Shown here one piece after another: positions 1 through 26,973 of a DNA stretch of 26,973 nt; position 1 is the stretch's first letter; each line of letters starts with the position of its first letter. The notes beneath the pieces are model-generated. The model worked only from the letters and a program-made list of their open reading frames with translations, had not been told where the DNA came from and did no database searches. Source of the DNA: a virus; the IMG/VR virus record IMGVR_UViG_3300017763_000147, positions 1-26,973 of that record; one strand, 5' to 3'. The position numbers and the translations under genes are program-made.

Positions 1-2
1 AA

Positions 3-263
3 CTTCAAGATGATGGTGATGGTGTAGTTTATATTGCAGAGTGGAACGCAACAGATAAACCTAAACCTACAGACGCACAACTAGACGCATTATCTTCCCA
101 AGCAACAACTTTAGAAAACAATGCAAAGATAGATGCTAAAAGACAAACCGAGTATTTAAGTTGGCAACAACAATTTGAAATGATTTATAAGGATCAAAAG
201 AATGGAACAACAACTTACAAAGACCATTGCGATAAAGTTCGTAGTGATAACCCTAAAGGATAA
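3..263 (+). CDS. C-terminal part of tail-assembly-chaperone/XkdW-like protein (partial)
   Basis: An open frame enters from the left edge and stops at 261-263, giving about 86 visible residues; the start lies outside the window. The first visible stretch has the pattern DGDGVVYIAEW, then KPKPTDAQLDAL, followed by a hydrophilic Gln/Lys-rich tail. The short complete gene at 791-964 has the same pattern (NDGGDDYIAKW, then KPTQSELDAL), so the two are paralogues. Small proteins with a Trp followed by PTxxQLxAL are known next to phage tail fibre genes (XkdW-like or tail-assembly-chaperone families); I infer fibre folding or assembly. The next gene starts 3 nt downstream, so they probably share one transcript. 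Confidence 0.6.
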   Translation, partial: LQDDGDGVVYIAEWNATDKPKPTDAQLDALSSQATTLENNAKIDAKRQTEYLSWQQQFEMIYKDQKNGTTTYKDHCDKVRSDNPKG

Positions 264-266
264 CAT

Positions 267-788
267 ATGGCATTTAGTAAAATAGCAGCAGAAAATTTAG
301 GTGGCTCTACACTTCCAGCTTTAGCTGGTGGTAGTTTAACTGGAATTAGCACAGCTTTAACTCCTATGTGGTATGCAAGAAGAAATGCAGACCAAGCTAT
401 TTCACATAACACATTTACAAAAGTTGAATTTAATGTTGAAGTATTAGATACAAATTCAGCTTATGACTCAACAACAAATTATCGTTTTACAGTTCCAAGT
501 GGGATGGCTGGAAAATATTATATTGAAGGTAATGTATCATTTTATGACATGGCTCCACAAGAACACCATTATGTAGAAATACGAAAAGATGGTGGAAATG
601 TATCGCCTCAACCATCTGGTATAACAGACTCCACAGATGATACTGATAGATATATGCAAGGTATAAGTGGTATTATTGATTTAGCAGTTGGGGAATATGT
701 AGAAATATATGGTTATGTTCATGCTGGTGGTTCTGATGAAACAGCTACTATGAGTCAATCATGGTTTTTAGGATATAAAATAGGATAA
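267..788 (+). CDS. C1q-like tail fibre/adhesin protein
   Basis: This 173-residue protein has a short N-terminal segment (MAFSKIAAENLGG) of the kind found in marine phage fibre proteins. A beta-rich domain follows from about residue 50, containing NYRFTVPSGMAGKYYIEG, a pattern typical of C1q/TNF-like jelly-roll domains in phage fibres. These domains usually trimerise and bind receptors at the fibre tip. The start is supported by AAAGGA about 6 nt upstream. It lies between two small chaperone-like genes, which fits a fibre-plus-chaperone unit. The C1q assignment is from sequence pattern only; receptor binding is inferred. Confidence 0.65.
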   Translation: MAFSKIAAENLGGSTLPALAGGSLTGISTALTPMWYARRNADQAISHNTFTKVEFNVEVLDTNSAYDSTTNYRFTVPSGMAGKYYIEGNVSFYDMAPQEHHYVEIRKDGGNVSPQPSGITDSTDDTDRYMQGISGIIDLAVGEYVEIYGYVHAGGSDETATMSQSWFLGYKIG

Positions 789-790
789 AT

Positions 791-964
791 ATGAGTGAAT
801 TAACTAGAAAAATAAAAGCATACATTAATGATGATGCAAAATCTAAAGAAGCATTTCTTACTAGAACAATAGAAATACAAAATGATGGTGGCGATGATTA
901 TATTGCTAAATGGGAATATGCAGAAAAAACTAAACCAACACAATCGGAGCTAGATGCATTATGA
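791..964 (+). CDS. Short XkdW/tail-assembly-chaperone-like protein
   Basis: This is a 57-residue ORF, start 2 nt after the C1q-like gene stop, and its stop overlaps the next gene's ATG (ATGA at 961-964). The tight spacing strongly suggests it is translated. The residues NDGGDDYIAKWEYAEK followed by KPTQSELDAL match the core of the partial protein at the left edge, which has an extra C-terminal tail that this copy lacks. A role as a small accessory for folding or attaching the adjacent fibre protein is inferred from position and family resemblance. Confidence 0.6.
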   Translation: MSELTRKIKAYINDDAKSKEAFLTRTIEIQNDGGDDYIAKWEYAEKTKPTQSELDAL

Positions 965-2001
965 CCTATGTAGGTGCAGTACCGACAACTGGAGATTTTA
1001 AACTACTCGACTCGATTACAACTTCGAGTGCAACAACTTTTAATTTAAGACAAGGTGGTGTTGCTGTATATCCGCAAAGTGCCAATCATTGTATTGTGCA
1101 ACTTAACGGAATAAATCAAGTACCTGGATCTTCTTTTAATATTGTTAATGACACAATAGTTTTTGCAGAAGCCTTAACATCGAGTGATGTAATAAATCAA
1201 ATCCTAGTATTAGGTAATGTTAATGATATTGGTGTACCAAGTGATGACACAGTATCAACTGCAAAGATACAAGCAGACGCAATCAATTCTAGTTTGATAG
1301 CTGACGATAGTATTTCTGATGAACATTTAGATAATACAGCAATCACAGGTCAAACAGCAATTACTTCACTAGCAGATACCGATAAGTTTTTAGTATCTGA
1401 TGCAAGTGATAGTGGTAATCTTAAATATGTAGAGAAACAGTATTTACCTAGTGGTGCTTTATCTCTTACAAGTGCAACAACTGTAGGCTCTGCTACGAGT
1501 GTTACTATTAATAATTGTTTTAATAGTTCATTTCAAACTTATATGATTGTTGTTCAAAATTTAAGAAGTAACTCAGATTGTAATATTAGATTAAGATTTT
1601 CTGCAAGTGGAACAGGAAACTCAAGTACTGGTTATAGATATGCTGGTGTTGGTAGAGATAGAGCTGGTAACTCTAAAACTTATGAAGGACATGATGATAC
1701 GTCTATAATTATAGGAAAAAGTTTAGATGGTAATGATGGTGCTTCTGATTTATTTGGTGTGTATTATGTTACTGTACCTAATCTATCTTCTGTAAATAGA
1801 AAAAGACTTACAGGTCATTGTACTCTTGCTGATAGTGGTGGAAATTCAACAACTGTAACTTATAATATTGGTGCAGAATTAGAAGTAGCAAGTACATCTT
1901 TTGATGGAATTATAATTTTTACAGATAGTGGAAGTTTAAGAGCTGGAAGTTCTAGTGATGGTCATGGTTTAATTAAAGTATATGGAATAGCGGATAGTTA
2001 A
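961..2001 (+). CDS. Tail fibre protein
   Basis: This 346-residue protein begins MTYVGAVPTTGDFK, like fibre proteins of marine podo- and myoviruses. Residues 1-90 form a probable attachment domain. At about residues 95-130 there is a repetitive segment built from DTVSTAKIQADAI, SSLIADDSI and SDEHLDNTAI, typical of trimeric fibre stalks. The C-terminal ~170 residues are Gly/Ser/Thr/Asn-rich beta structure ending in GLIKVYGIADS. It is probably the main receptor-contacting fibre, located at the virion tail. Translation is coupled to the preceding 57-residue ORF by an ATGA overlap. Confidence 0.75.
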   Translation: MTYVGAVPTTGDFKLLDSITTSSATTFNLRQGGVAVYPQSANHCIVQLNGINQVPGSSFNIVNDTIVFAEALTSSDVINQILVLGNVNDIGVPSDDTVSTAKIQADAINSSLIADDSISDEHLDNTAITGQTAITSLADTDKFLVSDASDSGNLKYVEKQYLPSGALSLTSATTVGSATSVTINNCFNSSFQTYMIVVQNLRSNSDCNIRLRFSASGTGNSSTGYRYAGVGRDRAGNSKTYEGHDDTSIIIGKSLDGNDGASDLFGVYYVTVPNLSSVNRKRLTGHCTLADSGGNSTTVTYNIGAELEVASTSFDGIIIFTDSGSLRAGSSSDGHGLIKVYGIADS

Positions 2002-2002
2002 A

Positions 2003-2323
2003 ATGAAAATACAAATATTTGACTCAATAACAAAAGAAAATATAATTAGAGAAGCTACATCAGAAGAAATAGCTGATATAACTTCTACAGCTATAAGTAG
2101 TTCTGATAGAAAATTAGAAGAAGTTAGGTTTCAAAGAAATGTTAGACTACAAGAAACAGATTACCTTGCTAACTCTGATGTAACAATGCCAGACAATATA
2201 AAAACTTGGCGTCAATCTTTGCGAGATATACCAGCCAACCATACTGATGAAAACGCATACAATTTACTCTTAGCTCGTAATGATGCTGGAGAACTAACAC
2301 ATTCAATTTGGAGTAAACCATGA
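2003..2323 (+). CDS. Phage tail assembly chaperone-like protein (Phage_tail_APC type)
   Basis: In this 106-residue protein the central and C-terminal parts carry the signature RLQETDYLANSDV followed by KTWRQSLRDIPAN. This is typical of the Phage_tail_APC family (PF16778), small proteins encoded next to fibre genes and thought to help fibre assembly. The start is 2 nt after the fibre gene stop, and the stop overlaps the next ATG (ATGA at 2320-2323). Family assignment is by recognised motif; the chaperone role is that proposed for the family. Confidence 0.75.
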   Translation: MKIQIFDSITKENIIREATSEEIADITSTAISSSDRKLEEVRFQRNVRLQETDYLANSDVTMPDNIKTWRQSLRDIPANHTDENAYNLLLARNDAGELTHSIWSKP

Positions 2324-2862
2324 GCTTAGTGAAACTTAATATTGCAAGAGGTGTTACAGGTACTTTGCCTACAAGTAATTATGTTCAAGGTGGTATTACA
2401 CATTTTGACCAATGGAGATTATCGGCTGATAAATCAAGTTTAGCTGGACAACAAGATATAACAGCAAATTTAGAAAGAGTAGATGTAGCACCAGTTAATA
2501 CACTTATTGGAAGTGCTATGTCTGTAAGTTCTGGTATATTTACTTTTCCAACAACTGGTGTTTGGTGGTGTTCAGCTCATGCAAATTTTGAACGACAAAG
2601 TGGCTCTGCTAATTATATGTTTTTACATATGAAGGCTACTACGAATAATTCTAGTTATTCTGCAATAGCGGGTGGTGGAGAAACATTAAGAGATGATGGA
2701 AGTTCAATGGGTAATTGTTTTATTTCTGCTATGGTTGATTGCACAGATACAGCTAATGTAAAAATTAAATTTACAACGGATGTATCAGACGCACACACTA
2801 TTAAAGGTGCAAGTGATAAAAATTATACTACCTTTAATTTCATGCGAGTAGGTGACACATGA
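2320..2862 (+). CDS. Second C1q-like fibre/adhesin protein
   Basis: This 180-residue protein has a short N-terminal segment (MSLVKLNIARGVTGTLPTSNY) that resembles virion-attachment peptides, then a C1q-like beta domain with SVSSGIFTFPTTGVWW and a C-terminal NYTTFNFMRV. It has the same general architecture as the 267-788 protein but clearly different sequence. It overlaps the upstream chaperone-like gene by ATGA and the downstream 15-codon ORF by ATGA. It is probably a distal fibre or adhesin subunit, inferred from domain type and position. Confidence 0.65.
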   Translation: MSLVKLNIARGVTGTLPTSNYVQGGITHFDQWRLSADKSSLAGQQDITANLERVDVAPVNTLIGSAMSVSSGIFTFPTTGVWWCSAHANFERQSGSANYMFLHMKATTNNSSYSAIAGGGETLRDDGSSMGNCFISAMVDCTDTANVKIKFTTDVSDAHTIKGASDKNYTTFNFMRVGDT

Positions 2863-2906
2863 TTAATCCTTGTTGCAAAGATGGAAAGTGTACTTGTGGT
2901 AAATGA
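2859..2906 (+). CDS. 15-residue cysteine-rich micropeptide
   Basis: The ORF encodes MINPCCKDGKCTCGK: four cysteines (CC-x4-C-x-C) and four lysines in 15 residues. It is joined to both neighbours by four-base ATGA overlaps, at 2859-2862 with the C1q-like gene and at 2903-2906 with the exported-protein gene. This arrangement means ribosomes can re-initiate through it. The spacing resembles metal-binding (metallothionein-like) cysteine patterns, but nothing shows metal binding. It could be a small functional peptide or a translational coupler for the next gene. I do not recognise a named family. Confidence 0.5.
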   Translation: MINPCCKDGKCTCGK

Positions 2907-3475
2907 AAACTCCATTAATTATAGGTGTTGCATTAGCAACCATATTAATATTTTTTTTAAGCAGTGTTATGAACTCTGCTCTTGCAGCAGATAATACAGT
3001 AAGCAGCACAGTAGTAACGAATAGTACCCCACCAACAGCAAATGCTCCTAGTGTTGTAGTTAATAATTCTGATATTTGTATGGTAGCAACAAGCGGTGCA
3101 ATACAAACTAACATACTTGGAATTGCAACAGGAGTTATGAGGGAAGATCCTTTATGCTCGCTTATAAAAATTTCAAGAAATTTAGCAGCTTCTGGTATGC
3201 GTGTTGCAGCTGTTTCTGTCTTATGTTTAGATAGTAGGACTTGGGATAGCATGCATATGGCTGGTACAAGTTGTCCATACATGGGTTCCATTGGCAAGGA
3301 AGCAACTGAAGGTTGGTTAAACAATCCTCATATGATCCCTGAAGGAAGTATAATTAAAGCAAATTTATTACAAGGCAAAGAAATAACAGTTGAAAAAAAA
3401 GAAACTAACGATGAATTTAAAAAATTTCTTATTGCCGCTATGGCTTTGTATATCGGTTTCCCTATCCTATTCTAG
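2903..3475 (+). CDS. Conserved marine-phage exported protein
   Basis: This 190-residue protein has a clear Sec signal: basic start, hydrophobic core at residues 6-22, and a likely cleavage after SALA at about 28-29. A Thr/Asn/Pro-rich linker precedes a conserved domain at ~57-135 with four cysteines (SDICMV, DPLCSL, SVLCLD, GTSCPY). The stretch with SGAIQTNILGIATG and MRVAAVSVLC matches a family I recall from cyanophages and other marine phages, of unknown function. A C-terminal hydrophobic helix (FLIAAMALYIGFPILF) ends the protein. It is probably exported, with disulfides. Its last 65 bases overlap the signal-peptide region of the next gene. Confidence 0.7.
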   Translation: MKTPLIIGVALATILIFFLSSVMNSALAADNTVSSTVVTNSTPPTANAPSVVVNNSDICMVATSGAIQTNILGIATGVMREDPLCSLIKISRNLAASGMRVAAVSVLCLDSRTWDSMHMAGTSCPYMGSIGKEATEGWLNNPHMIPEGSIIKANLLQGKEITVEKKETNDEFKKFLIAAMALYIGFPILF

Positions 3476-4829
3476 CCAGGCTGTAGATTGCTCTACTGAT
3501 ACTGTTGGATTATGTACTCCTGGAGTGACAGAAATTATTACGGAAGTCATAACAGAAACTACAGATCATAGTGTAGATGGAATTACTATTACTACAACAA
3601 CTGAAACAACTACAGAAACCACGTCAGTTACCAATGAAAATTCTGGCGATATACTTGATGGAGATAATGGTTTTGTATCCTCAAAAAATGAGGGTGATAT
3701 GGATTTTGACTGGGGAGGAATTGGCAGTGCTTCTATGCCTTCTGGTTCTTATTGCGGTCAATTAGGAACGGATAGATGTGCAGAAATTACAGATGCTAAT
3801 TTAACAACATTTGTTCAGACAGTAGATATTTCTAGTTTAAATATTACACATGGTGGTGAAACTAATTATTCTATTCATGTAGATAAACAGGATAGTGCAG
3901 ATACTATCTCTATGAAAATAATAGGTAAAGATGGTGGCACAGAAGTTTTTACTGGCACTGATATTTTAAGTGCAAGTGGAATAGATAGTGGCTATCAAAT
4001 TTATGAAAACAGTTTTGATTTTGGTGGTAGTTTAACAACAATATTTGTTGAGGTTTCAGGTAGAGATTTAGGAGTTTCTATTGGCGTAACTTTTGATGAT
4101 GTATCTATAAATGTTATTTACAATGTTATTAATAAAATAATAACTGAATCAATTACTTCGGTTGAAATGTTTATTGCGTTAAACATTGATGCACCTGAAG
4201 ATGTTATTGAATTTGTTGAAGATGTTTTTGATGCCAATGATATTGTTAATACAGATCAAGGATTAGATTTTGCACCAATAGAAATAGATGAACCTACTTA
4301 TGCAGAAGTAGAATTAGAAATAGAAGAAATACAAATTGCAGAAATAGAGATAGCTAATGAAATTGAAACAGAAATTGAAACAGTGGTGGAAGACGTTGAG
4401 CCAGATATGGACACCGAAGTCAAACAAGAAACAGAAACTACAGAAGATACCACCGACACTGAAACAGAACAAAAAACTGAAACTAAAGAAGAAGCTACCG
4501 AAGAAGAAAGTAAGCAAGAAGAAGTAAAGGAAGAACAAAAAAAAGAAACTGCAAAAGAAAAAGCAGCAAAAAAAATTGTCAAAAAAATGAATGATAAAAA
4601 ACGATATGATTCTAAAAATCAAATGAAAACATTAATCGTTATGCAAGTCTTAGGTAACAGTAAAACTTTTTTTGATAATCAAAAAACATTACTTGATAGA
4701 GAAGGATTTTTTTCTAACACTACATTACCAGATACATTCATACCTAATAACAACATAGCACAATATTTATTATTTGCTGGCAGTGATGGAAAGATGAATG
4801 AAATGATTAATCAACAATGGTCTCAATAA
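3411..4829 (+). CDS. Large exported acidic protein, marine-phage conserved
   Basis: From ATG 3411 the product is 472 residues; an in-frame TTG at 3390 is the alternative start. The N-terminus is a Sec signal peptide ending near SYSSQA. A Thr-rich region follows (EIITEVITETT), then a beta-rich domain containing DGDNGFV, DWGGIGSASMPSG and QLGTDRCAEI, motifs I recall from marine phage proteins of unknown role. The region at ~290-400 is extremely acidic and repetitive (Glu/Thr/Lys, coiled-coil-like), ahead of a basic helix (AAKKIVKK) and a folded C-terminus. The start overlaps the previous gene by 65 nt. It may be a surface appendage or envelope-interacting protein; function unknown. Confidence 0.7.
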   Translation: MNLKNFLLPLWLCISVSLSYSSQAVDCSTDTVGLCTPGVTEIITEVITETTDHSVDGITITTTTETTTETTSVTNENSGDILDGDNGFVSSKNEGDMDFDWGGIGSASMPSGSYCGQLGTDRCAEITDANLTTFVQTVDISSLNITHGGETNYSIHVDKQDSADTISMKIIGKDGGTEVFTGTDILSASGIDSGYQIYENSFDFGGSLTTIFVEVSGRDLGVSIGVTFDDVSINVIYNVINKIITESITSVEMFIALNIDAPEDVIEFVEDVFDANDIVNTDQGLDFAPIEIDEPTYAEVELEIEEIQIAEIEIANEIETEIETVVEDVEPDMDTEVKQETETTEDTTDTETEQKTETKEEATEEESKQEEVKEEQKKETAKEKAAKKIVKKMNDKKRYDSKNQMKTLIVMQVLGNSKTFFDNQKTLLDREGFFSNTTLPDTFIPNNNIAQYLLFAGSDGKMNEMINQQWSQ

Positions 4830-4831
4830 TT

Positions 4832-5317
4832 ATGGCTACGGAAATGGAATTACCTGGTGGTATTAAATTTAAAGGTGGTAAAATCTTTGCTGTCTTAACA
4901 GCACTATCAACTTTAGCAGCTGGTGGATGGACAGTTTATAAATTTATAGATGATTACCTGGAGCTTAAAGAAGTTGTATCAGCGTACACCGCACCAGATT
5001 TATCAGGCTTTGATAAACAAATTTCATTAGTGCAGCAAGAAGTAGAAATGATGCAATCAGAAATGGGAATGGTTTTGCAAGAAATTTCTTTAGTGTCTGA
5101 TGTGGCTAATGAATTAAAAGGAGATCTTAGACAAGATGTTAGACGTATTGAAACGATTGTTGAAGATGTTGAGCAGAGAGTAAAAGAAGATGCTAGAACT
5201 AATGCGAAGGAATTAAAGGAAGTTATAAAAGATATTGAAGATGACATGTCTAAACTTGAAGAAGCAACAGACAAAAAAATTAAAATAGCTTTAGAAAATC
5301 CTTTATCAAAAATGTAA
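4832..5317 (+). CDS. Membrane-anchored coiled-coil protein, spanin-like candidate
   Basis: From ATG 4832 (2 nt after the previous stop) this gives 161 residues; an in-frame ATG at 4817 would overlap the previous gene. One transmembrane helix at ~17-37 (FAVLTALSTLAAGGWTVYKF) is followed by ~110 residues of charged heptad-like coiled coil (ISLVQQEVEMMQSEM, VEDVEQRVKEDA). One N-terminal membrane helix plus a periplasmic coiled coil is the topology of inner-membrane spanins, and the lysis genes follow directly. No lipoprotein o-spanin partner is evident, so the spanin role is only a hypothesis; it may be a virion-associated or unknown marine-phage protein. Confidence 0.55.
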   Translation: MATEMELPGGIKFKGGKIFAVLTALSTLAAGGWTVYKFIDDYLELKEVVSAYTAPDLSGFDKQISLVQQEVEMMQSEMGMVLQEISLVSDVANELKGDLRQDVRRIETIVEDVEQRVKEDARTNAKELKEVIKDIEDDMSKLEEATDKKIKIALENPLSKM

Positions 5318-5321
5318 TTAT

Positions 5322-5420
5322 ATGAACGATACAATAGGTCATTTATTAACTAACGATATAAGTGCGTTAAACTTAATTATATTATTAATTATTTTAACAA
5401 TGCTTATTAAAAAGAAATAA
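5322..5420 (+). CDS. 32-residue single-TM protein
   Basis: The ORF encodes a short polar N-terminus (MNDTIGHLLTNDIS), one strongly hydrophobic helix (LNLIILLIILTMLI) and a KKK end. It starts 4 nt after the upstream gene and stops 4 nt before the next ATG, which supports it as a gene. The topology suggests N-out or N-in single-span insertion with a cytoplasmic lysine anchor. Its place beside coiled-coil membrane proteins and lysozyme suggests a holin-regulator or pinholin-like role, but the sequence alone does not show this. Confidence 0.5.
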   Translation: MNDTIGHLLTNDISALNLIILLIILTMLIKKK

Positions 5421-5424
5421 TACC

Positions 5425-5622
5425 ATGGGTGATTCCTGGGAAAAACAAATTGCTGAGTTGCGTACTGATATTAAACATATGCTGCACAGCCAAGAGATAA
5501 TGCAAAAACAAATTCGTGATTTACAAAAAATGAGCAACATGGGTGCTGGTGGTTTAAAAGTTTTAATTATTGTAGGTGCTTGCCTAGCTGCTGTTTATAC
5601 ATGGATTAGATTAATAGATTAA
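5425..5622 (+). CDS. Small coiled-coil protein with C-terminal TM anchor
   Basis: This 65-residue protein has an amphipathic helix or coiled coil at residues 4-36 (EKQIAELRTDIKHML, QEIMQKQIRDLQKM) and a transmembrane helix at ~43-61 (GLKVLIIVGACLAAVYTWI). The N-terminal domain would face the cytoplasm as a tail-anchored protein. It sits between the 32-residue TM protein and the nuclease and lysozyme genes. Haemolysin XhlA-type accessory proteins have a similar short coiled coil plus C-terminal TM arrangement, so a lysis-accessory role is plausible but unproven. Confidence 0.6.
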   Translation: MGDSWEKQIAELRTDIKHMLHSQEIMQKQIRDLQKMSNMGAGGLKVLIIVGACLAAVYTWIRLID

Positions 5623-5624
5623 TT

Positions 5625-5927
5625 TTGTCTTATGAAAAAATTGCTAAAGGTATGCAATCAGAATTTATTGCAGCATCTTGGTTAATAAAAAAAAATTATA
5701 CAGTTTATTGGAAAACACAAGACAATGATGTCATTGATATAGTGGCTGTACATCGTGTGACAGGTAAAGTTTTAAAGATAGATGTAAAGACTGCAAGCAT
5801 TCGTAAAACATGGAAGCCTGGAACAATGATTAATAGAAAAGTTTCAACGTATCAAAAACAATTAGGAGTAATAATTTTATATGTCTTTAAAGATGGAAGC
5901 TGCAAGTTTGCAAAAAACAAAAGATAG
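5625..5927 (+). CDS. PD-(D/E)XK nuclease, Holliday-junction-resolvase-like
   Basis: From TTG 5625 (2 nt after the upstream stop) this encodes 100 residues. The fold signature is visible: Glu13 in helix 1 (KGMQSEFIAASWLIKKNYTV), Asp38 in DNDVIDIV, then Asp53-x-Lys55 in LKIDVKTAS. This is the E...D...(D/E)xK arrangement of small PD-(D/E)XK enzymes such as the PDDEXK_5 group and archaeal-type resolvases. It probably cleaves branched or foreign DNA; a role in trimming replication intermediates before packaging is inferred. The 3' end overlaps the lysozyme gene by 47 nt in another frame, an unusual place for a nuclease. Confidence 0.7.
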   Translation: MSYEKIAKGMQSEFIAASWLIKKNYTVYWKTQDNDVIDIVAVHRVTGKVLKIDVKTASIRKTWKPGTMINRKVSTYQKQLGVIILYVFKDGSCKFAKNKR

Positions 5928-6339
5928 AATTAAGCAGCATGAAGGATGCGTCTTAAAAATTTATGATGATCCATTACTAGGTTCCGCTGCACCAACAATA
6001 TTTTATGGTCACTTATGTGTACCCTCTGATCCCTGGGAAGCTGGTCAAATCTATACAATGGATGATGCTGAAAGAGTATTTGAAGAAGACTTTGATATTG
6101 CATCAGAAACAGCTGATAAATTTATTGGTGATGTAGATGTGCCTGATACTGTGAGATCTATAGTAATAGAAGTTTCCTTTAATATTGGTGAACCTCGCTT
6201 GATGGGTTTTCGTTTGATGCGTGCAGCAATACAAGATCAAGATTATGTGGAAGCTGCTAGACAATTAAAAGACAGTAAGCTCTATCGTCAGCTTTCTAAT
6301 CGTTATGATCCATTAATAGAGGAGATGAGTAATGCTTAA
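5881..6339 (+). CDS. T4-type lysozyme (GH24 endolysin)
   Basis: This 152-residue endolysin should cleave the MurNAc-GlcNAc bond of peptidoglycan at lysis. The T4 lysozyme catalytic triad is recognisable: Glu21 in KQHEG, Asp30 nine residues later in KIYDD (same Glu-Asp spacing as T4 E11/D20), and Thr39 in TIFYGH, matching TIGIGH of T4. Later family landmarks are EVSFNIGEPRLMGFRLMRA and YRQLSNR. There is no signal peptide, so a holin is needed. The start has TAGGAG upstream (5864-5869); in-frame ATG 5893 is an alternative. It overlaps the nuclease gene upstream and the holin gene by 8 nt downstream. Confidence 0.9.
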   Translation: MSLKMEAASLQKTKDRIKQHEGCVLKIYDDPLLGSAAPTIFYGHLCVPSDPWEAGQIYTMDDAERVFEEDFDIASETADKFIGDVDVPDTVRSIVIEVSFNIGEPRLMGFRLMRAAIQDQDYVEAARQLKDSKLYRQLSNRYDPLIEEMSNA

Positions 6340-6706
6340 TTTACTGGTTGGTTTAGGTTCACAAGTTGTATCTGGTTACATAGAAACAAAAAAAGCAAAA
6401 GCAGAAAATAAACTTGTTGAGCTTAAAGCACATAAAGAAATAATTAATAAACAAATTAAGGGTGAAATAGATTTTGATATAGAAGCCATCAAAGGTAACA
6501 AAGAAAGTTACAAAGATGAGTGGCTAACTTTTATTTTTTCTATCCCTTTAATACTTGCGTTCATTCCTGGTTGTGAAGAAATAGTTTCCAAAGGGTTTGA
6601 AGCATTAGATAAATGTCCGACTTGGTACAAGGCAGCAGTTAGTGCCATGATAGCAAGTGTATTTTCATTGCGTGGAGCAAAGGCATTTATGAACAGAAAA
6701 AAATAA
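6332..6706 (+). CDS. Holin of the 3-TM / GTA-release type
   Basis: This 124-residue protein has a short hydrophobic N-terminal segment, then a charged helix (residues 18-60). Two strong transmembrane segments follow: ~63-79 (EWLTFIFSIPLILAFIPG) and ~98-113 (WYKAAVSAMIASVFSL). The conserved block KDEWLTFIFSIPLILAFIPG followed by a Pro-Thr-Trp-Tyr is what I recall for the GTA_holin_3TM family (PF11351). It would permeabilise the inner membrane to release the lysozyme encoded immediately upstream, with which it overlaps by 8 nt. Charged RKK ends the protein. Confidence 0.75.
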   Translation: MLNLLVGLGSQVVSGYIETKKAKAENKLVELKAHKEIINKQIKGEIDFDIEAIKGNKESYKDEWLTFIFSIPLILAFIPGCEEIVSKGFEALDKCPTWYKAAVSAMIASVFSLRGAKAFMNRKK

Positions 6707-6715
6707 GGAGATAAC

Positions 6716-6823
6716 ATGCAATCAATAAAAGATATGTGGAATGGTCTTAGCAAGAGAGGTAAAATTTTATTTACTTTCATCGCTATAATATTGGTTTTAA
6801 TTATTTATAATTGGGTATTCTAA
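6716..6823 (+). CDS. 35-residue single-TM protein
   Basis: The ORF has a textbook AAGGAG ribosome site (6705-6710) 5 nt before its ATG. It encodes a short amphipathic N-terminus (MQSIKDMWNGLSKRGK) and one transmembrane helix (ILFTFIAIILVLIIYNW). It lies between the holin gene and the basic-protein cluster, 3 nt before the next ATG. Its size, charge and position fit a holin modulator or second small holin; there is no family match I can name. Confidence 0.6.
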   Translation: MQSIKDMWNGLSKRGKILFTFIAIILVLIIYNWVF

Positions 6824-6826
6824 TAC

Positions 6827-7099
6827 ATGGTAGCAAAGAGGTATAAAGATCCAAAAGGTGGATTGAATGCTGCTGGTAGAAAAAAGTTTGGTGTTAAAGC
6901 TCCAGTTCGTAAAGCAAAAGCTGGCTCGAAAAATTTTCGTAGACGTGTTTCTTTTGCTGCTCGTTTCTCTGGAGTTAAGGGAAGTCTTAAAGACAAGAAA
7001 GGAAGACCAACGAGGTTAGCTTTAGCATTAAAGAAATGGGGATTTCGTAATAAAGACAGTGCGAGAAAATTTGCACAGAGACATAAAAAGAAAACTTAA
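6827..7099 (+). CDS. Basic DUF6321-like protein
   Basis: This 90-residue, very Lys/Arg-rich protein has the order GGLNAAGRKKFG, then GSKNFRRRVSFAARFSGVKG, then RLALALKKWGF. This is the pattern of DUF6321 (PF19846), found in marine T4-like phages. The function is unknown; strong positive charge suggests nucleic-acid or virion-DNA binding. It is the first of four small genes leading to the tRNA. The ATG is 3 nt after the 35-residue TM gene. Confidence 0.7.
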   Translation: MVAKRYKDPKGGLNAAGRKKFGVKAPVRKAKAGSKNFRRRVSFAARFSGVKGSLKDKKGRPTRLALALKKWGFRNKDSARKFAQRHKKKT

Positions 7100-7121
7100 A
7101 GAACAAAAGTACTTTGAGTTA

Positions 7122-7289
7122 ATGAATATTCATCCTCCCAAAAATACGAAATCCCCACCAGAAAAATTTTTAGAGATGAAAGAAAAAAACAAACAGTGCA
7201 AAGATTGTACGAAAGAATTAATTGTTGGTATTGGCAGTGCCTGGATGTGCTGGGATTGCAATACTAATCCATACAAAGGAAATAAATAA
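7122..7289 (+). CDS. Small zinc-ribbon protein
   Basis: From ATG 7122 the product is 55 residues. The frame is open further upstream to a GTG at 7059, but that start would sit deep in the DUF6321-like gene. Two CxxC knuckles, CKDC and CWDC, 18 residues apart, form a likely treble-clef or ribbon zinc site (KNKQCKDCTKE, AWMCWDCNTN). Its stop overlaps the next gene by one base (TAATG). The role is unknown; nucleic-acid binding is possible given the neighbours. Confidence 0.65.
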   Translation: MNIHPPKNTKSPPEKFLEMKEKNKQCKDCTKELIVGIGSAWMCWDCNTNPYKGNK

Positions 7290-7399
7290 TGCCTAAAGTT
7301 GGTAAGAAAAAATTTAGCTACACAAAAGCTGGTATGAAAAAAGCAAAAGCTCATGCAAAAAAGACTGGCAAGAAAATGACTAAAAAGAAAAAATATTAA
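7289..7399 (+). CDS. 36-residue lysine-rich mini-protein
   Basis: The ORF encodes MPKVGKKKFSYTKAG followed by a tail that is mostly Lys, Ala and Met, ending KKKKY; nearly half of all residues are lysine. Similar MPKVGxKxFxYT mini-proteins occur, as I recall, in many marine phages and are unannotated. The start is coupled to the zinc-ribbon gene by TAATG. Probable nucleic-acid or membrane-surface binding is inferred from charge only. Confidence 0.65.
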   Translation: MPKVGKKKFSYTKAGMKKAKAHAKKTGKKMTKKKKY

Positions 7400-7418
7400 A
7401 TGAAAGGAATAAATTACA

Positions 7419-7571
7419 ATGGCTAAAAGAGGATTATATTCAAACATTCATGCAAAACGTAAAAGAATAAAAGCTGGTTCTAAAGAAAAAATGCGTAAGC
7501 CTGGGAGCAAGGGATCACCTACTGCCAAACAATTTAAAAAAGCAGCAAAGACTGCTAAGAAGAAAAAATAA
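7419..7571 (+). CDS. 50-residue basic mini-protein
   Basis: The ORF encodes MAKRGLYSNIHAKRKRIKAG, then an SKEKMRKPGSKGSPTAKQF segment and a KAAKTAKKKK end. Proteins with (K/R)GLYxNIHAKRKRIxAG are a recurrent small family in cyanophages and pelagiphages (recalled, not searched). The net charge is about +20. It has AAAGGA (7403-7408) upstream. It is the last gene before the tRNA and closes the rightward late operon. A role as a DNA condensation or minor virion protein is possible; unproven. Confidence 0.7.
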   Translation: MAKRGLYSNIHAKRKRIKAGSKEKMRKPGSKGSPTAKQFKKAAKTAKKKK

Positions 7572-7614
7572 TTACATTATAGAACCACTATGTTATAGAC
7601 CTCCCCAGAGAAAA

Positions 7615-7704
7615 GGAGAGGTGGCTGAGTGGTTGAAAGCACTAGTCTTGAAAACTAGCAATCGTGCAAGCGGTTCGTGGGTTCAAATCCCACCCTCTCC
7701 GCCA
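7615..7704 (+). tRNA. tRNA-Ser(UGA)
   Basis: The full cloverleaf can be drawn. The acceptor stem GGAGAGG/CCTCTCC pairs at all seven positions, the discriminator is G, and the CCA is encoded at 7702-7704. The anticodon stem CTAGT/ACTAG (7642-7646, 7654-7658) encloses the loop CTTGAAA with anticodon TGA at 7649-7651. A long variable arm is typical of serine tRNAs, and a GTGGG/CCCAC T-stem frames TTCAAAT. It would read UCA and probably other UCN codons. It lies 44 nt after the basic mini-protein gene and converges on the integrase gene. Its loop is identical to the centre of the putative attP core at 9170-9176. Confidence 0.95.
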
Positions 7705-7719
7705 TATTAACCTAAAAAA

Positions 7720-7749
7720 AAAGCCTCATATTTAATCATACAAGGCTTT
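7720..7749 (-). terminator. Rho-independent terminator of the integrase transcript
   Basis: On the minus strand AAAGCCT pairs perfectly with AGGCTTT around a 16-nt loop, followed directly by a run of T. This is a canonical intrinsic terminator placed 36 nt after the integrase stop. It stops leftward transcription before the tRNA. On the plus strand the T-run is absent, so it should not stop rightward late transcripts. Confidence 0.75.
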
Positions 7750-7784
7750 GTAGTTAGTGGGTAGTGTGATTACACCCCCCTAAA

Positions 7785-8993
7785 TTAATTAAATAATACA
7801 GCTTCTAATTTTTTAATATCCTTCATTGCGTTTGGATCACTGAATGTACCATAACCATTTTGTGTAGTGGTATCATTGTGACCAACACGAATAGCAATAG
7901 TCTTAGGATCAACTCCCATCTTTTGCCACTGCGATATAATATATCTACGATACATTTTTGTATCAACAATATCACCAGGTATCTTTGCCTTCTTACATTT
8001 AGCATGCAATAATTCTAAAGTTGTTGAATACGATACAGAAAATAATTCACCTTCTGTAATGTCTTTTTCTTTTACATACTTAGCAAAAGGTTTCATTAAC
8101 TTTGGTGGGATAGGAACTATTCTCTCCCCTTCGTTAGCATCTTCTACTCTAAGATGTGCGGCTTTTGTTACTGAAACTTTACCAGTTCTATAATCTTTAC
8201 TTTTATTAATAGTAACTGTTAGATTACTAAAATCAAAATCTTCCGCACACAATGCAGCAGCTTCACCCCATCTCATACCAGTACAATACTGGATCATCAT
8301 TAAGAATGCACTCTCACATACTTTAGGTTGATGACCTGAGTTATGACCATAATGACCATGTGAATTTGTGCGATGACCATAACCAAAAGAATATTCTAAC
8401 TCATCCCATAATCTATGAGCTTGATTTTCTGTCATAGCAATTACATGCTTAGGTGAATAATCAATCTTTTCTTTTTTATAGGCATGATGCGGAGACACTA
8501 TCCAACTTAATTGCTCTGCTTTTTCTAAAAGATTATTTAATATAGCTCTAACTCTCTTAGCTTTTGATTTACTAAACTTATGTTTAGTTCTCATTTCTTT
8601 TAAAAAAGTATCATACCAATCACTTGTAATAACTTTTAGTGCAGTATTTCCTCCATGAGGTAATATTTTAAATAAAGCTCTTACGTTATCTTCAAGCCTA
8701 CTTTTAGATGATTCTTTCATCCCATCCTTACAAAGAGGATCCTCCTCTTTATTCATAACCTTCACATCCCAATTAGCTTGTAATTTGATATGACAATTAC
8801 TTAAACTATGCATGCCAGCAGTTTGTTTTGCAGCACCTTCATTTTTTAAAAAGCTCTGAGCAGCTTCTTTACATTCAGTTCTAGTCTTACGAAATAATGT
8901 TTTGTATTTAACTTTACCAGTTGGGTAGATCCCATCAGGTACATACACCTTAAACATTTTTTTTCCGTGATTTGTGCAAGCGATAATCTTCAT
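7785..8993 (-). CDS. int: Tyrosine recombinase, phage integrase
   Basis: From ATG 8993 (AAGGAG upstream at a good distance) the product is 402 residues; the frame is open to 9047 without a ribosome site. An N-terminal arm-binding-like region and a SAM-like core-binding domain (about 95-165) precede the catalytic domain. Arg241 lies in YCTGMRWGEAA, Arg349 in TKMYRRYI, His372 in RVGH and the nucleophile Tyr381 in QNGYGTF. The first His of the usual HxxR box appears to be Lys346. A His/Gly-rich insert at ~205-222 (GHRTNSHGHYGHNSGH) is unusual. It should catalyse site-specific integration; the putative attP lies just upstream and probably overlaps its promoter. Confidence 0.92.
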   Translation of the reverse strand: MKIIACTNHGKKMFKVYVPDGIYPTGKVKYKTLFRKTRTECKEAAQSFLKNEGAAKQTAGMHSLSNCHIKLQANWDVKVMNKEEDPLCKDGMKESSKSRLEDNVRALFKILPHGGNTALKVITSDWYDTFLKEMRTKHKFSKSKAKRVRAILNNLLEKAEQLSWIVSPHHAYKKEKIDYSPKHVIAMTENQAHRLWDELEYSFGYGHRTNSHGHYGHNSGHQPKVCESAFLMMIQYCTGMRWGEAAALCAEDFDFSNLTVTINKSKDYRTGKVSVTKAAHLRVEDANEGERIVPIPPKLMKPFAKYVKEKDITEGELFSVSYSTTLELLHAKCKKAKIPGDIVDTKMYRRYIISQWQKMGVDPKTIAIRVGHNDTTTQNGYGTFSDPNAMKDIKKLEAVLFN

Positions 8994-9052
8994 AGTACTT
9001 TCTCCTTTTCTTCTATTTAATATAAGCATTCTGTCATTAAATTGCAAGTTCT

Positions 9053-9233
9053 TGCTAAGGTTTTGCTAAGGATTAGAACAGGAAATCAATAGAATAACAA
9101 TGGTATAGGTATAGTAAAAGTACTGGTTTTCTGGGAAAAACACTAAGCATACTAAGGGTATATGTCGGTCTTGAAAACCGAAAACTTTTTTTGTTTTCTG
9201 CGTGTTTTTTTGCTTGCTAAGGTCGTGCTATGG
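9053..9233. other. attP: Putative attP: core plus paired arm-type repeats
   Basis: The core at 9165-9181 is TCGGT-CTTGAAA-ACCGA, an inverted repeat around a 7-bp centre, the usual layout of tyrosine-integrase crossover sites. Direct-repeat pairs flank it: TGCTAAGG at 9053 and 9064 on one side, and TGCTAAGG at 9215 with TGCTATGG at 9226 on the other. Each pair is spaced 11 bp (one helical turn), as in the paired arm-type sites of phage L5. The centre CTTGAAA and flanking bases (GTCTTGAAAAC) are shared exactly with the anticodon arm of the phage tRNA-Ser(UGA) at 7645-7655. The region is noncoding except for the last codons of the 9217-9606 gene. The attP function is inferred. Confidence 0.65.
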
Positions 9234-9606
9234 ATTTCAAACCATAACAAACAGGACATGTCGTTTGCAGCTTCTTTAAATATTTTATAAAAGTATAAGG
9301 TTGAATGCTCTTTAATTGACCGAGAGTTGGAGAAAGTTTTTGTACTCTTAACTTTGTAACAGGAACATCATAAAAGATTAACCACGCTGGAATACGAGAT
9401 CGTTTTGCTAGTTTAATTGTAACAGAACAGGTCTTATGTGTTTGACCTTTATCAAATGCATGTTCAATTAAACAAAGTGGTTCGTAACACTTCTTGCAGC
9501 ATGGAACGAGGTCTATATCGACAGCTGCTATCCCCTCAAATTGACGATGAAATTCGTTAAACTCTGATCCTCTACTATGATAGATCCTTCTAGCCACTGG
9601 ACACAT
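9217..9606 (-). CDS. Putative zinc-binding phage protein
   Basis: This 129-residue protein contains AVDIDLVPCCKKCYEPLCLIEHAFD, in which an acidic DxD precedes a CCxxC cluster and an LIE motif, followed by KTCSVTIKLAKRSRIPAWLIFY. A second CxxC (CPVC) near the C-terminus could complete a zinc site. I recall similar marine-phage proteins with 'C..C..PL.LIE' but no characterised function; a nuclease-like role is conceivable. The start overlaps the upstream ORF by 17 nt. Its last codons overlap the arm repeats of the putative attP. Confidence 0.65.
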   Translation of the reverse strand: MCPVARRIYHSRGSEFNEFHRQFEGIAAVDIDLVPCCKKCYEPLCLIEHAFDKGQTHKTCSVTIKLAKRSRIPAWLIFYDVPVTKLRVQKLSPTLGQLKSIQPYTFIKYLKKLQTTCPVCYGLKSIARP

Positions 9607-9787
9607 CTTCAGTGAGCGTGTGGGTCAAAAGTTTTTTTTCTAACTTTGTAGACCCACTTTCACCAGAAAACATTTTTTTCTGTCGCTCTCTGCACTCCCT
9701 GGAATTTTTTTCTTCTCGAAGTAAGTTATTGTGATCCAGGGATGTTTCATCATTTTGGAGGATAATGAAATTAGTTTTATGCTGCAT
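9590..9787 (-). CDS. Small hydrophilic hypothetical protein
   Basis: This 65-residue ORF overlaps the LexA-like gene upstream by 11 nt and the zinc-binding gene downstream by 17 nt, which fits the compact leftward operon and is the main support. The sequence is charged and helical (LLREEKNSRECRERQKKM) with no recognised domain. Part of it covers a strong inverted repeat (9620-9657), so the DNA here may instead be conserved for its hairpin. No clear ribosome site is seen. Confidence 0.4.
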   Translation of the reverse strand: MQHKTNFIILQNDETSLDHNNLLREEKNSRECRERQKKMFSGESGSTKLEKKLLTHTLTEDVSSG

Positions 9788-10028
9788 TTTGTTTACCAGG
9801 GTATTTCAATAAAATTTTCTCACCTTGCTCTGTCATAAATATAGATCTCTGCGTATCAGGTTCATGCGTAATCAATCCTCTTTTCTTTAGCTGCATGCAA
9901 TGTTTGTGTACAGCTGATAGAGTTTTGTATCCTAAATTTTTTTGAAGTTCTGCAAATGATGGAGCATTACCTTTTTCAATCCAATGGTTTTGTATGTTTC
10001 TCAAAACTTTAGCTTGTGCTTCTGTCAT
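9777..10028 (-). CDS. LexA-type winged-helix DNA-binding protein without peptidase domain
   Basis: From ATG 10028, preceded by GGAG at 6 nt, the product is 83 residues; the ORF could extend to 10061. The whole protein matches the LexA N-terminal winged helix (PF01726 type): MTEAQAKVLRNIQNHWIEKG, APSFAELQKNLGYKTLSAVHKH as the helix-turn-helix, then LKKRGLI and RSIFMT as the wing. The S24 autoprotease domain is absent, so it cannot self-cleave. It may compete for SOS-like operators or regulate phage genes. It overlaps the DUF6378-like gene by 20 nt. Confidence 0.75.
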   Translation of the reverse strand: MTEAQAKVLRNIQNHWIEKGNAPSFAELQKNLGYKTLSAVHKHCMQLKKRGLITHEPDTQRSIFMTEQGEKILLKYPGKQNAA

Positions 10029-10317
10029 TAAGATCTCCATTTTTATCTGCATGTAATGCACCAGCCATCACAATGTACGCTGCTGCATCAACATAATTAT
10101 CTCTTACATACACACCAGGTACTGATGAACGACATAACTTTACAGCTGTCATACATTTACATACCTGGTCTGGACTAATTTTTTTATCTAAAATTACACT
10201 CCACATCGCTGCAATGTTTTCATGGTTCTTTTTAAAATCACCATAAAATTTATTACGATCCTCTGTTACAAGATCCGCAGCTTCAACTAACATGTCAGTG
10301 CTTTCTTTGTGGAGCAT
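10009..10317 (-). CDS. DUF6378-like phage protein
   Basis: This 102-residue all-helical protein has the pattern MLVEAADLVTEDRNKFYGDFKKN, then AAMWSVIL, CKCMTAVKLCR and RDNYVDAAAYIVMAGAL. This is the signature I recall for DUF6378 (PF19905), common in phage early regions. The 'RxxxYGD...N...DNYVDAAGY' layout resembles all-alpha MazG-like nucleotide pyrophosphatases, so a nucleotide-related role is possible but not shown. The stop overlaps the LexA-like gene and the start abuts the next gene upstream at 10317. Confidence 0.7.
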   Translation of the reverse strand: MLHKESTDMLVEAADLVTEDRNKFYGDFKKNHENIAAMWSVILDKKISPDQVCKCMTAVKLCRSSVPGVYVRDNYVDAAAYIVMAGALHADKNGDLNDRSTS

Positions 10318-10547
10318 TAATTTAACTCTGGTTCCTTTCTGTCTTTGATTTGTATACCAATGTATTTGGTTCCAGATTGACTTTCATTTTTATAAGCATT
10401 AATTTTTATTTCTTCCCCAGCTTGCACATCAAAAGGTACTCGAATAGTTCCAAACCAATCATGTTTGTCTCCGTTCTCCTCTTTCTTTTTATTTGCAAAT
10501 AAATTGCCTTTGCCTGGTTGTAGTTCAAATGGTTTATTATCAGTCAT
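10317..10547 (-). CDS. Small OB-like early protein, ssDNA-related candidate
   Basis: From ATG 10547, with GGAG nine bases upstream, it encodes 76 residues. The pattern FELQPGKGNLFANKKKEENG, then HDWFGTIRVPFDVQAGEEIKI and GTKYIGIQIKD is a short beta-rich domain seen beside phage recombination genes. I interpret it as an OB-like fold, possibly a minor single-strand DNA-binding accessory. Its position immediately downstream of the annealing protein supports this. No aromatic-rich SSB tail is present. Confidence 0.55.
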   Translation of the reverse strand: MTDNKPFELQPGKGNLFANKKKEENGDKHDWFGTIRVPFDVQAGEEIKINAYKNESQSGTKYIGIQIKDRKEPELN

Positions 10548-11247
10548 ACCAATCATCTCCTTCATTTATTTTTGGTTCCCCACTCTCCATTCTCTTTTTC
10601 TCTTTTGCGTAAAGATCACTTAACTCTTTATCTTCTTCAATCGTCTTACTGTGTTCCATTAAAATTTTATTTAACTCACCCAGGTGTTTTGCTTTCAGGA
10701 TGTGCTGACTAAGTTCTTGTTTTGAAATATTGGAATTATTATTCTTAGCAGCAGCATCATCTGAAAGTTTATTATCATTAGCTATGTCATGGTTTTCCTC
10801 TTTCCTCCCAACAGCTTGCATCTCATCAGCTGATGCAAACTCGTTTCCACTAATACCAAGCATGGTCAATGCACGACCTAGGCTTCCAGTTTGTGCATTC
10901 TCTAACGCTGATGTCGTATTAACATGACTTGATCCTCGTATCTCCTCAGCTATCCCAGTAGCCAAGAATTTATTTTTGTAAAATATTTCTGTTTTACAAA
11001 TGACTGATCCAGGAAAATACATATCAATTTCTTTTCCTTGTTTAATTACTTTGTATGCATATGGCTGCACTATTTCATACGTTGATGTGTACCCAGCATC
11101 CATGCCAAAATATTTTCTAAATATATCGTTACGGATTTTTACTGGTGCGTACCATTTCTTACCAAACCTAACTAAATCTTTTTGCGTTAAATCATTTGTT
11201 TCTTTTATTGCTTCTTTTAAAACATCATTAAGCTGCCTTGTATCCAT
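10540..11247 (-). CDS. ERF/Rad52-like single-strand annealing protein
   Basis: From ATG 11247 (AAGGAG closely upstream) the product is 235 residues. Residues ~25-155 carry the core: WYAPVKIRNDIFRKYFG, CKTEIFY, then TSALENAQTGSLGRALTMLG and EFASADEMQAV. The ALENAxTxxxGRALxxLG motif is the hallmark of phage ERF and related Rad52-superfamily recombinases, which anneal complementary single strands. The C-terminal third is a charged linker ending in an acidic GDDWYD, similar to SSB-type tips. It pairs with the exonuclease encoded just upstream to form a two-component recombination system. Confidence 0.8.
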   Translation of the reverse strand: MDTRQLNDVLKEAIKETNDLTQKDLVRFGKKWYAPVKIRNDIFRKYFGMDAGYTSTYEIVQPYAYKVIKQGKEIDMYFPGSVICKTEIFYKNKFLATGIAEEIRGSSHVNTTSALENAQTGSLGRALTMLGISGNEFASADEMQAVGRKEENHDIANDNKLSDDAAAKNNNSNISKQELSQHILKAKHLGELNKILMEHSKTIEEDKELSDLYAKEKKRMESGEPKINEGDDWYD

Positions 11248-12052
11248 ACATCTCCTTTGCTTCATCTAAATATGTGTGACCGATATTCCATTGTATCTTT
11301 GTAAAATCTGGTTGAACGATCTTGAAAGGATCATCCATCTTTGCAACCTCTTGTTTAATTTTTAAATCATTAACAAGATTGTGCATTGCTTCTTTGTATT
11401 TACATGTAGTTACTTCATGGATCATAATGCCATCTTTTTCTTTGCCGTTTACATGTAAAATCCAAGTGGGTTTTTTTGTAGCATGATGATAAAATGATGC
11501 TTGCATCAAATGGTTCATCATTACTTTTGTTGGTAATGATTTTATAGAAAAACTTGCTGACCCATCTTTTCTATCTTTGTTTCTTCTTGACCAGCTAGTT
11601 TTAAGTTCAACAATTTTTGTTGGTGTTTGAAAATCTGTTCGACCTATGATTGGCAGCACTAATCCATCATCAACATAATTAACGTAGTTTTCAAAAACAA
11701 CTTTATCACCTGGTTTAATACCAAGAATTTCTAAACCTCTCATTGCATTAGCTACTGTCTGTGGTATCTGCTCTCTTTCATACTCCCATCGTTGCTCGTC
11801 TCTCCTATCATCCCACAATTTAAAATTATTATAATAAGGTTTTGGATCTACTTGATTTGTTAATCTTGCACACACTGTATCACCAACAATGTTTCCGCAT
11901 TGCATTGCAGAATTAATTTGAAACTTTCTTCGCTTCTCCTGGTTACAATATAAATATTTGTAAACATATGCATCTAAAGGCATAGTTCCTTGTGATGGAG
12001 AAAAATGATCCATTCCTCGATTTAGAAAATATGGTGGAATAGAAGACAACAT
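11228..12052 (-). CDS. PD-(D/E)XK exonuclease, RecB/Cas4-like
   Basis: This 274-residue protein has the nuclease residues Asp140 (GRTDFQ), Glu149-x-Lys151 (IVELKTSWS) and the RecB-type QxxxY at Gln184-Tyr188 (MQASFYHH). It should resect double-stranded ends to give single strands for the annealing protein encoded next, with a 20-nt overlap. There is no helicase domain or Cas4 cysteine cluster. It is the first gene of the leftward early operon. A possible -10 (TATCTA, 12064-12059) ends 6 nt before the ATG, so its mRNA may be leaderless. Confidence 0.8.
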   Translation of the reverse strand: MLSSIPPYFLNRGMDHFSPSQGTMPLDAYVYKYLYCNQEKRRKFQINSAMQCGNIVGDTVCARLTNQVDPKPYYNNFKLWDDRRDEQRWEYEREQIPQTVANAMRGLEILGIKPGDKVVFENYVNYVDDGLVLPIIGRTDFQTPTKIVELKTSWSRRNKDRKDGSASFSIKSLPTKVMMNHLMQASFYHHATKKPTWILHVNGKEKDGIMIHEVTTCKYKEAMHNLVNDLKIKQEVAKMDDPFKIVQPDFTKIQWNIGHTYLDEAKEMYGYKAA

Positions 12053-12058
12053 GTGTCA

Positions 12059-12087
12059 TAGATACAGGGTATTTGATGTAGATCAAA
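12059..12087 (-). promoter_or_regulatory. Putative leftward early promoter with FNR-box-like palindrome
   Basis: TTTGAT-GTAG-ATCAAA (12072-12087) is a perfect 6-4-6 inverted repeat containing TTGAT-N4-ATCAA, the consensus of CRP/FNR-family FNR boxes. On the minus strand it overlaps a plausible -35 (TTGATC, 12086-12081), 16 bp from a -10 (TATCTA). Binding here should block RNA polymerase, so the site would repress. The ligand could be a host FNR-like regulator or a phage repressor. Confidence 0.5.
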
Positions 12088-12157
12088 ACGGAAATTCTAC
12101 TCAAATGGTTGATTTTGAGAAGGAAAAGAGAAAGTTTTGTGGTTAAACTGTGAATAA

Positions 12158-12781
12158 TTACTTCAAAGATAGTGGCAGATCATTCAAAGTATAGGCACAT
12201 ATGAATTTTGCTACTCTAGTTAATTCTATTGTTGTTGGATAAGCATCATAAAAATTTCTACAAATAAATTGTTGATCTGTTTTACGATGAATGATGCCAC
12301 CATAATTTTGTTGTGTATCTTTACGCTGATATATTCCAGTCATTTGATCTTTTATTCGTATTGGATTACGCCAAGCTGTATAGAAGTTTAACATATTATA
12401 ATAAACACCTTTGGCATCATTTTTATCAATTATAATAATTGTTTTTTTATCATCCCACCACCAAGAAGCAGCAAAATAACCATGCAATACTGGTCTTTCT
12501 TCAGCATCACCATAAAAATTAATTTGATTGTTTTTAACATAGCCGTTTATTTGTCTACTAACTTCTTGTGTAATAAAATCTTCTATTTTGCATTCTAAAT
12601 ATTCTGCATATTTATACAAAATATCTAAGCCAATACTTTTTTGTTTCATGTGCCTACTAACAGAACGATGATCTATTTTTAAAAAATCAGCAGCTCCTTT
12701 TTGGGATTTGCCGTTCACTTTTTCTCTTTTAAAAATTTCTGCTAAGTTATGCATGTTGTATATTTTTTTGAAAGTACTCAT
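12158..12781 (-). CDS. Phage repressor-like HTH protein
   Basis: From ATG 12781 this gives 207 residues; GTG 12811 is an upstream alternative. Residues ~20-65 form a helix-turn-helix (GKSQKGAADFLKIDHRSVSRHM) followed by LDILYKYAEYLECKIEDFI, as in phage CI-type repressors. The C-terminal ~120 residues are beta-rich (RPVLHGYFAASWWWDDKKTIIII, MTGIYQRKDT) and resemble the layout of an S24/LexA-type domain, but I see no GDSM serine motif. It is probably the lysogeny repressor; induction would then not use classical self-cleavage. It is transcribed divergently from the 12881 gene, with operator-like repeats between. Confidence 0.65.
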   Translation of the reverse strand: MSTFKKIYNMHNLAEIFKREKVNGKSQKGAADFLKIDHRSVSRHMKQKSIGLDILYKYAEYLECKIEDFITQEVSRQINGYVKNNQINFYGDAEERPVLHGYFAASWWWDDKKTIIIIDKNDAKGVYYNMLNFYTAWRNPIRIKDQMTGIYQRKDTQQNYGGIIHRKTDQQFICRNFYDAYPTTIELTRVAKFICAYTLNDLPLSLK

Positions 12782-12800
12782 AATTGATTTATTTTTATAC

Positions 12801-12832
12801 ACAATAGACACTATTTGTACACTATTACTATC
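12801..12832. promoter_or_regulatory. Operator-like repeats in front of the repressor gene
   Basis: ACACTATT occurs twice, at 12808-12815 and 12819-12826, exactly 11 bp apart; a partial copy (ACTAT) follows. AATAG-ACA-CTATT (12803-12815) is also a 13-bp inverted repeat. The minus strand has an extended -10-like TGTGTATAAA just leftward, so binding here would cover the repressor promoter. It probably serves repressor autoregulation and divergent control; inferred. Confidence 0.5.
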
Positions 12833-12880
12833 CTAAAGTTTCTGTCTATTCATAATTCTACACAAATGGTAGTAAATCTT

Positions 12881-13204
12881 ATGGATAACTTGGGGATTGC
12901 CAAATTATTAGCTGAAGATTGTTGGTTAGTAGTTTGGAAAGATCCAACAGAGGGTGATCGTTCCTGGAAGACTGAGTTTGATGGGAAAGCATCGGTCAAC
13001 GTAGATGTAGGCTGGATGCTAGATAATCCTAATGATCCTGATGAGTATGTTTTGTTTCGTAGCCGCAGCATTGTCATTGATGAAGCTGAAAAAGGTAGCG
13101 AAATCTACATACCGAAAGGCTGTATTGTAGAGAGGTACAGGCTTACTTTACACGGAGAAGGAGAAAGATTTGAAACAACAACAACAATTAGAAAAACCAA
13201 CTGA
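12881..13204 (+). CDS. Rightward early protein of unknown function
   Basis: From ATG 12881 this encodes 107 residues; ATG 12866 and TTG 12815 are in frame, but the latter lies in the operator. The sequence is acidic and beta-rich (WLVVWKDPTEGDRSWKTEFDG, VGWMLDNPNDPDEYVLF, IYIPKGCIVERYRLTL). No family is recognised. As the first gene right of the immunity region it occupies the cro-like position but lacks a visible helix-turn-helix. It overlaps the next gene by 35 nt. Confidence 0.6.
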   Translation: MDNLGIAKLLAEDCWLVVWKDPTEGDRSWKTEFDGKASVNVDVGWMLDNPNDPDEYVLFRSRSIVIDEAEKGSEIYIPKGCIVERYRLTLHGEGERFETTTTIRKTN

Positions 13205-13364
13205 GATCAAACCACAACAGGTATCTGATGCATTTGTTTATACGATTGCCACCAGGTACATGATGATTTGTCAAGAAGTTGGCGTTACTTGGTTTGGCTA
13301 CGAAAGAGATTGTTTAGTTTCAGCTGAGAAAACATGCTTGAAAAGTGGAAACTATACAAAATAA
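13170..13364 (+). CDS. Small early protein of unknown function
   Basis: This 65-codon ORF (64 residues) starts at TTG 13170, chosen because AAGGAG (13158-13163) sits 6 nt upstream, a strong ribosome site. A Gln/Lys-rich N-terminus precedes a compact segment (DAFVYTIATRYMMICQEVGVTWFGYERD) with three cysteines in the whole protein. No family is recognised. It overlaps both neighbours (35 nt upstream, 31 nt downstream), as is usual in this tight operon. Confidence 0.55.
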   Translation: MKQQQQLEKPTEIKPQQVSDAFVYTIATRYMMICQEVGVTWFGYERDCLVSAEKTCLKSGNYTK

Positions 13365-13900
13365 TTATCTTCAAAAAAGATTTAACGGAAGCTGATAAAA
13401 TGATCTGCTTCGCTTTGTTAGATCATATGGGAACAACTGGCAAAATATTCCCCAGCAATAAAAGATTACAGCTTATTACAGGTTTGTCAGATAGACAGAT
13501 CAATCGCAGTACAAAAAGATTAAATGATTTAGATTTAATTCGTAAGGTAAAACAAAAAGGGAAAAACTTTTATACACCGAATTTCCACATCATTGATACA
13601 AAGTATGACACAGCTGTCCTAAAAAGTAGGACACCTCCGTCACCCCCTACTCAACTAACTATATCTAATAATAAATATAAGATAACTTCTTTAGTTAAGA
13701 CATTAGCAAAGAAAAGTAATCCTAATTATCGTGCTGTAGTGAACAATGGTTTGACCTACAAACAGAATGCACACAACAAGATAATCAAACAGATGCAGCA
13801 TAAACTATCACGACATCAGTTTTCGCAGTGGATCTTGGTTTATGAAGAAGAAGCAACAAGAGAGAATGCACTGAGATATGCAGAGATGTTATGCAAGTAG
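13334..13900 (+). CDS. HTH replication-initiator-like protein
   Basis: In this 188-residue protein residues ~17-85 form a winged helix of the HTH_36 / phage replication-protein type: LTEADKMICFALLDHM, IFPSNKRLQLITGLSDRQINRSTKRL as the helix-turn-helix, then DLIRKVKQKGKNFYTP. A Ser/Pro/Thr-rich linker leads to a basic C-terminal helix region. Lambda O-like and RepA-like initiators have this architecture, so it may bind the origin and recruit the host replisome. No replicative polymerase or helicase is visible, which fits host dependence. An origin was not found by eye. Confidence 0.65.
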   Translation: MLEKWKLYKIIIFKKDLTEADKMICFALLDHMGTTGKIFPSNKRLQLITGLSDRQINRSTKRLNDLDLIRKVKQKGKNFYTPNFHIIDTKYDTAVLKSRTPPSPPTQLTISNNKYKITSLVKTLAKKSNPNYRAVVNNGLTYKQNAHNKIIKQMQHKLSRHQFSQWILVYEEEATRENALRYAEMLCK

Positions 13901-14304
13901 AGATTGGTACAGTACAGCTGTGGAAATGGTTTCAGGACAGTATAAGGATATTAAAACGATTACCTGGTCAAAGAAAACAAAAGATGAGTTCATGGGTTGA
14001 TTTCCCTGATGAGTACTGGACTACTTATGGATATCACGATGTTAAAGTAAAATTACCACCACCAGACAGTAGAAGTATTTCCAGAGTTGATTTCATTTTA
14101 GAGATCATGCAGCATGTGCCTGATGTAGAGATGAGAAAGCTCATATGGATGAGAGCTTCAAACTATCCTTGGAAGTTATTGTCTAAAGAATTTGGTATGC
14201 ACCGAACAACAATGCACAAGAAATTACATTATGAATTAATGCGATTAGTATTTGTTATACATGATGAAAAAAAAACACTACAAAAACTACGAAATTTGTT
14301 GTAA
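13891..14304 (+). CDS. DUF6362-like HTH protein, possible late regulator
   Basis: This 137-residue protein has DSIRILKRLPGQR and a W-x-DFPDEYW segment in the N-terminal half, as in DUF6362 phage proteins. A C-terminal homeodomain/sigma-like HTH follows: RKLIWMRASNYPWKLLSKEFGMHRTTMHKKLHYELMRL. It overlaps the initiator-like gene by 10 nt and is the last gene before tandem hairpins and the packaging genes, the position of late-gene activators in many phages. The regulatory role is inferred from fold and position. Confidence 0.6.
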   Translation: MQVEIGTVQLWKWFQDSIRILKRLPGQRKQKMSSWVDFPDEYWTTYGYHDVKVKLPPPDSRSISRVDFILEIMQHVPDVEMRKLIWMRASNYPWKLLSKEFGMHRTTMHKKLHYELMRLVFVIHDEKKTLQKLRNLL

Positions 14305-14314
14305 GGAAAGATAT

Positions 14315-14352
14315 ACTCAGAATAGTTCTGAGTTTTGTACTTACTTAGTACA
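14315..14352 (+). terminator. Tandem hairpins between early and late rightward genes
   Basis: ACTCAGAA-TAG-TTCTGAGT (14315-14333) is a perfect 8-bp stem followed by TTT. TGTAC-TTACTTA-GTACA (14336-14352) is a second stem immediately after. The first could act as a weak intrinsic terminator; together they may form an antitermination or RNA-processing site before the packaging operon. The T-run is short, so strength is uncertain. Confidence 0.45.
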
Positions 14353-14370
14353 TCTTTCTTTTCTCTTAGC

Positions 14371-14637
14371 ATGGTAGGTCGACCATTACGCAAAGTGTTT
14401 TGCAATGCAAGACGCAAGTATGATGGTCAACCTTGCCGTGCAAAAGCAATGCCGAATGGTAAATGTAAATTGCATGGAGGAATGAGCAAAGGTCAGATAA
14501 CATTAGATGGCAAAGTCAAAGCATATAAAAACCTCAAGTACTTCAGACACTGGTCAGTTGATCAAATCAGACAGTACATTGAAGGAAAGTATCCTGATCA
14601 AGTTGATGGAGGGAACACCTCTCACGAAGATCTGTAA
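14371..14637 (+). CDS. HGGxSTG-motif zinc-binding protein
   Basis: From ATG 14371 this encodes 88 residues (a TTG at 14335 lies inside the hairpins). Residues ~11-42 contain CNARRKYDGQPCRAKAM, then GKCKLHGGMSKG. Three cysteines plus the histidine probably bind zinc. The motif is that of the widespread 'HGGxSTG domain' proteins, small proteins often found near phage small terminase genes, function unknown. The last 131 nt overlap the small terminase reading frame. Confidence 0.7.
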   Translation: MVGRPLRKVFCNARRKYDGQPCRAKAMPNGKCKLHGGMSKGQITLDGKVKAYKNLKYFRHWSVDQIRQYIEGKYPDQVDGGNTSHEDL

Positions 14638-14971
14638 GGAAGATAACTTACCAAGTGTAACGAAGGTTTACTCCTGGATGAGTAATGATGAAGACTTTGC
14701 AACACAGGTTAAGACAGCAAGAATGAATGGTGCATTGACGAACCTTGAAGAAGGTTTTGAGGAGATGCAAGAGTTATCAAAGAATAAGAATTTAAGTCAT
14801 GTCGATGTGACTTTGTTGAATACTAAACTGTATCATCTACGTTGGGTTGCTTCTAAGATTATACCGCAGTTCAATGACAAGATGGTGAATGAACACAAAG
14901 GAGATATAAGTTTTAAGATTGGATGGGATGATGGAAAAGACCCATTACTGAACCAGCCAAAAAAACTATAA
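14507..14971 (+). CDS. terS: Terminase small subunit
   Basis: This 154-residue protein has the core ESILIKLMEGTPLTKICKEDNLPSVTKVYSWM followed by EDFATQVKTARMNG, the N-terminal HTH typical of Sf6-like small terminases that recognise packaging sites. A central helix pair (LEEGFEEMQELSKNK, VTLLNTKLYHLRWVASKI) should drive ring oligomerisation. The start is uncertain: ATG 14507 overlaps the HGG gene by 131 nt, and in-frame TTG 14558, TTG 14579 or ATG 14606 would shorten the overlap. It works with TerL, which is encoded after a regulatory gap and two small ORFs. Confidence 0.75.
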   Translation: MAKSKHIKTSSTSDTGQLIKSDSTLKESILIKLMEGTPLTKICKEDNLPSVTKVYSWMSNDEDFATQVKTARMNGALTNLEEGFEEMQELSKNKNLSHVDVTLLNTKLYHLRWVASKIIPQFNDKMVNEHKGDISFKIGWDDGKDPLLNQPKKL

Positions 14972-15184
14972 TGCACGCATCAAGAGGTTCTTAAACAAAA
15001 CCTTAGCATATCCATAGCAATTTATTTTTTTGTTTGTTTTCTGCGGATCATGTCGGTGTTTGAAACCAGAAGGGTATAGCGTTGCCAGGATAAATATTTA
15101 TTTTGCCTAGCGTTACTGCCATTTTTTTTCAGATCTAGGTGCGTAGTACCCCCCAAAAACACCTGGCTGGGTATTATAGTATAT
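14972..15184. other. Noncoding gap before the terminase operon
   Basis: This is the largest gap in the rightward late region (213 nt). It holds the att-like half site (15001-15069), two copies of TAGCGTT (15077 and 15108), a T8 run, a C6 run and an AT-rich TATTATAGTATATATG immediately upstream of the 15185 start that could supply a -10 element. A packaging (cos/pac) site or late promoter could lie here. No ORF of note is seen. Confidence 0.5.
15001..15069. other. Mirror-image att-like half site
   Basis: CCATAGCA and CCTTAGCA (reverse complements of the arm repeats TGCTATGG and TGCTAAGG), 11 bp apart at 15001-15019, are followed after exactly 33 bases by TCGGT-GTTTGAA-ACCAG (15053-15069). The putative attP has the same parts at the same 33-base distance in opposite orientation. 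Both spacers also contain TTTGTTTTCTGCG (9190-9202 and 15033-15045). The second arm pair is missing here. The function is unknown: decoy, regulatory or remnant att site. Confidence 0.6.
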
Positions 15185-15382
15185 ATGTCCCATCTTGAAG
15201 CTACAGCCATGTACGAACAATTATATTCAACCATAGACATAAACGAAAAAGAAAAAAAAATTATAATAGAATTTTCTGGTTTTGATACCACCCAAGAATG
15301 TGAGGAGTTCGTCAGAGATCTTGCACAGTTTTTTTCATTCAGCAGTATTAATCATCATGTCAAAAATCAAACAATCCACTGA
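15185..15382 (+). CDS. Small acidic phage protein
   Basis: This 65-residue ORF contains INEKEKKIIIEFSGFDTTQECEEFVRDLAQFF. A beta strand plus helix of this kind (IIIEFSGF...ECEEF) is typical of small conserved phage proteins near terminase genes. It is not assigned to a named family. It follows an AT-rich promoter-like stretch without a clear ribosome site, so in-frame ATG 15209 is possible. It overlaps the next gene by 26 nt. Confidence 0.55.
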   Translation: MSHLEATAMYEQLYSTIDINEKEKKIIIEFSGFDTTQECEEFVRDLAQFFSFSSINHHVKNQTIH

Positions 15383-15539
15383 GATACCAAAAGAAGATTA
15401 TAAAAAATTAAAAGGAATAGCAGATTTCTTATCAGAAGGTTTCACTATTGGAGAAGACAAGACAGTCTGGAAAATAAATGTCAGAAAAAAAAATAATAAT
15501 ACCATATCATCCAAGAGAACCACAAAGACAAATACATGA
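15357..15539 (+). CDS. Small protein overlapping the terL start
   Basis: From ATG 15357 this encodes 60 residues: IPKEDYKKLKGIADFLSEGF, then VWKINVRKK and a low-complexity Lys/Thr tail. The first 40 residues look like a genuine folded segment. The tail, encoded within the first 62 nt of terL, is probably shaped by that frame. Function unknown. Overlap on both sides is consistent with translational coupling into terL. Confidence 0.5.
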   Translation: MSKIKQSTEIPKEDYKKLKGIADFLSEGFTIGEDKTVWKINVRKKNNNTISSKRTTKTNT

Positions 15540-16764
15540 AGCTCTTGATGATTATAGGTTCGCTGTAATTATTGCACATCGCAGACTAGGAAAAAGTTTG
15601 AGTGCGATCCTACATTTAATAAAGTTTGCTTTTACACATACTTTACCAAATGTAAGAATGGCTTATGTAGCACCACAATTTAAACAAGCTAAGTCTATTG
15701 CCTGGGATTATGTAAAACAATTTACAAAAGAAATACCAGGAATGAAATATAACGAAACTGAGCTTCGTTGTGACTTTCCTAATGGAGCTAGATTAACCTT
15801 ATATGGTGTTGATAGTAATCCTGATGCACTGCGTGGAAACTATTTTGATTTCTGTGTAATGGATGAGGTGCAGCTAATAGACGAAACTATCTTTCCTAAA
15901 GTAATATTGCCAAGTTTGGCAGATAGAAAAGGAAAATGTTTATTTATTGGAACGCCACGATCAACGAGGAACTACCTCTATGAATTATATAAAAAAGCCA
16001 AAGCTGACCCCTCCTGGTTTTGTAAAGTTTTTAAAGCCAGTGAAACAAATATTATAGAGCCAATAGAACTCAAGCAGCTAAAGAACAACATGACCGATGA
16101 GGAATATCGGCAAGAGCTAGAATGTGACTTCTCCGCAGCCATTAATGGTTCGATCTATGGAAAGATTATGGATAAGCTGGATGGAGAAAACAGAATAAAA
16201 GATATAAATGTAGACCCTGGCTACCCAGTACATACAGCCTGGGATCTAGGAATAAGTGACAGTACCACGATTATATTTTTTCAAGAAATTGGAAGGCAAT
16301 TATACTTTGTTGATTGTCTATCTAAATCTGGAGAAGGATTACCCTGGTTTATTAAATATATAAAAGATGAAAAGGATTATGTGTATGGCAATCACTATGC
16401 ACCCCATGACATCGAACAACGAGATTTCTCTAATGGTTTATCCAGGAGAGAGGTAGCTTATCAATTAGGAGTACGTTTTAAAGTTGCTCCCAAGCTGCCA
16501 GTAGAAGAAGGCATTCATATGACAAGCATGATGTTGCAACGAGCTTATTTTGATGCAAAGAAATGCGAATTGTTAATAGATGCACTTAGACACTACCATC
16601 GCAAGTGGTCAGTGAATAATAAATTTTTCTCAAAACCAGTACACGATTGGAGTTCACATTTTTGTGATGCTGCACGAACTGCATCCGTTTCCTTAAAAGA
16701 AGGTACAAGCGGAAAACAACCGCCACAACAGATGGCACAAAACGAATACACAGTATTTGCATAG
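15478..16764 (+). CDS. terL: Terminase large subunit
   Basis: This 428-residue packaging motor has its ATPase motifs in order: Walker A AHRRLGKS (33-40), Walker B FCVMDE with Asp129/Glu130, and coupling motif FIGTP (156-160). The RNase H-like nuclease domain shows Asp256 (AWDLGISD), Asp279, Asp311 (APHD) and Asp397 near the C-terminus (DWSSHFCDAAR). It translocates phage DNA into the prohead through the portal and cuts concatemers. Length and motifs are normal for podoviral TerL. It is followed by small linker genes and the portal. Confidence 0.95.
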   Translation: MSEKKIIIPYHPREPQRQIHEALDDYRFAVIIAHRRLGKSLSAILHLIKFAFTHTLPNVRMAYVAPQFKQAKSIAWDYVKQFTKEIPGMKYNETELRCDFPNGARLTLYGVDSNPDALRGNYFDFCVMDEVQLIDETIFPKVILPSLADRKGKCLFIGTPRSTRNYLYELYKKAKADPSWFCKVFKASETNIIEPIELKQLKNNMTDEEYRQELECDFSAAINGSIYGKIMDKLDGENRIKDINVDPGYPVHTAWDLGISDSTTIIFFQEIGRQLYFVDCLSKSGEGLPWFIKYIKDEKDYVYGNHYAPHDIEQRDFSNGLSRREVAYQLGVRFKVAPKLPVEEGIHMTSMMLQRAYFDAKKCELLIDALRHYHRKWSVNNKFFSKPVHDWSSHFCDAARTASVSLKEGTSGKQPPQQMAQNEYTVFA

Positions 16765-16772
16765 GAAAGAAA

Positions 16773-16998
16773 ATGTCATTTTTAAAACCAAAAATAGAAA
16801 TGCCACCGCCATTGCCACCTATCAGTGATCTCCCTGAAGCTCCGTCTGATGATGATCCTAATATTGATGCAGCTGGTGAAGAAGCAAAGAATAATGAAAA
16901 AAAAAAAGAAGGGTAGAAAATCTACAATTCTAACTGGTAACTCAGGTGATCTGTCGTTAGCAGAATTAAATACACCAACTTTACTAGGAGGTAACTAA
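16773..16998 (+). pseudogene. TerL-portal linker protein split by an A11 tract
   Basis: ATG 16773 opens a 47-residue frame (MSFLKPKIEMPPPLPPISDL..., Pro-rich then acidic) that stops at 16914-16916. A second frame, offset by one base, runs through the same A-run to 16998 and encodes KKKGRKSTILTG...NTPTLLGGN. Many phages have one gene with exactly these two halves (Pro-rich N-terminus, then GRxSTILTG...KTLLG) between terL and portal. One fewer A in the run at 16897-16907 joins them perfectly. It is therefore a gene needing slippage or frameshifting, a real frameshift mutation, or a homopolymer sequencing error. The second frame also has its own ATG at 16894. Confidence 0.65.
16897..16907 (+). 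other. A11 homopolymer at the frame switch
   Basis: Eleven consecutive A residues separate the two halves of the linker gene. Runs of this length permit RNA polymerase slippage, giving a mixed mRNA population; they are also common sites of sequencing error. The change needed is minus one (or plus two) A. Confidence 0.6.
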
Positions 16999-17252
16999 TG
17001 GGTGCAACTATTATGAAAGCGATACCTGGTAATCAAGGTGAAAGCACTGATCAAAAACCAGGTGCTATGAATTTAGCAGCTAAAAAATATGCAGAATTAA
17101 AAATGGATCCACCATCATCGACAGATCCACAAGCAATACTTGATGAAAATAAAAAAAAGAAAAAGAAAGACAAAGGTACTATTCTTACATCTGTAGCTGG
17201 GGTTACGGATGATGCAGAAATTTCTAATCCAACATTAATGGGTGGTTATTAA
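16998..17252 (+). CDS. Second TILT/TLxGG linker protein
   Basis: This 84-residue protein starts within TAATG, coupled to the preceding half-gene. The N-terminus differs (MKAIPGNQGESTDQKPGAMN), but the C-terminal third, KKKKKKDKGTILT...SNPTLMGGY, has the same arrangement as the end of the split linker gene (KKKGRKSTILTG...NTPTLLGGN). The pair therefore looks like a tandem duplication of that module with divergent heads. Function unknown; presumably a head or portal-associated peptide given the position between TerL and portal. Confidence 0.65.
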   Translation: MGATIMKAIPGNQGESTDQKPGAMNLAAKKYAELKMDPPSSTDPQAILDENKKKKKKDKGTILTSVAGVTDDAEISNPTLMGGY

Positions 17253-17905
17253 TGGGTGGAAGTACAGCCAGAAGAAACAGCAGCAAGAGTAGCGGTGGAA
17301 GTTATGGTGGTGGAGAAAGAGATAGAAAACAACAACAAAGAGTAGTTGATAAAGTGGCAGTTACAAAAGCTGCGGATACTGCTAAGAAAAAAGAAATTGC
17401 ATCAGGAAACAATATGTATGGTGGTGCTGTATCAAAAGCTATTAATGAAAAATTAGTAGAACGAGGATACGGAAAAAAAACTGGTGGTGATGGAACTATG
17501 CTTTCTCCTGAAGGGTATAAAATGAAATATGGACAATATACACCAGGACAAGCACAAGATGGAGTGGCAATGGGAACTGGTAATTCTAAAGGTGTATTAA
17601 CATCAACTGCTATATCAAAAGAAATGTTACGATCACAAAATAAAGCTAAAGCTATTATGACTGGTGCATTATCATTTGGTATGCCAGGTATAGGAGCAAC
17701 AGCAATGCGAATATCAGCTGCGGAATCAGCAGCCGATTACGCTAATCCAGAAGCAGCATACGAAGATTACATGGATGGCTTTGAAGCTAAAATGCAAGGT
17801 AAGAAATATACAAAGAAAAGATCAGCACAATCATTTGCTGGCAAAGTTATAGAAAATATTAAAACAACCATATTAGGTGGAGATGGGAGCAAATTAGGTG
17901 ACTGA
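17252..17905 (+). CDS. Hypothetical pre-portal protein
   Basis: This 217-residue protein has a Ser/Gly-rich N-terminus (KSSGGSYGGGERDRKQQQR), a middle with KYGQYTPGQ and a Gly/Ala-rich hydrophobic segment (~140-160, TGALSFGMPGIGATAMR) followed by a helical C-terminus. The hydrophobic stretch might insert in a membrane or be a buried helix in a virion protein. It is coupled to both neighbours by short overlaps (TAATG, then 8 nt into the portal gene). I do not recognise the family; a minor virion or ejected protein is possible. Confidence 0.6.
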   Translation: MGGSTARRNSSKSSGGSYGGGERDRKQQQRVVDKVAVTKAADTAKKKEIASGNNMYGGAVSKAINEKLVERGYGKKTGGDGTMLSPEGYKMKYGQYTPGQAQDGVAMGTGNSKGVLTSTAISKEMLRSQNKAKAIMTGALSFGMPGIGATAMRISAAESAADYANPEAAYEDYMDGFEAKMQGKKYTKKRSAQSFAGKVIENIKTTILGGDGSKLGD

Positions 17906-19481
17906 TGTAAAAGAATTAATAAAAAGATTTTCTCAATTAAAATCACAGAGAGGAACTTGGGATAGTCATTGGCAAGAGATTGCTGATTATGTTTTACCTC
18001 GTAGAGCTGATGTGACTGTTAAAAGAGCTAGAGGAGATAAACGAACAGAAAAAATTTTTGATAGCACAGCTATTAATGCTGCGGAACTATTAGCATCCTC
18101 CTTACATGGTATGCTTACCAATGCTGCATCTCCCTGGTTCTCAATGTCCTATAAAGACAGAGCATTAAATTTAGATGATGCAAGTATGGAATGGTTAGAA
18201 GATTGTACAAACCAAATGTACATTGTTCTAAACAGATCAAATTTTCAACAAGAGATACATGAACTGTACCAAGATTTAATTACATTTGGCACAGCTGGAA
18301 TGATAATTGAAAAAGATGAAGAAGCTGGATTACGATTTTCAACCAGGCATATTTCTGAAATATATATTCAGGAAAATGAATTTGGTAGAGTGGATACAGT
18401 GTATCGTTTATTTAAAATGTCAGCACGATCAGCTGTCAATATGTTTGGCACAGAGTATGAAAAGATTGCAAAGTTAAATGAAAACAATCCATACAGTGAT
18501 GTAGAATTATTACATATTGTTTTACCAAGAGATATTTATGATCCAAGAAAACAAGATGCATTAAACAAACCTTTTGCATCTATTTACTGCGATCCAGAAA
18601 CAAACTTCGTATTGGGTGAAGGTGGCTATGATGAGTTTCCTTATGTTGTGCCAAGATTTTTAAAATCATCGGTAGAAATGTATGGAAGATCACCAGCCAT
18701 GGTTGCTCTGGCAGATATTAAAATGATTAATAAAATGTCAGAAACAATAATTAAAGCTGCACAGAAAACTATTGACCCCCCTCTCCTAGTTCCTGATGAT
18801 GGTTTTATATTACCAATACGAACTGTTCCTGGAGGTTTAAATTTTTATCGTTCAGGATCAAGAGATAGAATTGAACCACTCAATACAAATGCAAATATTG
18901 GTTTAGGTGTTCAGTATGAGGAACAACGCAGAGATGCAATTCGTAAAGCATTTTATGTTGATCAGTTATTATTAGCTCAACGAGTTAATATGACAGCAAC
19001 AGAAGTATTACAACGTAACGAAGAAAAGATGAGAATGCTTGCACCAGTATTAGGAAGGCTCCAGGGTGAAATGTTACAACCTCTTATTACAAGATGTTTT
19101 AATATTATGTTAAGACTTAACATGTTTCCCCCAGCTCCTGAACCGCTGCAAGGTCAAATCATTGACATCGAATATACTTCTCCTCTTGCAAGATCACAAA
19201 GAAGTGGTGACATCAATGCATCAGTACGAATGATTGAGATGTTAGCTCCTTTACAACAACTTGCACCAGTGTTTGATTATGTTGACGTTGATAAGTTTGT
19301 TAAACACACACAAGAAGTTTTAGGTGTGCCAGCAAAAATTATGCGTAGTGATCAAGAAGTTGCACAGCTTCGTCAACAACGACAAGCAGAACAACAAGCA
19401 ATGATGGAAGCCCAGGCACAACTCCAACAAGCTGAAGCTGCTGGAGCAGCAGCACCAGCAATAAAAGCACTAAAACAATAA
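17898..19481 (+). CDS. Portal (head-tail connector) protein
   Basis: This 527-residue protein starts at GTG 17898, overlapping the previous gene by 8 nt. Residues 18-36 (RGTWDSHWQEIADYVLPRR) and ~53-82 (IFDSTAINAAELLASSLHG, TNAASPWFSM) are diagnostic of the podoviral head-tail connecting protein family (PF12236). Twelve copies should form the portal ring at one capsid vertex, binding TerL during packaging and the tail adaptor afterwards. The C-terminus is Gln/Ala-rich (RQQRQAEQQAMMEAQAQLQ), a helical barrel-like or flexible end. Size is normal for the family. Confidence 0.93.
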   Translation: MTDVKELIKRFSQLKSQRGTWDSHWQEIADYVLPRRADVTVKRARGDKRTEKIFDSTAINAAELLASSLHGMLTNAASPWFSMSYKDRALNLDDASMEWLEDCTNQMYIVLNRSNFQQEIHELYQDLITFGTAGMIIEKDEEAGLRFSTRHISEIYIQENEFGRVDTVYRLFKMSARSAVNMFGTEYEKIAKLNENNPYSDVELLHIVLPRDIYDPRKQDALNKPFASIYCDPETNFVLGEGGYDEFPYVVPRFLKSSVEMYGRSPAMVALADIKMINKMSETIIKAAQKTIDPPLLVPDDGFILPIRTVPGGLNFYRSGSRDRIEPLNTNANIGLGVQYEEQRRDAIRKAFYVDQLLLAQRVNMTATEVLQRNEEKMRMLAPVLGRLQGEMLQPLITRCFNIMLRLNMFPPAPEPLQGQIIDIEYTSPLARSQRSGDINASVRMIEMLAPLQQLAPVFDYVDVDKFVKHTQEVLGVPAKIMRSDQEVAQLRQQRQAEQQAMMEAQAQLQQAEAAGAAAPAIKALKQ

Positions 19482-19521
19482 CAATATATAGTAGCCTTGT
19501 GAAGCTGCATAAATACAACAT

Positions 19522-19776
19522 ATGGATATACCTAAAGAAATAAAACAAATGCTTGAAATGTATGTAATTACTTTTGAAAGCGATAACGGAAAAAAAATAT
19601 TAGAGGATTTGGAGAATAGATTTCATATTCATTCTTCAACTATGGATGACAATAATAATAACTTAGCTTTCCTAGAAGGTCAGCGAAGTGTCATTCTATT
19701 CATAAAAAAAATGTTAAAAGGAGATAAACATGGCAGAAGAAAACCAGGTAGCGGAACAACAACAAACTCCGTCTGA
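19522..19776 (+). CDS. Bbp19-like small structural protein
   Basis: This 84-residue protein contains TFESDNGKKILEDLENRF and, later, NLAFLEGQRSVILFIKKML. This matches the pattern of the Bbp19 structural-domain family: a GR/GK-x-VL start and an EGxR near the end. The family is named from Bordetella phage BPP-1 and is found between portal and scaffold genes. The last ~16 residues are polar and overlap the scaffold gene by 47 nt. It is probably a minor head component. The start follows a 40-nt gap after the portal gene, which holds no ORF. Confidence 0.65.
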   Translation: MDIPKEIKQMLEMYVITFESDNGKKILEDLENRFHIHSSTMDDNNNNLAFLEGQRSVILFIKKMLKGDKHGRRKPGSGTTTNSV

Positions 19777-20533
19777 GCCTGTCGAAACTACGACTGTTGA
19801 CTGGAGAAATAATCTTCCAGATGATTTAAGAGAAGATCCGTCTTTAAAAACTATTCAGGATGTACCTGGATTAGCAAAGAGTTATATCCATTCACAGAAA
19901 ATGATTGGTAAAGATAAGATTGTTTTACCAAATGAACATGCAACCAAAGAAGATTGGGATGATGTTTTTAATAAATTAGGTAGACCAGCGTCTGCGGAAG
20001 AATATAAAATTGATGGTGAAGCATCTGATTTAATTAATAATTTTAAACCAGTTGCACATAATCTTGGATTAAATAATAACCAGGTACAAGAGCTAGTAAA
20101 ATTTTATAATGGTGTGCAAGAACAAGCAAGTAATGATCAAGTCATTGATGCTGAAGCACATAAAGCAGAAGCTGAATCAAATCTTAGAAAAGAATTTGGT
20201 AGAGCTTTTCCAAGTAAAATTAGTTCTGCTATGCGATTAGCACAAACTGTTTTTACAAAAGACCAATTAGATAATACAAAATTAGCTGATGGTACAACTT
20301 TAGGAAACAATGTTGATCTAATAAAAGGTTTTGCAAAACTTGCAGATCAATTAGGTGAAGATAGACCTTTACCAAATCCGCAAGAAAATATTATGACACC
20401 AGATGCTGCAAGAGAAAAGATTGCAACATTTATGGAACCTGGTTCACCCTATTGGAATAAATCACATCCTAATCATCTAAAAGCTATTGATGATGTGTTA
20501 AAACTTCGAGAGATAGCAAATGACACAGAATGA
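19730..20533 (+). CDS. Capsid scaffolding protein
   Basis: This 267-residue, very acidic, mostly helical protein sits directly before the capsid gene. A strong AAGGAG lies upstream of its ATG. The N-terminus is a disordered Glu/Gln/Thr tract; DWRNNLPDDLREDPSLKTIQDVPGLAKSYIHSQKMIG, with GKDKIVLP after it, is typical of T7-like and other phage scaffold (capsid assembly) proteins. A helical C-terminal half ends in a lysine-poor tail. It should guide MCP assembly and leave the head before DNA enters. It overlaps the Bbp19-like gene and the next ORF. Confidence 0.85.
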   Translation: MAEENQVAEQQQTPSEPVETTTVDWRNNLPDDLREDPSLKTIQDVPGLAKSYIHSQKMIGKDKIVLPNEHATKEDWDDVFNKLGRPASAEEYKIDGEASDLINNFKPVAHNLGLNNNQVQELVKFYNGVQEQASNDQVIDAEAHKAEAESNLRKEFGRAFPSKISSAMRLAQTVFTKDQLDNTKLADGTTLGNNVDLIKGFAKLADQLGEDRPLPNPQENIMTPDAAREKIATFMEPGSPYWNKSHPNHLKAIDDVLKLREIANDTE

Positions 20534-20717
20534 TGATAAATTATTTACAACAGAAGAACTTCGTTTAGAATGTGTTAGAATAATTTTTGATACTGGTTCA
20601 GAAAATCAAAAACATGAATGGGTTTCCCACGCAGAAGAAATTTTTGGGTGGGTCACGAAGGTAGCCGATCCTCGGTCTTCAAAGACAGCTAGAAAGAAAG
20701 CAGACCAAAAGTCTTAA
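20520..20717 (+). CDS. Small hypothetical protein between scaffold and capsid
   Basis: This 65-residue ORF overlaps the scaffold gene end by 14 nt. The sequence TTEELRLECVRIIFDTGSENQ is helical and acidic, followed by HAEEIFGWV and a basic tail (SSKTARKKADQKS). No family is recognised. The position is conserved for small accessory head genes in many podoviruses. A 71-nt gap follows, with AAGGAG (20777-20782) serving the capsid gene. Confidence 0.6.
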   Translation: MTQNDDKLFTTEELRLECVRIIFDTGSENQKHEWVSHAEEIFGWVTKVADPRSSKTARKKADQKS

Positions 20718-20788
20718 AATCCAAGACATGTCCGTAAGGGTAGCATGACTGATGGTAAAAATAAAATAACTTAACTAAGGAGAACGTA

Positions 20789-21652
20789 ATGAGTTCACAA
20801 ATAACTACAGCATTTGTTGAACAGTATAGTAACAACGTATCAATGTTATCTCAACAAAAAGGATCTGTCCTAAGAGATAAAGTTGATAGTGAAACTGTAC
20901 AGGGAAAAAATGCTTTCTTTGAACAAATTGGTTCTGTCGCTGCCGTAAAGAGAACATCTCGACATGGTGACACTCCTCAACTAGATACACCCCACGCAAG
21001 ACGTAGAGTGTCTTTAGTAGATTATGAGTATGCTGATCTAATTGATGACCAGGATAAAATCAGAACACTGATTGATCCAACTTCATCGTATGCATTAGCA
21101 GCAGCTTATGCAATGGGTAGAGCTATGGATGATGAAATCATCTCAGCAGCAACAGGAACAGCTTTTACAGGCGTGTCTGGTGGAACTTCCACTGCACTTC
21201 CTGGAGGACAAGCAATAACTGAAAGTGGTACTGACGGATTGACTATTGCAAAATTAAGAACTGCGAAAAGAACTTTCGATCTTAATTCAGTAGATCCATC
21301 TATCAAAAGATACATGGTTGTATCACCACGACAAATAGATGACCTATTAGGAACAACATCTGTAACAAGTGCTGACTTTAATACAGTCAGAGCTTTGGTA
21401 ACTGGTGAAGTCAATACCTTTATGGGATTTGAGTTTATCGTATCAAACAGATTATCAATAGCATCTTCTAAAAGACTATGCTTCGCTTACGCATCTGACG
21501 GAATTAAACTGGCAGTTGGTAAAGATGTAATGTCAAGAATAGATGAGAGAGCTGACAAAGGTTACAGCACTCAAATTTATTACTGTGCATCATTTGGAGC
21601 AACAAGAATTGAAGAAGAAAAAGTTGTTTCTATTCAGGCACACGAAGCGTAG
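20789..21652 (+). CDS. Major capsid protein
   Basis: This 287-residue protein immediately follows the scaffold region and has the best ribosome site in the late operon (AAGGAG, 6 nt spacing). The N-terminus (QITTAFVEQYSNNVSMLSQQKGSVLRDKV) and GDTPQLDTPHARRRVSLVDYEYADLIDD resemble capsid proteins of BPP-1/HTVC010P-like podoviruses. HK97-fold landmarks such as the long spine helix (LTIAKLRTAKRTFDLN) and a YMVVSPRQIDDLL strand-loop are visible. Hundreds of copies form the head shell. The identification rests on gene order and motif resemblance. Confidence 0.88.
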   Translation: MSSQITTAFVEQYSNNVSMLSQQKGSVLRDKVDSETVQGKNAFFEQIGSVAAVKRTSRHGDTPQLDTPHARRRVSLVDYEYADLIDDQDKIRTLIDPTSSYALAAAYAMGRAMDDEIISAATGTAFTGVSGGTSTALPGGQAITESGTDGLTIAKLRTAKRTFDLNSVDPSIKRYMVVSPRQIDDLLGTTSVTSADFNTVRALVTGEVNTFMGFEFIVSNRLSIASSKRLCFAYASDGIKLAVGKDVMSRIDERADKGYSTQIYYCASFGATRIEEEKVVSIQAHEA

Positions 21653-21662
21653 GAGGTAAATT

Positions 21663-22112
21663 ATGGCAAGTGTAAAAGGTGCTAATATCACCAATATGGA
21701 TGCTACTCCTATCGTAAAAGTAGACAGCGAAAATGCTGGCGGAAAAATGCGTATCTTTCACGATACATATGAAGCATCTTCCCTAGCATCTGGATCTGAT
21801 ATCACAATCGCAAGATTACCAAAAGATGCAACTATCCATGATGTAGTCCTTAAATGTGACGCATTAGGTGGATCAGTTACACTTATAGTTGGTGATTCAA
21901 GTGATGATAACAGGTACATCAGTGCTACTGGTACTTGGAATGCAGCTGGACAATCTCAGTCAATGCAAGCTGGATCATCAACTGGTGCTCCAGTGACAGC
22001 TGTGACTGGATTAGGTCATAGAACAACAGCAGAAACAGATATACTAATCACAACTGGCGGTGCGTCAGCGACTGGTACTATCTTCTGTTGGGTGTACTAT
22101 ACAACTGAATAA
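21663..22112 (+). CDS. Putative capsid decoration/cement protein
   Basis: This 149-residue, beta-rich protein is encoded 10 nt after the capsid gene, with GGAGG upstream. It contains ITIARLPKDATIHDVVLKCDALGG, a strand pattern (small Ser/Thr/Gly residues) of cement and decoration proteins, and no membrane segment. In BPP-1-like phages a cement protein is encoded next to the capsid protein, and this fits that position. It would stabilise the expanded head. A head-fibre role is the alternative. Confidence 0.6.
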   Translation: MASVKGANITNMDATPIVKVDSENAGGKMRIFHDTYEASSLASGSDITIARLPKDATIHDVVLKCDALGGSVTLIVGDSSDDNRYISATGTWNAAGQSQSMQAGSSTGAPVTAVTGLGHRTTAETDILITTGGASATGTIFCWVYYTTE

Positions 22113-22126
22113 ATAAAGGAGAGAAG

Positions 22127-22705
22127 ATGGCATCTGTAGTAGATATATGTAACTCAGCTCTAAATATGTTAGGAGCTTCTACAATTATTAGCCTTACGGA
22201 AAATTCGAAGAATGCACGATTGTGTAATCAGCGGTATGAACCAGTAAGAGATGCCGTCTTCCGTTCACATCCCTGGAACTGTTTACAAAAAAGAGTAGAG
22301 CTTGCAAAAGATACTGATGCACCAGTATTTGAGTTTTCTAACTCTTACACATTACCAGCGGATAATTTAAGAATACTTCGTTCTGAAAATAGTAATTTAT
22401 CAAACAATGAAAAATTTAGAATTGAAGGAAAAAAACTTTTAACTGACGAAGACACAATAAAAATATTGTATGTAGCTAAAATTACAGACAGTACACAATA
22501 CGATACATTATTAATGGAAACATTATCAGCAAAGTTAGCAGCAGAATTATGTTATCCAATAACACAATCATCAACTTTGATGGATAGAATGTTTGCTTTG
22601 TATGAAAGCAAATTAAAAGAAGCAAGATTTACAGACGCAACAGAAGGAACAGCTGACTTAGATGTAAGTATTCAGTCAGGTGATTTTATTAATTCGAGGT
22701 TATAA
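22127..22705 (+). CDS. Tail tubular protein A-like adaptor (T7 gp11 type)
   Basis: This 192-residue protein starts MASVVDICNSALNMLGA, followed by LCNQRYEPVRDAVFRSHPWNCLQKR, which is the hallmark of gp11-like tail tubular / gatekeeper proteins. A later helix (METLSAKLAAELCYPIT) is also typical. Twelve copies form a ring that binds the portal and carries the nozzle. GGAGAG precedes the ATG, and the stop overlaps the next ATG by one base. Confidence 0.88.
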   Translation: MASVVDICNSALNMLGASTIISLTENSKNARLCNQRYEPVRDAVFRSHPWNCLQKRVELAKDTDAPVFEFSNSYTLPADNLRILRSENSNLSNNEKFRIEGKKLLTDEDTIKILYVAKITDSTQYDTLLMETLSAKLAAELCYPITQSSTLMDRMFALYESKLKEARFTDATEGTADLDVSIQSGDFINSRL

Positions 22706-24480
22706 TGCCAAGAAGCACATTCGCTTACACTAACTTTACAGCTGGTGAATTATCACCACGCTTAGATGGAAGATCAGATTTACAAAAATATTTTCAAGGT
22801 TGTAAGACATTGCAAAATATGGTGGTGCATCCTCATGGAGGAGCTACAAGAAGACCTGGTACAAAATTTATTGCGGAAACAAAAAGTAATGGTGAAGCAA
22901 GATTAATACCATTTGAATTTTCTACTACACAAACGTATGTGTTAGAATTTGGTAACACTTATATGCGAGTGTATAAAGATGGTGGACAAGTTTTAGACAG
23001 TGGGTCAGCTGTTGAAATATCAACACCCTACTCTGCTGCTGAAGCTAACGAATTAAAGTTTACACAATCTGCTGATGTTTTGTATATTGTGCATCCTTCA
23101 CATCAACCAAGAAAACTATCAAGAACGTCACACACAAGTTGGACATTAAGTTTATATGCTCCAACAAATAATCCTTTTGGAAGCTCTAATAATTTTCCTA
23201 GTTGTGTTACTTTTTTTGAAGAAAGATTAGTTTTTGCTGGAACAAATAATAATCCACAAAAAATATTTTTTTCTAAAGCTGGTGACTTTGAAGACATGAC
23301 ATCTGGAACAAATGCTGATGATGGTATGAATTTTACTATTGGCTCTGACCAGGTAAATGCAATAAAATATTTAAAAGGATTACGAACACTGCTTATTGGT
23401 ACAGTAGGTGGTGAGTTTGTGGCAACAGCTTCTACTTCGGCTGAACCAATTACTCCGACAAACATACAGATAAAAAGACAAGCTGGGTATGGAACGTCAG
23501 ATGTAGATGCATTACTTGCTGGAAACCGCATACTATTTGTACAACGAGCTGGAAAAAAAATAAGAGAACTAGTTTTTGATTTTGATACAGATGGTTACAT
23601 TGCACCAGACCTAACATTACTTGCAGAACATATTGCTGGTTCAGGTGTAGGAACAGGATTTACAAATTGGACATATCAACAAGAACCAGACAGTATTGTT
23701 TGGGTGGTACGTTCTGATGGTATTTTAACTGGGATGACATATCAACGAGGTGAAAATGTTGTTGCTTGGCATCGACATATTCTTGGTGGTGCTTTTAGTA
23801 CTGGCAGTGCTGTCGTTGAAAGTGTGGCAGCAATAAGTAATTCCCTCTCCACCGCAAAAGGTGAAGATAGTTTGTACATGATTGTTAAACGAACAATTAA
23901 TGGTGGTACAAAAAGATATGTGGAAGTTATGCAGCCATTTGACTTTGCTGATAATATTGAAGATGCGTGGTTCTTAGATAGTGCTTTACAATATTCTGGC
24001 GGAGCAACAACTTCTTTGTCTGGCTTATCACACTTAGAAGGACAAACTGTTACTATCTTAGCTAATGGATCTACACACCCTGATAAAGTTGTATCAAGCG
24101 GTGCAGTGACATTAGATCGTTCTGTAACAAAAGCTATTGTTGGATTAAAATATACTTCGGCATTACAAACAATGCGTATTGAAAGTGGATCTGCGGATGG
24201 ATCTGCTCAAGGTAAAGTAAAAAGAATACAAGAAATTACTGCAAGGTTTTTTCAAACAGTTGGTGCTGAAATAGGATCGAGTTCTACACAGACAGATCTT
24301 ATTCCCTTTCGTGATAGTTCAATGGATATGGATACAGCAGTTGAATTATTTACAGGAGATAAACAAATAGAATTTAATGGTGATTATGAAACAGATGGTT
24401 TTATTTATATTCAACAACAACAACCGCTGCCAATGACAATCACAGCAATGTATCCGCAGCTTAATACTTATGATGGTTAA
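22705..24480 (+). CDS. Tail nozzle protein (T7 gp12-like tail tubular protein B)
   Basis: This 591-residue protein has the N-terminus FTAGELSPRLDGRSDLQKYFQGCKTLQNM, then HPHGGATRRPGTKFI and FEFSTTQTYVLEFG. These are the signature blocks of the long nozzle proteins of short-tailed phages. The rest alternates beta-propeller-like strands (VNAIKYLKGLRTLLIGTVGGEF). Six copies are expected to form the tail nozzle below the adaptor ring. The start overlaps the gp11-like gene and the stop overlaps the GNAT-like gene, indicating coupled translation. Confidence 0.88.
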   Translation: MPRSTFAYTNFTAGELSPRLDGRSDLQKYFQGCKTLQNMVVHPHGGATRRPGTKFIAETKSNGEARLIPFEFSTTQTYVLEFGNTYMRVYKDGGQVLDSGSAVEISTPYSAAEANELKFTQSADVLYIVHPSHQPRKLSRTSHTSWTLSLYAPTNNPFGSSNNFPSCVTFFEERLVFAGTNNNPQKIFFSKAGDFEDMTSGTNADDGMNFTIGSDQVNAIKYLKGLRTLLIGTVGGEFVATASTSAEPITPTNIQIKRQAGYGTSDVDALLAGNRILFVQRAGKKIRELVFDFDTDGYIAPDLTLLAEHIAGSGVGTGFTNWTYQQEPDSIVWVVRSDGILTGMTYQRGENVVAWHRHILGGAFSTGSAVVESVAAISNSLSTAKGEDSLYMIVKRTINGGTKRYVEVMQPFDFADNIEDAWFLDSALQYSGGATTSLSGLSHLEGQTVTILANGSTHPDKVVSSGAVTLDRSVTKAIVGLKYTSALQTMRIESGSADGSAQGKVKRIQEITARFFQTVGAEIGSSSTQTDLIPFRDSSMDMDTAVELFTGDKQIEFNGDYETDGFIYIQQQQPLPMTITAMYPQLNTYDG

Positions 24481-24911
24481 TGGAAGTTAGACCATTTTTA
24501 AAAGAACATGGCTACGTTGTTTTTAGTGAAATAAATAATCAGTTAATAGGTCATCAAAGAGATTTATCTTTTATTGATGCTTTAGAAGCTGGCGATTGTT
24601 TTACTGCGGTAATGGATAACAGACCAATCATTTGTGGCGGTGTAATGCAGCTATGGGAAGGATGTTACGAAGGATGGGTAATTACTTCACAGTATGCAAA
24701 CAAGTACCCATTACAAGTAGCAAAATTAATTAGAACTTATGTTGATGATCTTATTATTAAAAATAAAATGCATCGTTTGCAAACAGCGGTCTTAGTTGGC
24801 TATTTACAAGGTTATAGATTTGCAGAATTTTTAGGAATGAAAGACGAAGGATTAATGAAAAAATATGATTACATGCAACAAGATTACAAAAGATATGCGA
24901 GGGTTATCTAA
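24480..24911 (+). CDS. GNAT-like T7 gp13-type virion protein
   Basis: This 143-residue protein has a GNAT acetyltransferase-like order: FIDALEAGDCFTAVMDN, PIICGGVMQLWEGCYEGWVITSQYA, a long helix (LQVAKLIRTYVDDLIIKN), then LQTAVLVGYLQGYRFAEFLGM. T7 gp13 (DUF2833/PF11090) has the same compact fold and the same place after the nozzle gene. In T7 gp13 is needed for virion assembly. Whether acetyl-CoA is bound is not evident, since the classic RxxGxG/A loop is not seen. Confidence 0.75.
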   Translation: MEVRPFLKEHGYVVFSEINNQLIGHQRDLSFIDALEAGDCFTAVMDNRPIICGGVMQLWEGCYEGWVITSQYANKYPLQVAKLIRTYVDDLIIKNKMHRLQTAVLVGYLQGYRFAEFLGMKDEGLMKKYDYMQQDYKRYARVI

Positions 24912-25418
24912 ATGGCTCCTGTCGTAATTGCTGCTGGTGCAGCTGCTGGTGTTGTTGGTGCTGCTGGTGCTGTGTCTGCTGCTAAAGCAGCGGAAGCAAC
25001 TGGTAATGCTAATGCACAAGGATTTAATAGATCAGCTAGTGTTATAGAACAAAATAAAGAAATTGTTGATGCATCATTATCGAATAATCTTTTTATTTTA
25101 AATCGTAACAATCTTATGCGTGATGCTATTACAAGAGTTAATTATTTAAAATCAGGTGTAACGTCTGATGGTACTCCAGAAGATGTATTGGCTGAAAATG
25201 CAAGGTTGGCACAAAGAGAAAAAAATATTTTAGAATACAACGCATCCATAAGTAAAAAAAATTTAGATGATCAAGCTGCTATGCAACGATACAAAGGTGA
25301 AGTAGCAATTATGCAAGGCAAAAATTTAGCAACATCTTATAGATATAAGGCTTACTCATCATTACTATCTGGTGCATCTTCCGCTGCAACTTCTTACAAA
25401 CAATATTACGGATCATAA
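24912..25418 (+). CDS. Ejection protein gp14-like
   Basis: In this 168-residue protein the first ~30 residues form an Ala/Gly/Val-rich hydrophobic helix (VVIAAGAAAGVVGAAGAVSAA), followed by helical segments (NAQGFNRSASVIEQNKEIVDASLSNN, AENARLAQREKNIL). Internal core proteins such as T7 gp14 have such a hydrophobic start and helical body, and form the channel through the outer membrane during DNA ejection. Its place between the gp13-like gene and the large ORF at 25421 supports this. It starts directly at the base after the previous stop. Confidence 0.7.
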   Translation: MAPVVIAAGAAAGVVGAAGAVSAAKAAEATGNANAQGFNRSASVIEQNKEIVDASLSNNLFILNRNNLMRDAITRVNYLKSGVTSDGTPEDVLAENARLAQREKNILEYNASISKKNLDDQAAMQRYKGEVAIMQGKNLATSYRYKAYSSLLSGASSAATSYKQYYGS

Positions 25419-25420
25419 TT

Positions 25421-26973
25421 ATGGCAAGAATACCTATTTATAATTTTCAAGCACAAGTCACTGGTCAAGCTGGATCAACAAATGTTGTGCAAATACCACA
25501 ATCATCAACATCAGGTGCTATTGCAAGTATTGCAGATACAGCAGCAAAATCATTATCGGATATTGCAAAATTTGGAAATGTTATTATTGAAAATGAAAGT
25601 AAACGTATTATTGCACAAGAACAAATTGGTTACAAAACACAATTAGATACAGCACAAAAAAATATACAATTACAATTTCCTAATCAGCCTGAAATATGGA
25701 TGGATGAATATGAAAAAGTTAAAACCAGTTTGTTAGGAGAAATTCAGTCAAAAGATTATAAATATGATTTTATAAAAAAATCTGTCACTAATAATGTTAA
25801 TTTAGATTTCTTACCACTGCGAAATGGATTGTTTAATAATTTTTTAACAAAAACAAAAACAATAAATTTAATGACGTTTGAGCAAAGCTCGATGGTAAAA
25901 TCTAATTCACTAGGTGAAGCAGTATTATTAAATGGTGAAGACTTTGATGCAGAACAATTTAGTTTAACAGAAAGTTTGGCAAACTACGCAACGTATGGTG
26001 GTGCAGATCAATCATTGAAATTATCAGTTGATGCGTACAAAAATGCTTTTCGTATTGGATTAGAAAGAGTATTTTCTGGCAATTCAGCAAGTCATAACTC
26101 ACAACTCTCACTAGAACTTATTGAAAAATTAAATGATGAAGATGCTCCTGGTATGTCTAACTTAAAAGAAATAATAAAAATGTTAGATGATACAGATGCA
26201 AGAGCTGTATTAGAAAAATTTTCTGATAATGAATTTGAAACTTTTAAATTGCAAGACAGATTAAGCAGCGAAATTATGGAAGATAAGAAAGCCATGAAAG
26301 ATGAATTGCTGTACACATTGTTTACAACAAAAGATTCAGCTGAAAGAAATGGTGCATTTGATAAGTTACAAAAATTACCCTACTCTGTTTTTGAAGATGG
26401 AGAAAAAAATCAATACATTAATTGGTATGACAGCTCTATTACAGGAGAAGGATTTAAACCTTTTGTTAATCCTCTAGGTGATGAATCATTAACAGCTCAA
26501 CTAAAAAGTCACATTAATGAATTTAAAGTTACCTTTAGTCAGCTGCAACAATTTATGCCAGAATTAAGTAAATCTCAACAAGATGAAGTTATGGGTGAAT
26601 GGCATGGAAAACGAAAAGAATTAAAAGGTGATTTTAGAAATAAAGTTAGATCCGCTTTTGGTTTAGGTGTTGGAGATGGTATTATTGTTATAGGTCAAAA
26701 AGAAGATGAAACAAAAGCAATAATATCAGGTGTTACTTCCCTGGCTATTGATTTGTTTAATGATCTTGTCACAACAAGTCCTAATGCAAACTTTGCAGTA
26801 GAAGTACCTAAAATAATCAAAGCAGCTAAGTTAGAATATAAAGAAGGTATTAGAAATACAGTACAAGGTTTTCTTAACACTAATGGTACTTTTAAAAGTT
26901 TATTACCTGAAGATACAACGCCTGAAAATTTTACATCTAATTTTCAAAAAACGTATAGTGAGTTAATTGCTGA
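25421..26973 (+). CDS. Large internal virion/ejection protein (partial, open at right edge)
   Basis: An ATG at 25421, 2 nt after the gp14-like gene, opens a frame that stays open to the window end (about 517 residues seen). The sequence is long, helical and mildly acidic: ASIADTAAKSLSDIAKFGNV at the N-terminus, then QTQL-type helices with IIAQEQIGYKTQLDTAQKN, NVNLDFLPLRNGLFNNFL and later QLQQFMPELSKSQQDE. Position after gp13- and gp14-like genes, length and helicity match gp15-type inner core proteins ejected into the host. The C-terminus is not seen, so a lytic domain cannot be excluded. Confidence 0.7.
   Translation, partial: MARIPIYNFQAQVTGQAGSTNVVQIPQSSTSGAIASIADTAAKSLSDIAKFGNVIIENESKRIIAQEQIGYKTQLDTAQKNIQLQFPNQPEIWMDEYEKVKTSLLGEIQSKDYKYDFIKKSVTNNVNLDFLPLRNGLFNNFLTKTKTINLMTFEQSSMVKSNSLGEAVLLNGEDFDAEQFSLTESLANYATYGGADQSLKLSVDAYKNAFRIGLERVFSGNSASHNSQLSLELIEKLNDEDAPGMSNLKEIIKMLDDTDARAVLEKFSDNEFETFKLQDRLSSEIMEDKKAMKDELLYTLFTTKDSAERNGAFDKLQKLPYSVFEDGEKNQYINWYDSSITGEGFKPFVNPLGDESLTAQLKSHINEFKVTFSQLQQFMPELSKSQQDEVMGEWHGKRKELKGDFRNKVRSAFGLGVGDGIIVIGQKEDETKAIISGVTSLAIDLFNDLVTTSPNANFAVEVPKIIKAAKLEYKEGIRNTVQGFLNTNGTFKSLLPEDTTPENFTSNFQKTYSELIA

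Follow-up and report, generated by a model that had tools for sequence, protein, structure and literature searches.

A probable SAR11 phage with a short attP core matching the anticodon arm of tRNA-Ser(UGA) and its own tRNA-Ser(UGA), consistent with tRNA-dependent lysogeny

In tRNA-dependent lysogeny, described for the actinobacteriophages Fionnbharth, LeBron, Gaia and others (Guerrero-Bustamante & Hatfull 2024, PMC10865867), the attP core is only 8–17 bp long and no tRNA is rebuilt upon integration. Instead the phages carry a tRNA of the same isotype, while relatives that restore the target tRNA gene carry none. The targets are Lys-TTT, Ile2-CAT or Leu-CAA genes in Actinobacteria, several tested experimentally; deletion showed that the phage tRNA is required, and the authors proposed that the strategy extends beyond Actinobacteria. 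The 57.7-kb roseophage CRP-810, according to the section on its integration (PMC11288001), has a 13-bp core in the middle of a host tRNA-Thr gene and its own tRNA-Thr beside attP, with attL and attR confirmed by PCR; that section is silent on tRNA replacement. Prophage-related sequences of Sinorhizobium meliloti bring a gene for a similar isoacceptor that takes the place of an inactivated tRNA gene (PMC11476347). Finally, there are pelagiphage-like genomes with an integrase and conventional attachment sites, exemplified by a 46-bp exact match to a SAR11 tRNA-Leu gene (PMC3861242).

We analysed a stretch of 26,973 bases, a whole IMG/VR virus record (27-kb contig, 34% G+C) that we term the window. 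Like the phages of PMC10865867, it has a tyrosine integrase, arm sites flanking a short core that falls in a host tRNA gene, and a phage tRNA of the same isotype; tRNA-restoring relatives without a tRNA of their own occur in both groups. The window family differs in its target, Ser-UGA (Ser-GCU in sisters), in being marine with probable SAR11 hosts, and in being known from sequence evidence only. Its sister phages, unlike those actinobacteriophages, use either the D arm or the anticodon arm of one tRNA gene. CRP-810 is likewise a marine alphaproteobacterial phage with a short mid-tRNA core and its own tRNA beside attP, but differs in size and in the tRNA used. The S. meliloti elements are alike in tRNA replacement and in belonging to an alphaproteobacterium, but host, elements and tRNA genes are different. 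The PMC3861242 genomes resemble the window in having an integrase and a SAR11 tRNA match, but the window core measures 15 bp rather than 46 bp, and a core of that length probably lies below detection by such long-match searches.

The window probably comes from a marine bacteriophage of SAR11 (Pelagibacterales). Its portal is 57–60% identical to those of the HTVC010P-type pelagiphages HTVC010P, HTVC203P, Skadi-1 and HTVC034P, and its terminase, head and tail proteins match phage families (PHROG), as expected of a member of that type. SAR11 is the most likely host, judging from the portal and from the tRNA and core matches; counting against this assignment, the core is also present outside SAR11, in MAGs of the PS1 clade. 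The cultured relatives differ from the window in the very features of interest here: HTVC010P, HTVC203P, HTVC034P, Skadi-1 and HTVC106P all lack an integrase of the window's family, and, as predicted for phages without it, all five lack a tRNA; the core is absent from them as well.

In a lambda-type attP, inverted half-sites enclose a 7-bp centre and pairs of arm sites lie to either side. The predicted attP of the window is lambda-like, with a core of this form and paired arm repeats of 11-bp period at fixed distances (Table 1). The arm repeats are direct, TTGCTAWGG-like and arranged in two pairs, at offsets from the core centre of −121/−110 and +41/+52 in the six closest phages; the P-arm offsets are one base less (−120/−109) in L004 and L007. 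The preliminary description had placed the core at TCGGTCTTGAAAACCGA (9165–9181). This sequence is present and is the sole site in the 27 kb at up to 3 mismatches, besides its own opposite-strand reading, where shuffled sequences gave 0.03 sites on average. Its outermost T/A pair varies among relatives, however, so that the minimal conserved core is only the 15-mer CGGTCTTGAAAACCG. The 15-mer has a single occurrence in the window, against a mononucleotide expectation of 1.6e-5. It is invariant in 13 phage contigs while their flanks differ, and this, with the fixed arm-repeat offsets in the six closest phages, places the core beyond chance. The half-sites CGGT/ACCG make up 4 of the 5 base pairs of the tRNA-Ser(UGA) anticodon stem. 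Two other parts of the preliminary description stand: the core centre coincides with the tRNA-Ser(UGA) anticodon loop, and the phage DNA beyond the core is unlike the tRNA, the match being confined to the core.

The integrase gene and the tRNA gene converge. The likely integrase start is the ATG at 8993, the mechanical ORF extending to 9047, and the columns of the catalytic region are conserved in 13 relatives.

Table 1. Features of the window bearing on the proposed integration system
Feature	Positions	Strand	Evidence and remarks
Complete tRNA-Ser(UGA), proposed replacement tRNA	7615..7704	+	ARAGORN, single tRNA in window; CCA in DNA; anticodon stem CTAGT/ACTAG
Terminator-like hairpin between converging tRNA and integrase genes	7720..7749		Consensus scan, minus strand; weak, predicted
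Tyrosine integrase	7785..8993	-	PHROG 1 integrase 4e-31; Pfam PF00589 9e-9, over cut-off
P-arm repeat pair, putative integrase arm sites	9052..9071	+	TTGCTAAGG (9052-9060) and TTGCTAAGG (9063-9071), 11 bp apart; same pair in six phages
Putative attP core CGGTCTTGAAAACCG	9166..9180		Inverted half-sites CGGT/ACCG around 7-bp centre equal to tRNA-Ser(UGA) anticodon loop; exact copy in SAR11 tRNA-Ser(UGA) genes
CTTGAAA, proposed 7-bp overlap (crossover) region	9170..9176		Inferred from symmetry; islands in SAR11 interrupt this gene after CTTGAAA
P'-arm repeat pair, putative integrase arm sites	9214..9233	+	TTGCTAAGG (9214-9222) and GTGCTATGG (9225-9233), 11 bp apart; six phages
Candidate lysogeny repressor (helix-turn-helix)	12158..12811	-	PHROG 4 transcriptional repressor 3e-6; Pfam HTH_26 below cut-off

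Candidate hosts carry the core where it was expected. The anticodon stem of SAR11 tRNA-Ser(UGA) genes is variable. A general pattern for the 5' half of the gene, which stops short of the last G of the anticodon-arm core, matched 59 of 86 SAR11 genomes, and 36 of the 86 (counted from the listed matches) carry CGGTCTTGAAAACC in tRNA-Ser(UGA). Exact 15-bp matches to the attP core thus occur in tRNA-Ser(UGA) genes of the presumed host group. The D-arm core used by sister phages (see below) is also present in 32 of those 36. An earlier, narrower pattern had found the core in only 17 of 397 SAR11 genomes, all with intact genes, a shortfall due to its requirement for GTGG in the D arm. In nine SAR11 genomes that we examined there is one full-length tRNA-Ser(UGA) apiece, other matches being GGA or GCU genes or fragments. 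When joins of the phage to six SAR11 genes were simulated with a script, a tRNA was found at neither attL nor attR. The claim that integration splits the host gene, with no functional tRNA rebuilt at either junction, thus holds in silico.

We interpret the locus as a system for tRNA-dependent lysogeny by a temperate phage, in which the host tRNA-Ser(UGA) would be split and the phage tRNA would replace it, and we give this reading a probability of roughly 0.87. The integrase would bind the two pairs of arm repeats and the core half-sites CGGT/ACCG, and the 7-bp centre CTTGAAA would recombine with the host tRNA-Ser(UGA) gene at its identical anticodon loop. The host gene would be split and left unrestored at both junctions because attP shares only ∼15 bp with it. 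The phage tRNA-Ser(UGA), 1.5 kb away, would be expressed and substitute for the lost host tRNA. In the phage tRNA both half-sites of the anticodon stem are changed while base pairing is maintained, which would make it a poor substrate for the phage's own integrase. The mechanism is that of the preliminary description, and it appears well supported by comparison.

The phage tRNA is 96–100% identical in four relatives. L004 differs by compensatory changes in two stem pairs, at 12/24 (T-A to A-T) and at 28/44 (C-G to G-C), which fits expectation for a functional tRNA. RNA folding gave a non-cloverleaf minimum for the window tRNA; this says little, and the ARAGORN call and the compensatory changes are better evidence. 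The gene sits at the end of a rightward gene block. A sigma-70 scan of the window returned no more sites than shuffled sequences and none at the tRNA, and so no convincing tRNA promoter. Directly upstream of the tRNA, at 7587–7614, is the pyrimidine-rich sequence ACCTCCCCNGAGAAAA, which is kept in relatives and might base-pair with the 5' end of the tRNA.

We assembled 26 loci, the window among them, that have a window-family integrase and a readable attP region, after removal of duplicate contigs. The wider family was recruited with a neighbouring gene (10540–11265) as bait, and profile searches added others. An integrase search of genome contigs found no relatives, the close-relative profile A1 returned the same six loci without enlarging the family, and a viral scan for the host 5' half with the core found nothing. 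The anticodon-arm core CGGTCTTGAAAACCG is shared by 13 of the 26 loci, including the window, and three others have an asymmetric anticodon-arm core, CGGTCTTGAAAACCAG. Six loci (L242–L245, L253 and L254) have the core CGGTTGAAAGCACCG, which corresponds to the D-arm region of tRNA-Ser(UGA); the L245 copy departs from it at a single base. Like the anticodon-arm core, CGGTTGAAAGCACCG is symmetric, of the form CGGT-N7-ACCG. Three more (L246–L248) combine a tRNA-Ser(GCU) with the core CGGCTTAAACCTCCG, which is similar to the D arm in the half-tRNA, of Ser(GCU) type, at the last locus, L208. Within the attP of L208 (5096–5138) is a 43-nt 5' half of this tRNA, and no tRNA gene lies between its attP and the next conserved gene; L208 is apparently a tRNA-restoring relative.

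L208 apart, a complete serine tRNA lies beside the integrase in all 24 scorable loci, and its isotype fits the core in every one (UGA in 21, including the window; GCU in 3). This bears out the prediction that integrase, attP and matching serine tRNA occur together, and that a change of the core to the GCU type is accompanied by a tRNA-Ser(GCU). In the integrase tree L248, a GCU phage, groups within the D-arm phages as the sister of L245, which is a UGA phage (support 96/95). Nesting of the GCU branch among UGA phages indicates that the target switched in concert with the tRNA. The tree shows this isotype switch only once, making it strong logically and weak statistically. Searches of 197 and 97 genomes turned up no SAR11 tRNA-Ser(GCU) that matches the core of L221 or L208.

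Between a phage tRNA and its own core there are 3–6 base differences in the 24 scored loci, as predicted if a phage tRNA always departs from its own target. All 15 scored anticodon-arm phages have the stem TAGT/ACTA, with 4 mismatches from the symmetric core that fall across both half-sites and keep pairing. Direct comparison for the window agrees with what had been claimed, the stem CTAGT/ACTAG sharing only GT-CTTGAAA-AC with the core. Among D-arm phages the anticodon stem varies, being exactly CGGT/ACCG in two, and their tRNAs are 3–5 bases from their own D-arm core; tRNAs of the Ser(GCU) phages are 6 bases from theirs. TAGT is found in two D-arm phages as well, and the stems are not independent of phylogeny. 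The data are consistent with a phage tRNA that escapes its own integrase. Selection against self-integration is suggested as the cause of the stem changes rather than proved, because those two D-arm sisters share TAGT and the loci are related.

Islands were found at the same gene in SAR11. A second, broken 5' half of tRNA-Ser(UGA), ending exactly after CTTGAAA, occurs in 11 of 387 SAR11 genomes and in G399; the island loci are L168, L169 and L181–L189 (in G182, G399, G142, G174, G262, G281, G290, G119, G244, G246 and G373), with another in G334. In the 11 of these 12 island loci for which flanks were compared, 1.1–7.5 kb of variable cargo lies between the half gene and an intact tRNA-Ser(UGA). 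These islands restore the tRNA by bringing its 5' half. Most have island-specific repeats of 11-bp period that match between the two ends. The cargo has no obvious integrase, its genes having been inspected by length and first residues only, and a PF00589 search of the 12 island genomes found mostly one recombinase per genome and none inside the islands. Integration at the position of the phage core does seem to occur in SAR11, given that the half genes end after CTTGAAA. A different arrangement was noted in the Rhodospirillaceae MAG ARS31 (L144), where a tRNA-Ser(UGA) 5' half is followed by unrelated DNA (L012:420–470); ARAGORN called no tRNA on the L012 contig, nor on the genome's one other contig with GTCTTGAAAAC.

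On the contigs of L263 and L243 (L269–L272), the same integrase-attP-tRNA cassette accompanies a portal of another kind (PHROG 1216), which among cultured phages is closest to HTVC106P, at 43%. Exchange of the cassette between phages with different portals is possible. A broader proposal, which we offer tentatively and hold with some doubt, is that pelagiphages whose portals are unrelated exchange integrase, attP and replacement tRNA as one cassette, which switches between D and anticodon arm and between isotypes, the tRNA always altered at its own target; the SAR11 islands that seem to lack an integrase would use sites of this class too, and integrases of such phages may mobilise them.

Conventional integration must be weighed against tRNA-dependent lysogeny. 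The core might be what wear has left of a once longer tRNA fragment, or attP might lie elsewhere, for instance at the phage tRNA; the host gene would then be restored and the phage tRNA would be unrelated to integration. The majority of tRNA-targeting elements do restore their target gene, as the sister phage L208 could with its 43-nt 5' half and as the SAR11 islands do with theirs. The window attP, however, lacks enough tRNA to rebuild the gene: the core ends sharply at 15 bp in every close relative, and the simulated junctions contain no tRNA. Nor would conventional integration account for arm repeats centred on the core rather than on the phage tRNA, for the lack of CGGT/ACCG half-sites in that tRNA, or for an isotype that tracks the core. 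We regard this alternative as very improbable, though it fares better than the two that follow.

Still less probable is that the tRNA serves lytic growth, through codon supply or resistance to host tRNA-cutting nucleases, and lies near the integrase by accident. Such roles have been proposed in literature cited in PMC10865867, and tRNA-Ser genes are common in large lytic phages. A lytic role does not predict a single serine tRNA beside the integrase, the absence of tRNA from integrase-less pelagiphages, or a joint switch of isotype and core. The phage tRNA may yet have a dual role, in lysogeny and in lytic growth.

Our prophage search found no homologue of the window-family integrase in 397 SAR11-order genomes or in 397 genomes of one family, the two sets overlapping and the search having no positive control. 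That the integrase serves transient integration or none (e.g. dimer resolution), with no stable lysogen and the tRNA match a by-product of site preference, would fit the lack of an integrated copy in the searched SAR11 genomes and the T7-like cyanophages, for which integration without lysogeny has reportedly been seen, but it is the least credible of the three, for a resolvase site requires neither a host-tRNA match nor a spare tRNA, complete attP structures are kept in related phages, and the window carries a repressor-like gene.

Under tRNA-dependent lysogeny, our preferred reading, the mechanism is already known and the phage group is new; the host group is probably new for it as well. Full-text literature searches, with most subscription papers outside their scope, returned no account of tRNA-dependent lysogeny in pelagiphages. 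That the strategy is already in print (PMC10865867, PMC11288001) lessens the novelty and supports the mechanism.

The window would extend tRNA-dependent lysogeny to probable phages of SAR11, among the most abundant marine bacterial groups, within a group where none of the cultured phages examined has an integrase of this kind. The customary search for long tRNA matches is likely to overlook att sites of this length, and the number of temperate pelagiphages may therefore be underestimated. In addition, the family offers a natural series, in which one gene is targeted at two positions, two isotypes are represented and one relative restores its target. Such a series should be useful for studying how integration targets change and why some phages carry a single tRNA.

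Follow-up and report, generated by a model that had tools for sequence, protein, structure and literature searches.

Between the genes for the small and large terminase subunits (terS and terL) of a temperate HTVC010P-like phage lies an element, hereafter site 2, which is very probably bound by the phage's own integrase (Int). Its build is attL-like (core plus P' arm), a complete core being accompanied by tandem arms on a single side, and in phages with unrelated integrases a corresponding element is found with other arms and another core. On the strength of sequence comparison, site 2 probably does an unrecognised second job for the integrase. It could well be an accessory attachment-type site through which Int controls the TerS/TerL junction, a reading that we put forward tentatively, at slightly less than an even chance.

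The window, by which we mean the whole stretch of DNA analysed here, comprises the 26,973 bases of an IMG/VR virus record that is classed as linear, and is a fragment of such a temperate phage. The DNA of its major capsid gene is ~73% identical to that of pelagiphages HTVC035P and Lederberg, and its TerL is ~50% identical to TerL of HTVC010P-type pelagiphages. The gap between TerS and TerL measures 506 bases. For int, the ATG at 8993, preceded by AGGAG, is a likelier start than the TTG of the longest open reading frame. The AlphaFold model of the window Int had a mean pLDDT of 42.7; in a sequence search against solved structures, integrases of the HTVC028P class matched the tyrosine recombinases 3nkh and 6emy. 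The features of the window are listed in Table 1.

Table 1. Features of the window around int, attP, the terminase genes and site 2
Feature	Position	Strand	Details
Phage tRNA-Ser(TGA)	7615..7704	+	Complete, beside int; anticodon stem AGT/ACT instead of GGT/ACC
Tyrosine integrase (int)	7785..9047	-	Phage_integrase PF00589, E 9e-9; longest ORF, from TTG
int promoter-like -35/-10	9047-9019	-	Adjoins attP P arms
attP P arm pair	9053..9071	+	Next to int -35/-10
attP core	9165..9181	+	TCGGT-CTTGAAA-ACCGA; overlap = anticodon loop of host tRNA-Ser(TGA)
attP P' arm pair	9215..9233	+	
Terminase small subunit (TerS, Sf6 type)	14507..14971	+	PF20901, E 7e-14
GC-richer motif directly after TerS	14972..14991	+	TGCACGCATCAAGAGGTTCT (most relatives ..CATCATGAGGTT..)
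Site 2 arm pair	15001..15019	-	Two tandem TGCTAWGG 11 bp apart (minus strand TGCTATGGATATGCTAAGG)
Site 2 A/T-rich spacer	15020..15052		33 bases, same length at attP; holds 13-mer 15033-15045
Site 2 core	15053..15069		Half-site TCGGT, 7-bp overlap GTTTGAA, half-site ACCAG
Terminase large subunit (TerL)	15478..16764	+	PF03237

The earlier note on this DNA had described an inverted arm pair and a core-like sequence with the same 33-base spacing as at attP, and both the elements and the exact spacing (15020-15052 at site 2, 9182-9214 at attP) were confirmed. Its term 'half site' is apt for the arms, which stand on one side only, but not for the core, which is complete and has both half-sites. The window contains three arm pairs with up to two mismatches, where shuffles give an expectation of 0.02, and TCGGT-N7-ACC without mismatch is found there only at attP (on both strands) and at site 2; the arm-pair count and the uniqueness of the core exclude chance in the window. 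The 13-mer TTTGTTTTCTGCG, which the note had seen in both spacers, is indeed exact at 9190 and 15033 only. However, it runs in the same direction at attP and site 2, although the arms are inverted; furthermore, the relative L044 is without it at both sites, and L067/L068 retain it at site 2 while the attP of L067's contig is without it. Being neither inverted with the arms nor conserved, the 13-mer is not an essential part of site 2, and it is the shared geometry of the two sites that matters.

At attP, arm pairs flank the core on both sides, as is the case for Int arm sites. The sequence GGTCTTGAAAACC was present in 227 of 297 Pelagibacterales genomes; among 11 host loci inspected, eight were tRNA-Ser genes with GGT/ACC around the loop, and three had another context (L179, L181, L182). 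The phage tRNA-Ser(TGA) beside int is found also in the relatives L003, L044, L005 and L006, and in all five contigs, the window included, it reads AGT-CTTGAAA-ACT. The stem change is compensated and takes away the GGT/ACC half-sites, and it would hide the phage's tRNA gene from its own Int. The window attP thus combines a short anticodon-loop core with a phage tRNA of the same isotype, which, for a pelagiphage, reads as the hallmark of tRNA-dependent lysogeny. The mycobacteriophage systems of this type (PMC10865867) resemble it in both respects, their short anticodon-loop core likewise not rebuilding the tRNA; the likeness concerns the window attP and not site 2, and the accessible part of that article mentions no second site. 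No prophage with the window Int was found in the genome collection searched. It should be added that a block ACTGGTTTTCTGGGAAAAAC at 9127-9145, between the P arms and the attP core, is strongly conserved in the alignment and may be an extra core-like site or a site for an accessory protein. Degenerate extra core-like sequences also lie upstream of int in HTVC028P, G026, G030, G021, G029 and G003 (AGAGTAGTTGACTG; AGAGTAGTTGACC, the latter ~45 bases before int), and are possible sites of integrase autoregulation.

The earlier note had named absence of the site from close relatives with a conserved attP as an outcome that would speak against it, and the comparison came out in favour of the site: the element is present in both related contigs that cover attP as well as the gap, and in all nine contigs of the window Int/TerS class covering the TerS-TerL gap (the window, L044, L007/L067, L010, L017, L031, L040, L063 and L068). 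It is likewise found in relatives with Int 72-76% identical (L003 and L006, with stops inside the ranges quoted, were left out of the protein alignment). In the relatives' cores GGT and ACC are kept seven bases apart while the overlap varies, with drift even between close relatives (GTTTGAA versus GTTCGTA in L068). L044 differs from the window in its arms and in one base flanking the core, and these changes run in parallel at the two sites, attP and site 2. In L069/L070, which are more distant, the arm pair is another one, ATGCTACA, with a spacing of 12 bp, and the core is GCGGT-TGTGATA-ACCGA. The proposal that site 2 is an inversion partner of attP around the early region could appeal to the inverted arms and to the half-site TCGGT common to both; against it, attP, the early module and site 2 keep one relative orientation in 3/3 spanning contigs (window, L044, L007/L067), the overlaps differ in every phage, and comparison of relatives revealed no identity break at site 2, which makes it highly improbable. 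An invertible segment or an exchange of modules was rejected on the same orientation and identity data.

Phages with other integrases were reached by a scan with a TerS profile, from which the best 80 of 116 confirmed loci were taken. A tyrosine integrase was found in 13 of the 36 records searched from these loci, mostly chosen for length; with HTVC028P, the window and L004 this gave 16 int-bearing contigs, of which 15 were scored and G021, ending inside the gap, was dropped. At least five integrase groups are represented, and Int sequences from different groups are 11-23% identical; how far int lies from terS, and in which orientation, varies from family to family. In the tandem-motif test, the 260 bases that follow TerS were scored for a tandem 8-mer enriched in the kilobase upstream of int, every other such stretch of the same genome serving as control. 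The gap scored above every control in 10 of 15 contigs (the window, L004, G002, G003, G008, G023, G026, G029, G030 and HTVC028P, with low scores for G002 and G023), and the test was not passed by G013, G014, G016, G018 and G020.

When the arm motifs were compared as a matrix, each gap carried the motif of its own phage, with those of other families absent: TGCTAWGG in the window and L004; ATTCACTA in HTVC028P, G026 and G030; TTGYACCR in G003, G008 and G029, the near-identical G003 and G008 counting as non-independent; and GGTAGCAT in G002. Since these motifs were chosen after viewing both places, the matrix shows specificity and is no independent test. An instructive case is G029, whose TerS is closest to that of HTVC028P (76% versus 71% and 68%) and whose arms read TTGCACC at attP and in the gap alike, where HTVC028P, G026 and G030 have ATTCACTA. 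Repeats for TerS binding were rejected as an explanation, as the motif tracks Int and not TerS. The core-like sequence, for its part, follows the tRNA target, with AGAGTAGTTGA in the tRNA-Asn class and AGAGCGCTGGA in one tRNA-Met phage. Excisionase/Cox-type and repressor proteins control phage promoters, and the arms adjoin promoter-like sequence at int too, so that the tandem motif might be bound by such an int-linked protein regulating int and the terminase operon; this is rather improbable, because a core-like sequence that follows the tRNA target at a fixed distance points to Int, as do the arm pairs on both sides of attP.

In the pair-to-pair test, a fixed comparison of gap and control stretches in 20 genomes, at most 5% of controls reached the gap in 13 genomes, and none did so in eight; marginal values were obtained for G002 (6.7% of controls), G016 (7.5%) and G091 (8.2%). 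The genomes that failed, G013, G018, G020 and G023, represent one Int family, with a tRNA-Ser 3' half at attP and, in the gap, single copies of GACAACCCA or of a variant; G013 and G018 also have shared 16-mers. A site 2 of different form, amounting at most to a weak version with one arm, may be present in this family, which was not counted. The simple shared-k-mer and longest-shared-word tests were mostly not significant in this A/T-rich DNA. Weak plain shared-word tests, together with short motifs and A/T-rich sequence, speak for chance or a decaying remnant of an old att site, yet in the classes of the window and of HTVC028P this is refuted; against it stand the arm-pair statistics, the tandem-motif and pair-to-pair tests, the motif matrix, the prophage gaps described below and the geometry. 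The remnant, which had been listed among the early options, is moreover hardly credible for an element that is maintained and rewritten with each Int. In the int-less isolates HTVC010P, HTVC034P, HTVC035P and Lederberg, no such arm pair was seen by eye upstream of TerL, and their TerS does not adjoin TerL.

Integrated relatives were found in SAR11. TerL was present in six of 397 genomes drawn from the order Pelagibacterales and in G037 and G039 among three genomes reached via the integrase, G039 being also one of the six; Int and TerS-TerL occurred together in five regions (G209, G239, G245, G091 and G416). In these five prophages, fetched after the hypothesis had been formed, Int adjoins a gene or gene half of tRNA-Asn, tRNA-Asp, tRNA-Met (G245 and G091) or tRNA-Ser(GCT), and all five gaps hold an arm pair that by eye resembles the one at int. 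HTVC010P-type prophages or junctions in SAR11 comprise L171 and L172 besides these five, and all lie at tRNA-Asn, tRNA-Asp, tRNA-Met and tRNA-Ser(GCT) genes.

The geometry of site 2 was measured at 16 sites, with arms and cores outside the window class assigned by eye or by the best tRNA-arm match and the cores of G003, G091 and G245 uncertain. Arm copies are 10-12 bp apart, and the start of the last arm lies 41-45 bp from the core in 15/16 sites (in G091 36, or 41 using the second arm). The inverted half-sites agree at 5/5 positions in G209, G029 and G239, at 2-4/5 in twelve cores and at 0/5 in G003, the frame of which is uncertain. In the tRNA-Asn class, ten loci whose cores differ all have TTGA as the proximal half-site and mostly TCAA as the distal one, with overlaps that vary. 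Arms turning over with unrelated integrases, cores following the tRNA and the fixed arm-core distance are best explained by binding of Int, which also supports the idea, first drawn from the equal spacing, that the same protein complex would assemble at both sites.

Lambda-type attachment sites have a core of inverted half-sites around an overlap of 6-8 bp; site 2 has such a core, with an overlap of 7 bp, and arm repeats in common with attP of the same phage, save by the pair-to-pair test in the family of G013, G018, G020 and G023. An overlap identical to that of a recombination partner (attB/attP) was found in 0/14 sites: between site 2 and the att site of the same phage, 1-5 of the 7 overlap bases are alike, never all seven. 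These 14 are the sites with a known own att overlap, read for prophages from the tRNA at the junction; the attP of L067 is on the same contig (L007), and that of G039 in L172 from the same genome. Because its overlap matches no partner, site 2 is not classed as a working attP, attL or attB, and the early suggestion that strand exchange with attP may be blocked agrees with these counts. In the tRNA-Asn class, attB has A at overlap position 6 (tRNA position 37), where all distinct cores listed have C or T. A second attP for another tRNA was rejected on this ground for that class and, more generally, because the overlaps are no conserved loop and differ between close relatives; a satellite attB was rejected because site 2 has arm sites. 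That the mismatch is permanent suggests that recombination with attP, att junctions or tRNA genes is selected against.

A mismatched overlap would equally separate from integration a site that recombines with itself alone, in the manner of P1 loxP. Where a linear genome with terminal redundancy, a concatemer or a dimer contains site 2 twice, Int would then recombine the two copies and so circularise or resolve the genome. The full core and 7-bp overlap are kept, seemingly beyond the needs of simple binding, the half-sites of G209, G029 and G239 are perfect, and the overlap drift among close relatives is as expected if self-match alone counts. Moreover, site 2 always lies directly after terS, the place at which Sf6/P22-type phages start packaging. 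P1 loxP is situated beside pac and is not known to have arm-type sites, nor its Cre a role in integration. Site 2 would be similar in being a recombinase site near a presumed packaging start and separate from chromosomal integration; it differs in having arm-type sites and an Int that integrates, and in that its recombination is only putative. As the arms are on a single side, some distal half-sites are poor (2 of 5 in HTVC028P) and no recombination junctions were seen, we consider such a self-recombining site unlikely. We are similarly doubtful that one Int conducts two separate reactions, attP x attB and site 2 x site 2, the latter circularising or resolving the genome by the packaging start; if true, mismatched overlaps would separate the two, and site 2 would be rebuilt at each Int swap.

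Compared with attP and attL of lambda type, site 2 has the same tandem arm repeats one helical turn apart, inverted half-sites with a 7-bp overlap and a fixed arm-core distance, and its one-sided arms are those of attL; unlike them it lies away from int, between terminase genes, and its overlap matches neither attB nor attP. Lambda-type integrases are bivalent, having arm- and core-binding domains. With this bivalence, the attL-like build and the fixed geometry, Int might bridge site 2 to attP or to attL/attR without strand exchange at site 2, a ~5.9 kb loop in the window, and thereby control direction or timing of integration and excision. This is improbable, for the distance and orientation between int and terS vary by family, which would not be expected under strict looping.

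That the job of site 2 is regulatory rather than recombination is, to our judgement, nearly an even call, and the best remaining option appears to be one of the first suggestions made for this DNA, that of a regulatory site for Int close to the packaging genes. The choice rests on the fact that the P arms in the window adjoin the promoter-like sequence of int and on a precedent, KplE1, where IntS represses int from attL (PMC2951348). The likeness consists in Int binding to an attL-type site as a transcription control, as proposed for site 2; the difference is that KplE1 has a real recombination junction at the int promoter, while site 2 is separate, locked and at the terminase operon. In the regulatory reading, Int would bind site 2 through both its DNA-binding domains, and the mismatched overlap would prevent recombination with attP, attL/attR and host tRNA genes. 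With Int bound, site 2 would serve as a cis-acting control where early genes give way to late ones, lowering or timing the read-through that passes from terS to terL and the late genes while Int is abundant, that is, during establishment of lysogeny and in the prophage state. Within site 2 of the window no promoter consensus was found, nor was a terminator found in its TerS-TerL gap, and a conserved promoter-like stretch lies farther downstream, so that direct occlusion by bound Int is not evident.

In phages whose hosts are the most abundant bacteria of the ocean, a cis element outside attP that tracks unrelated integrases would amount to a second, selected job of Int at the terminase genes, and makes a link between lysogeny and packaging directly testable. 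Furthermore, an arm pair with a locked core between terS and terL may serve as a DNA signature from which Int arm and att sites can be read from fragments. In the open-access literature searched, no description of such a site between terminase genes was found; the lambda-type build is known, and the position, lock and turnover of site 2 are not described there.

Several minor observations concern the same gap. The GC-richer motif directly after TerS (..GTCATGAGGTT.. or ..CATGGAGTTCG..) is kept over most families regardless of Int, and at 14972-14991 it is a candidate packaging or TerS-binding site. Unusually long gaps between TerS and TerL, possibly holding inserted genes, were seen in G416 (2118 bases), L101 (1718) and both L132 and L133 (1570). 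Upstream of TerL in HTVC028P (L074 gap), TAATACGATTAATTATAGG resembles a T7-type promoter. Finally, a C-run followed by a TATA-rich stretch precedes TerL in the window (~15140-15190), G013, G018 and HTVC010P; this promoter-like stretch is common to lytic and temperate phages and is a possible late promoter.
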